Source: Marinimicrobium agarilyticum DSM 16975
GTDB lineage: Bacteria > Pseudomonadota > Gammaproteobacteria > Pseudomonadales > Cellvibrionaceae
Direction of reading: 5' to 3'
Assembly (NCBI RefSeq): GCF_000423345.1
Contig: NZ_AUHU01000003.1
Location: 248,001-312,000, forward strand
Length of the DNA stretch: 64,000 nucleotides
Of the stretch, positions 1 to 64,000 are shown one piece after another (position 1 is the first letter of the stretch; each line of letters begins with the position of its first letter). A program made the position numbers and the translations under genes. The notes under the pieces were generated by a model. That model did no database searches, had not been told where the DNA came from, and was given only the letters and a program-made list of their open reading frames with translations.

Positions 1-1429
1 AAAGCGCCCCGAGGCGATCCCCCAGAAGGTAGAGCTCATCGAGATCTTCGCTGATCACCAGTACCGCGGTACCGCGATCACGCAGTGCCACCAATTCCTT
101 GTGAATATGATTGGCGGCTCCCACGTCCACGCCCCAGGTCGGGTGAAAGCAGATCAACACTTTGGGCTGCTGTTCGATTTCCCGACCGATAATGAACTTT
201 TGCAGGTTGCCCCCGGACAAGCTGCCCGCCATCGATGCGGGCCCGGTCGCTTTCACGCCGTAGTCTCCGATAATATCGGCGGCGCGCTGACGCACGGCGG
301 CCCAGTTCACCAAAGAGTGGCGAACGCCGTGGTTCACATAGCCGGTCAATAACTGGTTCTCGGTCAGTGACATTGAAGCCACCGAACCTCGGCCCACCCG
401 GTCCGCCGGCACTGTACCCAACCCGCGCCTGCGCCGAGCCACAATACTGCAGTCGGCGAGGGCCACGTCGTCCAGGGTTAAGGTGCCGCGGTCGGGTTTG
501 AGCTCACCGTTGATCAGATCCACCAGCTCATCCTGACCGTTGCCCGCGACCCCCGCCAGCCCCAGAATTTCGCCCGCCTTCAGCTCCAGGTTGATGTTGT
601 GCAAGTGGATGGCGAACTGGCTGGTGGGGCGCACCTCGATATCGCACAGCGTCAGGCGCGTTGCCCCAGCGTTGCCCGGAGGCAGATCGTGATCCAGAAC
701 CAGCTCGTCCCCGAGCATCAATTTGGCCAGCTCCCCGGCGCTGGTTTCCGACGGGATGCAGGAGCCGGTGACCTTGCCCCCGCGTAGGATGGTGGCGCGG
801 TCACACAATGCATTCACTTCGTGCAATTTGTGGGAAATAAACAGAATGCTGCACCCTTTGCGGGCAAGCTGCTTTAGCATATCAATCAGTTGCGCGACTT
901 CCGCCGGGGTGAGCACAGCGGTGGGTTCATCCAGTATCAGCAACTGAATATCCTGCAAAAGGCAGCGGATGATCTCCACGCGTTGTTGTTCCCCCACTGA
1001 CAGGGTATGCACCTCCCGGTCCGGGTTGATAGCCAAGCCGTATTCCTCGCCGACCTCCACAATGCGTTGACGCAATGCGCTCACAGAGCCGTACTCCGCC
1101 GGTGAGAGGTAAAGGGCGATATTTTCCGTCACCGTCAGGGTGTCGAACAGCGAGAAGTGTTGGAACACCATTCCCATTCCGAGGGCTCGGGCCTGGGCGG
1201 GGCCCTCGATCGCTATCTCCTTGTTGTTCCATAACACCTGTCCGGCATCGGGCTTGACCACCCCGTAAATCATTTTCATCAGGGTGCTCTTACCCGCGCC
1301 ATTCTCTCCGAGTAGCGCGTGAATCTCACCCGCCGCTACTTTGAGGCTCACGGCATCATTGGCCACGCAGCCGGGGTAGGCCTTGGTGATGCCAATCAAC
1401 TCTAATCGTGTTGGATTCTCTTGAGACAT
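1..1429 (-). CDS. ABC transporter ATP-binding protein, purine nucleoside/base type (3' end outside window)
   Basis: Double-NBD importer ATPase of the RbsA/YufO (NupO) kind, about 476 residues visible and still open at the left edge. The first NBD has a full Walker A (GENGAGKST, residues 41-49), signature LSVGEQQR and Walker B LLILDEPT. The second NBD has a degenerate P-loop (GVAGNGQDE) but keeps the signature LSGGNLQK, as is usual for this family. It reads away from xdhA, with only about 190 bp between the two starts, so both probably share a control region. The family members energise BMP-type nucleoside or sugar uptake; the purine-catabolic neighbourhood argues for nucleosides, xanthine or urate. 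Permease and binding-protein genes would be expected just left of the window. Substrate is inferred from context. Confidence 0.88.
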   Translation of the reverse strand, partial: MSQENPTRLELIGITKAYPGCVANDAVSLKVAAGEIHALLGENGAGKSTLMKMIYGVVKPDAGQVLWNNKEIAIEGPAQARALGMGMVFQHFSLFDTLTVTENIALYLSPAEYGSVSALRQRIVEVGEEYGLAINPDREVHTLSVGEQQRVEIIRCLLQDIQLLILDEPTAVLTPAEVAQLIDMLKQLARKGCSILFISHKLHEVNALCDRATILRGGKVTGSCIPSETSAGELAKLMLGDELVLDHDLPPGNAGATRLTLCDIEVRPTSQFAIHLHNINLELKAGEILGLAGVAGNGQDELVDLINGELKPDRGTLTLDDVALADCSIVARRRRGLGTVPADRVGRGSVASMSLTENQLLTGYVNHGVRHSLVNWAAVRQRAADIIGDYGVKATGPASMAGSLSGGNLQKFIIGREIEQQPKVLICFHPTWGVDVGAANHIHKELVALRDRGTAVLVISEDLDELYLLGDRLGAL

Positions 1430-1607
1430 AAACCTGACTATTTAGACAAAATTGGTCTCAAGCTTGTAGCAAGGAGTATGCCATGGGCTTATTTCGAGCC
1501 GATTTCCCAGGAAAACCAAAAAAATTGTCCCTCTGGCCAGATTTTTGCTTTGTCTGAATGAGACAGGGTTTGGCGAAAGCGAAAACCCGCCCGAATGAAT
1601 GTCTGCT

Positions 1608-1613
1608 GGAGGA
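1608..1613 (+). promoter_or_regulatory. Ribosome binding site that sets the xdhA start
   Basis: GGAGGA followed by six bases and GTG at 1620. An in-frame ATG at 1599 would place this Shine-Dalgarno inside the coding region, so GTG 1620 is the better start. Confidence 0.75.
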
Positions 1614-1619
1614 GCCATA

Positions 1620-3083
1620 GTGCGTTTGGTTGTTAACAAGGTTTCGGTCGAAACCGGCCCGCAGGCACCGGAGATGACGCTGCTTCGTTTCCTTCGCGAG
1701 CAACGGCGGCTGACCGGTACCAAAGAAGGCTGCGCCTCGGGGGATTGCGGCGCCTGTACCGTCATGGTGGTGGAGCAGGGGCCTGACGGCCCGATCAGCC
1801 GCACCGTCAATAGCTGTATCTGCCCCCTGGGCAGCGTTGCCGGCCAGGAAGTGGTTACCGTTGAGGGCCTGGCGAGCGACGGGGAGTTGCACCCGGTGCA
1901 GGAAGCCATGGTCAATTGTCACGGCTCCCAGTGCGGTTTCTGCACCCCGGGCTTTGTGATGTCCCTGGCCTCGTTGCATTCTGAGCAGGCCGCATTGCTG
2001 GAAGCGGATGACGGCGAGCGGCGCCATCGCATTCTTGATGCCATCTCCGGAAATCTGTGTCGCTGTACCGGTTACCGACCCATTGTGGAGGCGGGTTTTC
2101 AGGCCCTTAAAAAACCTGCCCAATTGGCCAATATTGTGCAAGAGCAGGGCGAGGGTGCACCGTTTGCGAGCAACGAAACCGCTTCGGAGGCGGGCAACGG
2201 CTACTATCGCCCCGCGACAGAGGAAGCGTTGCAACAGTGCTTGCGCGACCAGCCAACAGCGCGTCTGATCGCTGGTGGTACCGATCTGATGCTGGAAGCC
2301 ACCCAGCTCTACCGCACGTTTGACGTGCTGATCGATCTCAATGCCATTGGCAGTCTTAAACAGGTCTCGGTGACGAGCGAACACATCGCCGTCGGCGCCG
2401 CCGTCACCTACACCGAACTGGAGCGAACCCTCGGCGCCCGTTGCTCCGAACTGATGCAGATGTTGAATCGCCTCGGTTCCCGCCAGATCCGCAATCGCGG
2501 CACGGTCGGCGGCAACATTGGCAACGCTTCTCCCATCGCCGATATGCCTCCTTACTTATTGGTACTGGAGGCGGAGTTGATCATTCGCAATAGCCGCGGA
2601 AAGGAGCGACGCGAAAGGCTGATCGATTTTTATAGAGGCTATAAGCAAACCACCCTGGGGGCGGGGGAATACCTGGCGGAAGTGGTGTTCGACCGCGCCG
2701 CTTTCGAGGAGCCACTCAAGCTGATCAAACTCAGCAAACGCTACGAGGACGATATCTCTGCGGTGATGGGGGCATTCCGCTGGCGCGCCGATGGTTCCCT
2801 CGCGATCGCTTACGGTGGCATGGCCGCCACACCCAAGCGTGCACTGGAGACCGAAGCGCTGCTTAATCGGTCGATCTGGCAGCGCGAGGGCGAGCTCGAT
2901 CAGGTCGTTCTGGACCTAGCCTGTGAACAGTTGGCCCGCGAATTTACCCCCATGACCGACGTGCGCGCCTCGGCGGATTACCGCATGGCCATGGCCGGCA
3001 CTCTGCTGCGTAAAGCCTGTCGGGCATTGGTGGCAGAGCGCGTTGGGAAAGCCACGGAGCCGGGGGTATTCAGCCATGCGTAA
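1620..3083 (+). CDS. xdhA: Xanthine dehydrogenase, small (FeS/FAD) subunit
   Basis: 487-residue electron-transfer subunit of xanthine dehydrogenase. The N-terminal plant-type [2Fe-2S] domain shows CASGDCGAC (Cys38, 43, 46). The helical second [2Fe-2S] domain shows CHGSQCGFC (Cys100, 105, 108) and CRCTGYRP (Cys147, 149). A FAD-binding domain with GGTDLMLE and the GGNIGNASPIAD segment follows, then the CO-dehydrogenase-flavoprotein C-terminal domain. Length fits bacterial XdhA. It passes electrons from the molybdenum site in XdhB to NAD. The start is GTG, chosen by the strong upstream Shine-Dalgarno. The 3' end overlaps xdhB by 8 bases, which suggests translational coupling. Confidence 0.96.
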   Translation: MRLVVNKVSVETGPQAPEMTLLRFLREQRRLTGTKEGCASGDCGACTVMVVEQGPDGPISRTVNSCICPLGSVAGQEVVTVEGLASDGELHPVQEAMVNCHGSQCGFCTPGFVMSLASLHSEQAALLEADDGERRHRILDAISGNLCRCTGYRPIVEAGFQALKKPAQLANIVQEQGEGAPFASNETASEAGNGYYRPATEEALQQCLRDQPTARLIAGGTDLMLEATQLYRTFDVLIDLNAIGSLKQVSVTSEHIAVGAAVTYTELERTLGARCSELMQMLNRLGSRQIRNRGTVGGNIGNASPIADMPPYLLVLEAELIIRNSRGKERRERLIDFYRGYKQTTLGAGEYLAEVVFDRAAFEEPLKLIKLSKRYEDDISAVMGAFRWRADGSLAIAYGGMAATPKRALETEALLNRSIWQREGELDQVVLDLACEQLAREFTPMTDVRASADYRMAMAGTLLRKACRALVAERVGKATEPGVFSHA

Positions 3084-5436
3084 ACTGACCGACAGTCGCC
3101 CCAAAGACAGTGCTTCGGTGCTCGCCTCGGGTCGGGCGGTGGCTCACGAATCCGCCCGAAAACATGTGGCCGGCGCGGCGCGCTACATTGATGACCTGCC
3201 GGTACCGGTCGATCTGGTGTACGTGGCCACCGGTCAGTCGAGCCAGGCCCATGCGCGCATCAAGCGTCTGGACCTGAGCCGCGTCAAAGCGGCCTCTGGC
3301 GTGCTGGATGTGGTAGTGCAGGCCGACATTCCCGGCAAGATTGATGTGGCCCCCGTGTACGGCGGGGACCCGTTGCTCGCCGGAGACCTGGTGGAATATG
3401 TGGGCCAACCCATTTTCGCGGTGGCGGCCACCAGTCAGGAAGCCGCGCTGCGAGCGGTGGCCCTGGCCGACGTGGAATACGAACCTCTTGCCGCGCAGCT
3501 GACGGTAGAACAATCGATCGCCGCGGACAGCTACGTCCTGCCCGAGCATCACTTGATGATGGGCGACCCCGATGGTGAATTGATGCACTCGCCCCACCGG
3601 GTGGAAGGGGAGATTTATGTGCGCGGCCAGGAACACTTTTATCTCGAAGGGCAGATCGGCCAGGCCAGCCTCACCGAGGATGGCGGCATTCATGTCATCA
3701 GCTCGACCCAGCATCCGTCCGAGATTCAAAAGCTGGTGGCGGAAGTACTGGCGTTGCCTTTTCATCACGTCGTCGCCGAGGTCCGTCGCATGGGCGGTGG
3801 GTTCGGTGGCAAGGAGAGTCAGGCCGGTCCGCTGGCGTGCCTTTGCGCGCTGTTCGCGCATCGGCTGCGCCGCCCGGTTCGCTACCGGATGCCGCGCCGG
3901 GATGACATGGTCCAGACCGGAAAGCGTCACGATTTTCTGAACCGTTGGCAGGTGGGCTTTGATGACGACGGCCGGATTCGTGCGGCGAAAATGGTGCTGG
4001 CGGGAAAGTGCGGTTACTCTCCGGACCTGTCCGAAGGCATTGTCGATCGGGCCATGTTCCATGCCGACAACGCATACTACCTGAACAGTGCTTCCATACT
4101 CGGGTTGCGCTGCAAAACCCACACGGTTTCCAATACCGCCTTTCGGGGCTTCGGTGGTCCCCAGGGCATGATGGCGGTCGAAGCCATCGTCGAGGATATT
4201 GCCCGAGCTCTGGGGAAAGATCCGCTCGATGTCCGCAAAGCCAACCTCTATCAGCCGGGTCGAAACGAAACGCCTTATGGTCAGGCCATCGAGCAGCACA
4301 TCCTCTCGGACCTGATGGAACGGCTGGAGGACAGCTCGAACTATCGTGCCCGGCGTACGGCCATCACCGAATTCAATCGCTCCCATGTCTGTCTGAAAAA
4401 AGGCCTGGCGTTGACGCCGGTAAAGTTCGGCATTTCCTTTACCGCCAAACACCTCAACCAGGCTGGCGCCCTGTTGCAGATCTACACCGACGGCACGCTG
4501 CTGATCAATCATGGCGGGACTGAAATGGGGCAGGGGTTGTACACCAAAGTTCAACAAATTGTGGCCGGCGCATTCGGCCTGTCGGTCGAGCGGGTGCAGG
4601 TCAGCTCGACCCGGACTGACAAGGTGCCCAATACCTCGCCCACGGCGGCCTCCTCCGGCACCGACCTCAACGGTATGGCCGCACAGGATGCCTGCGACCG
4701 GATCAAAGCCGACCTTCTCGCCTTTGCCGAAAGTCACTATCAGGTTTCGCCCACCGCCGTGCGCTTTGACAACAATCGGGTCTATCTCGACAAAGACTCT
4801 ATGGCGTTCGAGGACTTTATCAAAGAAGCCTATCTCAATCGGGTGCCGCTGTTTTCCACCGGTTACTATCGCACGCCGAAAATTCATTACGACCGCACTA
4901 CCGCCAAAGGCCAGCCGTTTCTGTACTTCGCCAACGGCGCGGCGGTGTCGGAAGTGACCCTCGATACCGACACCGGCGAATACAAAGTGGGCCGGGTCGA
5001 CATACTGCACGATGTGGGTCAGTCCATTAATCCCGCCATTGATATTGGACAGATCGAAGGCGGTTTCATTCAAGGGATGGGTTGGCTCACCACTGAAGAG
5101 TTGTTGTGGGACGATGCCGGCCGAGTCATTTCCAACAGCCCGGCCAATTACAAAATTCCCACCGCCTTCGACACGCCCGAAACGTTCAATGTGGCGCTGT
5201 ACGATCGCCCCAACAACGAGGAAACCGTCTACCACTCTAAAGCGGTGGGCGAGCCGCCACTGATGCTGGCGATTTCCGTTTGGGCGGCGCTGCGCGATGC
5301 CTGCGCCAGCACCACGGATTACCGGTTCAGCCCGCGACTCGATACCCCGGCAACACCCGAGCGGGTGTACTGGGCCTTGCGCGCTTGCGAAGCCTTCAAT
5401 CGCTCCAATGAGCAGGCCGGGGAGGTGAGCGAATGA
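3076..5436 (+). CDS. xdhB: Xanthine dehydrogenase, molybdopterin-binding large subunit
   Basis: 786-residue catalytic subunit oxidising hypoxanthine/xanthine to urate. It has the aldehyde oxidase/xanthine dehydrogenase a/b-hammerhead domain, then Moco-contacting loops GGGFGGKES, AFRGFGGPQ and EMGQGLYTK. The catalytic Glu lies in KAVGEPPLML (about residue 726). The ATG at 3076 overlaps the xdhA stop. An in-frame ATG at 3043 would overlap xdhA much further and add a non-homologous-looking extension, so it is not preferred. The stop overlaps xdhC (ATGA). Confidence 0.96.
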   Translation: MRKLTDSRPKDSASVLASGRAVAHESARKHVAGAARYIDDLPVPVDLVYVATGQSSQAHARIKRLDLSRVKAASGVLDVVVQADIPGKIDVAPVYGGDPLLAGDLVEYVGQPIFAVAATSQEAALRAVALADVEYEPLAAQLTVEQSIAADSYVLPEHHLMMGDPDGELMHSPHRVEGEIYVRGQEHFYLEGQIGQASLTEDGGIHVISSTQHPSEIQKLVAEVLALPFHHVVAEVRRMGGGFGGKESQAGPLACLCALFAHRLRRPVRYRMPRRDDMVQTGKRHDFLNRWQVGFDDDGRIRAAKMVLAGKCGYSPDLSEGIVDRAMFHADNAYYLNSASILGLRCKTHTVSNTAFRGFGGPQGMMAVEAIVEDIARALGKDPLDVRKANLYQPGRNETPYGQAIEQHILSDLMERLEDSSNYRARRTAITEFNRSHVCLKKGLALTPVKFGISFTAKHLNQAGALLQIYTDGTLLINHGGTEMGQGLYTKVQQIVAGAFGLSVERVQVSSTRTDKVPNTSPTAASSGTDLNGMAAQDACDRIKADLLAFAESHYQVSPTAVRFDNNRVYLDKDSMAFEDFIKEAYLNRVPLFSTGYYRTPKIHYDRTTAKGQPFLYFANGAAVSEVTLDTDTGEYKVGRVDILHDVGQSINPAIDIGQIEGGFIQGMGWLTTEELLWDDAGRVISNSPANYKIPTAFDTPETFNVALYDRPNNEETVYHSKAVGEPPLMLAISVWAALRDACASTTDYRFSPRLDTPATPERVYWALRACEAFNRSNEQAGEVSE

Positions 5437-6329
5437 ACTCGCGTATGAACTGGCAGGAGGCCATAGCCGCTTGCGCACGCCAGGGGCGCGGCTACGTGAT
5501 CGCTACCGTGATCAGTACCCAGGGTTCCACCCCGCGCGATGGCGGCAGCAAAATGGTGATCGATGCCGAACGGACTTACGATACCTTGGGTGGCGGCCGG
5601 TTGGAATTTCTCATTGTTCAGCAGGCTCGGGATTATCTGGCAAAGGGTGAGTGCGGCCAGTGGCTAAAGCCCTTTCCGCTGGCCGCCGAGGCCGCGCAAT
5701 GCTGCGGCGGTAATGTCACCGTATTGCTGGAAAGTTACCCCGCCAGCGACTGGTCCGTGGCGTTGTTCGGAGCGGGCCACGTCAGTCGGGCGTTGACGAC
5801 CATTCTGGGGGAGCTGCCCTGCCGGGTGGAAGTCATCGACAACCGCCCCGAACTGATGACCGAAGCGCTACCGGACAATGCGAGTTATCACTACTGCGAA
5901 TCCCCGGTGCGCCGGATCGATGAATTGGCGGACGACACCTGGGTGGTGATCTTCACCCACGACCACGCGCTGGATTTTTCCCTCTGCGACCGGTTGTTGG
6001 CGAATTATCGGTGGGCGTTTACCGGGTTGATCGGGTCGGAGACCAAAGCGCTTCGCTTTCGCAAGCGGCTGGCCCAGGCAGGCCACGACACCGCCGTTAT
6101 TGATCGTCTGGCCAGCCCGGTTGGTCTGCCGAACGTCAAAGGCAAACGTCCCATGGAGGTTGCGGTTTCCATCGCGGCGCAACTCCAAAGCCTTTATTAC
6201 GCCGAGGCACGCCCACGCCAGGGAACTTCCTGGCGGGAAATCAAGCGACTGTTCGCCGCTCCCGAAACTCGAACCGCCGCCAGAACGGACCGCAACGCCG
6301 CCCGCCATAATAAGGAACCATCGAAATGA
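5433..6329 (+). CDS. xdhC: Xanthine dehydrogenase accessory protein XdhC
   Basis: 298 residues of the XdhC/CoxI family, which binds molybdenum cofactor, promotes its sulfuration and inserts it into XdhB. The N-terminal XdhC domain contains the conserved CCGGNVTVLLE segment. The C-terminal Rossmann-like domain has GAGHVSRAL and the TGLIGS/LPNVKGKRPMEVAVSI blocks. ATG at 5433 overlaps the xdhB stop by four bases, and its own end overlaps uraD in the same way. Another in-frame ATG lies four codons downstream (5445). Position inside the operon directly after its client enzyme is typical. Confidence 0.94.
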   Translation: MNSRMNWQEAIAACARQGRGYVIATVISTQGSTPRDGGSKMVIDAERTYDTLGGGRLEFLIVQQARDYLAKGECGQWLKPFPLAAEAAQCCGGNVTVLLESYPASDWSVALFGAGHVSRALTTILGELPCRVEVIDNRPELMTEALPDNASYHYCESPVRRIDELADDTWVVIFTHDHALDFSLCDRLLANYRWAFTGLIGSETKALRFRKRLAQAGHDTAVIDRLASPVGLPNVKGKRPMEVAVSIAAQLQSLYYAEARPRQGTSWREIKRLFAAPETRTAARTDRNAARHNKEPSK

Positions 6330-6844
6330 CCCCCACTGACGCGCTCGATGAACTCAACCTCGCTTCGACCGAGACCGCTTTCGAACAGCTGTATGACTGT
6401 TGCCACTGTCGCCGCTGGGCCCACGATATGGTCGCCGCGCGGCCCTTCGAGAACGCGTTGGAGGTACTCACCCACGCCGAGCGATTCTGGGCGGGCGCCA
6501 CTGAAGCGGAAATTCTGGAGGCTTTTTCCGGTCATGCCCGAATCGGGGATATCGAGAAGCTTCGCTCGCGTTTTGCGGGCCGAGCGAAAGACGAACAGGG
6601 CCAGGTGCTACAGACCGATGAGTCGGTACTACGCGAGCTGCACCAGTTGAATATTGACTACGAACAGCGTCACGGTTTCATCTTCATTGTCTGTGCCAAG
6701 GGCCGAAGCGCGGAGGCGATGCTTCAGACGCTGCGCGAGCGCATCGACAACTATCGCACCGAGGAATTGCGCAACGGCGCCCGGGAGCAAGGACAGATCA
6801 CCCGCCTGCGACTTCTGCAGTGGCTTCAACCAACCGAGCAGTGA
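6326..6844 (+). CDS. uraD: OHCU decarboxylase
   Basis: 172 residues of the 2-oxo-4-hydroxy-4-carboxy-5-ureidoimidazoline decarboxylase family, which forms S-allantoin. The catalytic-histidine motif is present as FSGHARIGD (His70; the family usually has GHPRIG, so Pro is replaced by Ala). The C-terminal block YEQRHGFIFIVCAKGRS is also conserved. Full length, no signal peptide. It starts in an ATGA overlap with xdhC and ends six bases before the uraH ATG, so the two enzymes acting on unstable intermediates are made together. Confidence 0.94.
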   Translation: MTPTDALDELNLASTETAFEQLYDCCHCRRWAHDMVAARPFENALEVLTHAERFWAGATEAEILEAFSGHARIGDIEKLRSRFAGRAKDEQGQVLQTDESVLRELHQLNIDYEQRHGFIFIVCAKGRSAEAMLQTLRERIDNYRTEELRNGAREQGQITRLRLLQWLQPTEQ

Positions 6845-6849
6845 ACACT

Positions 6850-7188
6850 ATGACACGAGCCCCCATAACCACGCATATTCTCAATCTGGATACCGGCAGA
6901 CCGGCTGCAGGCGTCGGCGTTCAGCTGTTTCTCGCGAACGACGAGCAACCCATGGTGACGGGCGTCACCAACAGCGACGGCCGCATCGGCCAATGGTCGG
7001 CGCCTTTTTCGGTCGACCCCGGTGTGTATAGGCTGAGCTTTGCCGTTGCCGAGTGGTTCGCCTCCCAGGGCCAGAGCAGCTTTTACCCTCAGGTGGACAT
7101 TTACTTCAACGTCGGCACTGACCAGGAGCACTATCATGTGCCGCTGTTACTGAATCGTTTCGGTTACTCGACGTACCGTGGAAGCTGA
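6850..7188 (+). CDS. uraH: 5-hydroxyisourate hydrolase (transthyretin-like)
   Basis: 112-residue HIU hydrolase. It carries the family N-terminal motif ITTHILNLDTGRPA (active-site His9), a central arginine in DGRIGQW and the diagnostic C-terminal tetrapeptide YRGS (residues 109-112). The ATG at 6850 leaves the usual short N-terminus; an upstream start at 6820 would overlap uraD and add non-conserved residues. It hydrolyses the product of PuuD to OHCU. No periplasmic signal is present, so it acts in the cytoplasm. Confidence 0.95.
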   Translation: MTRAPITTHILNLDTGRPAAGVGVQLFLANDEQPMVTGVTNSDGRIGQWSAPFSVDPGVYRLSFAVAEWFASQGQSSFYPQVDIYFNVGTDQEHYHVPLLLNRFGYSTYRGS

Positions 7189-7199
7189 CAGGGCGAATT

Positions 7200-8522
7200 A
7201 TGACAGCAGCATTTGATAAAGCCTATCGAGCCACCATCGTGCACTTTACCGACGCGCCCAACCCGCAAACCGGTGCGGGTCTCGAATACTTTGAAGACGG
7301 TGTGCTGCTGGTCGATGCCCAGGGCCACGTAGTCACGGTGGGGCACGCCTGGAATCTGGAGCGCCAGGGCCTGGATCTGAATCTATGTCAGCACAGCCCC
7401 GACCAGTTGCTTATGCCCGGGTTGATCGACAGTCATATTCATTATCCCCAGACCGAAGTCATCGCCTCCTACGGTGAACAGTTGATCGACTGGTTGAACC
7501 ATTACACCTTCCCCGCCGAGCAGGCGTTTTCCGATGTCGAGTACGCCCGGCATGAGGCTGAGCGGTTTGTTGACCTTCTGCTGGCCCATGGCACCACCAC
7601 CGCCATGGTCTACACCACCGTCTACCCGCAATCCACCGACGCCTTCTTTGACGTCGCCCGACAACGCGATCTGTGCATGCTGGCGGGTAAGGTCATGATG
7701 GACCGCAACGCTCCCGACGCCCTGCTGGATACCGCCACCGACAGCGAGCGACAGTGTCGGGCGTTGATTGAACGCTGGCATCACACGGGCCGACTGCACT
7801 ATGCGCTGACGCCCCGCTTCGCACCCACCAGCACACCGGAACAACTGCGCTTGACCGGCGAGCTCTATCGAGCCTATGAGGGTCTCTATCTGCAGACCCA
7901 CCTGTCGGAGAACCTGAATGAAGTCGAGTGGGTAAAAACGCTCTTTCCCGACGCACGGGACTACCTCGATGTGTACGATCGTTACGGCCTTTTGGGGGAG
8001 CGGAGTGTCTTTGGGCACGGTCTGCACCTGAGCGATGTCGAGCTGCAGCGCCTGGCCGATACGGGTTCCTCGGTGGCCTTCTGTCCAACTTCCAACCTCT
8101 TTCTCGGCAGTGGCCTGTTGAATGCACGACGGCTGAAGGAGGCGGGAGTGAGCATCAGTATTGCCACCGATGTGGGCGGCGGAACCAGCTTTTCCATGCT
8201 GCGCACACTGGCCGAGGGCTACAAGGTGCTTCAGCTTCAGGGGCAAAGTCTGCATCCGCTACAGGCGTTCTACTGGATCACCCTGGGCAACGCCCGAGCA
8301 CTCAAACTGGACCACCGTATCGGAAACTTCGCCCCCGGAAAAGACGCGGACTTTATTCTCATCGACCGATCGCCCTCACCGCTTCAGGCTTACCGACAGA
8401 CAAGAACCAAAACGTTGGCGGAGTCTCTGTTTGCTTTGATGATGCTGGGCGACGAAAACAATATTGCGAGCACTTACGTCATGGGACAGCGACAGTTTCA
8501 ACGACAATCAGCCCGGGCCTGA
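7200..8522 (+). CDS. guaD: Guanine deaminase
   Basis: 440-residue amidohydrolase converting guanine to xanthine, feeding XdhAB. Metal ligands are visible in PGLIDSHIHYPQ (His79, His81), in THLSEN, in the GHGLHLSD His and in the IATDVGGGTSFS Asp. The C-terminal ALKLDHRIGNFAPGKDADF block is typical of the amidohydrolase barrel closure. Length matches bacterial GuaD. It lies 11 bp after uraH in the same orientation, so it is very probably in the xdh operon. Confidence 0.94.
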   Translation: MTAAFDKAYRATIVHFTDAPNPQTGAGLEYFEDGVLLVDAQGHVVTVGHAWNLERQGLDLNLCQHSPDQLLMPGLIDSHIHYPQTEVIASYGEQLIDWLNHYTFPAEQAFSDVEYARHEAERFVDLLLAHGTTTAMVYTTVYPQSTDAFFDVARQRDLCMLAGKVMMDRNAPDALLDTATDSERQCRALIERWHHTGRLHYALTPRFAPTSTPEQLRLTGELYRAYEGLYLQTHLSENLNEVEWVKTLFPDARDYLDVYDRYGLLGERSVFGHGLHLSDVELQRLADTGSSVAFCPTSNLFLGSGLLNARRLKEAGVSISIATDVGGGTSFSMLRTLAEGYKVLQLQGQSLHPLQAFYWITLGNARALKLDHRIGNFAPGKDADFILIDRSPSPLQAYRQTRTKTLAESLFALMMLGDENNIASTYVMGQRQFQRQSARA

Positions 8523-8540
8523 CAACCGGCTTGCGCGTAA

Positions 8541-8547
8541 AAGGGGA
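8541..8547 (+). promoter_or_regulatory. Ribosome binding site that sets the puuD start
   Basis: AAGGGGA, six bases before TTG 8554. A start at TTG 8464 would overlap guaD and add 30 residues not expected before the first membrane helix. Confidence 0.6.
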
Positions 8548-8553
8548 ACGGAT

Positions 8554-9762
8554 TTGGAAACAGTATTGATTGATTGGCTGAACCTGGCGGTACGCTGGTT
8601 TCACGTTGTGGCGGGTATCGCCTGGATCGGAGCCTCTTTCTACTTCATCTGGCTCGATCTGAACCTGCGGGAACCGCCGGAGTGGAAAAGGACAAAAGGT
8701 ATCAAGGGCGATCTGTGGGCGATACACGGGGGCGGCATCTACGAAATTGGAAAGTATCGTCTTCGTCCAGAAACCATGCCGGAAAAGCTGCACTGGTTCA
8801 AGTGGGAGGCCTACAGTACCTGGTTGAGCGGCACTCTCCTACTGATCCTTTTGTACTATGTGCAGGCTCGCACCTACCTGGTGGGCCCTGATGCCTGGGT
8901 CGACACCCCGGGCGCGGCGATCGCGGCGAGCGTGCTGTTTATCGCGCTGGGGCAGCTGTCCTATGAAGCGCTGTTGAGAACACCGCTGGTAAAAAAGGGT
9001 TGGGCGTTTGCCGTAGCGTTGGTACTGTTCATTACCCTGGCGAGCTGGCTTGCCCAGCAACTGTTCTCCGGCCGCGCCGCTTACCTTCATGTGGGCGCGA
9101 TGATTGCTACCTGGATGGCTGGCAATGTTTTCTGGGGAATAATTCCCGCGCAAAAATCCTTTGTCGCCGCCGTGAGCGAGGGGCGGGAGCCAGACCCGGC
9201 TAAAGCCCAGTTCGCCAAGTTGCGCTCGACTCATAACAACTATCTTACCTTGCCGGTCATTTTCTGCATGATCAGCAATCACTATCCGTTTCTTTACGGG
9301 CATCCGCAGGCCTGGCTGGTGCTGTCGGCCGTGGGAATTCTGCTGGCCTGGGGGCGGCATTACTTCAACCTTAAACATCAGGGCCAGCACCGTCCGGCGG
9401 TGCTTATTTCCAGCGCCGCGGGCCTGGTCTTTGTGGCGGTCCTGGCCTCCTGGTCCGATGCGGGCCCTTCGGCCAACGCCTCTGTGCCAGTGCCCGAGCA
9501 TGAGCAGATACAAACGTTGGTCACCCGTCACTGCGCCAACTGCCACGGGTGGAATCCGGTCCAGCCCGGTTTCCAGGCGGCCCCTGCGGGGTTGGTCATT
9601 GAATCGCCGGAGCAACTGATCGCGCACGGTAATCTGGCCCTACCCGCTATTCAGTCGGAGTACATGCCGCTTGGCAATATGACCGGGCTGACCGACCAGG
9701 AGCGAACTGCGCTGGTGGTGTGGCTACGGGCTCAAGGGGCTACAACCGGGGAGCTGCAGTGA
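8554..9762 (+). CDS. puuD: Urate hydroxylase PuuD (membrane, with cytochrome c domain)
   Basis: 402-residue membrane-bound urate oxidase producing 5-hydroxyisourate. The N-terminal part (about residues 1-290, former DUF989) has several transmembrane helices, starting with the segment around RWFHVVAGIAWIGASF. The C-terminal domain is a class I cytochrome c with CANCH at residues 327-331 and a candidate Met ligand in EYMPLGNM. Electrons should therefore enter the respiratory chain instead of forming hydrogen peroxide. Translation probably starts at TTG 8554. It replaces soluble uricase here: no uaZ/hpxO-type gene is visible in the window. Confidence 0.93.
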   Translation: METVLIDWLNLAVRWFHVVAGIAWIGASFYFIWLDLNLREPPEWKRTKGIKGDLWAIHGGGIYEIGKYRLRPETMPEKLHWFKWEAYSTWLSGTLLLILLYYVQARTYLVGPDAWVDTPGAAIAASVLFIALGQLSYEALLRTPLVKKGWAFAVALVLFITLASWLAQQLFSGRAAYLHVGAMIATWMAGNVFWGIIPAQKSFVAAVSEGREPDPAKAQFAKLRSTHNNYLTLPVIFCMISNHYPFLYGHPQAWLVLSAVGILLAWGRHYFNLKHQGQHRPAVLISSAAGLVFVAVLASWSDAGPSANASVPVPEHEQIQTLVTRHCANCHGWNPVQPGFQAAPAGLVIESPEQLIAHGNLALPAIQSEYMPLGNMTGLTDQERTALVVWLRAQGATTGELQ

Positions 9763-10085
9763 TGCCTGCCTATATTATTGTCGACATCAAGGTCCACCAC
9801 CCCGAACCGTATCGTGACTACCTGAAAAAGATTACGCCGACCGTGGCGGAATGTGGCGGTCGCTACCTGGTGCGTGGCGCCGAGACCGAAGTGTTGCATG
9901 GCGACTGGCAACCCGCACGGATGGTGGTCATGGAATTTCCCGACTGGGAACGCGCTCACTACTGGGCGACCTGTGAGGAATACCAACCCATTCATCAACT
10001 GCGTCAGGCCAACGCCAGCGTCCGGATGATTCTGGTGGACGGCGCCGTGGAAACCGTTTTACCGTCGTTCAATTCCAGGGGGTAA
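9762..10085 (+). CDS. DUF1330 family protein
   Basis: 107 residues with the DUF1330 ferredoxin-like fold pattern (PAYIIVDIKVHHPEPYRDYLKK at the start, EFPDWERAHYW in the middle). The ATG overlaps the puuD stop in TGATG, so it is translated with the urate pathway. Family function is not established; related small dimeric alpha/beta-barrel proteins include monooxygenase-like and isomerase-like members. Location suggests a purine-linked role, but no specific reaction can be assigned. Confidence 0.82.
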   Translation: MPAYIIVDIKVHHPEPYRDYLKKITPTVAECGGRYLVRGAETEVLHGDWQPARMVVMEFPDWERAHYWATCEEYQPIHQLRQANASVRMILVDGAVETVLPSFNSRG

Positions 10086-10161
10086 ATGCCCAAAAAGTAC
10101 TTGCCATAACAGGAAAATTGGGAGCAGAATTCGCGCTCGCAAACCTGAGCCTTTACCATCC

Positions 10162-10971
10162 ATGCGTCTGATCAGTTTCGATGTCTTTCGCACCCTGGGT
10201 TTTCCTGAAACCCGGAACCTGAAGCCCGAGCATTTTTTGCGTCACCGTCCGGAGTTGACCGGCGCGGACTGGGTTCTTTTCCCCGAATACTGGCAACTGA
10301 ATGCGCTGGTCTACGGCATGGGTTGCCGTATCTTCCCCAGCGAAGCCAGCTACCGGATCGGTCATAACAAAATCGAAATGACCCGTGCCTTCCAGGCCGT
10401 GGCACCGGAGCACATTCCGCAGACCCATATCCTGGCCAATACCCCCGAGAACGCCGATCGGCTCTGGCAGGAAATGTCTACGCCGTTTGTGGCCAAACAG
10501 GCCAAGAGCAGCATGGGGGAAGGTGTCTGGTTGATCGAAGATCGGGAGCAGTGGCGCGAGTACCAGCAGCGAGTGGATACTCTGTATGTGCAGGAATGGC
10601 TGCCTATCGATCGGGACATTCGCGTGGTGGTGGTCGGGGACCAGGTATTGACCGCCTACTGGCGCCTGCAGTCCGGCTACAGCTTTCACAACAATGTCGC
10701 GCGCGGCGGCAGTGTGGATTACAGCCCGGTACCGGAAGCGGCCACTCGTCTGGCGTTGCGTGTCGCCCGCCAGCTCGGAGTGGACCACGCCGGCTTTGAT
10801 ATTGCCATGGTAGGCGATCACCCCTACCTGTTCGAATTCAACCGGCTGTTTGGTAATCAGGGTATTCCCGGCGGAGGTGAGCGTCTGCGTGAAGCCATTC
10901 TCGGTTACCTTGATCGGCGCAGCCGCTCCGGCGACGATCCCAGTCGCCCGCCCAGGTCGGTGGCGGCCTGA
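10162..10971 (+). CDS. RimK-like ATP-grasp protein of unknown substrate
   Basis: 269 residues. The ATP-grasp fold is indicated by FVAKQAKSSMGEGVWLI (nucleotide-binding Lys and Gly-rich loop), the hinge YVQEWLP, DIRVVVVGD and the metal-binding end FDIAMVGDHPYLFEFNRLFGNQG. The family ligates a carboxylate to an amine or thiol with ATP. The gene sits 76 bp after DUF1330 on the same strand and converges with the cupin gene. No purine-pathway ATP-grasp step is needed here, so its role is unknown. Arg/Pro-rich C-terminal tail looks unstructured. Confidence 0.8.
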   Translation: MRLISFDVFRTLGFPETRNLKPEHFLRHRPELTGADWVLFPEYWQLNALVYGMGCRIFPSEASYRIGHNKIEMTRAFQAVAPEHIPQTHILANTPENADRLWQEMSTPFVAKQAKSSMGEGVWLIEDREQWREYQQRVDTLYVQEWLPIDRDIRVVVVGDQVLTAYWRLQSGYSFHNNVARGGSVDYSPVPEAATRLALRVARQLGVDHAGFDIAMVGDHPYLFEFNRLFGNQGIPGGGERLREAILGYLDRRSRSGDDPSRPPRSVAA

Positions 10972-10976
10972 GCCGG

Positions 10977-11564
10977 TCAGTGTCGGGTGAGGGCCTCGAT
11001 CAGTGCGCCGTGCTGAGGGAACTGTTCGGTCAATCCGGCGCGCTCGCCCAGTGTCATATCGGCAAAATCAAACCCCGGTGACACTGCCTCGCTGATCAAT
11101 CCGTAGCCGTGGGCTCCCGGCAACAGACGGGAGGCTTTCCAGATACCGCCTGGCACCGTCAGCTGCAGACGTTGCCCCTCGCCGACGTCTGAACCCATGA
11201 CCACACGCTCCAACTCGCCGTCGGGATGAATCAGGAAATACTCGATCGGATCGCCCAGATGATAGTAATGAACAATGTCCGAACGGTTCAGGTGGAAGTG
11301 GCCTACCGGTGAGTTGTCAGTGAGCAAATAATGAATGGACGTCATTAAATACCGCTCGCCGTCGCGGGTCATGATCGGGTCGCGATCGTCGGCCTGAAAC
11401 GTGCGGCGGTAATAACCGCCCTCCACATGGCGCTCCAGGTCCAGAGCCCGGATGACGGTTTCGGCGCTGGGTGTGGCCATCGGTTTTTCTCCCCGCTCGG
11501 TGGGGCTTTGGCAGGCGGCAAGCGCCCATAGGCAAAGCCCGAGTATCAAACACCGGTAAACCAT
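10977..11564 (-). CDS. Cupin_5 (DUF985) family lipoprotein
   Basis: 195 residues. The N-terminus is a lipoprotein signal (MVYRCLILGLCLWALAAC, lipobox Cys18). A DUF985 cupin domain follows, with LERHVEGGYYRRTF, SIHYLLTD, GHFHLNRSDIVHYYHLGDP and the GGIWKASRLLPGAHGYGLISEAVSPGFDF C-terminal block. The start at 11564 has an AGGAG about 10 bases upstream and lies 4 bases after the puuE stop, so it is co-transcribed with allantoinase. Most family members are described as cytosolic, so lipidation is unusual. Substrate unknown; a role with ureides is only contextual. Confidence 0.82.
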   Translation of the reverse strand: MVYRCLILGLCLWALAACQSPTERGEKPMATPSAETVIRALDLERHVEGGYYRRTFQADDRDPIMTRDGERYLMTSIHYLLTDNSPVGHFHLNRSDIVHYYHLGDPIEYFLIHPDGELERVVMGSDVGEGQRLQLTVPGGIWKASRLLPGAHGYGLISEAVSPGFDFADMTLGERAGLTEQFPQHGALIEALTRH

Positions 11565-11568
11565 AGCA

Positions 11569-12492
11569 TCAATTCTCCTGTTCGGTGGCGGGATGGTGCT
11601 GGTGCCAATGGCGGGCGATATCCACCCGGCGGCAGCACCAGACGTCTTCGTGGCTGAGTGCGTAGCGGACAAAGCGCTCAAGCGCCTGAAATCGACCGGG
11701 CCGACCGACAATGCGGCAGTGCAGCCCGACGCTCATCATCTTGGGGGCCTCGGCGCCCTCGGCGTAAAGGGTATCGAAGCTGTCTTTGAGGTAGGTGTAG
11801 AACTGCTCGCCGCAGTTAAAGCCCTGAGGCGAGGCGAAGCGCATGTCGTTGTTATCCAGCGTGTAGGGAATGATCAGGTGCGGCGGCTTTTCTTGGGTGC
11901 AGTGCCAGTAAGGCAGATCGTCAGCGTAGGAGTCGGAGTCATACAGAAAGCCGCCGCGCTCCATGATCAGGGACCGGGTGTTCGGGCTGTCTCGCCCGGT
12001 GTACCAGCCCAGGGGCCGTTCGCCCGTGACTCGGGTATGGACGTCAATGGCTTTCTCGATCTGCGCCCGCTCCTGCTCGATCGGCATGAACTGGTGATCA
12101 ATCCATCGGTAGGCGTGGCTGGCGATCTCCCAGCCGGCGGATTGCATGGCTTCCACGGCGGCGGGGTTGCGCTCCAGGGCCATGGCCACCCCGTACACCG
12201 TCACCGGCACCTGCAACTCGCTGAACAGCCGGTGCAGCCGCCAGAAGCCGGCCCGGCTGCCGTACTCGTAAATGGACTCCATGCTCATATGGCGATCAGC
12301 GTAGGCCTTGGCCCCGATGATTTCGGACAGGAAAGTTTCTGAGGCATCGTCGCCGTGCAGCACACAGTTCTCTGCCCCTTCCTCGTAATTGATCACAAAC
12401 TGTAAGGCCAGTCGGGCACCGCCCGGCCAGTTGACCTTTGGGGGCCGACCGGCGTAACCGATCATGTCTCTGGGGTAATGGCTTTCCATCAT
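11569..12492 (-). CDS. puuE: Allantoinase PuuE (polysaccharide-deacetylase fold)
   Basis: 307 residues of the cofactor-independent allantoinase family, opening allantoin to allantoate. Family-typical stretches include YPRDMIGYAGRPP, FVINYEEGAENCVLHGD, YGSRAGFWRL, GWEIASHAYRWIDHQ, TGRDSPNTR and SDSYADDLPYW. Length is that of PuuE from pseudomonads. It is transcribed opposite to the xdh operon and is divergent from the adenosine deaminase gene across about 340 bp. The cupin lipoprotein gene follows it directly. Confidence 0.94.
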   Translation of the reverse strand: MMESHYPRDMIGYAGRPPKVNWPGGARLALQFVINYEEGAENCVLHGDDASETFLSEIIGAKAYADRHMSMESIYEYGSRAGFWRLHRLFSELQVPVTVYGVAMALERNPAAVEAMQSAGWEIASHAYRWIDHQFMPIEQERAQIEKAIDVHTRVTGERPLGWYTGRDSPNTRSLIMERGGFLYDSDSYADDLPYWHCTQEKPPHLIIPYTLDNNDMRFASPQGFNCGEQFYTYLKDSFDTLYAEGAEAPKMMSVGLHCRIVGRPGRFQALERFVRYALSHEDVWCCRRVDIARHWHQHHPATEQEN

Positions 12493-12831
12493 GGGCTCTC
12501 GGTTGGGCGAAGACAGCGTAAGGGAATCCGCTGATCAACATAGGCTATTCATATGTTGTTCAAAAACTGTGCCACCGGACAGGGTATCAATAGCGCCTTT
12601 ATAACGATCCGGGCGCTGTATTTCGGGGCACGCGGGGAGCGAGTGCACCAGCAAATAACAAATCCCGACCAATTGGACAGGTTATTGGCCGGCCGAGGGT
12701 CGCGCCAGTGGCGGTTTAGCGGGGCTGCCATAAACCTGGTACCACAATTGCTAGCCAGCAAGGTGAGTATTGACTCAAACGAACGCTGGCGTGTGTTTTG
12801 TGCGCCCCCCATTATTTGAACGGACGACTGA
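12493..12831. other. Divergent intergenic region between puuE and the adenosine deaminase gene
   Basis: No convincing gene. It must contain the promoters of both flanking units. A short palindromic stretch GACCAATTGGACA (12667-12679) resembles sequence in two other intergenic gaps of this locus and could be an operator; no clear -35/-10 pair was identified. Confidence 0.5.
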
Positions 12832-14283
12832 ATGAACACCACACCGCTATCCAAGACCCTGATCCTCGCCTGGTTGTCAGCGGCTTTCTGGCTGGTACTC
12901 GGCGCTGTACAGGCCAAAGCCGAGGACGATTGGTTTGAACGCTTCAAGGCCGAGGCGTCTGATCGGGAGCTGTACACCTTCCTGTACGCCATGCCCAAAG
13001 GTGGCGACCTGCACAACCATATGAGTGGTTCAGGGCTGCCCGAATGGTGGTATGAGCTGGCCCTGGAGCAGAAGGCCCATGGTTACGAGTTTTACACCAA
13101 GGTCAAAATCAACAACTGCAAACCCTATGGTCACAACGAGTTTGGCCGCCAACCCTACTTGCTGTTGTTTCACAATATTCTGGCATCGACCTACGACACC
13201 CTGCCCGAGTGCGAGCGCTCGGAATACAAGCGGCTGTCAGAGCTCAATGAGAAGGAGATTGAAGGCTGGAAGAACAGCCTGGTGCTCAATCACGATCACG
13301 AAGGACGGGATGAATTCTTCTCCACCCACTGGCAACGCTTTGACGAGCTGCTCAACAGCCCCTACCTGATGATGGAAATTCTCTATCGCAACATGGAGGC
13401 GTTCGGGCGTGAGGGGCTGATTTACCTGGAAACGATGATGGGCGCCAAAGGATTTACCGAGCCTGACGGCACGCCCATTCCCGCCGGTGAAGTCGTGGCC
13501 CTGTACAAGGAGCGGCTGAAGCAAAAGGACGCCCGCGATACCGGCGTCACCGTGCGCTTCCAGGAGTCGATTCTGCGCTTTGCGCCCAATGCCGAACAGC
13601 AACTGATCGACGCCTACGAGTTCGTTTCAGAGTACCGGGATCTTTACCTGGCGGTGAATATGGTTGGGCGTGAGGATAACGACAAAGGCTACCCCATGCG
13701 CTTCAAGGACACCCTGCGGGACCTGCGTCGCACCCACAGCAATGTTCGCCTGTCGGTCCACGCCGGTGAGTTGGATGAGCCAAACCGCCACATTCGGGAC
13801 ACTCTGATGTTGGGGGCCGATCGCATCGGTCACGGTATTCAATTGATCAACGACGAAGAGCTGCTGCGCGAATTGCGCCACGGCCCTTATCTGATCGAGA
13901 TCAACCTGATTTCCAACCTCTTGCTCGAATACGTCGACGACTACTCGGAGCACCCCTTCCCCGAGTATCTGCGTATCGGCATTCCGGTAGCGCTGTCCAC
14001 CGATGACCGAGGCATGTGGGACTCCAATATTACCGATGAATTTTTTGTCGCGGTTAAGGAATACAACCTTTCCTGGGAAGAACTCAAGCTGTTGAGCCGA
14101 AACTCCCTGACTCACGCCTTCGTCGAAGACGAGGTCAAGCGGCAACTGGTCGAAACCTTTGATGAGCGCATCGCGAACTTTGAGTCCCGTTTCAAGCGCC
14201 GCGGATTTTCGACGGTAAAGGATGCGGAACCGCTCAGCCATGGTTTTATCTGTAACCACTACCAACTGTGCGATTGGGAATAA
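12832..14283 (+). CDS. Exported adenosine deaminase family protein
   Basis: 483 residues with an N-terminal signal peptide (cleavage near AVQAKA-ED, residue 30). The adenosine deaminase fold shows the zinc pair in GGDLHNHMSGS (His61, His63), LSVHAGEL, DRIGHGIQL and VALSTDDRGMW. Length exceeds cytosolic Add (about 330-350) and is closer to the extracellular ADGF-type enzymes; an insertion carries Cys residues. It likely deaminates adenosine or a related nucleoside outside the cytoplasm. It is followed by a strong terminator and then the TonB receptor. Exact substrate (adenosine, deoxyadenosine, modified nucleoside) is not visible. Confidence 0.9.
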   Translation: MNTTPLSKTLILAWLSAAFWLVLGAVQAKAEDDWFERFKAEASDRELYTFLYAMPKGGDLHNHMSGSGLPEWWYELALEQKAHGYEFYTKVKINNCKPYGHNEFGRQPYLLLFHNILASTYDTLPECERSEYKRLSELNEKEIEGWKNSLVLNHDHEGRDEFFSTHWQRFDELLNSPYLMMEILYRNMEAFGREGLIYLETMMGAKGFTEPDGTPIPAGEVVALYKERLKQKDARDTGVTVRFQESILRFAPNAEQQLIDAYEFVSEYRDLYLAVNMVGREDNDKGYPMRFKDTLRDLRRTHSNVRLSVHAGELDEPNRHIRDTLMLGADRIGHGIQLINDEELLRELRHGPYLIEINLISNLLLEYVDDYSEHPFPEYLRIGIPVALSTDDRGMWDSNITDEFFVAVKEYNLSWEELKLLSRNSLTHAFVEDEVKRQLVETFDERIANFESRFKRRGFSTVKDAEPLSHGFICNHYQLCDWE

Positions 14284-14343
14284 GCCATTCTCTCCCCTTC
14301 GTGGAAGACCCTCTTCTCTCACCGATGCAGGTGACTCTCCCTT

Positions 14344-14378
14344 CACCGGCGGGCTTAGGCCCAGCCGGTGTTTTTTTT
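14344..14378 (+). terminator. Rho-independent terminator of the adenosine deaminase gene
   Basis: CACCGGC and GCCGGTG enclose an inner GGGC-TTAG-GCCC hairpin and are followed by eight T residues. This separates the deaminase transcript from the receptor gene. Confidence 0.9.
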
Positions 14379-14385
14379 GAAAAAG

Positions 14386-14417
14386 TCACCAATTGGTGCA
14401 CCTTGGTGCAGTGTGCA
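14386..14417. repeat. Phased TTGGTGCA repeats upstream of the TonB receptor gene
   Basis: CACCAATTGGTG is a perfect 12-bp palindrome (14387-14398). TTGGTGCA occurs at 14393-14400 and again at 14403-14410, ten bases apart, followed by a variant AGTGTGCA (14410-14417). One-helical-turn phasing suggests a protein-binding site controlling the receptor/TonB unit. The rest of the 14,284-14,640 gap is AT-rich leader without a gene. Confidence 0.45.
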
Positions 14418-14640
14418 TCAGCAGTGACCTCCACATTTCCCGTCGCACCGGCAGAAGACGGCCCGGCTCTCCCAAATAATCATTTGAATCAAATTTTAAT
14501 ATCCTTAACTAATTGATTTTAATGAGTTATTCCCGATAAAAACAAAATCGTAACCAAGTGGACAGGAAATGGCATGGCGCTTGCAATCTCTTCTGTAGCT
14601 GTTCAGGCAAACACAAAACAGACTTTGGAGTGCACGTACT

Positions 14641-17079
14641 ATGACCACGAACACCCGCTTTAAATACAAAGAGCTTGCGTTAGTCATCGGACTTGGCTGC
14701 GGTTTGGCGAGTGCCGGTGCTGTCGCTCAGGAGGAGGAAACGGAAGAAGATTCCGTGGATCTCGGCACCTACACTACTGAAGGTTCGGTGGAAGACACCA
14801 TGGGGTTGATGCCCACCGAGCCGGTCGAATCCGTATTCGGGTTTGGTAAAACCCTACTCGAAACACCGCGGGGTGTGACGTCCGTCAGTGCCTCTATGAT
14901 GGACAGCTTCAACATCACCGATATTGACGACCTGGTGTTGATTGCTCCCGGTTCATTCACCCAATCCTTCTTCGGCGTCGCAGGCTCTCTGGACGTGCGC
15001 GGGACGCCGGGTGAAGTCTACTTCCGCGGCGTCCGTCGCGTGAACAACCCCGGTAACTATCCAACGCCCATTGGTGCGTCTGACCGCATTGATGTGGTGC
15101 GCGGCCCGGCAAGTCCGATTTATGGCCCTTCCAAAATTGGGGGTTACCTCAACTTCGAGCCCAAGTCAGCGCGTGCGGAAACCGGCCAATACCTGACTGA
15201 GCCGACCGGCGAGCTGTCCATTACCCGTGGCAGTTGGGACAAGAACATACTGACGGCCGAAGTGGGTGGCCCGGCCAGCGTGGGCGACAAACCCATGGGC
15301 TATTACATCTATGCGGAAACGGAAAACTCCGGTAGCTACTACCAGAACAGCCACACCGACCAGAATATTCTCCAAGCCTCATTCAATATGGACATCAGTG
15401 CGAATACGCGTTTTGAATTCGGTGGCATGTACCACGAGTTTGATGGCAACCAGGTAGCCGGTTGGAACCGTCTGACCCAGGAGCTGATCGATAACGGCAC
15501 CTACATAACCGGTACCGCACAGTCGGTTGATCTTAATGGCGACGGCTATAACTCTCCAGACGAGTATGACGCCTGGAAAGAAACCTTTCAGAGTACCTCC
15601 AACAACTTCTTCGTGCCAGCCTCGGCGGCGACCGAGGCGGATCTGGACCCGGCCTGGGCGTTGGAAAATACCGGCACTACGACATTGGATGGCAGCCAGG
15701 TACTGGTAGCACCGGAAGACAAGCTGATCACCACCGTGGAAACCGTGTATTTTGATGTAATCCACAGCGTGAACGACAACTTCACCATTACCAACAAAAC
15801 GTTTTATGAGTCGCTGGAGAACATCAACGAGAACCTCTACGGCTTCTCGCAGAAGGTGGATACCTACGCCTTTGAAAACCAGACCATTTTCGCGTTCGAT
15901 GTTGCCCACTCCGACAGTATTCGGGGTAGCTACCAGATTTCCCCGAGCATTCGCTACACCGACTTTGAGCAGGCCGACGAATTCGACTATGAGTACTTTG
16001 ACCGGCGCGACCTGAGCCAGCCCATTGCTGGCGCTGACGACATGTTGTTGGCCACCGTGACTGATTCGGATTATTCCAACTATCTGGTTGGGGATCACCT
16101 CGATTATGGCCTCGCTTTCCTGGCCGACTACAGCTTGGGTGAAAGTCTGGACGTTCTGCTGGGCGCCCGTTACGACAGCGTCGAGTTCAATACTGACGTG
16201 GTCACCGAGAAGCTCCATGTGCCCCCCGCTGCGGATGCGGTCACCTCTGCCTCGGAAACTGACGACGGTGTCTCCTGGACGGCGAGTATCTCCTACGAGC
16301 TGCCCGGCGGCATTACGCCTTACGTTACGGTTTCCGAGCAGGCCACCATCATTATGGGGCAGGGTTCCGAAGTGGCGCCGGGCCTGATCGCCGATGGCAA
16401 CGCCCTGGCAGACTCCGAGCTGGAAGAGGTGGGTTTCAAAGCCAGCTTCCTGGATGATCGGTTGTACACCGCCGCCGCGTGGTTTACTCAAACCCGTACC
16501 AACTACAGCGCTCAGGATCTGGTGAGCAACAACACCACCGAGAGCGAAGGCTATGAGTTCGAGGCCCGCTTTCTGGTGACCGACTCCCTGACGCTGACCA
16601 CCGCGCTGACTCACGTAGAGGTGGTCAACCTGACTGCTTTGGAGAACGGAACGCAGTTCGGCTTCCAGGGGGCTGAGGATTTGACCGGCATTGATGATCC
16701 GTCGCTGTTCTACGGCTATGTCATGCAGGGGCTGACGCTGGTCGGCTCCGAAGATGATGCCAAGAAGACCGGTATCCCGGAAAACATGATCAGCGTCACC
16801 GGCTCCTATGAGTTTGCTGATGGCTACCGGTTTACTGCCAGTGCCGTGCACGCCGACTCGACCTTCACGGGCTTTTCGAAGGCGGTGGAGCTTCCCTCCT
16901 ACACCTTGTTCAACGCGGGCCTCAGTTACAGCAATGACAGTTGGAGCGTGAGCGCTCAGGTGAAGAACCTGACCGACGAGACCTACTTCCGCGCCAACTT
17001 CCCGGATCTGTTCGGGGGCACCATTGTGTTGCCGGAACTGCCGCGCCACTACTCCGTCAGCCTGGCTTACAAGTTCTAA
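14641..17079 (+). CDS. TonB-dependent outer membrane receptor
   Basis: 812 residues. A signal peptide ends near ASAGAVAQ-EEE (residue 30). An acidic linker is followed by the plug domain (about residues 60-190, with ETPRGVTSVSASMMDSFNI and the conserved DVVRGPASPIYGPSKIGGYLNFEPKSA). A 22-strand barrel ends with the C-terminal HYSVSLAYKF, terminal Phe as expected. Located between an exported adenosine deaminase and nucleoside-phosphorylase-fold proteins and directly before its own TonB unit, it is a candidate outer-membrane importer for a nucleoside, nucleotide or purine derivative. Siderophore transport is the main alternative; nothing siderophore-related is nearby. Confidence 0.92.
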   Translation: MTTNTRFKYKELALVIGLGCGLASAGAVAQEEETEEDSVDLGTYTTEGSVEDTMGLMPTEPVESVFGFGKTLLETPRGVTSVSASMMDSFNITDIDDLVLIAPGSFTQSFFGVAGSLDVRGTPGEVYFRGVRRVNNPGNYPTPIGASDRIDVVRGPASPIYGPSKIGGYLNFEPKSARAETGQYLTEPTGELSITRGSWDKNILTAEVGGPASVGDKPMGYYIYAETENSGSYYQNSHTDQNILQASFNMDISANTRFEFGGMYHEFDGNQVAGWNRLTQELIDNGTYITGTAQSVDLNGDGYNSPDEYDAWKETFQSTSNNFFVPASAATEADLDPAWALENTGTTTLDGSQVLVAPEDKLITTVETVYFDVIHSVNDNFTITNKTFYESLENINENLYGFSQKVDTYAFENQTIFAFDVAHSDSIRGSYQISPSIRYTDFEQADEFDYEYFDRRDLSQPIAGADDMLLATVTDSDYSNYLVGDHLDYGLAFLADYSLGESLDVLLGARYDSVEFNTDVVTEKLHVPPAADAVTSASETDDGVSWTASISYELPGGITPYVTVSEQATIIMGQGSEVAPGLIADGNALADSELEEVGFKASFLDDRLYTAAAWFTQTRTNYSAQDLVSNNTTESEGYEFEARFLVTDSLTLTTALTHVEVVNLTALENGTQFGFQGAEDLTGIDDPSLFYGYVMQGLTLVGSEDDAKKTGIPENMISVTGSYEFADGYRFTASAVHADSTFTGFSKAVELPSYTLFNAGLSYSNDSWSVSAQVKNLTDETYFRANFPDLFGGTIVLPELPRHYSVSLAYKF

Positions 17080-17096
17080 GGTATCTGAGTGTAAAA

Positions 17097-17117
17097 GGGG
17101 CCGGTACTGCCGGCCCC
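17097..17117. terminator. GC-rich hairpin between receptor and TonB unit
   Basis: GGGGCCGG, loop TACTG, CCGGCCCC: perfect 8-bp stem with no T-run. It may be a processing or mRNA-stability element or a partial attenuator that lets the receptor be made in excess of the downstream TonB machinery. Confidence 0.55.
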
Positions 17118-17137
17118 GTACTTGATAGAGGTTAATT

Positions 17138-17887
17138 ATGCGACTTCGTAACTCTCTGCTCCTGGCCGCTCTGTCGGTGTCGGCAATGCCCGCGCTGGCC
17201 GTTGATGACAGCATGGCTCGCCAGGAGCAAATGGACCGTGACGGCGCCGCCAGCCAGGAGCGGATCGATCAACTGGACGATCAGGCAAAGAGCGATTTCC
17301 AGGAATTTCGCATTGCCTCCCGACGCCTGGAGAGTCTGAAAATCTACAACCAGCAGATGGACAAGCTGATTCAGTCCCAGAATACGGAAATGGAAAGCAT
17401 CCGAAATCAGATTGACACCATCGATGATATTGAAACCGGAGCGCTGCCGCTGATGCTGGAGATGACCGAGATGCTCTCGGAAGTGGTGGCCTCGGATGTG
17501 CCCTTTTTGCAGAACGAGCGGGAAGAGCGTGTCGCGAACTTGAGTGAATTGATCGATCGCGCCGACGTCAGTGCCGGGGAAAAATATCGGCGCATTCTTG
17601 AAGCCTACCAGGTGGAAGTCGAATACGGCCGAACCATCGAAGCCTATCGGGGTGATCTGGTGATGGACGGGGAGCCGCGCAAGGTTGAGTTCTTGCGCAT
17701 CGGCCGCGTCGGACTTTACTACCAGACTATTGACGGCAACCGCGTCGGTCGCTGGAACAGCGACCGAGACAGCTGGGAAGCGCTGGATGCGGGTTATCGC
17801 ACCGCCATCCGCGATGGCCTTCGGGTCGCCCGCAAACAGGCGCCGCCTGAACTACTAACGCTTCCCATCAACGCGCCGGAGCAGTGA
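17138..17887 (+). CDS. DUF3450 periplasmic protein of a TonB2-type system
   Basis: 249 residues with a signal peptide (cleavage near AMPALA-VDD) and a long N-terminal coiled coil (about residues 30-120). A conserved C-terminal block YEVEYGRTIEAYRGDL-like and GRVGLYYQTIDG is typical of DUF3450. This family is found directly before the TtpC-ExbB-ExbD-TonB genes in vibrios, shewanellae and Cellvibrionales. Its exact job is unknown; it is presumed to sit in the periplasm and cooperate with TtpC. The ten-base gap to the next gene supports co-transcription. Confidence 0.88.
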   Translation: MRLRNSLLLAALSVSAMPALAVDDSMARQEQMDRDGAASQERIDQLDDQAKSDFQEFRIASRRLESLKIYNQQMDKLIQSQNTEMESIRNQIDTIDDIETGALPLMLEMTEMLSEVVASDVPFLQNEREERVANLSELIDRADVSAGEKYRRILEAYQVEVEYGRTIEAYRGDLVMDGEPRKVEFLRIGRVGLYYQTIDGNRVGRWNSDRDSWEALDAGYRTAIRDGLRVARKQAPPELLTLPINAPEQ

Positions 17888-17896
17888 GGAAACCGT

Positions 17897-19270
17897 ATGA
17901 AATCAATGATTCGACCGTTTAAGGGATGGGCCTTTGCCGCGTTGACAGTGGCCTTGGCAGCGCCCGCTCTGGCTCAGGAGTCGCTCGAGGCGCTGTATCA
18001 GAAGGTCAGTTCTGATGCGCGCGCCGAGGCCGCCTACAACAGCACGCGGGAGCAGGAGTTTCTGGCCCGGGCCAATGATCGCGAACAGATGCTCGAAGAG
18101 GTTCAAGCCCAACTGGCGGCCGAGGAACGTCGCCGGGAAGAAATGAAAACCGTCTTTGACGAGAACGAAACCGTGCTCTCGGATCTGACCGAACAGCTCG
18201 ACCGCCGGGTCGGAAACCTCGGGGAGCTGTTCGGCGTTTTCCGTCAGGTGGCTGGCGACATGCAGTCGATCTTCTTCGATTCCATTGTCTCAGCGGAATT
18301 TCCCGAGCGACTGGAGACCATTGAACGGCTGGCGGAGGCCGAGGAAGTTCCAACCATTCCCGAAATGCAGGAGCTCTGGTCGGTCATGTTGCAGGAAATC
18401 GCCGAGTCCGGGAACGTCAGCCGGTTCGACAGCGATGTGGTGCGGGCGTCAGGGGAAACCTACAGTACGCCAGTGGTCAGGGTCGGTACCTTCAATGTCA
18501 TTACCGAAGACACCTATCTTGACTACGAGTCCTCTTCGCAGGAACTGATTGAGTTGCCGCGTCAGCCCGCCGGCTCCGTGCGCTCCACCGCGGAGGAGCT
18601 CTACTCTGCCTCGGGAGATGCCACGGTTGCGTTTGCGCTCGACCCCTCGCGCGGTTCGCTGTTGGGCTTGCTGGTTCAATCCCCGAGCCTGGGCGAGCGG
18701 GTGCAGCAGGGTAAAGAAGTGGGGTACGCCATCATTATCGTGGGCATCATCGGCATACTCATTGTGATCGAGCGCTTGATCAAGCTGTCGCGCGTTTCCA
18801 AACGCATGCGCCGCCAGCTCAAGGATATGGAACACGCCGAGAGCGACAACCCGCTCGGGCGCATGATGCAGGCCTACTATGAGAATAAGCACCTGAACGA
18901 TCTCGATGCGCTCAGCAAAAAACTCGAAGAGGTCATTTTCAAGGATCTCGCGGAATTGCGCCGGGGTTTGTCGATTATCAAAGTACTTGCCGCCATCGCG
19001 CCGCTGATGGGTCTGCTGGGTACGGTCACCGGCATGATCGGCACCTTCCAGGCGATCACCCTGTTTGGCACGGGCGATCCCAAGCTGATGGCCGGTGGTA
19101 TCTCACAAGCGTTGATTACCACCGTGCTCGGCCTGGTTGTCGCCATCCCCTTGTTGCTCTCCAGCAGCCTGCTCAGCAGCCGGGTGCAGCAGCTGAGCAA
19201 AATGATTGGCGAGCAGGCCTCGGGCATGATCGCCGATAAAGCGGTCGACATTGCCAAGACCAAAGCTTAA
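17897..19270 (+). CDS. TtpC-like MotA/TolQ/ExbB proton channel family protein
   Basis: 457 residues. A cleavable signal (ends near APALA-Q) precedes a large coiled-coil periplasmic domain (about 30-270). Three transmembrane segments follow: around GYAIIIVGIIGILIVIERL, and the ExbB/TolQ pair in IAPLMGLLGTVTGMIGTFQ and ALITTVLGLVVAIPLLL. This is the architecture of TtpC, the third component of TonB2-type systems. It should interact with the smaller ExbB that follows after 12 bases. Confidence 0.92.
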   Translation: MKSMIRPFKGWAFAALTVALAAPALAQESLEALYQKVSSDARAEAAYNSTREQEFLARANDREQMLEEVQAQLAAEERRREEMKTVFDENETVLSDLTEQLDRRVGNLGELFGVFRQVAGDMQSIFFDSIVSAEFPERLETIERLAEAEEVPTIPEMQELWSVMLQEIAESGNVSRFDSDVVRASGETYSTPVVRVGTFNVITEDTYLDYESSSQELIELPRQPAGSVRSTAEELYSASGDATVAFALDPSRGSLLGLLVQSPSLGERVQQGKEVGYAIIIVGIIGILIVIERLIKLSRVSKRMRRQLKDMEHAESDNPLGRMMQAYYENKHLNDLDALSKKLEEVIFKDLAELRRGLSIIKVLAAIAPLMGLLGTVTGMIGTFQAITLFGTGDPKLMAGGISQALITTVLGLVVAIPLLLSSSLLSSRVQQLSKMIGEQASGMIADKAVDIAKTKA

Positions 19271-19282
19271 GCGGAGGCCGAG

Positions 19283-19798
19283 ATGGAAGTCTTATCCAAA
19301 CTGACCGACTTCCTGGATGCCGGTGGTGATGTGCTCTGGGTCATTCTGGCCGTCACCATCTGGCTCTGGTGCCTGATCGTCGAGCGCTACTGGTTCTTCC
19401 TGCGCGAGTTGCCGGAGAACCGGTCGGGCCAGCTCAATCATTGGCGGGAAGTCAGCGGCGGTTCGCGCTGGTTCAACCAGCAAAAACGCCGCCAGCTTTT
19501 CTCTGAAGTGGAGTGCTCGATGCTACGCAACCTGAAGCTGATCACCGCGCTGATTGCATTGCTGCCCATGCTCGGGTTGCTCGGCACCGTGACCGGCATG
19601 ATCCAGGTCTTTGATGTGATGGCGTACATGGGTTCCGGGAACCCACGCGCTATGGCGGATGGCGTCAGTGCCGCCACCATTCCCACTATGGCGGGCATGG
19701 TGGTGGCGATTCTCGCCATCCCTTTTGCGACGGAGCTGAACCGTCGCTACCAGCGCGAACGGCGGCGCTTGCATACCGCCATGTCGCGCGACGAATGA
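19283..19798 (+). CDS. exbB: ExbB-type biopolymer transport protein
   Basis: 171 residues, the short ExbB2 form. An N-terminal transmembrane helix (VLWVILAVTIWLWCLIVERYWFF) is followed by a cytoplasmic loop and the conserved ALLPMLGLLGTVTGMIQVFDVM and AATIPTMAGMVVAILAIPFA helices forming the proton channel. It lies between the TtpC-like gene and exbD, all in one direction with 12- to 18-base gaps. It supplies proton motive force to TonB for the receptor upstream. Confidence 0.93.
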   Translation: MEVLSKLTDFLDAGGDVLWVILAVTIWLWCLIVERYWFFLRELPENRSGQLNHWREVSGGSRWFNQQKRRQLFSEVECSMLRNLKLITALIALLPMLGLLGTVTGMIQVFDVMAYMGSGNPRAMADGVSAATIPTMAGMVVAILAIPFATELNRRYQRERRRLHTAMSRDE

Positions 19799-19816
19799 CA
19801 GGCCACCGAGGTTGCT

Positions 19817-20224
19817 ATGAGTGATAACCAGTTTTTCATGAACGAAGACGACGATAACGATATCGATATGACGCCCATGCTAGATGTGGTGTTCATCATG
19901 CTGATTTTCTTTATCGTCACATCGACGTTTGTTAAAGAGGCGGGCGTCGATGTCACTCGGCCCCAGGCGGATACGGCCGTACAGGCGGAGTCCAACAGCA
20001 TCCAGATTGGCATCGACGCCGCCAACCAGGTGTTTATGGACAAACGCCAGATCGACAAACGTGCGATTCGCGCCAATGTCGAGCGCGGCCTGGCGGAAAG
20101 TCCGGGAGCGGCGGTCATTATTGTCGCCGACCGGGATTCCAATACGGACACCTTGATTCAGGTGATGGACCAGGCCCGGCTTGCCGGCGCCGAATCGGTA
20201 TCGGTGGCGTCGGAGAATAACTGA
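19817..20224 (+). CDS. exbD: ExbD-type biopolymer transport protein
   Basis: 135 residues. The single transmembrane helix around DMTPMLDVVFIMLIFFIVTSTFV carries the conserved proton-carrying Asp (LDVVFIML). The periplasmic domain contains VEVxxxx-like VTRPQADTAV and the RDSNTDTLIQVMDQARLAGAESVSVAS end typical of ExbD/TolR. The stop overlaps the tonB ATG by one base. Confidence 0.94.
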   Translation: MSDNQFFMNEDDDNDIDMTPMLDVVFIMLIFFIVTSTFVKEAGVDVTRPQADTAVQAESNSIQIGIDAANQVFMDKRQIDKRAIRANVERGLAESPGAAVIIVADRDSNTDTLIQVMDQARLAGAESVSVASENN

Positions 20225-20868
20225 TGTGGGTGAAATATTCGGTAAGTTTGGGCGCGGCGGCGCTGCTGGGGTTGTTGATCTTTATCGGCATGCAGGTGCT
20301 GATTGCCACCGACGGTCGGTTCGCCGACGGCGGCGGTGACAGCCCGGCACTGAATTTCGTTCGCATCGATGCGGCGGAAGACAAGGTGGAAACCAAGGAC
20401 CGACGTACCCCCGAGGAGCCTCCGGAGCCGGACACGCCGCCGGAAACCCCCACCGCGGCGGTTCAGGATAACCAGGTGCAGAACCAGGCCGCACTGTCCA
20501 TGGACATGCCCAGTATGGATATGCCCCTGCAGACCGGCAGCGGTCCCAATATGGCGGGCCTCTCCGGGAGTGGTGGTACCGGCATGGGTGGTTTTGATTC
20601 GGATGTGATTCCGACGGTGAGAATTCCGCCGAATTATCCACAGCGTGCTCGTCAGGCCAAGCTCGAAGGCTACGTCACCATGCATGTGCAGATTCGCGCT
20701 GACGGCACGGTTGCGGATGTGGAGGTGGTCGACTCCAATCCGCCGCGCTTGTTCGATCAGGCCGCGGTTCAGGCGATGCAGCGTTGGCGCTTCCGGCCAA
20801 AAATGGTGAACGGCGAACCTCAGCCTCAACAGGCGCAACAGACCATTGAATTCAAGTTGGGAGAGTGA
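20224..20868 (+). CDS. tonB: TonB energy transducer
   Basis: 214 residues: one N-terminal membrane anchor (about residues 8-26), a short acidic/proline-rich spacer (PEEPPEPDTPPETP), a Met/Gly-rich stretch, and the TonB C-terminal domain. The C-terminal domain starts at IPPNYPQRARQAKLEGYV and ends at QTIEFKL. The short spacer is characteristic of TonB2-type proteins working with TtpC. Its placement makes it the dedicated transducer for the TonB receptor at 14641. Confidence 0.94.
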   Translation: MWVKYSVSLGAAALLGLLIFIGMQVLIATDGRFADGGGDSPALNFVRIDAAEDKVETKDRRTPEEPPEPDTPPETPTAAVQDNQVQNQAALSMDMPSMDMPLQTGSGPNMAGLSGSGGTGMGGFDSDVIPTVRIPPNYPQRARQAKLEGYVTMHVQIRADGTVADVEVVDSNPPRLFDQAAVQAMQRWRFRPKMVNGEPQPQQAQQTIEFKLGE

Positions 20869-20873
20869 CCGAC

Positions 20874-22124
20874 ATGCGTAATGTGATTGCCAAGTGCCTG
20901 CACCGCCTCTGTCGACCGCTGATGGTAGTGCTTCTTCTCGGCGGTAGCGCTTTGGCGTTTGCTCAGGGGGAGTCACTGAGCGGCAGTACCTACAACAAGC
21001 TCACGGATATTCAGGCGCTGATGGCCGAAGAAAAAACCGCGGAGGCACTCACCGAACTGCGCGAGCTGCGTGAAGCGGTGGACCCGGATACCATGGACCT
21101 GGCCATGGTATTGCAGATGCTCGGCTACCTCGAACTCGGTCGGGACAATTATCCAAAGGCATTGGAATTGATGCGAGCCAGCCTGGATATCGGAAAGCTG
21201 CCGGAGCAGATGAAAGTGGAGCTGGGGTACATGGTCGCCCAGCTGTACGCCGCCCAGGAACAGTTTGCCGAAGCCATCCGCTTTGCTCGGGAATGGTTTG
21301 AGACACTCGAGGACCCGCAACCGCAACAACTGATGTTCATGGCCAACCTGCTGGCGCAGACCGAACGCTATGCCGATGCGATTCCTTTTGCCGAGCAGGC
21401 GGTCACCATGACCGACGACCCCCAGGAGAGTTGGTACCAATTGCTGATCGCTGCCACCTTCCAGCTGGAGGAGTACGACAAGGCCGCCCGCTTCTTGCGT
21501 GGTGCGGCGGGTCACTGGCCGGAAAAACCCCAATACTGGGAGCAACTGGCCAGCGTGTACCTGATGCTCGAACAGCAGGACAAAGCACTGGCCAGCCTGC
21601 AACTCGCCTGGCGCAACGGCGTGTTGGAAAAGGAAAACTCTGTGCGCTCCCTGGTCCAGCTGGCTATCGCCGAAGGCATTCCCGATCGCGCCGGTCGTTT
21701 TCTGGAAGCGGCGTTCGAACAGGAATTGATTCCGCGCGAGGAGACGTTTCTCGGACTGAGTGTCAGCGCCTGGAACAGCGCTCGCGAATACGATAAAGCC
21801 GTGGCCGCGTTACAAGCATTGGCCGAAGCCACCGGGGAGGGTGACCCCTACCTGCGCATTGCCAACATCCGCGTGGAGCAGGCCCGCTGGGCCGATGCGG
21901 TGGCGGCCCTGGAGCGCGCGCAAAAACTGCCTCTGGAGAAACCGGGGCAGGTCTGGCTGACCCTGGGCATCGCCCTGACCGAACAGGAAAACTTCGAAGC
22001 GGGACTGGACGCCCTGCGCAAGGCGCGCGCCTACGATGACACCCGCGAGCAGGCCAGCGGTTGGCTCAAATACGCTGAAGGCCTGCGCCGTCAAAGTCGG
22101 TGGCAGAGTCGCAACAACAGCTGA
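20874..22124 (+). CDS. Tetratricopeptide-repeat periplasmic protein of the TonB unit
   Basis: 416 residues with a signal peptide (cleavage near ALAFAQ) and about ten TPR-like helical pairs (for example YPKALELMRASLDIGKLPEQ, YADAIPFAEQAVTM, QDKALASLQLAWRNG). ATG 20874 is preferred over GTG 20865 because GGGAG sits 10 bases upstream. The gene is the usual last member of DUF3450-TtpC-ExbBD-TonB clusters. It probably scaffolds the periplasmic side of the complex; in vibrios TPR partners of TonB2 systems are reported to be needed for function. Confidence 0.88.
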   Translation: MRNVIAKCLHRLCRPLMVVLLLGGSALAFAQGESLSGSTYNKLTDIQALMAEEKTAEALTELRELREAVDPDTMDLAMVLQMLGYLELGRDNYPKALELMRASLDIGKLPEQMKVELGYMVAQLYAAQEQFAEAIRFAREWFETLEDPQPQQLMFMANLLAQTERYADAIPFAEQAVTMTDDPQESWYQLLIAATFQLEEYDKAARFLRGAAGHWPEKPQYWEQLASVYLMLEQQDKALASLQLAWRNGVLEKENSVRSLVQLAIAEGIPDRAGRFLEAAFEQELIPREETFLGLSVSAWNSAREYDKAVAALQALAEATGEGDPYLRIANIRVEQARWADAVAALERAQKLPLEKPGQVWLTLGIALTEQENFEAGLDALRKARAYDDTREQASGWLKYAEGLRRQSRWQSRNNS

Positions 22125-22156
22125 GCCCGCTCTCTCATTTATTTGGAGTCACCTTC

Positions 22157-23071
22157 ATGTTCCATACATTCTTTCGACCGTTCCGTCTCGTCGTGACCGT
22201 GTTCTTCCTGTTGGCCGCCGGTATGGCCGATGCAGCCCAACCCAAGGCCCGCATCGCCATACTGGGTGGCACTTTTTTGAACGACATCATTTTTCATCGT
22301 GACGGTCTGATTCAATCCGAATTCACGATTGATACCAAGGTGGGAACATCCCCCACCATCTACTATGCCGAGCACAAAGGCATTCCGTTTTACTACATTC
22401 ATGCCCACGGCCAGGGCAAGTGGTTGGAAACCTGGGTGGCGCTGTACGACCTGGGCGTCGAGGAAGCCGTCGGCGGCGCCACCGCCGGCGCCATCAACCG
22501 CAGCATGGAAGTGTACGATTACATTCTGGTAGACGACTTTATCGATCTTAATATCGATCGGCCCATCAGCATTCCCCACGAAGTCTATCGGGACCCGAAC
22601 GCCATTCCCCTGCCGCGTTTCGTCCCGGCGGTGGATACCGACATTCGCGATATTCTGTTGGAGCAGACTCGTAAAGCGATCTTGGACAACCCCGACTACG
22701 AAGATATCAGTATTCACGATGGTGGCACGGTTCTGCAAAGTCGCGGCGGCCGTTTTGAAACTGTGGCCGAAGTGGAAATGATGGCGCGCATGGGCGGCGA
22801 CCTGGTCACCATGAACCTTGCCTCGGAAATGGCTTACTCGCGCATGCTCGGGATCAACTACGCCGCCATTGGCGTGATCTCCAATCCGGCCGAAGGGCGC
22901 GCGGACTGGGATTTCTCCCTGATGGAGGAACTCTACCCGCGCGTCAATCCATTGAGCCTGGATATCGTACTGGCTTCGCTGCCCGCCATCGCCAAACTCA
23001 AAGGCAAGCCCCGGGTGTCCGACGGCTTGATCAACCACCCCGAAATGACCTCCCAAAAGAAACAGGACTGA
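22157..23071 (+). CDS. Exported nucleoside phosphorylase / MTA phosphorylase family protein
   Basis: 304 residues with a signal peptide (hydrophobic LVVTVFFLLAAGMADA, cleaved near residue 26). The mature part has the PNP/UDP family II pattern: IAILGGTFLND, TSPTIYYAEHKGIPFYYIHAHGQ in parts, AVGGATAGAIN, DYILVDDFIDL, and the base-binding/phosphate block MARMGGDLVTMNLASEMAYSRMLGINYAAI in pieces. The start with GGAG seven or more bases upstream is preferred to a 22100 start inside the TPR gene. MTAP-like enzymes are normally cytosolic, so export is notable. It may release bases from nucleosides in the periplasm. Several normally conserved loops look altered, so activity is uncertain. Confidence 0.82.
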   Translation: MFHTFFRPFRLVVTVFFLLAAGMADAAQPKARIAILGGTFLNDIIFHRDGLIQSEFTIDTKVGTSPTIYYAEHKGIPFYYIHAHGQGKWLETWVALYDLGVEEAVGGATAGAINRSMEVYDYILVDDFIDLNIDRPISIPHEVYRDPNAIPLPRFVPAVDTDIRDILLEQTRKAILDNPDYEDISIHDGGTVLQSRGGRFETVAEVEMMARMGGDLVTMNLASEMAYSRMLGINYAAIGVISNPAEGRADWDFSLMEELYPRVNPLSLDIVLASLPAIAKLKGKPRVSDGLINHPEMTSQKKQD

Positions 23072-23075
23072 CTTC

Positions 23076-24155
23076 ATGTTGAAATTGACTAAATTTTCTG
23101 TGACCGGTTTGCTGTGTGCGTTGCTGCTCGGCGGCTGTGCCCAGCAGAGCACCAAGGCGCCCGAGCCGATCAAAATCAAATTCGTGGTGGTCTCCATGTT
23201 TGAGATTGGCGATGTGGAAGGCGACCAGGCGGGGGAGTTCCAGCTGTGGAAGGAGCGCGCAGATCTGGATACCGTGCTGCCTTTTAAAAACTCACCGCAC
23301 GATATTTACTTGAACGAAGAGACCGGCGTACTCGGTATCATCACCGGCATTGGCACGGCCTATTCCGCCGGGACCGCCATGGCGCTGGGGATGGACCCGC
23401 GCTTTGATTTGACCGACGCCTATTGGCTGGTGGCCGGGATTGCGGGCATTGACCCGGAAGATGCCTCCATCGGTTCCGCCGCCTGGGCCGAGTACCTGGT
23501 TGATGGCGACCTGGCTCACCAGATCGATATGCGCGAAGTGCCGGAGGATTGGGACATCGGTATTTTCCCGCGGCACACACGCAAACCCTATGACCCCAAC
23601 AAACCCGAACCCACGTTCGAAATGCTGAAGCTCAACTCCGAACTCTTCAACTGGGCGTTCGAGCTGACCAAGGACGCCGATCTGCCGGATATGGAAGGGC
23701 TGGAAGAACCCCGCTCCCTGTACACCGAGCACCCCAACGCGCAAAAGCCGCCGTTTGTTCTGAAGGGTGATCAACTGGCCGCCATGCGCTTCTGGCATGG
23801 GGAAATTCTCAACGGTTGGGCCAACAAATGGGTTGAATACTGGACCGAGGGCGAGGGTGAATTTGTTACCTCCGCGATGGAAGATACCGGGACCTTCCTG
23901 TCACTGAGCCTGTTGGACAATCTGGGCAAAGTGGACAAGGATCGGGTCATGGTGCTGCGCACCGGCAGCAACTACACCATGCCGCCTCCGGGCGTGACCG
24001 CGGTGGAGAACCTGCTGGCTGAAAACGACGGTTACGCCGGGCTGGATGCAGCGCTCGAAAGTGCCTACATCGTCGGTTCCGAAGTAATGGAAGAAATCCT
24101 GACCAACTGGGATACTTACCAGAATCGCATCCCCTCGGTGGCTGATTTGCCCTAA
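23076..24155 (+). CDS. Purine nucleoside permease (NUP) family lipoprotein
   Basis: 359 residues beginning with a lipoprotein signal (GLLCALLLGGC, lipobox Cys21). The rest matches the NUP family (PF06516): IKFVVVSMFEIG, GEFQLWKER, LGIITGIGTAYSAGTAMALG, DAYWLVAGIAGIDPE, GSAAWAEYLVDGDLAHQID, VLRTGSNYTMPPPG. The family was named from a yeast nucleoside uptake phenotype but the fold is that of nucleoside phosphorylases/nucleosidases. The gene starts four bases after the exported phosphorylase, so the two are translated together. It is likely an envelope-anchored nucleoside-binding or -cleaving protein. Confidence 0.85.
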   Translation: MLKLTKFSVTGLLCALLLGGCAQQSTKAPEPIKIKFVVVSMFEIGDVEGDQAGEFQLWKERADLDTVLPFKNSPHDIYLNEETGVLGIITGIGTAYSAGTAMALGMDPRFDLTDAYWLVAGIAGIDPEDASIGSAAWAEYLVDGDLAHQIDMREVPEDWDIGIFPRHTRKPYDPNKPEPTFEMLKLNSELFNWAFELTKDADLPDMEGLEEPRSLYTEHPNAQKPPFVLKGDQLAAMRFWHGEILNGWANKWVEYWTEGEGEFVTSAMEDTGTFLSLSLLDNLGKVDKDRVMVLRTGSNYTMPPPGVTAVENLLAENDGYAGLDAALESAYIVGSEVMEEILTNWDTYQNRIPSVADLP

Positions 24156-25343
24156 ATGCCTATGGACCCGCGCGCGTACACCTGGCGGCCTGAAAAACGG
24201 GCCGTTCCCGCCCCCGGTCGCGGCCCCCTGTCGGGACTGCGGCTGGCGGTCAAGGATCTGTTCCATATTGCCGGTATTCCCACCGGTGCCGGTAACCCGG
24301 ACTGGCTCGCCAGCCATCCGCTGCCCACCCGCACCGCACCGGTGGTCGCGCAATTGTTGAGCGCCGGGGCCGAACTGGTGGGCAAAACCCTCACCGACGA
24401 GTTGGCCTACAGCCTCAACGGCCAGAATATTCACTACGGCACGCCTTTGAACCCGCGCGCCAAGGACCGCCTGCCCGGCGGCTCCAGCTCCGGCTCCGCC
24501 GTGGTGGTGGCCGCCGGGGAGGCGGACATCGGTCTGGGTACTGACACCGGGGGCTCCATTCGCGTGCCAGCGAGCTATAACGGCCTGTTCGGGCTGAGAC
24601 CCACCCACGGCGAACTGAGCCTGGAGGAGACCGTCCCCCTGGCTCCGCGATTCGACACCGTGGGCTGGATGACGAACACTGCCGCCCTGCTAAAGCGTGT
24701 AGGGGACATCCTGTTGCCTGAGGATCTGCCAACCCGATCGAACAATGGCTCGGCCACTCTGGCGGTGTTGGTACCGGAGCAGGGCGGTCAGCCCCTCTGG
24801 CGCGAAGAGCATGACGCCTGGCTTCAGTCCCTAGACACCTCGGCGGTCGTTCTCCGGCGCATTGAAGTGAACGGCGACTGGCTCAACCACGCCAGTGACT
24901 GTTTCCGAACCTTGCAGGGGCGGGAAATCTGGCGCACCCATGGCCGCTGGCTCACCGAGCGCAAGCCGGTGTTCGCTCCGGACATACAGGCGCGGCTGCA
25001 ATGGAGCCGGGGCCTGACCGAGGCCGATGAGGTCGGTGCCGAGCGCGACCGGGCGCAGCTGTGTGCCACCATCGCCAGTTGGTTTGAAGGTGTGGAGGCG
25101 GTGCTCATGCCCACCACGCCCGGTCCGGCCCCGCGTCTCGATGCCGCCAGTGACCGGATTGCGGTTTATCGCAGCCAACTGATGGGCCTGACGGCCCCGG
25201 CGGGGCTTTGCAGCCTGCCGCAGTTGCATATGCCGGTGCTCGCGCGCGATGGGGCGCCCATGGGCGTCTCACTGTTGGGCGCGCACCGGCACGACAAGGT
25301 GCTGCTCGAATTGGCCCACACCCTGACGGAGACCCGCTCATGA
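24156..25343 (+). CDS. Amidase signature family enzyme (HpxY-like position)
   Basis: 395 residues. The Ser-cisSer-Lys triad is visible: Lys33 in RLAVKDLF, the GGSSSGSA loop (cis-Ser near 110) and nucleophile Ser134 in TDTGGSIRVPAS. No signal peptide. The start follows the NUP stop immediately, and the stop overlaps the next ATG (ATGA). In Klebsiella the uric-acid cluster carries an amidase (HpxY) beside the HpxW oxamate amidohydrolase. The same pairing here suggests action on oxalurate or another small ureide, but the general sequence would also fit other small-amide hydrolases. Confidence 0.85.
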   Translation: MPMDPRAYTWRPEKRAVPAPGRGPLSGLRLAVKDLFHIAGIPTGAGNPDWLASHPLPTRTAPVVAQLLSAGAELVGKTLTDELAYSLNGQNIHYGTPLNPRAKDRLPGGSSSGSAVVVAAGEADIGLGTDTGGSIRVPASYNGLFGLRPTHGELSLEETVPLAPRFDTVGWMTNTAALLKRVGDILLPEDLPTRSNNGSATLAVLVPEQGGQPLWREEHDAWLQSLDTSAVVLRRIEVNGDWLNHASDCFRTLQGREIWRTHGRWLTERKPVFAPDIQARLQWSRGLTEADEVGAERDRAQLCATIASWFEGVEAVLMPTTPGPAPRLDAASDRIAVYRSQLMGLTAPAGLCSLPQLHMPVLARDGAPMGVSLLGAHRHDKVLLELAHTLTETRS

Positions 25344-26920
25344 CCCAAGTGGCATTCAGTGCACCGCACCGCGAGGCGTCGAACATTGGGCTGAAGGTAC
25401 TGGAAGACGGCGGCAACGCGGTGGATGCCATGATCGCCGCTGCTGCGGCCATCAGCGTGCTTTACCCCCACATGAACAGCCTCGCCGGCGACGGCTTCTG
25501 GCTGATTCACGAGCCGGGCCACGCGCCCCGGGCCATCGACGCTTGCGGCACGGCCGCCGAGCGGGCGAGTATCGATTACTACCGGAACCAGGGGCTTGAG
25601 GCCATACCCGCTCGAGGTGCCCAATCGGCCCTGACCATGGCCGGCACTCTGGCCGGTTGGCAGCGGGCCCGGGAGCTGATCGGCGAAACCCGCCACCTGA
25701 AACCACTGAATGAACTACTGGCGCCGGCCGCTTCCCTGGCACGCGAAGGTGTTCTGGTGACGGACTCACTGGCTGCGGCCAGTCGCAAGGTAGCCGCCGA
25801 GCTCCAGGGGGAAGCCGAATACCAGTGGCTTTTTACCCGAAACGGACAACCGCTTGCCTCCGGCGACACCCTGCGCAATCCGGAACTGGGGGACTTCCTC
25901 GATCGTCTCGCCCGCCAGGGGCTGAAGAGCTTCTATCGAGGCGACATTGCCGACGATCTGGCGGCCGCGCTGGAGGCGGCGGGCAGCCCGCTGCGTCTGA
26001 CCGATTTCGAAAATTATCACGCCAAGCTGGTCACGCCCCTGTCGCTCACCACCCGCTTTGGCGAGTGTTACAACCTGCCGGCCCCCACCCAGGGGCTGGC
26101 CTCGCTGATCATCCTGGCCCTGTACGACCGCCTCTATCGGGACGATTGGTCTGAGGCGAAAAAAATTCACACCCTGGTGGAAGCCACCAAGCAGGCCTTC
26201 CTGATCCGGGACCGGGAAATCACTGACCCTCGCTATATGCGCCAGCTCGGCCAACTGTGGCTGGCGGACCAGACCCTGGACGAACTGGCCGGGCGAATTG
26301 GCGATACCGCCTCGCCCTGGCCGAGAGTGGCCGAGCCCGGCGATACCGTCTGGATGGGCTGCGTGGACCGCCGCGGCACCATGGTCAGCTTTATTCAGAG
26401 CCTCTACTGGGAGTTCGGCTCCGGTTTGGTGCTTCCCGGCACTGGCCTGGTCTGGAACAACCGGGGGCTGAGTTTCCGGTTGGATCCGAACCACCACAAC
26501 GCCCTGCGCCCGGGCGCTCGCCCCCTGCACACCCTCAACCCGGCTTTGGCCCTGTTCAACGACGGTCGGCGCATGGCCTACGGCACCATGGGCGGCGAGG
26601 GCCAGCCGCAAACCCAGGCGGCGCTGCTGACTCGCTACTGGTACGACGGAATGCCGTTGGATGAGGCCATCAGCCGCGGCCGTTGGCTGCTGGGCCGAAC
26701 CTGGGGCGAGACCGATGAGGATCTCAAACTCGAAGCCGACCTGGCCGACGCGGTAGGTGATGACCTGGCCCGAATGGGTCATCGGACCCGCACCGTGCCC
26801 TCGCACAGTGAGATGATGGGCCACGCCGGCGCGGTGGTTGCGCTCAACGGCGGCCCGGTCACCGCTGCCAGCGACCCGCGCAGCGATGGTGCCGGGCTGG
26901 TGGGGAGGTCCCCCGCTTGA
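25340..26920 (+). CDS. Gamma-glutamyltransferase-family Ntn-hydrolase, oxamate amidohydrolase HpxW-like
   Basis: 526 residues with the GGT fold: N-terminal EDGGNAVDAMIAAAAAISVLYPHMNSLAGDGFWL in pieces, YYNLPAPTQGLASL-like and EATKQAFLIRDREI blocks, then the autoprocessing site. The putative nucleophile Thr336 lies in GDTVWMGCVD, and the C-terminal GGEGQPQTQA motif follows. No signal peptide, unlike periplasmic glutathione-cleaving GGTs. HpxW of Klebsiella is a cytoplasmic GGT-like oxamate amidohydrolase, and the surrounding amidase, PucG-like and allantoate amidohydrolase genes match that pathway. The start is fixed by the ATGA overlap with the amidase. A plain GGT is the alternative. Confidence 0.8.
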   Translation: MTQVAFSAPHREASNIGLKVLEDGGNAVDAMIAAAAAISVLYPHMNSLAGDGFWLIHEPGHAPRAIDACGTAAERASIDYYRNQGLEAIPARGAQSALTMAGTLAGWQRARELIGETRHLKPLNELLAPAASLAREGVLVTDSLAAASRKVAAELQGEAEYQWLFTRNGQPLASGDTLRNPELGDFLDRLARQGLKSFYRGDIADDLAAALEAAGSPLRLTDFENYHAKLVTPLSLTTRFGECYNLPAPTQGLASLIILALYDRLYRDDWSEAKKIHTLVEATKQAFLIRDREITDPRYMRQLGQLWLADQTLDELAGRIGDTASPWPRVAEPGDTVWMGCVDRRGTMVSFIQSLYWEFGSGLVLPGTGLVWNNRGLSFRLDPNHHNALRPGARPLHTLNPALALFNDGRRMAYGTMGGEGQPQTQAALLTRYWYDGMPLDEAISRGRWLLGRTWGETDEDLKLEADLADAVGDDLARMGHRTRTVPSHSEMMGHAGAVVALNGGPVTAASDPRSDGAGLVGRSPA

Positions 26921-27741
26921 GTGCATTTTTGAACGAATGGCTGCCCACGATTCTGGCCATGCTGGCGACCGGCGCTCTCGCCGGGGTGCTCGCCGGCCTG
27001 CTCGGGGTGGGCGGTGGCATCGTCATCGTGCCGGTCTTGTATTTCGTGTTGCAGGGCCTGGGAGTGGACCCCGATGTCGCGATTCGGGTCGCGACCGGCA
27101 CCTCCCTCTTGGTGATTGTCCCCACCAGTTTGTCCTCGGTTCGATCCCACCACCGGCGGGGTAATGTCGACTGGGCGCTGATCAAACGCTGGTGGCCGTT
27201 TATGGTGCTCGGCGTCATTGCCGGTAGCGCTACGGCTCTGGTGGTAAAGGGCCAGGTCATCAGCGGCGTGTTCGGTGTTATCGCCCTCTTGGTGGCTGCC
27301 AATATGCTCTTCCGCCCCAAGGCGCCGCCGGTCGCCGACTCGCTGCCCGGCCTGCCGGGGCAGGGGCTGATGGCCAGTGGCATCGGCTATTTCTCAGTGA
27401 TGATCGGCATCGGCGGCGGCACCCTGGGCGTGCCTTTGCTCACCGCCTGCAATGTCGCTCCGCACCGGGCCGTGGGCACCGCCGCCTTCTTCGGCCTTCT
27501 GATCGCCCTGCCGGGCGCCACCGCCATGCTGCTGGCCCAGACGCCGACCGGCGCACCGGCCGGCATGGTCGGTTTGGTCAACCTCGCCGGCTTTGCCGCC
27601 ATAGTGCCGCTCACGGTGCTGCTGGCACCGGTGGGCACCTGGCTGGGCTCCAAACTGGATGCGCTCTGGCTCAAGCGCGTGTTCGCCATCTTTTTGTGCA
27701 TCAGCGGCGCTCGCATGCTGATGCAGACCCTGGGAGTGTGA
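26917..27741 (+). CDS. TauE/SafE family membrane transporter
   Basis: 274 residues, about eight transmembrane helices. Family-typical repeats are GVLAGLLGVGGGIVIVPVL near the N-terminus and SVMIGIGGGTLGVPLL in the second half. Start is TTG 26917, overlapping the previous stop in TTGA, with GGAGG eight bases upstream. TauE/SafE proteins move sulfite, sulfoacetate and other small organic anions. Here the neighbours suggest export or import of an oxalate-type or ureide anion, which is inference only. Confidence 0.85.
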   Translation: MSAFLNEWLPTILAMLATGALAGVLAGLLGVGGGIVIVPVLYFVLQGLGVDPDVAIRVATGTSLLVIVPTSLSSVRSHHRRGNVDWALIKRWWPFMVLGVIAGSATALVVKGQVISGVFGVIALLVAANMLFRPKAPPVADSLPGLPGQGLMASGIGYFSVMIGIGGGTLGVPLLTACNVAPHRAVGTAAFFGLLIALPGATAMLLAQTPTGAPAGMVGLVNLAGFAAIVPLTVLLAPVGTWLGSKLDALWLKRVFAIFLCISGARMLMQTLGV

Positions 27742-27742
27742 T

Positions 27743-28999
27743 ATGTCCGAAACGCTTCAACCCGCCTCCAAACTGATGCGGCCTTTCTCTCCACCCCCGC
27801 GCCTGCTGATGGGCCCGGGGCCGATTACCGTGGACCCGCGGGTCCTTCGGGCCATGTCTGCGCAGCTGGTGGGCCAGTACGACCCGGCCATGACCCAATG
27901 CATGAACGACACCATGGCCCTGTACCGGGCGGTGTTCGAGACCGACAACGAGTGGACCTTCCTGGTGGACGGCACCTCGCGCGCGGGCATCGAAGCGGTA
28001 CTGGTGTCCCTGCTGGAACCGGGAGACCGGGTCCTGGTACCTATTTTTGGTCGCTTCGGCCACCTGCTCACCGAAATTGCCGAGCGCTGCGGCGCCGAGG
28101 TGCACACTCTCAGCAAGGAGTGGGGCCAGGTCTTCACCCCGGAGGAAATTGAAACCGCCATCCGTGAAGTGCAGCCCAAAGTGCTTGCCGTGGTGCAGGG
28201 CGATACCTCCACCACCATGCTCCAACCGTTGGAAGACCTGGGAGCCATCTGTCGTGAGCACGGCGTCCTGTTCTACTCCGACGCCACCGCCTCCATTGGC
28301 GGCAACCCGTTCCGCACCGATGCCTGGGGCCTGGATGCGGTGTCCGTCGGCCTGCAGAAGTGCCTCTGCGGCCCCTCCGGCAGTGCGCCCCTGACCCTGA
28401 GCACGCGAGCCGTGGAAGTGATTCGCCGGCGCAAACACGTGGAAGCGGGCATTCGCAGCGACCATCACCGGGACGGCAAGGGGCCGCGTATTCCCTCCAA
28501 CTATTTCGATTTGGGCATGATCATGGACTACTGGGGCGATGAGCGGCTCAACCACCACACCGAGGCCACCACCATGCTCTACGGCGCCCGGGAGTGCGCC
28601 CGCATCCTGCTCGAAGAAGGCGTCAGTAATGCCATTGAGCGTCACCGGATTCACGGCCTCGCCATGGCCCGGGGGCTGGCTGCCATGAACCTGAGCCTGT
28701 TTGGCGACCAGACGAACAAGATGCACAACGTGGTGGGTATTCATATTCCCGACGGCGTTCCGGGGGAGCCGATACGGCAAACCATGCTGAATGACTTCGG
28801 CATCGAAATCGGTACCTCTTTCGGACCTTTGCACGGCAAAATCTGGCGTATCGGCACCATGGGCTACAACGCCCGCAAAGACGCCGTCCTGCAAACTCTG
28901 GCCTGCCTGGAAGCCGTATTGCGCCGAGGTGGACACTCCCTCACCGCCGGTGCGGGTGTCGAGACGGCCCTGGATGTCTACACCGGGGAGGGCGTATGA
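27743..28999 (+). CDS. pucG: PucG-like (S)-ureidoglycine--glyoxylate aminotransferase
   Basis: 418-residue class V PLP aminotransferase. Near the start is LMGPGPITVDPRVLRAMS, with substrate-loop FLVDGTSRAGIEAVLVSLLEPGDRVL in pieces, DATASIGGNPF, and the PLP lysine Lys206 in VGLQKCLCGPSG. Family relatives are serine/alanine-glyoxylate aminotransferases; PucG and Klebsiella HpxJ use ureidoglycine and glyoxylate to give oxalurate and glycine. Direct overlap with an allantoate amidohydrolase gene, which makes ureidoglycine, favours that assignment over a photorespiratory-type AGT. Confidence 0.87.
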   Translation: MSETLQPASKLMRPFSPPPRLLMGPGPITVDPRVLRAMSAQLVGQYDPAMTQCMNDTMALYRAVFETDNEWTFLVDGTSRAGIEAVLVSLLEPGDRVLVPIFGRFGHLLTEIAERCGAEVHTLSKEWGQVFTPEEIETAIREVQPKVLAVVQGDTSTTMLQPLEDLGAICREHGVLFYSDATASIGGNPFRTDAWGLDAVSVGLQKCLCGPSGSAPLTLSTRAVEVIRRRKHVEAGIRSDHHRDGKGPRIPSNYFDLGMIMDYWGDERLNHHTEATTMLYGARECARILLEEGVSNAIERHRIHGLAMARGLAAMNLSLFGDQTNKMHNVVGIHIPDGVPGEPIRQTMLNDFGIEIGTSFGPLHGKIWRIGTMGYNARKDAVLQTLACLEAVLRRGGHSLTAGAGVETALDVYTGEGV

Positions 29000-30258
29000 G
29001 TCTGAACCTATCGGATAAGGCCCTGAACGAACCGGCCGCGCGCCTGATGGCCCGCTGCGATGCCTTGGCAGAGATCAGCTCGGACCCGACCAGCCTCAGC
29101 CGTTTTTACCTCACCCCGGAACACCGGCGGGTCAATGATCAGGTGGCGGAGTGGATGCAGGCGGCGGGCCTGAAAACCTGGGAGGATGCCGCCGGCAACC
29201 TCTGGGGGCGTTGTGTTGCGGCCGATCCGGCGGCCAACCGGACATTGGTTCTGGGGTCTCACCTGGACACGGTGCCCAATGCCGGTCGCTACGACGGCAT
29301 GCTGGGGGTGCTGACCGCGCTCTCCGCTGTGGAGCAACTGCAAGCGGCCGGGGTACGCCTGCCGTTTCATATCGATATTGTCGGCTTCGGGGATGAAGAG
29401 GGCTCGCGCTTTGGCACCACGTTGCTGGGTAGCCGCGCCGTGGCTGGTACCTGGCAGGATGCCTGGTGGGAGCTGACCGACGCCGAGGGCGTTTCCTTGC
29501 ATTCAGCGTTTGAGCAATTTGGCCTGGACCCGGCAAAGATCGGTAACGCGGCACGCTCGTCGGAGGCCTTGCTCGGCTATCTGGAGCTGCACATTGAGCA
29601 GGGCCCGGTGTTGGAACAGCGCAATGAGCCTATGGGGGTGGTGACCGCCATCGCCGGCGCCCGCCGCTATCAGATTGAGCTGACCGGCTATGCCGGTCAC
29701 GCGGGCACGGTGCCCATGGCGATGCGCCAGGACGCCCTGGTCGGTGCAGCGGAATGGATACTGGCGGTGGAACGGGCGGCAAAGGAATTCGATGTGGTGG
29801 CCACCGTCGGTCAATGCCAGGCGCAGCCCGGTGGCGTGAACGTGATTCCCGGTGCGGTGCAGCTGTCACTGGACATTCGCTCGGGAGACGACCGTCGGCG
29901 CGATGAAGCCTTGGAGTCGATTCGGGGCAGCATGGCCCGCATCGAACAGGCCCGTCACTTGAGCTCGCAGTGGCGGGAAATCCACAACGCGCCCGCGGTG
30001 GCCTGCGCCGACTGGTGGCAGCAGCTGCAGTGCGCGGTATTGTCGGAGCTGAACCTTCAGCCGCTGTGCCTGATGAGCGGTGCGGGCCACGATGCCATGG
30101 CCATGGCGGAGATCGCCGATTGCGCCATGTACTTTGTGCGCTGCAAGGGCGGCGTCAGCCATCATCCGGACGAAGCCATTCAACAGGCCGACCTGATACC
30201 CGCCATCGCCACCATGACACAAACTCTGATCCGCCTGGCCCAGCGTTTCACCGACTGA
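28996..30258 (+). CDS. Allantoate amidohydrolase (M20 Zn-dependent family)
   Basis: 420-residue M20/hydantoinase-carbamoylase family enzyme. Metal and substrate motifs: LVLGSHLDTVPNAGRYDGML, FGDEEGSRFG, YLELHIEQGPVLE, GAGHDAMAMA and the C-terminal GGVSHHPDEAI. It converts allantoate to ureidoglycine, ammonia and carbon dioxide (AllC/HpxK type). ATG overlaps the pucG stop (ATGA). Beta-ureidopropionase and N-carbamoylases share the fold, but PuuE and PucG in the same locus make allantoate the likely substrate. It is the last gene of the run and converges with the metal pump gene 25 bp away. Confidence 0.9.
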   Translation: MSLNLSDKALNEPAARLMARCDALAEISSDPTSLSRFYLTPEHRRVNDQVAEWMQAAGLKTWEDAAGNLWGRCVAADPAANRTLVLGSHLDTVPNAGRYDGMLGVLTALSAVEQLQAAGVRLPFHIDIVGFGDEEGSRFGTTLLGSRAVAGTWQDAWWELTDAEGVSLHSAFEQFGLDPAKIGNAARSSEALLGYLELHIEQGPVLEQRNEPMGVVTAIAGARRYQIELTGYAGHAGTVPMAMRQDALVGAAEWILAVERAAKEFDVVATVGQCQAQPGGVNVIPGAVQLSLDIRSGDDRRRDEALESIRGSMARIEQARHLSSQWREIHNAPAVACADWWQQLQCAVLSELNLQPLCLMSGAGHDAMAMAEIADCAMYFVRCKGGVSHHPDEAIQQADLIPAIATMTQTLIRLAQRFTD

Positions 30259-30283
30259 GGTTTGCCCGGGCGGAGCGTCTCAG

Positions 30284-33200
30284 CTATTTGGTATGGGCCT
30301 CACCAAAGCGCAAATACATGGCCGGGACCACCACCATATTCAAGGCGGTGGAGGTGAATAGCCCCCACAGAATAACGACCGCCATGGGTGCCTGGATTTC
30401 GCTGCCGGGTTCACCGGCGGCGAGTGCCAGAGGCACCAACGCCAGTGCTGTGCCCAGTGCGGTCATCAGGATGGGAATCAAGCGTTCTTCGGCGCCTTGC
30501 ATAATGGCCGCGCGCCTCGCCACGCCTTCATCGCGAATCAGGCGTTGGATATGGTCAATCAGAATAATGCCGTTGCGGGTGGCGATGCCAAACAGAGTGA
30601 TAAAACCGATGACCGCAGCAATGGTCAAAGTCCCACCGGTCAACCACACGCCCGCAATACCCCCGATGACAGCCAGAGGAAGGTTCAGCATGATCAGGCC
30701 GGCGTCGCGCATCGAGCCGAAAGCGGTCACCAACAGTAAAAAAATTCCTAGAATCACCGCCGCGCCCAGAAGCAGCAGCCGCGTTCCCGCCGACTGGGCA
30801 CTCTCGAATTGACCGCCGTACTCTATGTGGTATCCCGCCGGCAAGGGCACGTTCTCGCGCACCACCGTCTGAATATCCTCCACTACGCTGACCAGAGCGC
30901 GGTCCGCCACGTTGGCCATGACCACCAGCTTGCGCTGCACATCTTCCCGGGAGATGGTGTTGGGCCCGCGCCGTTTTTCAATCGTGGCCAGGGCGCTCAA
31001 CGAGGTCACCGCGCCGGAGGGCAGGGTAACCAGAGTTTGCTTCAGCGTTTCTACGGATGACTTGGCCTGCTCGGGTAAACGCACCACCAGATCAAAGGTC
31101 GATTGCCCTTCCATGATCTGGCTGACCACTGTTCCGGTAAAGGCCGTTTCCAGCAGCTCCGCCGCCTGCGACATACTCAAGCCGTAATTGGCCAGGGCCG
31201 GACGGTCGAACTTGACCGACACAAACGGAATTTCGCTCTGCTGCTCCATGGCCACATCGACCGCGCCGGGGACCTCGCTCACCAGGCTTTCCACTTCTTT
31301 GCCCAAGCGGCGAAGTTCAAACAAGTCCGCGCCAAAGATTTTGATGGCGATATTCGCCCGCGTACCGGACAGCATGTGATCGATGCGATGGGAAATGGGT
31401 TGGCCGATGATGACATTGGTGCCGGGAATCGAGGCGAAGCGTTGGCGCAGTGCGGCGAGCATCGCCTCTTTGCTGCGCTCGCCCATGTCCAGGGTCACAT
31501 CAATCTCCGAGGCGAACACCTGCTGTGCATGGGGGTCGAGTTCGGCCCGACCGGTGCGCCGGGCGGTGGCGACGACTTCGGGCTGCTCCAGCAGAATGTG
31601 TTCGACCCGCGCGCCAATCTCATCGGACGTTTCCAGAGCGGTTCCGGGCAGGGTGACCACGCTCAGGGTCAGGCTGCCCTCATTGAACTCGGGCAGAAAC
31701 CCTCTTCCCGCGAAGCCCAAAGCGATCAGTGCCAACACGAGCGTTGCGGCGGCCCCGCCAACGACCCATCGGGTATGGTTCAACGAGGCTTTCAACAACG
31801 GCCGATAACGCCGTTTGAGCCAGCCGATTAAGCGAGAGTCGTGGTCCTGTCGCACGGCCTTGCTGCCCGGCAGAAAATACAGACACAACACCGGTGTCAC
31901 CGTCAGGGCCACCAGCAAGGAGGCGGCCAGAGAAATGACGTAGGCAAAACCGAGCGGTTCCAGTAGTCGGCCTTCCACCCCGTCGAGGAAAAACAGCGGC
32001 AGAAACACCAGAACAATAATCAGCGTGGCGAAGACGATGGAGCTTTGAATTTCATGGGTGGCCCTTAGAACAACGGGCAGGGCCGGTTCGCGTTCCGGCT
32101 CGGGGCGTTGGGTGTTTTCCCGCAGGCGGCGGACAATGTTTTCCACGACTATGATGGCATCGTCCACGAGCGCGCCCATGGCGATGGCGATGCCGCCCAG
32201 AGTCATGGTGTTCAGCGTACCCCCCAGCCAGCGGATGGCCAGTACGGTCACCAGAACCGACAGGGGAATCGCCATCAGGGCAATACCCGTGGCCCGGGCG
32301 CTGACGAGAAAGATGAACATGATGGCGACTACCAGCACGGCGCCGTCGCGCAGGGCCACCAGAAGGTTGTCGATGGCGTTATCGATAAAACTCGCCTGGC
32401 GGAAGGCGTTGGTTTCAATACGCATACCCTCGGGCAGGCTTTGGCCCAGATCCGCAATGACGGTATCCAGGGATTCGGTCAATGCCAGGGTGTTTACATT
32501 GGGTTGCTTCTGAATGCCGAGCACCACCGCCGGATCGCCGTTGTAGGCGGCCGTGCCCCGGCGCGGTGCCGGCCCGATCACGACTTCGGCTACATCGCGT
32601 ACCAGAACCGGGGTGCCCTCGCGTTGGGTAATGACCGCCTCGCCGATGTCCTCAATGGTGTGGACGCGACCCAGTCCCTGAATCAGATACTCCTGCCGGT
32701 TTTCCGTGACGAAGCCCGCCGCCGCATTGGCGTTGGACTCGCCCACTGATGTGCGCAGCTGGTTCAGGGAAATACCGTAGGCAGAGAGACGCTCGGGAGA
32801 GGCCACTACCTGGTATTGGCGGGTCTCTCCCCCAATGGGAATCACTTCCGCCACGCCCGGCACGGCGAGTAGGCGACGGCGCACGGTCCAGTCTGCGGCC
32901 GTTTTCAGGGCCATCTCATCGTGGCGATCGGAGACCAGGGCAATGAACATGATCTCCCCCATAATCGACGATACCGGCGCCAGCACCGGCGCAGGCAGTT
33001 CCGGTGGCAAGGCCGCCCTGGTGGTTTGCAGCTTCTCCGACACGATCTGCCGGGCGCGATAGATGTCCGTGCCCCACTCGAATTCGACACTGATTACCGA
33101 GATGCCTACGCCGGTATTTGAGCGAACGCGGCGAACCCCGCTGGCGCCGTTCATGGCGGTTTCGATGGGGAAGGTCACTCGCCGTTCGACATCCTCCGGG

Positions 33201-33370
33201 GGCATGCCATGGGCTTCGGCGACAATGGTCACCACCGGTGCGGTCAGGTCCGGGAACACGTCCACCGGCGTGCGGCTGGCCATCCAGCCCCCGCCGACGA
33301 GCAGCGCGCCGGCTACCGCCAGAATCAACAAGCGGTTGCCGAGCGACCAGCGAATGATGGATTCAATCAT
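30284..33370 (-). CDS. HME-RND heavy-metal efflux pump (CusA/CzcA family)
   Basis: 1028-residue inner-membrane proton/metal antiporter. It has the RND layout of TM1 (residues 12-30), a periplasmic porter domain, six helices, a second porter domain and five helices. Transmembrane helix 4 reads GGIAIAMGALVDDAIIVVEN, carrying two Asp and a Glu as in heavy-metal RND pumps. FPDLTAPVVTIVAEA and the QxxP-like EVIPIGGETRQYQV regions also fit. Length is that of CusA/CzcA (about 1030-1060). Metal specificity (Cu/Ag versus Zn/Co/Ni) cannot be read confidently; the His-rich companion proteins fit Zn, Ni or Cu. Last gene of the operon. Confidence 0.93.
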   Translation of the reverse strand: MIESIIRWSLGNRLLILAVAGALLVGGGWMASRTPVDVFPDLTAPVVTIVAEAHGMPPEDVERRVTFPIETAMNGASGVRRVRSNTGVGISVISVEFEWGTDIYRARQIVSEKLQTTRAALPPELPAPVLAPVSSIMGEIMFIALVSDRHDEMALKTAADWTVRRRLLAVPGVAEVIPIGGETRQYQVVASPERLSAYGISLNQLRTSVGESNANAAAGFVTENRQEYLIQGLGRVHTIEDIGEAVITQREGTPVLVRDVAEVVIGPAPRRGTAAYNGDPAVVLGIQKQPNVNTLALTESLDTVIADLGQSLPEGMRIETNAFRQASFIDNAIDNLLVALRDGAVLVVAIMFIFLVSARATGIALMAIPLSVLVTVLAIRWLGGTLNTMTLGGIAIAMGALVDDAIIVVENIVRRLRENTQRPEPEREPALPVVLRATHEIQSSIVFATLIIVLVFLPLFFLDGVEGRLLEPLGFAYVISLAASLLVALTVTPVLCLYFLPGSKAVRQDHDSRLIGWLKRRYRPLLKASLNHTRWVVGGAAATLVLALIALGFAGRGFLPEFNEGSLTLSVVTLPGTALETSDEIGARVEHILLEQPEVVATARRTGRAELDPHAQQVFASEIDVTLDMGERSKEAMLAALRQRFASIPGTNVIIGQPISHRIDHMLSGTRANIAIKIFGADLFELRRLGKEVESLVSEVPGAVDVAMEQQSEIPFVSVKFDRPALANYGLSMSQAAELLETAFTGTVVSQIMEGQSTFDLVVRLPEQAKSSVETLKQTLVTLPSGAVTSLSALATIEKRRGPNTISREDVQRKLVVMANVADRALVSVVEDIQTVVRENVPLPAGYHIEYGGQFESAQSAGTRLLLLGAAVILGIFLLLVTAFGSMRDAGLIMLNLPLAVIGGIAGVWLTGGTLTIAAVIGFITLFGIATRNGIILIDHIQRLIRDEGVARRAAIMQGAEERLIPILMTALGTALALVPLALAAGEPGSEIQAPMAVVILWGLFTSTALNMVVVPAMYLRFGEAHTK

Positions 33371-33393
33371 GGGCGGGGACTTGCAGCGTTGGG

Positions 33394-34962
33394 TTAGTGG
33401 GCGTGGCCATGGCCGATCTCCTCGCCACCGGCCGCGGCCAGTTTGACGTAATAGGCGCCTTCGGAAACCACCCGATCCCCTTCGGCGATACCGCTCAGGA
33501 CCTCTACCCAGGGGCCGTCGTGCACCCCGAGCCGCACGGTGCGACGCTCGAAGGTTTCGCCCCCGGTCTGGACATAGACGACCGGTTGGCCGCTGTCGTC
33601 AATGATGGCGCTGCGTGGCATCGCCAGGCGCGCCGAGGGTTGGCCATAGAACACATGTGCCGGCATGCGGGCACCGATCAGTGTGGGCCCGATCTCGCTC
33701 GGGTACTCAAGTGTCACGGCGGCGGTGCGGGTGGCCGGGTCGATGACCGAGCGGGTGGAGACCAGGCGGGCCCGGTGTTGGGCATCCAGCACCAGGGGGC
33801 TGGCCTGCGAGTCCGAGGGCAACCAGGCGCCACTGGCGCGGCGCAGGTGTTCGGCGTGTTTTTCCGGGACCTGCACTTCCAGCCAGCGCCGCTCCGGCAC
33901 GGCCAGTGTGAACAGGGCATCGCCCGCGCGCACGAACGCTCCGGGTCTGACTCTGGCTTCCACCACTTCGGCGGCAATGGGCGCGCGCAGGGCAATGCCC
34001 GCTTGTTCGCGGCCGCCCCGGCGCTGCTGCAGGCGGGACTGGGCCGTCTGCATTTCCACCTCGGCGATTTCCAGGGCCTGCCGGGCTTCGAGCAATCGCC
34101 GCTCGGGAATGGCGCCCTGCTCGAACAGGGTCTGGAGCCGTTCCACATCCTGCCGGGCCAGTGCCAGGCGCGAGCGGGCGCGCTCCAGCTCAACCAGTAG
34201 GTTGCCGATATCCGCGCCTTCGCCCAAGCGGGGCACCAGATAACCGAGTGACTGATCGGCCTCGACGCTGTCACCGGCATTGATCAGGGCCGTGGTGGTG
34301 TAGTAGCCGTCGGAAGGGGCCCGCACGATGGCGCTGCCGTCAGCGGGAGCCTGCACGGTTCCGAAGCCGGGCACGGAGGGGCGCAGCGGCTGAACGCTAA
34401 CGGGTCGCGTCGCGAAGGGGTTGTCCCATTGCTGTTCCTTCAGATAGCTGATCTCACCGGGTGGCTCGCTCTGGCCGATGTGGGCGGACGCCGGGTCGGC
34501 GAACACCGTCACCTCACCGAGCTCGTGAACCGCCTGCAGGTCACCGTCGCGCACCGTCACCCGCAGTTGGTAGGTTCCGGCCTCGCGGGGCGTAACGGTC
34601 GGGGTGAAAATGCCCCGGCGAGCGGGCGCTTTGACGCGAAAGCGGGCCACGGTTTTGTCGCCCTGCAGAAGCGACACATCCATGATTCCGCGGGTAAGCG
34701 GCTCGAAGTCGGACAGCCGTGTGACATGGGCGGCCAGGGTCGATGGCTGGCCCACGACCAAGGGCGGAAATTCGACGAACAGCTCCGTCGATTCGCTGTA
34801 GTCGGTGTAGACCAGGGCGGGTTCGTCACTGTGCCCGTCCGCCTCGTCGTGGCTGCCACCGGCACCATGGGGGTGTCCGCCGCCGGCCTGAGAGCAGAGG
34901 CTCAGAGTGAGAGTGCCGAGCAGTAACGCCCAGCGTGCCCCCGTCTTAATGCTGGTGATCAT
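33394..34962 (-). CDS. Periplasmic adaptor (CusB/CzcB-type, HlyD family) with N-terminal extra domain
   Basis: 522 residues. Signal peptide (ALLLGTLTLSLCSQAG), a short His-rich stretch, and an immunoglobulin-like domain (about residues 45-155, with FEPLTRGIMDVSLLQGD and PREAGTYQLRVTVRDG). The adaptor proper follows: lipoyl half-motif APADGSAIVRAPSDGYY, alpha-helical hairpin (ERARSRLALARQDVERLQTLFEQG), barrel and membrane-proximal domains. ATG 34962 is chosen because it starts a proper signal peptide; the frame stays open further upstream only through the low-complexity His-rich gene. It overlaps that gene by 17 bases. Confidence 0.9.
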   Translation of the reverse strand: MITSIKTGARWALLLGTLTLSLCSQAGGGHPHGAGGSHDEADGHSDEPALVYTDYSESTELFVEFPPLVVGQPSTLAAHVTRLSDFEPLTRGIMDVSLLQGDKTVARFRVKAPARRGIFTPTVTPREAGTYQLRVTVRDGDLQAVHELGEVTVFADPASAHIGQSEPPGEISYLKEQQWDNPFATRPVSVQPLRPSVPGFGTVQAPADGSAIVRAPSDGYYTTTALINAGDSVEADQSLGYLVPRLGEGADIGNLLVELERARSRLALARQDVERLQTLFEQGAIPERRLLEARQALEIAEVEMQTAQSRLQQRRGGREQAGIALRAPIAAEVVEARVRPGAFVRAGDALFTLAVPERRWLEVQVPEKHAEHLRRASGAWLPSDSQASPLVLDAQHRARLVSTRSVIDPATRTAAVTLEYPSEIGPTLIGARMPAHVFYGQPSARLAMPRSAIIDDSGQPVVYVQTGGETFERRTVRLGVHDGPWVEVLSGIAEGDRVVSEGAYYVKLAAAGGEEIGHGHAH

Positions 34963-35308
34963 CCGCCCCGTCCCCGTCCCCGTGGTCGTGATGATCGTGG
35001 CCTTCCTCGTGGTCCTCATGGTGATCGGTCGAGGTTTCCATGGACATCTCTTCTGTGGAGGACTCGTCGGCCTCGTCGCCGTAATAAGCTTCGGTCTCGG
35101 GTTCATCGTGGCTGTGATCGCCCCCCTCATGCTCATGGGGCGCTTCGCCGTCGTGACTGTGATCGCCCTCGGCGTGTTCGTGGGCTTCGTCGCCGTTGTG
35201 GGGGTGGCCGTGGTCGTCGGCATCACTGCAGCCCGCGAGCAGACCAGCGGAGACCAGTAGTGCCATCAGTGTCGTGCTCAAGGTGTTCATGGTGGTTTTC
35301 TTCATCAT
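34946..35308 (-). CDS. Histidine-rich metal-binding lipoprotein
   Basis: 120 residues: lipoprotein signal with lipobox LLAGC (Cys27), then a mature chain almost wholly His, Asp, Glu and Gly with about 20 histidines in two clusters (roughly residues 32-70 and 92-120). A Tyr/Met-containing acidic spacer separates them. It is probably a periplasmic-face metal buffer or chaperone for the RND pump. Its ATG overlaps the TolC-family stop in ATGATGA, and its end overlaps the adaptor start, so it is translationally tied to both. No globular family is recognised. Confidence 0.85.
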   Translation of the reverse strand: MMKKTTMNTLSTTLMALLVSAGLLAGCSDADDHGHPHNGDEAHEHAEGDHSHDGEAPHEHEGGDHSHDEPETEAYYGDEADESSTEEMSMETSTDHHEDHEEGHDHHDHGDGDGADDHQH

Positions 35309-36501
35309 TGACCCTCCAACTGTTGTAATTGAATAAATGTCGTGCGCGCCGCTCGGGCGCTGTCGATATATTGAAGCCGGGTGTCCAGCTCGGTGCGATA
35401 GGCGTCCACCAGTTCCATCACGCTCAGTTCACCGGCCTGGTAGCTCGCCTCGGCGATGGCACTGAGCGAATCGTCTCCGGTGTTCATGGCCCGGCGTAAC
35501 TCTTGGGCCGATTCCCGTTGGGCCGCGAGCGTGAGGCGCAGCGCCCGGAGCTGTGCCCGCAGGCGATTGTGTGTCAGGGCATGGTCGGCGGCGTACTCAT
35601 GGGCCAGGCCCCGCGCCCGCTGAACATCTCCCTCGTTTCGGTCGAACAGAGGAATTTCCACGCTGAGTGCGATGGCATTGCCCTCGGCGGAATAGCCCCC
35701 CTCATCCAGCGTTTTGCGGCCCACGCCCAGGGAGACCTCTGGCCAGGCGGCCCGTCGCGCGGCTTTGGCTTTCAGCGTCGCGCTTTGCTCCAGCGCCGTC
35801 AGCATTTTCAGTTCCGGGTGCTGTTTCAGGGGGTGCTCTTCGTACGCCACCGCCGGGGGGAGCAGGGCACCGCCCAGGCGCTCCGGGTCACCGCCCACCA
35901 GGCTGAATAACTGCTCTCGTTGGGCCCGATGCCTGGCTTGTGCTTCGGTGGCGGCGCTCTGGGCACGGGTGCGTTCCTGGTTCATGCGCAGGCTGTCGTA
36001 CCGAGAGGCGTCGCCTTGGGCGACCCGCTGTTCGATCACGGTTGCCATCCGCTGCAGGCGTTGGCTGTGATCCGTCAGCGCCTGCGCGCGAATCTGGGCG
36101 GCAAGGGCGTCGTAAAATTGCTCGCGAATGCGCGCCCGCCATTGGCGACGCTCCATGACGACCCGGGTCTCGGCAGCCTCTTCGGTCATGGCCGCCGCGT
36201 CGCGTTCCAGTCCTTTACTGCCTGCCAGATCCAGCCGTTGGCGCACCCACCAGGTCGTCTCTTCACTCTGGCCGGACCGCAGGTCAAGGCTTTCTCGGCT
36301 GTATTCAATGTCCGGATTGTCCCAGCGCCCGGCGCTCAGACGCTCGCCTTCGGCCTGGTCCTGCTGGGCTTCAAGCAGGGACTGGATAGCCGGTTGCGCC
36401 ATGCCTTGCTCGATCGCGGCGGCTTCGGTCAGCTCGGCGTTGGCAAAAGGCGCAGTCAGCAGCGTCGCCATCACACAGAGAAGATAACCGGGCGTTTTCA
36501 T
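35305..36501 (-). CDS. TolC-family outer membrane channel (CusC/CzcC-type)
   Basis: 398 residues with a signal peptide (ATLLTAPFANA-EL). Two outer membrane efflux protein repeats are visible, with long coiled-coil helices and family-typical PEVSLGVGRKTLDEGGYS, ALSVEIPLFDRNEGD and the C-terminal AGELSVMELVDAYRTELDTRLQYIDS. It forms the outer-membrane exit of the RND pump. The start overlaps the M56 gene stop (ATGA), and its own stop overlaps the His-rich lipoprotein start. Confidence 0.92.
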   Translation of the reverse strand: MKTPGYLLCVMATLLTAPFANAELTEAAAIEQGMAQPAIQSLLEAQQDQAEGERLSAGRWDNPDIEYSRESLDLRSGQSEETTWWVRQRLDLAGSKGLERDAAAMTEEAAETRVVMERRQWRARIREQFYDALAAQIRAQALTDHSQRLQRMATVIEQRVAQGDASRYDSLRMNQERTRAQSAATEAQARHRAQREQLFSLVGGDPERLGGALLPPAVAYEEHPLKQHPELKMLTALEQSATLKAKAARRAAWPEVSLGVGRKTLDEGGYSAEGNAIALSVEIPLFDRNEGDVQRARGLAHEYAADHALTHNRLRAQLRALRLTLAAQRESAQELRRAMNTGDDSLSAIAEASYQAGELSVMELVDAYRTELDTRLQYIDSARAARTTFIQLQQLEGQ

Positions 36502-37460
36502 AGTCGAACCACCAGGCCAAGCAAGGTTTCCAGTGTGTGATGGTTGGCCGAGAGGCCGGCCAGCAGCGCCACTAAAAAAATGGCGATAACCGCTTCGAAA
36601 ACCGGCGTATCCCGGCCGCTTGGGGTGTCGGTCTTTAGCAGGGTCTGAATCCGTAGGGTGAGGTTTCCACCCCCGAACGCCGTCGGCACCGGAGCCGCTT
36701 GCGTACCCTGGGCGAACCGCAGAAGCAGTTCAGCGGTATCGGTTTTTCCGAAACGACGTGCCACCCGTTCGTCGGCGCGAAGCTCTATCGCCTCATGCCA
36801 AAGGTGCCGTAATGCTTGGGCGAAGGGTTTGAAATGCAAGAGCAGCAGGGTTTCCAATAGAGCACCGGCCTGTAGGTCCCGGTACCGAATGTGAGCGGCT
36901 TCGTGGGCAATAACCATTCGCCGCTCCCTTGGGGTGAGCTCGCCCAGCAGCCCTTGGGAGAGGTAGATGTGAGGCGCTGTGCCGCCGGCGGCAAACGCCA
37001 TCAGCCGAGAGTCGTCCAGTACGCGCAGCACGCCTTTGCCGCGGGATAGGGCGGTCAGGGCGCAAAGGCGGGTGGACTGCCGACGGTGCCGGTACCCATG
37101 CCGTAGGCACAACAGAGCGAAAACCGATAAAGCGGCCGCGGTGATGGCCACATGCCAATGGCCGTGCGCGAGCAGCATTTCCGGCAGATGTTCGAAGCAG
37201 AAGTGCGGGTGGTGCGGCGCGTGAAGGGTGCAGTGGTCGTGCACCCAGCCGAGGCGTTTGGCGCTCGCCAACAGGGCCATGGCAAGAGCGGCCGTCATAG
37301 GAACGAGCCACGGTAAGGCTGCCACCAGGAGAATACGGCGTGGTTGCGATCGCCCTTGGGCAGGGCACCTTTTTAGCCACTCGATAGTGAAAGGAACGAG
37401 CGTCTGTGCCAGCGCCCAGCCCAGTAATCCCAGCAGAGCAAACAGCCAGAGAAGCGTCAT
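36498..37460 (-). CDS. M56-family (BlaR1-like) membrane protease with His/Cys-rich loop
   Basis: 320 residues, four predicted membrane helices. The zinc protease motif HEAAH (His186, Glu187, His190) sits in MVIAHEAAHIRYRDLQAG, as in BlaR1/MecR1. Between the second and third helices, residues 71-103 hold ten His (74, 76, 80, 83, 84, 86, 91, 99, 101, 103) and two Cys (77, 88), a likely metal-sensing loop. The C-terminal penicillin-binding sensor of BlaR1 is absent. It lies between the BlaI-type repressor and the efflux genes with four-base overlaps, so it probably cleaves or triggers loss of the repressor when metal binds. Confidence 0.88.
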   Translation of the reverse strand: MTLLWLFALLGLLGWALAQTLVPFTIEWLKRCPAQGRSQPRRILLVAALPWLVPMTAALAMALLASAKRLGWVHDHCTLHAPHHPHFCFEHLPEMLLAHGHWHVAITAAALSVFALLCLRHGYRHRRQSTRLCALTALSRGKGVLRVLDDSRLMAFAAGGTAPHIYLSQGLLGELTPRERRMVIAHEAAHIRYRDLQAGALLETLLLLHFKPFAQALRHLWHEAIELRADERVARRFGKTDTAELLLRFAQGTQAAPVPTAFGGGNLTLRIQTLLKTDTPSGRDTPVFEAVIAIFLVALLAGLSANHHTLETLLGLVVRL

Positions 37461-37861
37461 TGTCTGGCCTCCTGCTGCCGACGCTCACGGATTGCCTGCT
37501 CCAGCAACTCCAGCGTCTGGCTATCGATACGCTCGGCCGCATCGAGCATGGCCGCGACCGAGGAGGCCGAGTCGCCACCAAAACGGCCCAGCACCTGGTT
37601 GATCAGCGAGGATAAAAACGCCTGGCGGGTGATCGCCGCGCGGTAGCAGTAAGCGTGGCTTTCCTTGTGTCGGGTCAGCAGTTGCTTGCGAAACAACCGC
37701 TCCAGCGTGGACTGTACGGTGTTGAGGGTAACGCCGCGCGCCTGCCCGAATGCCTCGTGAGCCTGCTTGGCGGTGCTGCCGCCTGGTTCTGCCCATAGGT
37801 GTTCCATGGCGAGCGTTTCCAGGTCTCCCAACGGCATGGAGCTGACAGGTTTTACTGACAT
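37457..37861 (-). CDS. blaI: BlaI/MecI/CopY-family transcriptional repressor
   Basis: 134 residues. Winged-helix N-terminus: LGDLETLAMEHLWAEPGGSTAKQAHEAF, recognition region TLNTVQSTLERLFRKQLLTRHKESHAYCY. A C-terminal dimerisation helix segment follows. No CopY-type CxCx4CxC metal site is present, so the sensing step is likely done by the M56 partner whose gene overlaps. First gene of the efflux operon; it probably represses its own promoter, where a long inverted repeat is found. Confidence 0.9.
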   Translation of the reverse strand: MSVKPVSSMPLGDLETLAMEHLWAEPGGSTAKQAHEAFGQARGVTLNTVQSTLERLFRKQLLTRHKESHAYCYRAAITRQAFLSSLINQVLGRFGGDSASSVAAMLDAAERIDSQTLELLEQAIRERRQQEARQ

Positions 37862-38352
37862 AGGGTGGCTACTTCACAAGGGTGATGGTTGGGAGCATGC
37901 TACGCCGCCAAAAAACCGACCGTCAATCGGTTTTTTGGCGGCCTCTCAATCACGAGAGGACATGAACACCATGCTCCTGATCAGCGTCATCGCCTGAACT
38001 CTTTGCAAAACGACGTAAAGTGAATAACAACAAATTATTTTAATAACAAATTAGTCTATTTTTTTAAGTTCCATTTTTGAATATTAACAGTCTCTTTTAA
38101 TTACTGTTGCTTCTCTAAACCGTCCTGAACTGTGACAGGGCCCGCATTTATCGGGCGGTGCCACGGAGAGCCACGAGTTTTTGTTGTGTTAATAACTAAC
38201 AAATAATACTTATTAATTTGAAAATAACTATCCGGTGTGCTTTTATCGACCCTGCCTTTCGAAACAAAACTTGTGCGAAACAAGCTTGGGCTGTTTTTGA
38301 AAGGCCTTGTGTCCATTCACACTTCACACCACGAAAAAGAGGGTAGATAACA
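37862..38352. other. Divergent control region between the metal operon and the LPMO gene
   Basis: Besides the inverted repeat at 37904-37942, this 490-bp gap holds a GCCCG/CGGGC hairpin near 38140-38156 and a very AT-rich block (38025-38100 and 38185-38230) that probably contains the LPMO promoter. No gene is convincing. Confidence 0.5.
37904..37942. promoter_or_regulatory. Perfect 16-bp inverted repeat, candidate BlaI operator
   Basis: Left arm GCCGCCAAAAAACCGA (37904-37919), 7-base loop, exact complement TCGGTTTTTTGGCGGC (37927-37942). It lies 43-81 bases upstream of the repressor ATG. No gene reads into it, so a terminator role is less likely than an operator. It does not match the TACA-N2-TGTA BlaI/CopY consensus. 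Confidence 0.5.
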
Positions 38353-39240
38353 ATGAAGACACAGTGGTTAAGCCGCGTCGTAATCAAAACATTCAGCATC
38401 GGGTGCCTGGCACTGGCGGGGACGGCCGCGTCTCAGCTGGCCAGCGCTCACGGTACCATCACCTCTCCGGAAAGCCGGATCTGGAACTGTAAAGAGCAGG
38501 GCCAGAACCCGAGCTCTGCCGCGTGTGCGGCGGCGATTGCCGAAAGCGGCACTCAGCAGATTTATGACTGGAACGGCATTCGCCAGGGGGCGGCCGACGG
38601 TCAGCACGAGACTGTGGTTCCGGACGGCCAGCTGTGTAGCGGTGGCGACCCCGGTACCTTTGGGGGCCAGGACCTGGCCCGCACCGACTGGGAAGCGACG
38701 CCGGTGTCCGGCTCACAGACGTTCACCTGGTACAACTCCGCGCCGCACAAGTCGCTTTACTACCGCTATTACATCACCAAGTCTTCCTATGATCCTTCAC
38801 AGCCACTGACCTGGGACGATCTGGAATACCTGATGGAAACCGACCCCAAGCCGGGTGAAACTTACCCGAGCCACACTGTCAGCCTGCCGAACCGCAATGG
38901 CAAACACGTGGTGTACGCCGTATGGCAGCGTTCGGACAGCCCGGAAGCCTTCTACGCCTGTGTGGATGTGGTGTTCAATGGGGACGGCGGTGGCTCCTCC
39001 AGTAGTTCGTCCTCCTCCAGCGAGAGCTCTTCGAGCAGCTCCAGCTCGTCTGATGGCAATGACAACAACGTCTGCGTCGGCATCCCGAACTGGAGCTCCA
39101 ATGCTGTGTACACCCAGGGTGACCAGGTTCGTTACAACGACAACCGTTACGAAGCCAAATGGTGGACTCAGGGTCAGCCGCCGGCCGATCACAGCTCCCA
39201 GTGGGCCGTGTGGATCGACCAGGGCGCTTGCGCTCAGTAA
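38353..39240 (+). CDS. AA10 lytic polysaccharide monooxygenase with C-terminal chitin-binding-type module
   Basis: 295 residues. The signal peptide ends ...SQLASA and leaves His33 as the mature N-terminus, the first copper ligand of the histidine brace. The AA10 domain spans about 33-212, with TFTWYNSAPHKSLYYRYYI (second His) and the EAFYACVDVVF end with the axial Phe. A serine-rich linker (about 215-237) leads to a 55-residue module with conserved aromatics (NWSSNAVYTQGDQV, YEAKWWTQGQPP) of CBM5/12 or CBM73 type, bounded by two Cys. Chitin is the likely substrate; cellulose activity is possible. Secreted. Confidence 0.93.
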   Translation: MKTQWLSRVVIKTFSIGCLALAGTAASQLASAHGTITSPESRIWNCKEQGQNPSSAACAAAIAESGTQQIYDWNGIRQGAADGQHETVVPDGQLCSGGDPGTFGGQDLARTDWEATPVSGSQTFTWYNSAPHKSLYYRYYITKSSYDPSQPLTWDDLEYLMETDPKPGETYPSHTVSLPNRNGKHVVYAVWQRSDSPEAFYACVDVVFNGDGGGSSSSSSSSSESSSSSSSSSDGNDNNVCVGIPNWSSNAVYTQGDQVRYNDNRYEAKWWTQGQPPADHSSQWAVWIDQGACAQ

Positions 39241-39276
39241 CCTGAAAACAACAGCCCGCAAGGGTTGATGGGATAA

Positions 39277-39311
39277 CAGCCGGTGGCCATGCGGTCACCG
39301 GCTGTTTTTTT
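39277..39311 (+). terminator. Rho-independent terminator of the LPMO gene
   Basis: CAGCCGGTG, 10-base loop, CACCGGCTG, then seven T residues. The T-run runs into the stop codon of the converging flavin reductase-like gene. Confidence 0.92.
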
Positions 39312-39951
39312 ATTCTTCCAATGGTCGCGGCGCCTGGTCGGGTTTGGCGTAGGCCAAGCGTTCGAGCCGTGAGGTTCGGTGGTAACTGTCCAGCCCGGAA
39401 ATAGTGACGCTCTCCAGCGCCTCGATGTCGACGTAGCCATCCGCCCTCACCACGTCGTCTTGCAGGTGCACCGTCATTATCTCGCCGATGATGAACTCCG
39501 TGTTATTGATTTCCAGGTGTTTGCACTCTCGCAGCTTCAGGCCGATGCTCAGGCGGCTTTCGCGCACAAAAGGCGCGGGAAAATCTCCCTGGTACTCGGG
39601 CGTCAAACCGGTGTGTTCAAATTCCGACTCGTGCCGGGCGTAGCGGGCGGAGGTCTGGTGGGCGGGGCGTATCATATCGGCGCTGACGTGGTTCAGGGTG
39701 TAGTAGCCGGTGCTCAGCAGGTTCTCCACACTGTGACGTTCCACCGTTCGCGGGCGGGTCATCATTCCCACCAAAGGCGGGTTGGCGCCCAGGTGGATCA
39801 CCGAGCTGACAATGGCCAGGTTGGTGTGGCCTTCAGCGTCAACGGTACCGACCAGGTTGGCGCTTTTGAAGCCGGCGAGGGAATTGATGAATTGCGCACG
39901 ATACCGTTGGTCCATGCGATCGATGTCGTGGCGGTCATAGCGAAAAGACAT
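39310..39951 (-). CDS. Flavin reductase-like domain protein (DIM6/NTAB family)
   Basis: 213 residues with the FMN-binding split-barrel pattern: FINSLAGFKSANLVGTVDAEGHTNLAIVSSVIHLGANPPLVGMM in pieces, TGYYTLNHVS, and a C-terminal LECKHLEINNTEFIIGEIMTVHL-like block. It may bind FMN and act as a small flavoprotein reductase or oxygenase partner. It lies downstream of nirD but behind a strong terminator, so it is probably its own unit. Substrate unknown. Confidence 0.82.
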   Translation of the reverse strand: MSFRYDRHDIDRMDQRYRAQFINSLAGFKSANLVGTVDAEGHTNLAIVSSVIHLGANPPLVGMMTRPRTVERHSVENLLSTGYYTLNHVSADMIRPAHQTSARYARHESEFEHTGLTPEYQGDFPAPFVRESRLSIGLKLRECKHLEINNTEFIIGEIMTVHLQDDVVRADGYVDIEALESVTISGLDSYHRTSRLERLAYAKPDQAPRPLEE

Positions 39952-40008
39952 AGCGGCTCCAATCGTTGGCGTGTGGGCTCACTATACGTCAAGGCAGGCG
40001 TTCTGGAT

Positions 40009-40035
40009 AAAAAAATGGGTGGCCGGAGCCACCCC
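40009..40035 (-). terminator. Rho-independent terminator of the cobA-nirBD transcript
   Basis: Read on the minus strand: GGGTGGC, loop TCCG, GCCACCC, one A and then a seven-T run (the A-run at 40009-40015 on the plus strand). It lies about 110 bases after the nirD stop. Confidence 0.9.
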
Positions 40036-40143
40036 AACGAGTCGACTTCATGAAGCAATGAAGAAGTCGGTTCGGGCTGATGAAACACGCTGCGGGGACA
40101 GCGGCTGTTATTTTCAGCAGCCCGTAAAGTGAAAACGGCTGTG

Positions 40144-40521
40144 CTAGATTTTGATCTCCACTCGATCGTTGTGAACGCGCACCTCGTATGCCGGCACCGT
40201 GTGCTCCGGTGAATCGATACACTCGCCGGTGCGCAGGTCAAAGTGCTGCTTGTACAGCGGGGAGGCGACCACAGTGTGGTCCCCGATGGAGCCGATCATT
40301 CCCCGGCTCAGTACATTGGCCTTGCCGATCGGATCGTAATTGCCGATGGCGAACACCTCATCCAACCGTTTGCTGTAATAAATGGCGACCTGTTTCTGGT
40401 TGATCAGCGCACAGATGCCGCTGTCCGGAACCAGGTCGCTCTTGGCGCAGACTTCTACCCATTGTTGCTCAGCCGTTCCCGGTGCTGACTGAGTGTCTTG
40501 CGTCGTATCAGTGGCGTGCAT
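40144..40521 (-). CDS. nirD: Assimilatory nitrite reductase small subunit
   Basis: 125 residues. A Rieske-like fold without the cysteine/histidine cluster ligands, as in NirD: WVEVCAKSDLVPDSGICALI, IGNYDPIGKANVLSRGMIGSIGD, VVASPLYKQHFDLRTGECID. It pairs with NirB 30 bases upstream. The N-terminal 20 residues are a Thr/Gln-rich extension. Confidence 0.93.
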   Translation of the reverse strand: MHATDTTQDTQSAPGTAEQQWVEVCAKSDLVPDSGICALINQKQVAIYYSKRLDEVFAIGNYDPIGKANVLSRGMIGSIGDHTVVASPLYKQHFDLRTGECIDSPEHTVPAYEVRVHNDRVEIKI

Positions 40522-40551
40522 AGCTCGTATCTCCTGTGCGATGGTCAGCGG

Positions 40552-43095
40552 TTAGTCAGCAATCTCTACCAACGGAATCCGGTTTTTGCGCTCTTCCTCG
40601 GTTGCCGGGCGGCGCTGGCCGCGCTCGGCCACATAGGCGAGGTTGTCGTCCCGCTCGTCGCTGTTCACAAAGTGGCGGAAGCGCTTGAGCTTCTCTGGGT
40701 CTTCCAGGGTGGTTTTCCACTCGCACTGGTAGTTCGCCAGGTTGCGGGTCATGTCATCTTCCAGTTCCTGGCCGATATTGAGCTTGTCATCGATGACCAC
40801 TTCCTTCAGGTAGTCCAGGCCACCTTCCAGGTTTTCCAGCCAGACGGAGGTGCGCTGCAGGCGGTCCGCGGTGCGGATGTAGAACATCAACACCCGGTCG
40901 ATATATTTGATCAACGTATCGTCATCAATATCGGTGGCGAACAGGTCGCCGTGGCGCGGGCGCATGCCGCCGTTCCCGCACACGTACAGGTTCCACCCTT
41001 TTTCCGTGGCGATCACGCCAATGTCCTTGGACTGGGCCTCGGCGCACTCGCGGGTACAACCGGAGACGGCGAACTTGATTTTGTGCGGTGCGCGCAGGCC
41101 CTTGTAGCGGTTCTCGATGGCAATGGCCATGTCGACACTGTCCTGCACGCCGTAGCGGCACCAGGTGCTGCCCACGCAGGACTTCACCGTGCGCACCGCC
41201 TTGCCGTAGGCGTGGCCGGTTTCAAAGCCGGCGTCGATCAGCTTCTGCCAGATGTCCGGCAATTGATGCAACTGGGCGCCGAACAGGTCGATTCGTTGGC
41301 CGCCGGTGATTTTTGTGTAGAGCTTGTATTCTTTGGCCACCTCGCCCAGAACCACGAGCTTGTCCGGCGTGATTTCGCCACCGGCCACCCGGGGCACGAC
41401 GGAGTAAGTGCCGTCTTTCTGCATGTTGCCCAGGTAAATATCGTTGGTGTCCTGCAGGCCGACGTGCTCCTCTTTGAGCACATAGTCGTTCCAGAAAGAG
41501 GCCAGAATCGAGCCGACCGCGGGCTTACAGATATCGCAGCCCAGTCCGTGACCGTGACTTTCCAGCAGTTCGTCAAAGCTTTTGATCTGCTTGACCCGCA
41601 CGATGTCCGCCAGCTCCTGCCGGCTGTACTCGAAGTGTTCGCACAGATTGTTGTTCACCTCCACACCCAGAGACGTCAGCTCCGCATCCATCACCTGCTT
41701 GGTGAGGGCGGCGCAACCACCACAACCGGTGGAGGCGCCGGTGCAGGACTTGATGCCGCCCATGTCGGTGCAGCCTTCCTGAACCGCTTTTTGAATATCG
41801 CCCTTGGTGACGTCGTAACAGGAACAGATCTGTGCGGTTTCGGGCAGGGCATCCACACCCATACCGACCGGCGCCTCGCCGTCCAACTGCGGCAGAATCA
41901 ACTGCTCGGGAGCGGCGGGCAGGTCCATGCCGTTGATGAACAGCTGCTGCAGAGTGCCGTAACTTTCGGTGTCGCCCACCAGCACGGCGCCCAGCAGTTT
42001 CTTGCCGTCTTTGGAGACGATCAGTTTTTTGTACACCTGTGCCACACCGTCGTTATAGGTGTAGCACTGGGCGCCCGGGGTTTGCCCCATGGCATCGCCC
42101 ACGCTGCCCACTTCCACACCCAGCAACTTGAGCTTGGTGCTCATGTCCGCGCCGGTGAACTCCTCTTCGTGCTTGTCAATAATGTGGTCGATGGCCACTT
42201 TCGCCATCTGGTAGCCCGGCGCCACCAGGCCGAAAATAAAGTTGTTCCACAAGGCACACTCGCCAATGGCGTAGATGTTTTTGTCGGACGTCAGGCAGTG
42301 GTTATCAATCACAATGCCCCCGCGCTCGCCCATGTCCAGGCCGGCCTGTTTGGCCAGCTCATCACGGGGGCGAATACCGGCGGAGAAAATCACCATGTCG
42401 GTTTCCAGCTCGGAACCGTCGGCGAAGTTCATTTTGTAGCGGCACTCGTCGCCTTCAATAATTTCTTTGGTGTTCTTGCCGGTATGAACCTTCACGCCCA
42501 ACTGCTCGATTTTTTCGCACAACAGCTGGCCGCCGCCCTCATCCAACTGGCGGGCCATCAGGCCTTTGGAGAATTCCAGTACATGAGTTTTCAGGCCCAG
42601 ATTTTTCAGCGCGTTGGCGGCTTCCAGACCCAACAGACCTCCACCGATCACGGCGCCGACCTTGCTCTCTTTGGCCGAGGCCGTAATGGCTTCCAGATCC
42701 TCAATGGTCCGGTACACCAGGCAGTGCTCCTGGTCACCGCCGGGAATGGGCGGTACGAACGGGTAGGAACCGGTGGCCAGCACCAGCTTGTCGTAGGCTT
42801 CGGTTTTACCGCCGGCGGTGGTTACCGTCTTCTTGTCTTTGTCGATACTCACCACGCGGTCGTTCAGCGTATAGACGACGCCTTTCTCGCGATAATCGTC
42901 CTCAGTGGTGAGCGCCAGGTCTTCAGCGCTAGAGCCATCGAAGTAGCTGCTCAGCTTCACCCGGTCATAGGCCAGGCGCGGCTCTTCGCAAAAGGTGATC
43001 ACCTCAAACTCGTCGGCTTTCTCGTTGCTCATGAGCCCGTCGATAAACTTGTGACCCACCATGCCGTTGCCGACCACAATAATGCGCTGTTTCAT
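40552..43095 (-). CDS. nirB: Assimilatory nitrite reductase [NAD(P)H] large subunit
   Basis: 847 residues. N-terminal FAD/NAD domain (VVGNGMVGHKFIDGL; GAVIGGGLLGLEAANAL near residue 146), a BFD-like [2Fe-2S] domain (CSCYDVTKGDIQ and CTGASTGCGGC) and C-terminal siroheme/[4Fe-4S] nitrite reductase repeats (CVGSTWCRYGV, CTRECAEAQSKD). It reduces nitrite to ammonium in the cytoplasm using NAD(P)H. The gene lies 54 bases after cobA, which supplies the siroheme precursor, and is followed by nirD. Confidence 0.96.
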   Translation of the reverse strand: MKQRIIVVGNGMVGHKFIDGLMSNEKADEFEVITFCEEPRLAYDRVKLSSYFDGSSAEDLALTTEDDYREKGVVYTLNDRVVSIDKDKKTVTTAGGKTEAYDKLVLATGSYPFVPPIPGGDQEHCLVYRTIEDLEAITASAKESKVGAVIGGGLLGLEAANALKNLGLKTHVLEFSKGLMARQLDEGGGQLLCEKIEQLGVKVHTGKNTKEIIEGDECRYKMNFADGSELETDMVIFSAGIRPRDELAKQAGLDMGERGGIVIDNHCLTSDKNIYAIGECALWNNFIFGLVAPGYQMAKVAIDHIIDKHEEEFTGADMSTKLKLLGVEVGSVGDAMGQTPGAQCYTYNDGVAQVYKKLIVSKDGKKLLGAVLVGDTESYGTLQQLFINGMDLPAAPEQLILPQLDGEAPVGMGVDALPETAQICSCYDVTKGDIQKAVQEGCTDMGGIKSCTGASTGCGGCAALTKQVMDAELTSLGVEVNNNLCEHFEYSRQELADIVRVKQIKSFDELLESHGHGLGCDICKPAVGSILASFWNDYVLKEEHVGLQDTNDIYLGNMQKDGTYSVVPRVAGGEITPDKLVVLGEVAKEYKLYTKITGGQRIDLFGAQLHQLPDIWQKLIDAGFETGHAYGKAVRTVKSCVGSTWCRYGVQDSVDMAIAIENRYKGLRAPHKIKFAVSGCTRECAEAQSKDIGVIATEKGWNLYVCGNGGMRPRHGDLFATDIDDDTLIKYIDRVLMFYIRTADRLQRTSVWLENLEGGLDYLKEVVIDDKLNIGQELEDDMTRNLANYQCEWKTTLEDPEKLKRFRHFVNSDERDDNLAYVAERGQRRPATEEERKNRIPLVEIAD

Positions 43096-43149
43096 AACCT
43101 ACTCCTGACTAAATCTCGAATTCTGCGTGACTCTGGGCTTTCCGCGATT

Positions 43150-43989
43150 TCACGCGATGGCGCCGGCCTCTAAACACTGCCCCTGAACCTCATTCAAAAA
43201 CTGCTCCGGTGCCAATTCACTGGCGAGCTCGACCACGTCGCCAACCACAATCAACGCCGGGGACTGAACCGCTTCGTTAATAACGCTTTCCGCCAACCGG
43301 TCCAAACGCGTGGTAATCACCCGCTGGTTTTCCCGGCAGCCGTTTTCAATAATCGCCGCGGGCGTCGCGGCGGATTGCCCGGCCTTCATTAACTGGGTGG
43401 CAATGTCTTCGGCACGGGAGACGCCCATATAAAAAACGAGGGTGTGGTTCAGCTGCGCCAATGCCTGCCAGTTCGCGGTCACTTCGGTTTCGCCGTGGCC
43501 GGTCACCAGGGTGCATCCCTGGGACACCCCGCGGTGGGTCAGCGGCATACCGGCGGCGCTGCTGCAGCCCGAAGCGGCGGTAATACCCGGAATGACTTCG
43601 GCATCCACACCGGCGCGGCGCAGGGTCAACAACTCTTCACCACCGCGGCCGAACACAAAGGGGTCGCCCCCTTTAATGCGGCATACGGTCAGGCCCATGC
43701 GCGCCTGGTCCACCAAGCGCTGGTTCAAATCGTCCTGGGCAATGCTGTGGTGATTTTTGGATTTACCGACATACAGTGCCGGGGTGCCCTTGGGGAACAG
43801 CGCGCGAATATCGGCGCTCACCAGTTGGTCGAAGAAAATGATGTCCGCGTTTTCAATCGCGCGCAGGGCCTTCACCGTGAGCAAATCCGGATCGCCGGGG
43901 CCGGCGCCCACCAGCCAGACTTTACCGGCGCTCTCGGTGCGGCGGCGTTTCGAGATGGACGTAATGGATGACTTGATTGCGATGCTCAT
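43150..43989 (-). CDS. cobA: Uroporphyrinogen-III C-methyltransferase
   Basis: 279-residue SUMT making precorrin-2 for siroheme. Motifs: VWLVGAGPGDPDLLTVKAL, VGKSKNHHSIAQ, CRIKGGDPFVFGRGGEE, EVIPGITAASGCSSAAGMPLTHR in pieces, LVTGHGE, and VFYMGVSRAEDIA. The ATG at 43989 with AGGG eight bases upstream is preferred to an upstream start at 44049, which would fall at the predicted transcription start. It lacks the CysG dehydrogenase/ferrochelatase part, so siroheme completion needs another gene. First gene of cobA-nirB-nirD. Confidence 0.94.
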   Translation of the reverse strand: MSIAIKSSITSISKRRRTESAGKVWLVGAGPGDPDLLTVKALRAIENADIIFFDQLVSADIRALFPKGTPALYVGKSKNHHSIAQDDLNQRLVDQARMGLTVCRIKGGDPFVFGRGGEELLTLRRAGVDAEVIPGITAASGCSSAAGMPLTHRGVSQGCTLVTGHGETEVTANWQALAQLNHTLVFYMGVSRAEDIATQLMKAGQSAATPAAIIENGCRENQRVITTRLDRLAESVINEAVQSPALIVVGDVVELASELAPEQFLNEVQGQCLEAGAIA

Positions 43990-44060
43990 AACGGTTGCCC
44001 TAAAAACTTCTGAACGTTTTTGAATCCGTGCAGGATTCTTTTCAAACACACTTGGGTAAG

Positions 44061-44076
44061 AGCAAGGACAGTGCCA
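44061..44076 (-). promoter_or_regulatory. Sigma-54 promoter driving cobA-nirBD
   Basis: On the minus strand TGGCACTGTCCTTGCT matches the sigma-54 consensus TGGCAC-N5-TTGC(A/T) with correct GG-N10-GC spacing. The start codon is about 70 bases downstream. Nitrogen (NtrC) control of nitrite assimilation genes is well known. Confidence 0.82.
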
Positions 44077-44275
44077 GCGCTCGACAAAATCGTTACAAAA
44101 AATAATAACTGCTTTTATTTCAGTGGCTTAGGTTGGGTCGAGCGGAGAGGGGAGGAAAAATCGAAGGCGGAGCATCCCGAAATTCGAGCACTATGCCTGT
44201 GCAACAGCGCCCTTAAACAATGCAAAACGGTGCATCCGGCAAAGCGCTAATTTGAATCAAAAAAGGGCAAGACGT

Positions 44276-44299
44276 GGTGCAGCCGCACCGTGGTAGTGC
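44276..44299. promoter_or_regulatory. Candidate NtrC enhancer site
   Basis: GCACC-GTGGT-AGTGC (44285-44299) is one base from the inner NtrC dyad GCACC-N5-GGTGC, and an overlapping GGTGC-AGCC-GCACC palindrome lies at 44276-44289. It sits about 115 bases upstream of the predicted nasA start, a typical enhancer distance. Confidence 0.5.
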
Positions 44300-44381
44300 T
44301 CGAGTGGTTTTTTTGAGTAAAAAACAGGCAAAACGACGGCCTATAGTGAAAGCATAGACCCGGAAACGGACAAGCGACGAC

Positions 44382-44398
44382 TTGGTTTAGTTATTGCA
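44382..44398 (+). promoter_or_regulatory. Weaker sigma-54-like promoter for nasA
   Basis: TTGGTTTAGTTATTGCA keeps GG-N10-GC and the TTGCA -12 element but lacks the CAC after TGG. It is about 75 bases before the nasA ATG, mirroring the arrangement at cobA. Confidence 0.55.
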
Positions 44399-44470
44399 CC
44401 CTTATTGCTAACGCAAAACCTTCGATGGACGCCGGCGATCAGTCGGCCGTGTTTTTGGAAAGGCCAAGTC

Positions 44471-47197
44471 ATGACAGTCAAACTGCACGAACCCGTTCAA
44501 GTCGAGCCCCGCGCGCCGCGGGAGAAAACCATTGCCACCACCTGCGCCTACTGTGGTGTTGGCTGTGGCATTCGGGCCACCGTCAATGCCGACAAGCGAG
44601 AGGTGAAGGTGGAGGGTGACCCCGAGCACCCGGCGAACTACGGTCGCCTCTGCTCCAAGGGCATGGCCCTCGGTGAAACGGTGGGCGAGACCGGGCGCTT
44701 GCTCCACCCCAAAGTGGACGGGAGGCAGACCTCCTGGAATGAAGCGCTGCAACGGGTGGCCGAAGGCTTTATCGATACCATCGTCAAACACGGCCCCGAT
44801 GCCGTTGCCTTTTATGTGTCCGGCCAGCTTCTGACCGAGGACTACTACCTGGCCAACAAATTGATGAAGGGCTTTATCGGTAGCGGCAACATCGACACCA
44901 ATTCCCGCCTTTGTATGTCCTCCAGCGTCGCCGGACACAAGCGCGCCTTCGGCAGCGACACCGTACCGGGTTGCTACAGCGATCTGGAAGAAGCGGACAT
45001 GCTGGTGCTCACCGGGTCCAACCTCGCCTGGTGCCACCCGGTGCTATACCAGCGGATCAAGGCTGCGAAGCAACAACGGCCCCATATGAAAGTGGTGGTG
45101 GTCGACCCCCGTCGTACCGATACCTGCGAGCTGGCGGACCTGCACCTGCCCATTCAGCCGGGTACCGATGTGGCCCTGTTCAACGGCGTGCTCGCCCACC
45201 TGGCGCAGCAGGGCGCGGTGAATGAAGATTTCATTCAGGCCCATACCGAGCAGTACACCGAAGGGCTGGTGGCCGCCATGGAAGACGGTGGCGACCGCCA
45301 GGCGCTGGCGAAGCAGCTGGGTGTGTCGGACTACCAACTGGAAACCTTCTTCCAATGGTTTGAAAAAACCGAGAAAGTCGTGACCGTCTATTCCCAGGGC
45401 GTGAACCAGTCCACTGCCGGCTCCGACAAGGTCAACAGCATCATCAACTGTCACCTCGCCACCGGGCGCATCGGCCGGCCGGGTATGGGGCCTTTCTCCG
45501 TGACCGGCCAGCCCAACGCCATGGGCGGTCGGGAAGTGGGCGGTCTGGCCAACACCCTGGCGGCGCACATGGAGTTTGATAATGCCGACCATTGGGACCT
45601 GGTCAGTGAGTTCTGGAATACCGATAACCTGGCCACCCGCCCCGGCATGAAAGCGGTGGACATGTTCGATGCCGTCGCCACTGGTAAAATCAAAGCCATC
45701 TGGATCATGGCCACCAACCCGGTCATGAGCCTGCCCAATGCCGACAAGGTCAAACAGGCCCTGAAAGACTGCCCGCTGGTCGTGGTGTCGGACTGCATAG
45801 AAGACACTGACACCACCCGCCTGGCGGATGTGCTCCTCCCCGCCGCCGGCTGGGCGGAGAAATCCGGCACGGTTACCAACTCCGAGCGGCGCATCTCGCG
45901 CCAGCGGGCCATGCTGCCGCCTTTGGGGGACGCCCGCCCGGACTGGTGGATCATCGCCGAGCTGGCCAGGAAAATGGGGTACGGCGAGGCCTTCGACTAC
46001 GCCAGCGAGGCGGAAGTGTTCAGCGAGTACGCCCGCCTGACCGGCGAGGGCAACAACGGCTCGCGGGACCTGGACATCAGCCTGTACGCCAACCTGACGT
46101 TGAACGAATACGACCAACTGCCGCCCCGGCAGTGGCCACTGCCCGCCGGCAAAACTCCCGAGGGCGCGCCGGAAGAAGCGGATCAACGTATGTTTCGTGA
46201 CGGGGTTTTCTTTACCCCCTCGGGCCGGGGCCGCTTTGTGGCCGTGCGCTATCGTGCCCCGGCATCCACCGTGGACGCCGACTACCCGTTAACGTTAAAT
46301 ACCGGTCGCATCCGCGACCAATGGCACAGCATGACCCGCACCGGCCTCGCTTCACGCCTGTGTGGCCACCTACCGGAACCCTTCCTGAGCGTCCACCCGC
46401 AGGACGCCGGGCGCTACCAACTGAAAGAAGGCGCCCTGGTGGATGTCACCAGCCGACAGGGGCGGGCCCGTGTGCGGGTCCAGGTCACCGATGAAGTGGG
46501 TGTGGGGCAAGTGTTCATGCCCATGCACTGGAACGACGTCTTCGCCAGCCAGGCTCGCGTCGCTGCCCTGGTGGGCGAGAACGTCGACCCCACTTCGGGC
46601 CAGCCGGAAAACAAATTCACCCCGGTCACCGTCGCCCCCTGGTACCAGGCCTCCGAAGCGTTGGTGGTCAGCCGGGCACCATTGAACACGCTCGAAGCGG
46701 ACTACTGGGCCATGCGCCGGGTCAACGGCGGCTACCTCTACCGCGTCGCCAGCGAGCAGCCCCCGGAAGTGCTCGACCAACAGCTACAGGCCCTGTGCGA
46801 GCGCGGTGACCAGCAACTCTCCTTCGGTCACCCCGAGCAGGGCGAATTCCGCCGCGCCCTGGTGCGCGAAGGCCAGCTGCACATGGCCTACTCCGTGGCC
46901 GAGCACTTCGGCGGCCGAGACTTCAACTGGCTGGGCGACCTGCTCGAGGGCGACTTCGCCGCCAGCGCCATGCGCGCCCTGCTCAGCGGGAAACCGGACG
47001 AGAGCCAGTCCAAAGGCAAACTCGTCTGCGCCTGCAAACAAGTAGGCTACAACACCCTCTGCAACGCTATCCGCGACAAAGGCATCGACACCGTCGACGC
47101 CCTCAGCGCCGAAACCACCGCCGGCACCGGCTGCGGCTCCTGCCTGCCGGAGCTGGAACAGATCATCGCCAAGGAAAGTGCGCACGAAGCGGCATAG
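44471..47197 (+). CDS. nasA: Assimilatory nitrate reductase catalytic subunit
   Basis: 908-residue molybdopterin oxidoreductase. The N-terminal [4Fe-4S] site is CAYCGVGC...LCSKG (Cys25, 28, 32, 61). Moco domains include MSSSVAGHKRAFGSD, DPRRTDTCELADLHLPI-like, GRIGRPGMGPFSVTGQPNAMGGREVG in pieces, and the TGRIRDQWHSMTRTG C-terminal MGD-binding block. A BFD-like [2Fe-2S] domain closes the protein (CACKQVGYNT, GTGCGSCLPELE). ATG 44471 follows GGAAAGG by seven bases. It reduces nitrate to nitrite in the cytoplasm, feeding NirBD. No NasB-type reductase or nitrate transporter gene is next to it. Confidence 0.95.
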   Translation: MTVKLHEPVQVEPRAPREKTIATTCAYCGVGCGIRATVNADKREVKVEGDPEHPANYGRLCSKGMALGETVGETGRLLHPKVDGRQTSWNEALQRVAEGFIDTIVKHGPDAVAFYVSGQLLTEDYYLANKLMKGFIGSGNIDTNSRLCMSSSVAGHKRAFGSDTVPGCYSDLEEADMLVLTGSNLAWCHPVLYQRIKAAKQQRPHMKVVVVDPRRTDTCELADLHLPIQPGTDVALFNGVLAHLAQQGAVNEDFIQAHTEQYTEGLVAAMEDGGDRQALAKQLGVSDYQLETFFQWFEKTEKVVTVYSQGVNQSTAGSDKVNSIINCHLATGRIGRPGMGPFSVTGQPNAMGGREVGGLANTLAAHMEFDNADHWDLVSEFWNTDNLATRPGMKAVDMFDAVATGKIKAIWIMATNPVMSLPNADKVKQALKDCPLVVVSDCIEDTDTTRLADVLLPAAGWAEKSGTVTNSERRISRQRAMLPPLGDARPDWWIIAELARKMGYGEAFDYASEAEVFSEYARLTGEGNNGSRDLDISLYANLTLNEYDQLPPRQWPLPAGKTPEGAPEEADQRMFRDGVFFTPSGRGRFVAVRYRAPASTVDADYPLTLNTGRIRDQWHSMTRTGLASRLCGHLPEPFLSVHPQDAGRYQLKEGALVDVTSRQGRARVRVQVTDEVGVGQVFMPMHWNDVFASQARVAALVGENVDPTSGQPENKFTPVTVAPWYQASEALVVSRAPLNTLEADYWAMRRVNGGYLYRVASEQPPEVLDQQLQALCERGDQQLSFGHPEQGEFRRALVREGQLHMAYSVAEHFGGRDFNWLGDLLEGDFAASAMRALLSGKPDESQSKGKLVCACKQVGYNTLCNAIRDKGIDTVDALSAETTAGTGCGSCLPELEQIIAKESAHEAA

Positions 47198-47447
47198 CCC
47201 GCCCAAGGGCTACAGGGAACGTAGCCGCCATCGCCTTAATCTCCTGATGCCACAATCCCAAGCGGCGCCGCTTGCGTGGACAGGCTTGCGCGGACGGCTT
47301 TAAAGAACAACAATACTCGACAATCGGTACGCACTTAACCCTGTTCCCGCATGTAACCACATGAAAAACAAACACAATTTATTCCCCGGTTGAAACGGTA
47401 GGGTTATGGTTCAGTGGCTTCGTCATCAATAGGTGTTGGTAAAAATC

Positions 47448-47807
47448 ATGAGTAAATCGATGAAGGCGGTACTTCTATCAGCCTTGGTGTTTCCTGGTAT
47501 AGGGCACTTCTCCCTAAAGAAGCCGCTGCAAGGTTCGATACTGTCGGGCATATCCATCATTTGTCTTTATTTTGTTCTTACAACTGTCATGGACGTTGCG
47601 CAAGAATTGAGTGTGAAAATTCAAAGTGGCGAAGTTCCCTTTGACGTTGCCAAAATAAATGAGCTGGCGTCTCAGTCGTTGGCCGGGAGTGGTGGCCAAG
47701 CTGTTAACCTTTCTTCTCTATTGTTGATCATTTGTTGGATTGTCGGTGTGGTTGATTCCTTTCGTATTGGGCGGTCGAAGGAAAAAAGAGGTGCTACTCC
47801 CGGTTAA
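47448..47807 (+). CDS. Small membrane protein, unknown function
   Basis: About 120 residues. Two or three hydrophobic segments: AVLLSALVFPGIGHFSL, SILSGISIICLYFVLTTVM and LSSLLLIICWIVGVVDSF. The PGIGHF-like N-terminus followed by a helix, a soluble stretch and a C-terminal helix recalls small DUF5683/TM2-like proteins, but no family is certain. Codon use and AT content differ from the upstream nas genes. Start taken at ATG 47448; ATG 47460 is possible. Confidence 0.7.
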   Translation: MSKSMKAVLLSALVFPGIGHFSLKKPLQGSILSGISIICLYFVLTTVMDVAQELSVKIQSGEVPFDVAKINELASQSLAGSGGQAVNLSSLLLIICWIVGVVDSFRIGRSKEKRGATPG

Positions 47808-48101
47808 AAAGCCTAAAAGCGACTGCTGCAAGCGTGAATTGGGTATCAGCCTGCACCCCAACCTCACACTGGATGGCAAAGCCCTATTGTTGTTCGGAAA
47901 TGGCCAAAGATTGATCAGTTCATACAGAATATTGGCAGCCCCGCCAAAATCAGGCACACTTTGCAAAACGTGCCTGCGCGCCCTGACAACTTGGATGTTT
48001 GCCATGAAAATACTCAGGTATCAGTAAGTTGCCGCCATTTTTTCGAGTGAATGCTTGGGGGATATCGTGCCAGCTCGATATACAGCTGTTAAGTGAATCG
48101 T
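47808..48101. other. AT-rich gap without a recognisable gene
   Basis: Open frames on both strands here do not resemble a known family. A short hairpin ATATCG-TGCCAGCT-CGATAT lies near 48062-48081, followed by GTTAAG, which might be a degenerate cassette end. Confidence 0.4.
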
Positions 48102-48242
48102 ATGAAACTACCACTTCTAGTGTTGTTTTTGTTATTTCCCGGGATCGGCTTCGCTGAATCCAAATTCTACATAGGAAAATGGGAGGCGGTTCAACCAGTT
48201 CACGCTCAGTTCTTTAGCTATAATTTTGTCAAACAAAAGTAA
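48102..48242 (+). CDS. Short exported peptide or truncated secreted protein
   Basis: 46 codons. The first 18 residues form a clear signal peptide (MKLPLLVLFLLFPGIGFA), followed by 28 residues starting ESKFYIGKWEAVQP. The mature part is too short for a usual domain and begins like a truncated lipocalin-like or small secreted protein, so this may be the 5' remnant of a longer gene. No strong ribosome binding site was seen. Confidence 0.45.
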   Translation: MKLPLLVLFLLFPGIGFAESKFYIGKWEAVQPVHAQFFSYNFVKQK

Positions 48243-48403
48243 ATATAACAAGAGTATTTTATTCGATATTTTGGTCAACGATTGAAAATCAGCGTCAGCC
48301 AAAGTGCGCCAAATATAGGTGGGATGTGCATGCCAAGGGTCAATGAATGGCGATAAATTTGAGTGAAGTTGACGGTGTCAACCATCCGGCGGATAGAGAA
48401 GGC

Positions 48404-48484
48404 GTATAACCATCCAAGGTGTGGAGCATTTTTCTCCTCGTTTCTCTCAAAGCGTAGAGAATTCTCCTGCTTGGATCGTTAGTT
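48404..48484. repeat. attC-like inverted repeat upstream of the NUDIX gene
   Basis: TAACCATCCAAG (48407-48418) and CTTGGATCGTTA (48470-48481) are complementary except for one base, about 80 bp overall, with the right end reading GTTAG. Size and TAAC/GTTA ends resemble integron attC sites, but the spacer bases that are unpaired in true attC sites are paired here. Confidence 0.4.
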
Positions 48485-48510
48485 GGAAAATAGGATAGGA
48501 GGTGGCCACA

Positions 48511-48963
48511 ATGGAAACAAGACAATGTTCTCGTTTAATGATCATAAATGAAAAAGGCGAGCTGTTACTCTTTCAGTACAAGGATGAACACTCTAGATGT
48601 CCGTTTTGGGCAACCGTTGGTGGAGAGTTGAAGGCAGGGGAGTCGTACCTTGATGCTGCAAAGCGAGAGTTGTACGAAGAAACTGGTCTTGGGGGTGAAG
48701 TGGGTCCATTGGTGATGGAGCGAGAAGACGTATTCGCAGTAGCTCGTTCAACTCCAGCCCTATGGCAAGAGAAGTATTATCACGTGCACTGTAATTCGAC
48801 TGACAAAGTGTTCGCCGCAGAATGGACGGACGAGGAAAAGAGTACCATTCAAAAATGGAAGTGGTGGTCTGTTGAGGACATCAAAAGTGGCATTCATGAG
48901 TTTAAGCCATCTTGTATACCTGATTTACATGAAAAGTTACTTAGATATGGGAAGTTGGCCTAA
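48511..48963 (+). CDS. NUDIX hydrolase
   Basis: 150 residues with a Nudix box: GGELKAGESYLDAAKRELYEETGL (GX5EX7REUXEEXGU pattern, residues about 37-59, split here by description). ATG 48511 follows AGGAGGT (48497-48503) by seven bases; the GTG inside that ribosome binding site is rejected. The stop codon lies inside GCCTAAC, the left end of an attC-like element, as in integron cassettes. Substrate is probably a nucleoside diphosphate derivative but cannot be specified. AT-richer than the flanking operons. Confidence 0.88.
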   Translation: METRQCSRLMIINEKGELLLFQYKDEHSRCPFWATVGGELKAGESYLDAAKRELYEETGLGGEVGPLVMEREDVFAVARSTPALWQEKYYHVHCNSTDKVFAAEWTDEEKSTIQKWKWWSVEDIKSGIHEFKPSCIPDLHEKLLRYGKLA

Positions 48964-49071
48964 CAAATTTGTGCAGCCACATACCACTATGATGAAACTT
49001 GTTTGTCGCGATTGCTCCATTTTTCACAAAAACGCTACCCGAAAATTATGCCGGTGGCCCTGCTGTTAGTA
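48958..49071. repeat. attC-like element after the NUDIX gene
   Basis: Left end GCCTAAC fits the attC RYYYAAC core exactly. CTAACA (48960-48965) pairs with TGTTAG (49064-49069), and GCAGCCAC (48973-48980) pairs with GTGGCCCTGC (49054-49063) apart from a two-base bulge. 114 bp, ending in GTTAG just before the ribosome binding site of the next gene. Confidence 0.42.
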
Positions 49072-49087
49072 ACAAGGAGAAATGCTC

Positions 49088-49573
49088 GTGAAGAAAATAG
49101 TGAACTTTATGGTAGTACTATTTCTGCTATGTCCCTTATATGGTTATTCCAGTGAAGAAGGGATTTCTAACGTTGTTGATGCGTTTAGTCTATCAATCAA
49201 AGAGAAAGACAAATCGAAATTCCTGAGCTTGTTTGTTGAAAAGGGTGTTAGCTGGATTGGAGTCTTCTCGGAAGAAGAGTATCAGGGTCTGAATAAGAAC
49301 AGCGAAGGGCAAGGAAATGTTCCCGGGAAACTCTTTCATGGTAGTCCGGAGCAATTTATAGATTGGGTTGTTGGTTTAGAGGGGGACCCTAGAGAAGAGT
49401 TCGAGAATATAAAAATATTTACAGACGGAAATGTGGCCAGTGTCTACTTTGAATACAAGTTCTATTTAAATGGCGATTTGCAAAATTGGGGGGATGAAAG
49501 CTGGCTTCTCGTTAAATCTGAAGCCGGATGGAAAATACAGGCAGTAAACTTTTCATATACAAGTGGAAATTAG
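49088..49573 (+). CDS. Exported NTF2/SnoaL-like small protein
   Basis: 161 residues from GTG 49088, chosen because AGGAG (49075-49079) is eight bases upstream; ATG 49082 is only two bases from it. A signal peptide (VVLFLLCPLYGYS) precedes a chain with VVDAFSLSIKEKDKSKFLSLFVEKG-like helices and VASVYFEYKFYLNGDLQNWGDESWLLVKSEAGWKIQAVNFS-like strands. This is the layout of NTF2-like or lumazine-binding-like folds. No catalytic residues can be named. It may be the gene of a second mobile cassette. Confidence 0.7.
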   Translation: MKKIVNFMVVLFLLCPLYGYSSEEGISNVVDAFSLSIKEKDKSKFLSLFVEKGVSWIGVFSEEEYQGLNKNSEGQGNVPGKLFHGSPEQFIDWVVGLEGDPREEFENIKIFTDGNVASVYFEYKFYLNGDLQNWGDESWLLVKSEAGWKIQAVNFSYTSGN

Positions 49574-49688
49574 TGCAAAGAAGCGACTGTGATTCCAAGT
49601 TATCCCCTGCAGCGGTAAGTAGGTGCGTTGCGGAGTTCTCCTCTCCGCTTTCGCTACCACGGACATAGCTGCCCCTTTGGTCCATATG

Positions 49689-49958
49689 TCAGGGATGGCC
49701 GTATCGCTGCTCGCGGTGGGTCCAGTTGCCCGTCAATCTTCCGTTGTCGGAAAAGGCCAGTGAGGTGGTATAGGCTTTGTCTTTGTTCCAGCGGGACCAG
49801 AGCAGCATCAGCTCGCCGGTCTTGCTGCGATACGGCCAGGGTCCAACGGTCATGACTACGCGGATTTCCTCGCCCTCGTGGCGCCCTGCGGGCCTGGGAT
49901 GTCGAGTGGCGCAGGTGTCTATGTAGCGGGGTGATGGGGCGATGGATGTTGTGGACAT
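49689..49958 (-). pseudogene. Fragment of a GH43-type glycoside hydrolase
   Basis: Residues about 39-80 of this 89-codon frame (TVGPWPYRSKTGELMLLWSR, then YTTSLAFSDNGRLTGNWTHRE) match the late-domain pattern of GH43 enzymes, where GPFLYRTKxGKLLMLWS and GKLxGPW recur. The rest of the five-bladed propeller is missing on both sides, and the frame ends right after GHP. It is a remnant, not a working enzyme. The first ~30 residues are unrelated to GH43 and may be fused flank. Confidence 0.6.
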
Positions 49959-49982
49959 AGTGTCATGAAGACTACAATATCC

Positions 49983-49996
49983 ATTGAGCGGTCAAT
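49983..49996. promoter_or_regulatory. ATTGA-N4-TCAAT palindrome beside the GH43 remnant
   Basis: ATTGAGCGGTCAAT has the form of a TetR-family operator. The 13-mer TGGACATAGTGTC next to it (49952-49964) also occurs at the start of the TetR gene (61881-61893), including the reverse-strand ATG. A relic of a TetR-type promoter and start codon is possible. The 49,574-50,081 gap otherwise holds only the GH43 fragment. Confidence 0.35.
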
Positions 49997-50081
49997 TACA
50001 GAACGATTACCGTTGTTAACGTATCCCATTATCATAACTTGTCAGACGGCAGGGTGTGGGACAGAGATAGAGGCTGGTAGC

Positions 50082-50909
50082 ATGAAAAACGTTTTTAACA
50101 TTAAGGCAGCGATGTTGCTCACTATGTGTGGCCTCGTAAGCTGCACGCTGGTGCACAAAGATCAACAGAGCGCCGCCCCTGATACCGCAGAAGCGCCGGT
50201 GGATGGCGGCCTGGAGAAGTATGAGGCCTATACCCAGCAATTCTCCAGTCCCACTGTGATTACCCAGAATCACGCGACGGGCCATGTGGGGGACTTTTTC
50301 TTCACACACTGGAAAGATGGCGGTTCCACGTCGCTCTCCTTGGACACCGATGGCGAGTTCAGCGTCGACTGGGAAGGTGGCGGCTACAACTATGTCGGTG
50401 GCCCCGGGTGGCACTTCGGTGACGAGGACCGGGTTATCGGCTATCGTTTCGACGAAGACAGTGGCGCAAGCTATATCACCTTGTACGGATGGGGCTATGA
50501 CGAGACCATGCCCACCTCTGACCCGGCCCACTTGGTGGAGTACTACATTCTGCAGCGGTGGACCTACGATCCAAGCCAGGATGGTGTCTACGGGAAAACC
50601 TTCACCAGCAACGGGGTAGAGTATTCCACATACCGCTCGGTTCGGGAGCAGAAGCCGTCCATCAATGGTCCGTCCACCTTCTACCAGTACTGGAGCAAAC
50701 CTACTGAGGAGCGGCCACTGGGAGAAGACCATGAGATTATCTTTGCGGACCACCTCAAGGCATGGGCGGACACCGGGTGGATTATCCCGGATATGAATAA
50801 CTTTAACGCGAGTGATGACCCCACGTACCAGGTGATGGCGGTTGAGGTGTTCAACCCCGCCAATGACGGTACGGCCTCTGGCCAAGTGTGGGACGCGACG
50901 CCCCAATAG
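50082..50909 (+). CDS. GH11 endo-xylanase, lipoprotein form
   Basis: 275 residues. Lipoprotein-like signal with GLVSC (Cys21), a short linker, then a single GH11 jelly-roll (about 50-270). Key segments: VDWEGGGYNYVGGPGW, YITLYGWGY, LVEYYILQRW with nucleophile Glu153, the thumb-like region, FYQYWSKP, and acid/base Glu255 in MAVEVFN. It cleaves beta-1,4-xylan. Most GH11 enzymes are freely secreted and many carry CBMs; this one is probably anchored and has none. ATG 50082 is chosen because it begins the lipoprotein signal. The next gene starts 10 bases later. Confidence 0.88.
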   Translation: MKNVFNIKAAMLLTMCGLVSCTLVHKDQQSAAPDTAEAPVDGGLEKYEAYTQQFSSPTVITQNHATGHVGDFFFTHWKDGGSTSLSLDTDGEFSVDWEGGGYNYVGGPGWHFGDEDRVIGYRFDEDSGASYITLYGWGYDETMPTSDPAHLVEYYILQRWTYDPSQDGVYGKTFTSNGVEYSTYRSVREQKPSINGPSTFYQYWSKPTEERPLGEDHEIIFADHLKAWADTGWIIPDMNNFNASDDPTYQVMAVEVFNPANDGTASGQVWDATPQ

Positions 50910-50919
50910 AGTTCAACTG

Positions 50920-51321
50920 ATGCGTGACGTCAAACATATCAGCACTTATATTGATCGCCCTCCAGGCGATGTTTATGAGTTTGCCTCGAACCCCGAGAAC
51001 CTGCCACGTTGGGCAGCGGGGTTGGCCAGCTCTGAGATCAAACGAGAGGGAGACTCATGGGTGGCTGAGGCGCCGTTCGGAAAGGTTAAGATTCGGTTTT
51101 CCGGGGCGAATAGGTTTGGCGTCATGGATCACGATGTTGAGCTTGAGTCGGGGCTGATCGTTCATAACCCAATGCGGGTTGTTCCTAACGGGGATGGCAG
51201 CGAGTTCATATTCACATTGCTGCGGCAACCGGGAATGTCTGATGAGCAATTTTCAGAAGACGCGAGTGCAGTAGACAAAGATCTAAAAACACTAAAAGAA
51301 CTTCTTGAACGAAATTTTTGA
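50920..51321 (+). CDS. SRPBCC (polyketide cyclase-like) family protein
   Basis: 133 residues with the START/SRPBCC pattern: TYIDRPPGDVYEFASNPENLPRWAAGL, WVAEAPFGKVKIRF, DVELESGLIVHNPMRVVPNGDGSEFIFTL and a C-terminal long helix (ASAVDKDLKTLKELLER). Cytosolic hydrophobic-ligand-binding fold of unknown ligand. It directly follows the GH11 gene, but a functional link is doubtful. Start at ATG 50920 gives the usual N-terminus. Confidence 0.8.
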   Translation: MRDVKHISTYIDRPPGDVYEFASNPENLPRWAAGLASSEIKREGDSWVAEAPFGKVKIRFSGANRFGVMDHDVELESGLIVHNPMRVVPNGDGSEFIFTLLRQPGMSDEQFSEDASAVDKDLKTLKELLERNF

Positions 51322-51454
51322 TTGACGTCTCGTTACGTCCCCAGAAGGCGTGAGCTCCTTGGAGATCGAAGACTCGCCTTCATGCGATGGCATCCATCAG
51401 CCAGCTGATATTAAAGAACAATAAATAAAATATAGATAGCGTTAAGGATAGTAT

Positions 51455-51913
51455 ATGCTTCAAGGAATAATGCTAGCGCTTCACGTGGGTCTTGGAACCG
51501 CCGCGGTCCTTATCGCCATTGGCGCCGCCCAGGCGATAAAGCGTCGAGGAGCGCATACCCTCCTTGGTAATCTGTATCATTGGATTTTCCTCGCAATGAC
51601 GGTGACCGCCTGTATTCTCGCCGCACTCGATTTCCAACGGTTGTGGTGGTTTCTGCCTATTGCGGTGATGTCATACTCCTTCGCACTGTTAGGATTCTTG
51701 GCCGCGAAACGAAAGCCGAAGAACTGGCTTAGACTACACGTCGTGGGACAAGGCGGATCGTTCATATCAATGTGTACGGCCATACTGGTGGTGAATATCG
51801 GGTCGGGTGTTTGGTTTGCCTGGATCGTGCCCACAGCTGTCGGTGCGCCATTGTTGGTTTGGTTCGGTCGGGAAATAAAGGCTGGGCGCAGGCCTAGAAC
51901 GTCGAACCATTGA
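51455..51913 (+). CDS. Four-helix membrane protein, DUF2306-like
   Basis: 152 residues, four transmembrane segments (residues about 5-27, 41-60, 66-84, 100-135). The pattern of an N-terminal HVGLGTAAVLIAIGAAQAIKRRGAHTLLGNLYHW in pieces, with conserved His and Gly-Asn before the second helix, resembles DUF2306-type predicted membrane proteins. AAGGA is six bases before the ATG. Function unknown. Confidence 0.7.
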   Translation: MLQGIMLALHVGLGTAAVLIAIGAAQAIKRRGAHTLLGNLYHWIFLAMTVTACILAALDFQRLWWFLPIAVMSYSFALLGFLAAKRKPKNWLRLHVVGQGGSFISMCTAILVVNIGSGVWFAWIVPTAVGAPLLVWFGREIKAGRRPRTSNH

Positions 51914-52049
51914 GGAGGGCTTCAGCTGTCGGGGCTCTTAAGCGAAGGCATAGGGACATGCACAGTAATGCAGGAGTTGTGTCTCGCGCTTTCCTATAGT
52001 CTACCTCGCATGTATTTGGATTTATTACATAAAAACTAGGAGAAGTTGT

Positions 52050-53603
52050 ATGTTGTCAAAATTAAACATATTGAGTGGCTGTTTTTCGCTTCTGATACTT
52101 GCGGGTTGTGGTGGTGGAGGCGGCCCAGGCACAGGGGCGCCGGACGTTCAGAAGCCAGCTCCTGAAAACCGTCTTCCGACGGCGAACGCCGGCATGACGG
52201 CCACGGTAATGGGCGGTACGGTAATCGAGCTAGACGGTTCCGGCTCTGTCGACGCGGATGGAGACGAGCTGACCTACGATTGGACCGTTGAAGCCGCCGC
52301 CGCTTACTTTGTTGCAGAGGATGGTTCTCTGACCGAACCGCTGGAATCTGCGACGGGGAAGCTGCTGATTCCCGCCAGCGAAGCTGGCAATGACATTATA
52401 GTCAGCCTGGAAGTCAGTGACGGTATTGACACCGCCACAGACGTTGTGACCTATTCGGTGCAAGTTTGTGCTGACAGACAAGGTTATGTTTTCACTGACT
52501 GTATCGATCCCACCTGGCAAGGGTCAATGGCGTGGGACGTCAACTTTCTCGACGTGACGGAAAATTTTGGCTATTACGGGGGTGATACCGGTAACCACGT
52601 ACGCTGGAGTCTGGTCGACGTCAATGACGACCAGCGTGGTAACGTCCTCGATGTTACGTTCAATAAAGAAAACTGGAATGGCTCCTTCCGAATCGTTCCA
52701 TCGGGCCGCGCAATAGAACCAAACACCAGTGTAGATCTGGGTATTTACGAAGATGGAAGCCTAGTTTTCGATATCAGGGTAGTGAACCCGGCAGACGCGG
52801 ACATTTTTGTCACGGCAGAGTGCATCTATCCTTGCGAAGCGATACCACGCCAAGTATTAACATCGAAAGACGGTAGCTGGTCCACCGTCTCCATTCCCCT
52901 GGCTGAGTTTTCCATGATGAACTGGTCAAAGACCAGCGTTCCATTCGCAATATATCCCGAATGGGGCGCTCAGACCGATGTTCATTTGCAAGTGGACAAC
53001 ATCCGATTTGAAAGCCCATCCTGCGTAGAGGCCGATAATGTCATTTTCGGCGATTGCCTTGGCCCGATGTGGTACACCGTCGCAGCAGTTGACGACGGGA
53101 CCACCAATGATTTGGGCAACGTTTACGAATATCGTTCAGGAAATTCTGACAACCATGTTCAGTGGAGCGAACAGTTTTCTGGCAGTGCAGATCGCGGAGA
53201 CATTCTTTCTGTGAAATTCACCAGCGATGCAACCAATGGGCATTTTTATGTCCGCACTGAGACTACGGAAACATCGAACGATATGTCCGCGTACCTCAAC
53301 GGCGCTCTTGTATTCGATCTGAATGTTCAAAGCTATGGTTCCAATACCGATGGACTCATTGTACGTGTCGATACTTGGTGGGACGGTGAAACGAGCGATG
53401 AGATACTGTTGGAGAACTTTCCGGTCGGAGAGTGGGCAACGGTAGAAATACCCGTGTCAGATCTGTTGGTTGGTGGCGGCCTCGATCTTTCCGATGTTCA
53501 TGCCGGTTTTTCTATATGGCCAGCGGGGCACGATCCCGGTGACCAGGAAGGTGTGGAAGTTCTGCTAGATAACATTCGCTGGGAGAGGCAACTTAGCGAG
53601 TAG
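52050..53603 (+). CDS. Lipoprotein with PKD/cadherin-like domain and tandem ExoP-like carbohydrate-binding domains
   Basis: 517 residues. Lipobox LILAGC (Cys21) is followed by a Gly-run linker. Residues about 40-140 form an Ig/PKD-like domain (PTANAGMTATVMGGTVIELDGSGSVDADGDELTYDW in pieces). Two homologous jelly-roll domains follow (about 145-328 and 330-515). Each has a Cys-bounded opening (ADRQGYVFTDC; ADNVIFGDC), NHVRWS/NHVQWS, GSLVFDIRV/GALVFDLNV, WSTVSIPLAEF/WATVEIPVSDL and an LDNIRWE-type end. This resembles the ExoP-like C-terminal domain of marine GH3 glucosidases. It is probably a surface glycan-binding lipoprotein without catalytic site. Confidence 0.78.
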   Translation: MLSKLNILSGCFSLLILAGCGGGGGPGTGAPDVQKPAPENRLPTANAGMTATVMGGTVIELDGSGSVDADGDELTYDWTVEAAAAYFVAEDGSLTEPLESATGKLLIPASEAGNDIIVSLEVSDGIDTATDVVTYSVQVCADRQGYVFTDCIDPTWQGSMAWDVNFLDVTENFGYYGGDTGNHVRWSLVDVNDDQRGNVLDVTFNKENWNGSFRIVPSGRAIEPNTSVDLGIYEDGSLVFDIRVVNPADADIFVTAECIYPCEAIPRQVLTSKDGSWSTVSIPLAEFSMMNWSKTSVPFAIYPEWGAQTDVHLQVDNIRFESPSCVEADNVIFGDCLGPMWYTVAAVDDGTTNDLGNVYEYRSGNSDNHVQWSEQFSGSADRGDILSVKFTSDATNGHFYVRTETTETSNDMSAYLNGALVFDLNVQSYGSNTDGLIVRVDTWWDGETSDEILLENFPVGEWATVEIPVSDLLVGGGLDLSDVHAGFSIWPAGHDPGDQEGVEVLLDNIRWERQLSE

Positions 53604-53610
53604 CCAGAGA

Positions 53611-53636
53611 AAAGGCGTTCCGACGGGAGCGCCTTT
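53611..53636 (+). terminator. Hairpin terminator after the ExoP-like lipoprotein gene
   Basis: AAAGGCGTTCC, short loop, GGGAGCGCCTTT form a stem of about 11 pairs eight bases after the stop codon. No long T-run follows, so efficiency is uncertain. Confidence 0.65.
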
Positions 53637-53822
53637 GAATCAACTCCTGCAAGTCATTCCTGAGAGTGATCAGACGTGCCATTGTGTATGAAATTGGCGT
53701 TAGTTTTTTCTTTTTTGACAACCCTGTGTAACCAGGGCGGGGGCTTATAGGCATATTAACTATTTGAGGCTGAAAATTGAGAACCAGTCGACAGTCATTA
53801 ATGGTTGCTTCGTTTTTGCTTA

Positions 53823-53839
53823 GGTATGATTGCCATACC
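53823..53839. promoter_or_regulatory. GGTATG-N5-CATACC inverted repeat, candidate operator
   Basis: Perfect 6-bp arms with a 5-base spacer, next to a TATAATAATA stretch that could be a -10 element. A sugar-responsive repressor (LacI or GntR type) would be plausible. Confidence 0.4.
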
Positions 53840-53959
53840 ATATAATAATATTCTTATTGTGCTGTTGGTTTCCGAAAACACGTATCTTGGAGGGGCCCGT
53901 AGTACAGGCGTGGGTTTCTTCTTACGGATACGCTAAATCAATAATCTGGAGGAAAACCC

Positions 53960-55549
53960 ATGATCAGTTCAAGGCAATTTATGCTTGCATCGGCGATGTT
54001 GTTTTTTCTGCCGCTCATTTCAAGCCACGTATACGCACTCACCTGTTCGGTCGATGCCGACACATGGAATACCGGCTATACCCTGAACGTGACCGTTGCC
54101 AACGAGGGCAGCTCTGCGGTTAGCGGTTGGCAGGTAACGTTGGATTTCGACCAAAGTCCCGGTATCAGCAATTCCTGGAATGCCGACCTCACCACCGCTG
54201 GCAATACGGTTACGGCGACGAATGGTTCATGGAATGGCAATTTGTCCCCCGGTCAAAGTGCCGGCTTCGGTTTTCAGGGCACGCATAATGGCAATTTTGC
54301 ACTACCCGAATGCTCGACTGGCGGTGAATCAAGCAGTTCGTCGCTGAGTTCCAGCGTTTCTTCAAACAACAGCACCTCGAGTTCGATCGGCACTTCTTCC
54401 AGTGACGGTGGCGGCGGTAACAATAGTATTACCGTGCGTGCAGCCGGCACGACCGGCTCGGAGTCGATTACCTTGCGTGTGGGCGGCAGCGACGTGCAGA
54501 GCTGGACGCTGGGCACGGCCATGATGGATTACAGCGTCGAGACCGACCTGCTGGGCGACATCCACGTGGCGTTCACCAACGACAACGACGGCGATGCCGA
54601 CGTCCAGATAGACTATGTCATCGTCGGCGGTGTAACCCGCCAGGCCGAGGATCAAAATGAGAACACCGGTGCCTGGGGCAACGACCAATGCGGCGGAGGC
54701 TCGAACAGCGAGTGGCTGCACTGTAACGGCTACATCAATTTCGGCAGCGTGCCGGGCAGCTCTAGCTCGAGTTCTACTTCCAGCTCAAGTGCAAGCAGCT
54801 CATCTTCGAATCCGGGCGGTATCGGATCGGTGGGATGCGGGTCGGCTCCAGACTTGAGTGCTGGCCGTCATAGTATCAACGTCGGTGGGCTGAATCGGGA
54901 ATACATCATTGATATCCCCAATGGCTATGACATGAATAACCCCTATCGACTGGTCTTCGGGTGGCACTGGCGGGGCGGGTCCGCCGGCAATGTCGCCAAC
55001 GACTCTTATTATGGCCTGAAAAACGAGGCGAACGGCACCGCTATTTTTGTCGCTCCTGACCGCGCTCCCGGTGAGAACGGCTGGACGAATACCAATGGTC
55101 GTGATATGGACTTTCTACGGGAGATGCTTGATGAGTTCAGGAATTCGTTGTGTATCGACGAGAGCCGGATTTTCTCGGCGGGCTGGAGCTACGGCGGGAT
55201 GATGTCCTTCGCCGTGGGCCGTGAAATGGCTGACACGTTCCGCGCCATCGCACCGGCGTCCGGCGCACTCTGGACGCCGTATGAGGATAATGGCGGGCCA
55301 ATAGCCGCGTGGATAAGTCACGGAACCAATGACAGTGTTGTGGGGTATGACGCCGGCGTTACGGCAAGAGACCTCTTCGTCTCGGCGAACAACTGCTCTA
55401 ACAACACCGTTCCTACCCAGCCGTCCCCCTGTGTTGAGTATCAAGGCTGCGACGCGGGCCACCCGGTTGTCTGGTGCTCATTCAATGGTGGTCACACGAC
55501 ACCCTCGTTCTATTCCTCCGCGGTCTGGGATTTCTTTAGCCGGTTCTAA
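53960..55549 (+). CDS. CBM2-CBM60-feruloyl/acetyl xylan esterase (CE1, PHB-depolymerase-like)
   Basis: 529 residues. Signal peptide to about 26, CBM2 domain about 27-118 (CSVDADTWNTGYTLNVTV, WNGNLSPGQSAGFGF), Ser-rich linker about 122-150. A CBM60-type calcium-dependent xylan-binding module follows at about 155-262 (ITVRAAGTTGSESITLRVGG, DVQIDYVIVGG), then a second Ser linker and a CE1 esterase about 290-529. The triad is Ser410 in GWSYGG, Asp458 in HGTNDSVV and His512 in NGGHTTPS. It probably removes ferulate or acetate from xylan. Secreted, complementing the GH11 xylanase nearby. Confidence 0.9.
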   Translation: MISSRQFMLASAMLFFLPLISSHVYALTCSVDADTWNTGYTLNVTVANEGSSAVSGWQVTLDFDQSPGISNSWNADLTTAGNTVTATNGSWNGNLSPGQSAGFGFQGTHNGNFALPECSTGGESSSSSLSSSVSSNNSTSSSIGTSSSDGGGGNNSITVRAAGTTGSESITLRVGGSDVQSWTLGTAMMDYSVETDLLGDIHVAFTNDNDGDADVQIDYVIVGGVTRQAEDQNENTGAWGNDQCGGGSNSEWLHCNGYINFGSVPGSSSSSSTSSSSASSSSSNPGGIGSVGCGSAPDLSAGRHSINVGGLNREYIIDIPNGYDMNNPYRLVFGWHWRGGSAGNVANDSYYGLKNEANGTAIFVAPDRAPGENGWTNTNGRDMDFLREMLDEFRNSLCIDESRIFSAGWSYGGMMSFAVGREMADTFRAIAPASGALWTPYEDNGGPIAAWISHGTNDSVVGYDAGVTARDLFVSANNCSNNTVPTQPSPCVEYQGCDAGHPVVWCSFNGGHTTPSFYSSAVWDFFSRF

Positions 55550-55574
55550 AGCGTACTCCCCCACCGTGTAACCA

Positions 55575-55616
55575 AAGAGGTGCAACGCTCCGTGATAATC
55601 AACCGTTGCACCTCTT
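55575..55616 (+). terminator. Long hairpin after the esterase gene
   Basis: AAGAGGTGCAACG and CGTTGCACCTCTT are perfect 13-bp arms around a 16-base loop, 25 bases after the stop. No T-run, so it may be a stability or Rho-dependent element. Confidence 0.65.
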
Positions 55617-55660
55617 CGGCGCCCGAGTTAACCTCTCTAGGCTAAGAAAAACGGGTCATT

Positions 55661-55676
55661 GATCAATATATTGATC
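55661..55676. promoter_or_regulatory. 16-bp perfect palindrome upstream of the diguanylate cyclase gene
   Basis: GATCAATATATTGATC is fully self-complementary and lies about 130 bases before the start codon. Candidate operator; no matching regulator can be named. Confidence 0.45.
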
Positions 55677-55804
55677 CGGTATAAGAGAATCCGATATCTC
55701 CAGTGGAGGGTATAACCACTTTCGATCATAAGTGCTGCCTGGCCTATTGGTGGTAGCCGAAAAAAAACAACACTTATTACGGTAACTGATAGACATTGGC
55801 GAGA

Positions 55805-57124
55805 ATGAATATAGACGCAAAATCCGTTAAATTTATATCCAGGTTGGAAGTCCTCTTTGTCGTCATGGCTTTGGTTTCAGTTGCTGTCCTGCTGATGCCT
55901 AAAGATTACTTGCGCACGTCTTTCACAATAGATCCCACCGAATACCCCGCAATACTGGTTGACGATGCTTACTCCGGCGGGAGCAGTGACGTTTTCTGGG
56001 TGGATAAAGACGCTCAGCGCTGGCGATGCGAGATGGACGAGGTCTCAAGCAGCCCCTACTGCAGCATACAGATTGATGTAACTGACGCAAGCAACCAAGG
56101 AATCGATTTAAGCCAGTTTGACACAATGACCGTATGGGCGGATTACGAGGGTAGCGCTACTCATTTGCGCATATATCTTCGAAATCGGCATCCTAACTAT
56201 TATGACCCCAACAACAGTATCACAACCAAATACAATGCAGTGGAAGTAATGGCTGACGACTTGTCGTCGGGTCTTTCAGTGGACATGAAACAGGACTTTT
56301 CCGTCGCCAGTTGGTGGTTGGTTGCCGGCGGGATACCGCTGGTTTTTTCGCGTCCCGAGTTTAACGAGGTCTCTATTGTCGAAGTTCAAACCGGCTCTTC
56401 TGTGGAGTCCGGAATGCACGAAATCCAATTGGAGAAGATCACTTGGAGTGGCTACGTGGTGGAGCCCACCGTTCTCTATCAAGGTGTCATTACAACCTGG
56501 ACCCTGTTGATAGTGGGAATGTTGATCTATCGACTTCTGAGCATGCGTTCGGAGCTTGGGAGGCAGAAAAAGCATCAGCAGGAGCTTTTGGCGATTAACC
56601 GGTCCTTGAATCTCAAAAGCCGGCGCTACGAGGATATGGCGAAAACAGATGGGTTAACCGGCCTGTCCAACCGGGTCGGGATACGAAATATTCTGCACCG
56701 GGGAATGATCGACTGGCGAGACCGAGGTGCTGATTTTTCGTTCATAATTATCGACTTGGACAATTTCAAGTCGATTAACGATACGTTTGGGCACGATGTC
56801 GGAGACAAAATTCTGAAGGAAGCCTCGCGGGTGATGCTAAGTCGCGTGCGTCGAACGGATGCTTTGGCTCGATGGGGCGGGGAAGAGTTCGTTCTGGTCT
56901 GTCCCGAGACGACGCTAGATCAAGCGTTGTTGGTTGCTGAAAACCTGCGTGCTGAGCTGGAGGCGTCGCTCGAGTATAGGGGTACGAGCATCACCGCCAG
57001 TTTTGGTGTGGCAGCGATGTCGGATACCGATCTAGATCAACTGTTTAAAAAAGCCGACAATGCACTGTACAGGGCAAAGGCACAGGGCCGTAACCGCGTA
57101 GTTGGGGAGCAGGGGAAGGAGTAG
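55805..57124 (+). CDS. Membrane-bound diguanylate cyclase (GGDEF)
   Basis: 439 residues. One N-terminal helix (about 12-32), a periplasmic domain of about 190 residues with a galactose-binding-like or CBM11-like look (FDTMTVWADYEGSATHLRIYLRNRHPNY in pieces), and a second helix near 235-255. A short coiled coil leads to the GGDEF domain. The active loop is GGEEF (ARWGGEEFVLV), with Asp/Asn of DLDNFKSIND conserved. An inhibitory RxxD site (RRTD) lies five residues upstream, so the enzyme should be active and product-inhibited. ATG 55805 is preferred to TTG 55796. The periplasmic domain may sense a sugar or other envelope signal. Confidence 0.9.
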   Translation: MNIDAKSVKFISRLEVLFVVMALVSVAVLLMPKDYLRTSFTIDPTEYPAILVDDAYSGGSSDVFWVDKDAQRWRCEMDEVSSSPYCSIQIDVTDASNQGIDLSQFDTMTVWADYEGSATHLRIYLRNRHPNYYDPNNSITTKYNAVEVMADDLSSGLSVDMKQDFSVASWWLVAGGIPLVFSRPEFNEVSIVEVQTGSSVESGMHEIQLEKITWSGYVVEPTVLYQGVITTWTLLIVGMLIYRLLSMRSELGRQKKHQQELLAINRSLNLKSRRYEDMAKTDGLTGLSNRVGIRNILHRGMIDWRDRGADFSFIIIDLDNFKSINDTFGHDVGDKILKEASRVMLSRVRRTDALARWGGEEFVLVCPETTLDQALLVAENLRAELEASLEYRGTSITASFGVAAMSDTDLDQLFKKADNALYRAKAQGRNRVVGEQGKE

Positions 57125-57362
57125 CCACGTTACCGGAATTGGTAGTGGGTTCGGCGCTCTCCTTCGCGGCCTGAGAATTCTTAGGCCGGTTCTAACCCGC
57201 CGCTGGACCAATTGACCCGGGAACTAACCCGCTGCGAAAACAGACGCGTTGCGCCTGATCGACTCCCGAATCAATCTGACGATCAAAATAGAGGACCTTC
57301 CCTTAAAGGCACAGAACGCGCCTAACGATCGTTGGGCGCGAAATATTTTGGTGTCGTTGTGT

Positions 57363-59273
57363 TTACTGGCCCCTCAGTTTATTGCACGCTTCAAGCACCT
57401 CGGTAAACGGCGTTTCAGCCAGGGCACCGAAGCGCGGGTGCCGACTCAGTTTTGCCCGGCTGGCTTTGGGGCTTGTGATGCCGCAGAGGAAACGCGCGAC
57501 TTGCCGGGGTTGGCTGAGTGCCTGGTGTTGTTCGTCAACCATTTCGCTCACGATATCGAAATCAACCGGCTGGCGGCGGCGCGGGGGCAAGGTATGATCC
57601 TCACCCAGGCAGCCGCTACATCGCCCGCAGGGTTGTTCCAGGGTTTCCCCGAAATACTGCATCAGAGGCTGTTGCAGGCAGCCCGGGCCTTGGGCCCAGT
57701 CACAAACACTGTCCAGCCGCTCGATGTCGCGTTCTTCCCGCACCCGGAACAGCTGTGCCATCTTCGCAATCAGGTCATCCAACGGCTCCGGAACCTGTTC
57801 CAGACGGTAGCCCTGGCGCAGCCCGGCCACTTTCATCTCGACCATCCCTTGCTGTTCCAGGTAGTTCATGGCTTTGATGATTCTCAGTTGTGGTTCACCC
57901 AGTTGCTCGGCGGCCTCCCGGGGCTTGAGCGTCAGCCAACTGCGCCCGGCCTTGCCGGTGGCGAACAGGCGCTGGAGAAACGCCGCCCGATCTTGATCGA
58001 ACCGAGCGAGCAGTTCGTTTTCGGGCGTGGTGAAGGCGAGCTTGTATTCGGTATAAAAGGGCGCTGTGGCACTGAGTACACCTTCCAGTTCCAGGTAGGT
58101 CAGGAGGGTGTTGAGCACCAGGGGCCGAACATCGAATTGCTGCGACAGTTCATAGTTCGACAGGTCAAACTGTGCCGGCTGATCGCAGATCCAGCGCACC
58201 AGTGCAGCGAGCGCTTGCGGGTCGGGGGTATCACCGTAGGTGAAATTCTCCAGTACGGTGAGGTCGTCTCGGCAGGCCAGTAGCTGGCACTGGGAGTCGC
58301 CGCCATCGCGACCGGCGCGCCCGATTTCCTGCATGTAGTTTTCCAATGACTTGGGCAGATTGTAGTGATAAATGGCCCGGATGTCGGATTTGTCGATGCC
58401 CATACCGAAGGCGATGGTGGCCACCACGATGGGAGTCTCGCCACGCATGAAGGCGTCCTGTGCCGCGTTTCGCTCCTCGTCTTTTAATCCGGCGTGATAG
58501 GGCCTGGCTTTGTAGCCGTGTTGATTCAGAAAGTCGGCCACCGCCAGCGCGGTTTTCTGCAGGGTGACGTAAATAATGGACGGTTCGGCCGGGCGCTGGT
58601 TGATCAGCTCCAGCAAGCGGTTGCGGCGCTGCGCGGCGGTGCAGGGCGTGACGCCAATCTGAAGATTGGGGCGATAGAAACCGGTCTGAATATGATCCTG
58701 CGGCGCAATTTCAAAATTGGTACAAATCTGTTCGGCTACCTTGGGCGTGGCGGTCGCCGTCAGCGCCAGCACCCGCCCAACATTCAGGTTGCGCGCCAGT
58801 TGCGCCAGCTTCAGGTAGTCGGGGCGGAAGTTATGGCCCCACTCGGACACGCAGTGGGCTTCATCCACCGCCATCAGGCTGATGTTCAGCCGCGACAGGC
58901 GGGCGAGAAAACGTTCGTTGGTAAGTCGCTCCGGCGCCACGTACAGCAGTTTGAGTTTGCCCTGGGCCATGTCCTGGTAAATCGCTTGAACCTCGTCCCC
59001 GGTGCGGCTGGAGTCCAGACGCGCGGCGGGTACACCCAAGGCATTCAGGGCATCGACCTGGTCTTTCATCAGGGCGATGAGGGGGGAGACTACGAGGGTC
59101 AGACCGTCCAGCATCAGTGCCGGTAACTGGTAGCACAGACTCTTACCACCGCCGGTGGGGAAGATCGCCAGGGCGGAACGGCCTTCCAGAAGGGTGTTGA
59201 TGACGGCCTCCTGGCCCGGGCGAAAGGTGTCGAGCTTGAATGTGTGTTGCAGGAGGTGTTGCGCGCTGTCCAT
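57363..59273 (-). CDS. recQ: ATP-dependent DNA helicase RecQ
   Basis: 636 residues. Superfamily 2 motifs: FRPGQEAVI (motif 0), FPTGGGKSLCYQLPAL (I), DEAHCVSEWGHNFRPDY (II), ALTATAT (III), IIYVTLQKTALAVADFL (IV), AFGMGIDKSDIRAIYHYNLPKS (V) and EIGRAGRDGG (VI). The zinc region is partly degenerate or shifted: cysteines occur in the CDWAQGPGCLQQPL and CGRCSGCLG stretches (about residues 528-560). An RQC winged-helix precedes these; a classical HRDC domain is not obvious. It acts in recombination repair. It may belong to the RecQ variant group with a C-terminal Cys cluster. Confidence 0.93.
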   Translation of the reverse strand: MDSAQHLLQHTFKLDTFRPGQEAVINTLLEGRSALAIFPTGGGKSLCYQLPALMLDGLTLVVSPLIALMKDQVDALNALGVPAARLDSSRTGDEVQAIYQDMAQGKLKLLYVAPERLTNERFLARLSRLNISLMAVDEAHCVSEWGHNFRPDYLKLAQLARNLNVGRVLALTATATPKVAEQICTNFEIAPQDHIQTGFYRPNLQIGVTPCTAAQRRNRLLELINQRPAEPSIIYVTLQKTALAVADFLNQHGYKARPYHAGLKDEERNAAQDAFMRGETPIVVATIAFGMGIDKSDIRAIYHYNLPKSLENYMQEIGRAGRDGGDSQCQLLACRDDLTVLENFTYGDTPDPQALAALVRWICDQPAQFDLSNYELSQQFDVRPLVLNTLLTYLELEGVLSATAPFYTEYKLAFTTPENELLARFDQDRAAFLQRLFATGKAGRSWLTLKPREAAEQLGEPQLRIIKAMNYLEQQGMVEMKVAGLRQGYRLEQVPEPLDDLIAKMAQLFRVREERDIERLDSVCDWAQGPGCLQQPLMQYFGETLEQPCGRCSGCLGEDHTLPPRRRQPVDFDIVSEMVDEQHQALSQPRQVARFLCGITSPKASRAKLSRHPRFGALAETPFTEVLEACNKLRGQ

Positions 59274-59463
59274 AACGTGGGCTCCTTGAAGTGAACGATG
59301 ACGGATTGTAATGCAGCAAACGATACGTCAGGGGGCGCTCGGGGTAAAGCTGGCCGCTTAGGCGGGTTCAGATTTGCATTTGAGGATACTACCTAAACCC
59401 TGCAAAATGCGGCGGGGGATTTGGCATGAATCTCATCCACACGTGCAGAGAAAGGTGTAATTG

Positions 59464-60372
59464 ATGAAAACTTGGCTATTACTGGCGCTAATCACACTTT
59501 CGGAAGCGACCATCGGCGTTTTCGTGAAGCTGACAGACGACCGGATCCCGGTCCAGACGTTGACGTTTTATGCTTTCGTCGTGGCGACGGTATTTTTGAT
59601 GCTGGCTATGCCTCGCGCGACCAAGGAGCCTCTCAAGTTGCCCTGGGGTAACTGGAAAGACACGGTGCTGGTTGGGGCACTGGTTGCGGCCCAGAGTGGT
59701 TTTTTCAATTACGCCATGACGTTGGTTCCCATTGCCAATGCGGTCATTTTTTGGAGCGTCGCACCCTTTTTCACCTTTATTTTCTCTTGGTTTTTTCTGG
59801 GAGAAAAGGCCCGAAAGAGCTACATTCTAATTTTTATAGTAGCGTTGACCGGTATTGTGATCGCCAAGCCGCTGCAAGAGGGCTATATGGTTGGCAATAT
59901 GGTGGCCCTTGGCGTGGGCGCTATCTATGCGGCCATGGTCACTTACATGCGCCATGAAGGCAAAACCGAAACCGGCAATGATATTGCCTGGTCTCTGTTG
60001 GTTGCGGCCCTGATCATGTCTCCTTCGGTGATATTCGTCGGCGTGGGGGATATCGATGGCACGATTCATTATCAGAGCCTCGGCCTATCCCTGCCGGTCA
60101 TACTCTGGGCCGCGGGGTTGGGTCTGATATCCATAGGGTTCGCCTATTTCGGTATTACCATCGTGTTGAGATCCATTAACGCCAACGTCTATTCGCTGAT
60201 TGATATTATCGTCTCGCCCGCGGCGGCGACCTTCTTCGGTTTTCTGATATTCAACGAAGTCCCGGCTCCCAGCATGCTGTATGGCGGCGCGCTGTTGCTT
60301 GGCGCCGGGGCTTGGCTTACGCGAGAAATGTACCGCAATAATCCGGATAGAACCGCCCCTGCCAAGCATTAG
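59464..60372 (+). CDS. DMT superfamily (EamA) transporter
   Basis: 302 residues with ten predicted membrane helices in two EamA repeats. Typical marks are SEATIGVFVKL in helix 1, PIANAVIFWSVAPFFTFIFSWFFLGEKA at the end of repeat one and INANVYSLIDIIVSPAAATFFGFLIFNEVP in repeat two. Drug/metabolite exporters of this family move amino acids, nucleotides precursors or other small molecules; substrate is not readable here. ATG 59464 is used; a TTG immediately before it is in frame. Confidence 0.87.
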   Translation: MKTWLLLALITLSEATIGVFVKLTDDRIPVQTLTFYAFVVATVFLMLAMPRATKEPLKLPWGNWKDTVLVGALVAAQSGFFNYAMTLVPIANAVIFWSVAPFFTFIFSWFFLGEKARKSYILIFIVALTGIVIAKPLQEGYMVGNMVALGVGAIYAAMVTYMRHEGKTETGNDIAWSLLVAALIMSPSVIFVGVGDIDGTIHYQSLGLSLPVILWAAGLGLISIGFAYFGITIVLRSINANVYSLIDIIVSPAAATFFGFLIFNEVPAPSMLYGGALLLGAGAWLTREMYRNNPDRTAPAKH

Positions 60373-60389
60373 AGCAGAGGGGTTGGTCG

Positions 60390-61157
60390 TCATGCGGGCT
60401 CGGCATTCTCCGCGGCACTGATGTCGGCGGTCATCTGGCTGAATATGGCTTCCAGGCCCCGGTAGTCTTCTTTGAACACCGAAATCATATGCTGGCTGGC
60501 CGCGTCCGGGAAGATGTCCAGTTCTCCCCGCTCGAGAGCATCCAGTGTATTCGCCGCCGCTACGTCGGGAGAGGTTTTGTCGAAGTCCGAACCGGCGGTC
60601 ATGTCGGTGTCGATCGGGCCCGGGTTGACGGTAAAGACTTCAATATGGTCTGCCGCCAGTTCGATGCGCAGGGCTTGGCTCATGGACAACAACGCTGCCT
60701 TGGAAGCGCAGTAACCGCCCAGCACCGGCAGGTTGGCGAAAGCACCGATTGAGGCGACGTTAACGATAGCCGCGGGCCGCTCCGCCAGGGCATTGGCTTT
60801 CAGGGCCGGCATTAATGCCTGGGTGACGGCTAAGGGGCCGTAGTAGTTCGTGTCCATATCCCGCATGACCTCAGCGCGTGGGGTGCTGCTAAAAGGCCCG
60901 GCGGCGATGATGCCGGCGTTGTTGATCAGCAGGCTGACGTCGGTCGCGCGTTTGGCGATGGCGTTGACCTGTTCCTCGTTAGTGATATCCAGCGCGATTA
61001 CCTCCATTCGCGAGTCGGCGAGGTCGGGCATATTGGCCGGGTTGCGGCAAGCGGCGTAGACCTTCTTGATACCATGAGTCAGCAATGCCTTGGTCAGTGC
61101 CAGACCGATGCCTCGGTTGGCGCCGGTTATGAGAGCCGTGTGTTGGGGAAAGTCCAT
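60390..61157 (-). CDS. Short-chain dehydrogenase/reductase
   Basis: 255 residues. Classical SDR: cofactor site TGANRGIG (residues about 11-18), LINNAG (NNAG motif), catalytic Ser in NVASIGAF region and YCASK (Tyr-x-x-x-Lys). C-terminus carries a Rossmann-consistent ending with variable substrate loop. Downstream of a TetR gene on the same strand, with an operator-like site 26 bases before its ATG, so it is probably induced when the TetR protein binds a reactive or aldehyde/ketone ligand. Substrate unknown. Confidence 0.9.
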   Translation of the reverse strand: MDFPQHTALITGANRGIGLALTKALLTHGIKKVYAACRNPANMPDLADSRMEVIALDITNEEQVNAIAKRATDVSLLINNAGIIAAGPFSSTPRAEVMRDMDTNYYGPLAVTQALMPALKANALAERPAAIVNVASIGAFANLPVLGGYCASKAALLSMSQALRIELAADHIEVFTVNPGPIDTDMTAGSDFDKTSPDVAAANTLDALERGELDIFPDAASQHMISVFKEDYRGLEAIFSQMTADISAAENAEPA

Positions 61158-61182
61158 GTGTTACTCCTTCATGTCGAAAAAG

Positions 61183-61196
61183 GGACCGGTCGGTCC
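61183..61196. promoter_or_regulatory. TetR-type operator upstream of the SDR gene
   Basis: GGACCGGTCGGTCC: 6-bp arms GGACCG/CGGTCC around two bases, 26 bases before the SDR ATG. The same core recurs before the TetR gene at 61913-61926. Confidence 0.65.
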
Positions 61197-61263
61197 ATAA
61201 ATAGGCCAAAGAAACGCGAGCGGGTCACCCATTGCTCGCGTCTCTGGCCCGGTGCCTGAGTGC

Positions 61264-61887
61264 TTAGCTCAGCAGCCGTTCCGCCATCTGCAGGCAGTCT
61301 CGGCGTTGTTCCGGCGCAAAACTCATTCGTTCCATTACCTTCAGGCCGCAAATCAGGGCGTACAACTGATTGGCCACCGCATCCGGCTCTCTTCCCTCGG
61401 GCAGTTCGCCGTTGTCTGCCATTGCCTGGCAGGCCTGCTGCAAAATGGCCAGGGCCTGGTCGCGGCGCTTGAGCAACATCGGACCCGCCCAGGTGCTGTC
61501 CGCGCCCAGTTCGCAGGCGCTGTTGACCAAGAAGCAGCCACTGGGCGAGCCATCGCTGCTGTAGTTCGCTGTCGCCTCTAACAGGTCCAGCAGAAACTGT
61601 TTGGGCGACTCCGCCTGAGCCAGTGTCTGGCGCATGTAGTCAGCGGTCATCTCGCCGTAGCGGTCCAGGCTCAACTTGAACAGCGCCTCCTTGGAGCCGA
61701 AGGTCTGATATAGGCTGCTTTTGGACAGTCCCATGGCGGTCATTAACTGGCTGGTGGACGTGCCTTCATAGCCCTGAGCCCAGAACAGCAGAATGGCCTG
61801 CTGCAAGGCCTTTTCGGGGTCGAACTGCAGCGGCCGCCCGCGTCCGGCGGAGCCGCTACCAGCGTCGACGGGTGTGCTTTTGGACAT
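61264..61887 (-). CDS. TetR/AcrR family transcriptional regulator
   Basis: 207 residues. N-terminal helix-turn-helix: AILLFWAQGYEGTSTSQLMTAMGLSKSSLYQTFGSKEALF in pieces, typical TetR DNA-binding domain; the preceding GRGRPLQFDPEKAL is common in the YxaF/LmrA-like subgroup. C-terminal TetR_C-type domain includes GCFLVNSACELG. ATG 61887 is chosen because the longer upstream frame crosses the operator. It probably represses itself and the SDR gene. Confidence 0.9.
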   Translation of the reverse strand: MSKSTPVDAGSGSAGRGRPLQFDPEKALQQAILLFWAQGYEGTSTSQLMTAMGLSKSSLYQTFGSKEALFKLSLDRYGEMTADYMRQTLAQAESPKQFLLDLLEATANYSSDGSPSGCFLVNSACELGADSTWAGPMLLKRRDQALAILQQACQAMADNGELPEGREPDAVANQLYALICGLKVMERMSFAPEQRRDCLQMAERLLS

Positions 61888-62325
61888 AGTGTCTCCAGTT
61901 GTGACAATATTAGAACCGATCGGTCCAATAATCAAGTAGTGCTTGAAACCCGAGGTTGTATTGTACGCCTTCTCCGGGAATCTCGACCTGGGATTGTGGC
62001 GTGGGCCGCCAGGGTTGGTGAATGTCTGCGTGCAGAGAAGAATGATGGTAACGGTATTCCCAATCTTCATGCCTGCATGCTGTTTATATAGCGTAATACC
62101 TTCACCGGTCGATTGTTTATGCGACGCCCGTCTCAGGCTGGCCATTCAGGGCTCAACGCTCTCCGTGTTTTCTTGAAGTCGTAAAGACTATTCGCCTATT
62201 CTTTGTCCGGCGCTTTTGCTGTCTTGGCTTCTTGAACGTTTGCTTCAATGGCTTTTTTGGCGCCATACCTCCCTTCAAGAAGGCACATTGTGCTATCGAA
62301 TAATGAAACCGAGAGGGCATTTGCT
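61888..62325. other. Divergent region between tetR and the PQQ dehydrogenase gene
   Basis: Holds the tetR operator (61913-61926). The rest has no gene; a CCTTC-AA-GAAGG palindrome lies near 62272-62283, about 45 bases before ATG 62326, and could be part of the dehydrogenase promoter. Confidence 0.45.
61913..61926. promoter_or_regulatory. TetR-type operator upstream of the tetR gene
   Basis: GAACCGATCGGTCC: perfect inner palindrome ACCGATCGGT, outer arms with one mismatch, 26 bases before the tetR ATG. Same spacing and core as the SDR site. Confidence 0.65.
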
Positions 62326-64000
62326 ATGAACACCTTGATAAAGAAATCGGCGATGTATGGCTTGCTGTGCACCGCAGCGGCCACCCAGGCGGTCAATGCC
62401 GCTACCTGTGACTACAGCGTGTCGAACGAATGGCGTACCGGCTTTACCGCGAGCGTTAAAATTGCCAACGATAGTTCCTCCGCCATTGATGACTGGGAAG
62501 TGACCTGGGAGTACGGCGATGGCAGTACCGTGACCAATAGCTGGAATGCCAACATCTCCGGTACCGATCCCTTCACCGCTACGCCACTGAGCTGGAACGG
62601 GACCATTCAGCCGGGGCAATCCGTTGAATTCGGCATACAGGGGACGAAAGGTCAGCCCGGAGCCGCCGCGCTGCTGCCAGCCGTCACCGGGGAAGTGTGC
62701 GGTGGCAACGGCAGTTCCAGCGCTTCGAATAGCAGTGCAGTGAGCTCGTCCAGTAGTGTCAGTTCCAGCTCGTCTTCGTCGGGCGAGCTTCCCTCTGTGA
62801 CCCTGGAGCGCATTTTCCCCAACCTCACTTTGGAACAACCCACGGCCATGGTTCAGTCTCCCGATGGGAGCCGCTGGTATATTCTGGAAAAGCGGGGCGT
62901 GGTCTCCTGGGTTGATGCGGCCAATAACAGCGCGACCAGCGTCAACACCTATATCGATTTGTCGGATATCGTAAATGACAGTGTCGAAGGCGGCATGCTC
63001 GATATGGCCTTTCACCCCGATTACCCCGACAACAAGGGGGTACTGCTGTCCTTTACAGAAAACGCGCCGTCCGATAGCGATGCGGCCCTGGTCTCGGTGG
63101 TGGCCCGCTTTGCGGAATCGGAGGACGGCACAACCTTGGTGGAAAGTTCTCGCGAAGATATTCTCACCCTGGAGCAACCGTTCAATAACCATAACGGAGG
63201 CCAAATTCGTTTCGGGCCCGACGGCTATCTGTACATCGCGTTTGGGGACGGGGGCTCCGCCAATGACCCGTTCAACAATGCCCAGAACACCGATAATTGG
63301 TACGGCGCCCTTTTACGGATTGATGTGGATAGTGAAACGCCCTACGGCATTCCCGTGGATAACCCGTTTGCCGCCGGCGGGGGTGCGCCGGAAATATACG
63401 CCTATGGCCTGCGTAATCCCTGGCGTTTCAGTTTTGATCCGCAAACTGACCGACTCTGGGCCGCCGATGTAGGCCAGGCGTCATTTGAAGAGGTCAATCT
63501 CATCGAAAACGGCGGCAACTATGGTTGGCGTTGCCGTGAAGGCTTTGAGGCCACGGACAATGAATGCACCACCACCGGGCCTTATGTCGACCCGATCATT
63601 GCCTATTCCCGGGATGAAGGCCAGTCGATCACCGGTGGCTTCGTCTATCGGGGGTTGAATATGCCGGGGCTGACCGGCGCCTACGTGTTCGGGGATTACG
63701 GTTCGGGAACCGTCTGGGCGGTGACCGAGCCCAGTCCGGGTGAGTACGAGCGAACCGTCATGGCGCAGACGGACCTTTTGATCAGCTCCTTTGCGCGAGA
63801 CGTGAATGGTGAGCTCTATGCGGTGGACATTTCCGGTGGCGCGCTTTACCGGTTGGTTAAGGAGGACTCTTCCTCCAGCAGCTCAAGTTCTTTGTCCAGC
63901 GCCAGCGTGGCCAGTAGCCTTTCATCCAGCAGCGCCAGTTCGTCAAGCAGTGTCCCGGGCAGCGTGGTGGAATGCTCGGTGACGCCGGTAGGTATTTGGA
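62326..64000 (+). CDS. CBM2-PQQ-dependent sugar dehydrogenase, secreted (3' end outside window)
   Basis: 558 codons visible and still open at the right edge. Signal peptide about 1-26, CBM2 domain about 27-125 (CDYSVSNEWRTGFTASVKI, WNGTIQPGQSVEFGI), Ser-rich linker. A GSDH/YliI-type six-bladed PQQ dehydrogenase domain follows (about 155-515), with FNNHNGGQIRFGPDGYLYIAFGDGG in pieces, YGLRNPWRFSFDPQTDRLWAADVGQ in pieces, and GGNYGWRC. Another Ser-rich linker (about 518-545) leads into a new Cys-containing domain starting VVECSVTPVG, cut by the window; a cytochrome c or second CBM is possible. It likely oxidises plant cell wall sugars and could supply electrons to LPMOs. Confidence 0.88.
   Translation, partial: MNTLIKKSAMYGLLCTAAATQAVNAATCDYSVSNEWRTGFTASVKIANDSSSAIDDWEVTWEYGDGSTVTNSWNANISGTDPFTATPLSWNGTIQPGQSVEFGIQGTKGQPGAAALLPAVTGEVCGGNGSSSASNSSAVSSSSSVSSSSSSSGELPSVTLERIFPNLTLEQPTAMVQSPDGSRWYILEKRGVVSWVDAANNSATSVNTYIDLSDIVNDSVEGGMLDMAFHPDYPDNKGVLLSFTENAPSDSDAALVSVVARFAESEDGTTLVESSREDILTLEQPFNNHNGGQIRFGPDGYLYIAFGDGGSANDPFNNAQNTDNWYGALLRIDVDSETPYGIPVDNPFAAGGGAPEIYAYGLRNPWRFSFDPQTDRLWAADVGQASFEEVNLIENGGNYGWRCREGFEATDNECTTTGPYVDPIIAYSRDEGQSITGGFVYRGLNMPGLTGAYVFGDYGSGTVWAVTEPSPGEYERTVMAQTDLLISSFARDVNGELYAVDISGGALYRLVKEDSSSSSSSSLSSASVASSLSSSSASSSSSVPGSVVECSVTPVGIW

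Follow-up and report, generated by a model that had tools for sequence, protein, structure and literature searches.

A stretch of 64,000 nucleotides of Marinimicrobium agarilyticum DSM 16975 (contig NZ_AUHU01000003.1, positions 248,001 to 312,000), hereafter the window, contains an HME-RND efflux operon, and the question addressed here is how this operon is controlled. The best-known pumps of the CzcCBA, CusCBA and ZneCAB types are under two-component control, and MerR-type control of HME-RND pumps is also usual. The window operon likewise encodes a tripartite metal efflux system, with ZneA as the closest solved relative of its pump, but it differs from these systems in its regulator, which appears from the sequence to be a BlaI-type repressor together with an M56 membrane protease. 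What would such a pair sense, and how would the signal reach the promoter? We regard an envelope metal switch made of one protease and one repressor as the best explanation, and as a probable one.

A BlaI/M56 Pair Heads a Metal Efflux Operon

The operon lies on the minus strand, in the order BlaI, M56 protease, outer membrane efflux protein (OMF), His-rich protein, membrane fusion protein (MFP) and RND pump. The first gene (37457..37861) encodes a BlaI-type repressor of 134 aa, identified from its ORF, Pfam and alignment, and overlaps by 4 bases with the ORF of a short M56 membrane protease of 320 aa (36498..37460), which in turn overlaps by 4 bases with the OMF ORF (35305..36501; Pfam OEP, 82.2 bits). 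Downstream are the ORF of a His-rich protein of 120 aa with a sequence, LLAGC, that by inspection resembles a lipobox (34946..35308), the gene of a CzcB-like MFP of the HlyD/CzcB type (33394..34962; RND_mfp, 126.9 bits against a cut-off of 94.9) and that of the HME-RND pump, 1028 aa long (30284..33370; ACR_tran, 909.5 bits). The longest MFP ORF begins at 35226; position 34962 is the probable start, because a signal-peptide-like sequence comes after it. ORF coordinates and domain matches agree with the original prediction that a BlaI/M56 pair heads an HME-RND efflux operon. The His-rich 120-aa protein is seen again in several related operons, and His-rich segments are present in the MFP as well.

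The best solved relatives of the pump are ZneA (544.5 bits) and CusA. A CusA-type Cu(I)/Ag(I) pump was judged unlikely from the HMMER alignment only, in which the CusA methionines (at positions that we take to be M573, M623 and M672) face Ser, Ala and His. Because these three methionines are not kept, we lean weakly towards a divalent ion (Zn, Cd, Co or Ni) as the metal, rather than Cu(I) or Ag(I).

A BlaR1-like Predicted Fold without the Antibiotic Sensor

The window protease matches Pfam Peptidase_M56 at 46 bits (cut-off 31). Its zinc protease motif HEAAH, which the original prediction had pointed out, is present at residues 186–190 (36891..36905, minus strand), and H186, E187 and H190, together with D195, E226 and D230, are invariant in 12 aligned proteins; the spacing of these M56 gluzincin residues resembles that of H201, H205, D210, E242 and D246, the residues named for BlaR1 in excerpts of the literature. 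No sign of the beta-lactam sensor was seen, again as foreseen: M56 and M48 are the only Pfam matches, no penicillin-binding sensor domain was found in the protein, and the chain terminates 13 residues past H307.

The AF2 model (pLDDT 85.2) has long helices at residues 2–31, 49–69, 102–138 and 287–305 and an end helix at 307–319. It aligns with BlaR1 (8exs) with a Z score of 13.9 and an rmsd of 5.4 over 226 residues (model 11–268 on chain 1–290), with TM1–TM3 and the protease domain arranged in the BlaR1 order; the second-best family is ZMPSTE24 (Z 9.4). The link to BlaR1 is weaker by sequence than by fold, since the profile matches HtpX at 2.9e-6 and BlaR1 at just 0.022. The protease is thus BlaR1-like in its predicted fold.

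Excerpts of PMC9834060 describe BlaR1 as N-out and C-out, with EL1 (56–96) extracellular between helices 2 and 3 and the active site facing the cytosol. In the structural match, the predicted counterpart of EL1 is the His/Cys-bearing loop of the window protein, which is itself modelled at a low pLDDT of about 60–69. Across 14 clade A proteins (see below), Lys and Arg together number 0–3 in this loop, 0–5 in the TM1–TM2 loop and 2–5 after TM3, a pattern that fits the positive-inside rule, though not in every protein (L047 and L030, for example, depart from it). Because it is the counterpart of EL1 in the BlaR1 fold and contains few Lys and Arg, the loop is probably periplasmic. The original prediction called for a topology analysis; the AF2 model, the BlaR1 match and the charge counts predict an extracytoplasmic rather than a cytoplasmic loop, and few parts of the protein are as well conserved as this loop. 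With BlaR1/MecR1 of staphylococci and Bacillus licheniformis, the window protein has in common that it is an M56 gluzincin membrane protease and, as predicted, that it is N-out and C-out with an outer EL1 between helices 2 and 3; its partner is a BlaI-type repressor, as in BlaI/MecI. It differs from BlaR1/MecR1 in having no penicillin-binding sensor domain and in the His and Cys that its EL1 bears.

Short M56 Proteases Form a Family with Recurrent Gene Order

A tree was built from 41 M56 proteins, with 15 long ones as the outgroup rather than every M56 match. The 26 short proteins included (15 of clade A, 4 of clade B, 6 of clade C and L092) fall on one side of a branch with 100/100 support. 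Support is 100/99 for clade A, 98/92 for clade C and weak (82/40) for clade B. Loci L112–L126 were found after the tree and left out of it; L112 was assigned to clade B on a weak BLAST match, and L113 (G608) has the same M56 as L040. L027 and L041, and likewise L028 and L045, are the same genomic places and were counted once each, and the distant matches L051 and L052 were left out.

The M56 and BlaI genes are neighbours at all 15 clade A loci, the window included. MFP and RND genes lie downstream at 14 of the 15, so the M56-BlaI-RND order, which the original prediction proposed to search for in other genomes, does recur. An OMF gene is also found at 11 of the 15, being absent at three Pleionea loci and at L041, which is without OMF, MFP and RND. 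Clade B shows the order BlaI-M56-TolC-adaptor-CusA/CzcA-HupE/UreJ on plasmids of Shewanella and Pseudoalteromonas, and this order is repeated on a Glaciecola plasmid, where the last gene is annotated as hypothetical (four of nine plasmid records were opened, the Glaciecola one and three others); at L035 HupE occurs without RND. A plasmid of Shewanella sp. ANA-3 carries the clade B operon. In both clade A and clade B, the operons code for metal pumps and, in many cases, for His-rich proteins. In clade C, the BlaI-M56 pair and a TonB-dependent receptor gene are oriented divergently (Pfam confirms the receptor at L031, L032 and L111; at the other loci it was assigned by similarity), and nothing at these loci matches the window RND. 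This neighbourhood, with receptors of unassigned substrate, counts against the metal reading.

Ligand Candidates in EL1 and the C-Terminal Tail

EL1 of the window protein (residues 74–103, between TM2 and TM3; 37152..37241, minus strand) holds ten His (74, 76, 80, 83, 84, 86, 91, 99, 101 and 103) and two Cys (77 and 88). The original prediction gave this count correctly, but "ten His" overstates the conserved set: among 14 aligned clade A proteins H74, H83, H99, H101 and H103 are not conserved, H91 is kept in 86% and H80, H84 and H86 are kept in 93%, and H76, C77 and C88 are invariant, as are H307 and H308 of the C-terminal tail motif HHTLE (residues 307–311, right after TM4; 36528..36542, minus strand). 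The conserved core of the loop reads DHC-x2-H-x3-HPH-x-C-x2-H, and the fifteenth clade A protein, L064, retains the whole loop motif. Indeed, H76, C77, C88 and a C-terminal HHxxE are kept in all 15 orthologous proteins, which are 27–42% identical to that of the window. Mean column conservation in the 14 clade A proteins is 0.69 for loop residues 75–93 and 0.80 for tail residues 307–315, against 0.49 for the whole protein and 0.56 for residues 130–230. Since three loop residues are invariant and four more are kept at 86–93%, compared with a column mean of 49%, the loop His and Cys are conserved more than by chance, as judged from these alignments.

The EL1 stretch holds at least four His and Cys in 37 of the 37 short M56 proteins tabulated, and all 37 have the tail motif, a His followed three or four positions on by Glu or Asp, after TM4. 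As a control, His and Cys were counted in the richest 20-residue stretch before HExxH: there are 4–9 in clade A (15 rows, after the L043 row, a wrong ORF of 359 aa, was dropped), 4 in clade B (4 rows), 5–7 in clade C (6 rows) and 0–4 in other proteins (26 rows, which include a few HtpX-like proteins and L092, a short M56 protein with 4).

The two Cys deserve separate consideration. In L050 (Thiomicrospira) the operon is kept and most loop His are lost, with 4 loop His and Cys remaining; C77 and C88, with H76, survive even there, as might be expected if the loop were a redox sensor in which a C77–C88 disulfide lets the M56 protease report periplasmic oxidation or misfolding instead of metal. 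We consider this unlikely, given that clade B loops keep HWHH and have no Cys in 14 of 15 rows while the operator described below is present in the clade B loci scanned, that the H-x2/3-[ED] tail occurs in every short M56 protein tabulated, and that the clade A and B operons code for metal pumps and often for His-rich proteins. For the metal site that we favour, the Cys-free HWHH loops of clade B suggest that the ligand sets differ between branches, and the exact set is not fixed.

The Repressor Has No CopY-type Metal Ligands

The window BlaI matches Pfam Penicillinase_R at 69.2 bits. CopY is not known to need a protease, and a further possibility is that BlaI itself senses metal as CopY does, the M56 protein being an accessory or quality-control protease. 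CopY/TcrY of Firmicutes are likewise BlaI/CopY family repressors of metal efflux genes, and CopY is described in excerpts of PMC10141476 as binding metal through a C-terminal CxC. The window BlaI differs from them in that it has one Cys (72) and no CxC, and its score for the CopY family TIGR02698 is 35.1 bits, where the cut-off is 121.95. CxC is absent from all 19 aligned BlaI proteins, and those of L029, L030, L042 and L043 in clade A, as well as that of L044, have no Cys at all. A CopY-type identity was rejected on the score and the missing CxC, and the earlier description of the window BlaI as a repressor without metal ligands holds. The cop box TACAnnTGTA was not found in the window between 37701 and 38352, around blaI, a point of difference from CopY/TcrY and also from BlaI/MecI.

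Sensing by BlaI itself would suit G026, where BlaI, the operator and the pump are present with no adjacent M56; it would also suit the match of M48/HtpX models to the protease domain and the BlaI of L064, whose three Cys lie close together (91, 95 and 98) and which may be a metal-binding repressor. However, the conserved His and Cys sit in the M56 protein, which adjoins BlaI at every clade A locus, and with CxC missing throughout the alignment we hold sensing by BlaI to be quite improbable.

In the proteolytic switch that we prefer, BlaI would be the substrate. S. aureus BlaI is cut at Asn101–Phe102 according to excerpts of the literature, and this bond is not kept in the clade A BlaI proteins: no Asn-Phe was found anywhere in the 19 aligned BlaI proteins, and in all 15 clade A proteins the segment aligned to N101–F102 fits AA-x-[LVI]-[DNEQ]. 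In the G026 BlaI, the segment matching the S. aureus cut site has diverged.

A Shared Putative Operator Covers a −35-like Box

Directly upstream of blaI lies a putative operator, a 39-base dyad (37904..37942, minus strand) whose core at 37912–37934 reads AAAACCGATTGACGGTCGGTTTT on the minus strand; the dyad, with the consensus AAAACCGATTGACNRTCGGTTTT, is present at 15 of 15 clade A loci. By inspection, a −35-like TTGACG (37921..37926, minus strand) lies within the dyad and a −10-like TAGCAT (37897..37902, minus strand) 18 bases downstream of it, and in most clade A loci a −35 TTGAC within the dyad is followed by a TAnnnT-like −10 about 16–18 bases on. The BlaI motif LGxLE starts 60–104 bases past the operator at all 15 loci, with an in-frame start codon between; the longest blaI ORF starts upstream at L028, L040, L047, L049 and L064, where the start must move past the operator.

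Three blind searches were run on overlapping sets of genomes. The pattern AAAACCGATTGNNNNTCGGTTTT occurs in 3 of 369 class genomes, with none in the reversed control, and all three places are at a BlaI/short-M56 pair. AACCGATNGNNNRTCGGTT is found in 6 of 58 relatives at 7 places (control 1). Five of these are at such a pair; of the other two, that in G026 is at a BlaI-MFP-RND locus lacking M56, and that on G027:C48 is at an OMF-RND operon that lacks the pair. The last pattern, AAAACCGATNNNNNATCGGTTTT, gives 12 places (control 0) in 9 genomes, from 4 genera, among the 390 of the order, and each place flanks a BlaI/short-M56 pair; it does not match the window's site, in which the right half is GTCGG. 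Across these searches every site place adjoins a BlaI gene or an HME-RND operon, and the window genome has a single operator site when up to 3 mismatches are allowed.

A separate operator had been expected for clade C, in which the dyad search had shown none, but a weight matrix built from clade A sites alone found degenerate forms of the clade A operator instead. In 6 of 6 clade C loci, the best matrix site of the whole 9–16 kb locus falls between blaI and the TonB receptor gene, with weak scores of 7.8 to 18.1 bits; the kindred locus L111 scores 29.4 bits. The operator was detected by weight matrix and pattern search in the clade B loci scanned, and its absence at L109 (G047), where the contig end cuts the locus near the operon start, says nothing. 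The operator appears to be common to the family of BlaI/short-M56 switches.

A Proposed Metal Switch across the Inner Membrane

From the position and conservation of the site, we propose that BlaI binds the dyad, which covers the −35 box, and so keeps the whole operon repressed, blaI included. The M56 protease would sit in the inner membrane with both termini on the outer side and the zinc active site facing the cytoplasm, as the predicted fold and the homology to BlaR1 suggest. EL1 (H76, C77 and C88, usually with H80, H84, H86 and H91) and the HHxxE tail would probably form one periplasmic metal site, which would substitute for the contact between EL1 and the sensor domain of BlaR1. Surplus periplasmic metal bound at this site would activate the protease, and the activated protease would cut BlaI in or near its dimerisation region, upon which the OMF, the His-rich protein, the MFP and the RND pump would be made.

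Two observations lend good inferential support to regulated proteolysis of BlaI as the switch: the gene order recurs, and the operator common to the loci connects the pair with metal pumps. The metal-responsive proteolytic switch of the original prediction thus gains from both lines of evidence, but only part of its ten His is conserved and its principle was already known. The broader proposal, which we favour only slightly, is that of a gammaproteobacterial family of transmembrane metal-gated proteases, on chromosomes and conjugative plasmids and given no name in the open-licence literature searched, in which a composite site of EL1 and the HHxxE tail would replace the antibiotic sensor of BlaR1 and BlaI would read AAAACCGAT-N5-ATCGGTTTT, controlling metal efflux pumps, HupE proteins and TonB receptors.

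Garcia-Canas et al. (2021) is reportedly the primary study of the precedent, PetR/PetP of Synechocystis sp. PCC 6803. In this system, according to excerpts of four papers (PMC7896320, PMC12292863, PMC13421787, PMC10141476), copper activates the BlaR-family PetP, which degrades the BlaI-family PetR. The principle of a metal-responsive BlaI/protease switch is therefore not new, because PetRP already shows copper-activated proteolysis of a BlaI-family regulator. As in the window pair, judged by ORFs and Pfam, a BlaI-type regulator gene lies beside a BlaR-type membrane protease gene; in contrast, the PetRP targets named in these excerpts are petE and petJ rather than metal efflux genes, and PetR also activates. 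An excerpt of PMC10141476 further notes BlaR homologues in heterotrophic marine species, including Alteromonas, whose role it describes as remaining to be elucidated. In the open-licence literature, where absence is weak evidence, we found no report of a metal RND pump under the control of a BlaI/M56 pair, nor of this operator. The operon type and the operator are what appears to be new, and they are well supported by the sequence comparisons. If the proposal is right, regulated proteolysis would join two-component and MerR-type control of HME-RND pumps, the BlaR1 scaffold would have been re-tuned by altering its outer face alone, and the pair would offer a small system, with a simple ligand that can be taken away, for studying how a signal is passed across a membrane protease.

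Pairs and Pumps Found Apart

Some pumps do without the pair. A pump 61% identical to that of the window in G021 has no BlaI or M56 match and no operator in the 15 kb fetched (best site −1.5 bits), and since G026 has no adjacent M56 either, the protease seems dispensable for some of these pumps.

In G027, a genome listed in the same family as that of the window, the clade A pair (contig C44, L041) has no HME-RND genes beside it; its downstream neighbours, in the same orientation, are MlaC-like and MMPL-family genes. These envelope genes, like the His-rich segments of the operon's 120-aa protein and MFP, would be in keeping with a loop that acts as a metal relay, feeding or buffering the pump, while the protease responds to something else, e.g., envelope stress. 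Yet clade C pairs have the loop and tail His/Cys at loci with no match to the window RND, and we consider such a relay very improbable.

The envelope metal switch proposed here could also operate in trans. On contig C48, G027 has a pump of the window's kind, 62% identical and the only match in this genome at E 1e-200 or better, in an operon with no BlaI or M56 beside it and with two operator sites, an arrangement that fits a repressor and pump wired by the operator alone. The operator may hence serve as a genome-wide handle, pointing to regulon members, such as this pump operon on another contig, with no need to know the regulator beforehand. The MlaC-like and MMPL-family genes that follow the lone pair on C44 may likewise be BlaI targets.

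Variant Arrangements of the BlaI/M56 System

In clade B operons, whose short M56 proteins carry an HWHH loop, a second predicted operator lies between the M56 and TolC genes (position 4048 in locus L124, 9039 in L125, 9030 in L126 and 7727 in L053), 32 bases into the TolC reading frame as annotated. At L038 and L065, the second predicted operator would, if translated, read KPIxDRLF near the N-terminus of the TolC protein. Either the TolC starts are annotated too early, or the operator lies within coding sequence. According to a listing of plasmid records, of which four of nine were examined, nine plasmids encode proteins related to an M56 protein of clade B; six of these plasmids are from Shewanella and one each from Glaciecola, Pseudoalteromonas and Salmonella (the last from pork), and six of the nine are typed as conjugative.

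The clade C pairs (L031-L034, L036, L037 and L111) share a degenerate form of the predicted operator, and each stands divergent from a gene for a TonB-dependent receptor, which bears a family signature near VEGRxTNLVGEAxSASEG...GKANQYFLRGFN. In genome G026, MFP and RND genes are headed by a BlaI gene with the predicted operator (L066, 6239-6631) and no adjoining M56 gene; the putative cleavage segment of this BlaI has diverged. Downstream of the lone clade A pair of genome G027 (locus L027, 4653-7961; contig C44), and in the same orientation, lie an MlaC-like gene and an MMPL-family gene.

The window's genome encodes a second M56 protein (L001, G000:C5:195216-195947), which is long, at 778 aa counted from the first start, and lacks the His/Cys-rich loop. 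Within the window, a gene for an AA10 lytic polysaccharide monooxygenase with LPMO_10 and CBM5/12 domains (38353-39240, + strand) is divergent from blaI, with about 410 bases separating it from the predicted operator; LPMO_10 is a copper enzyme family.
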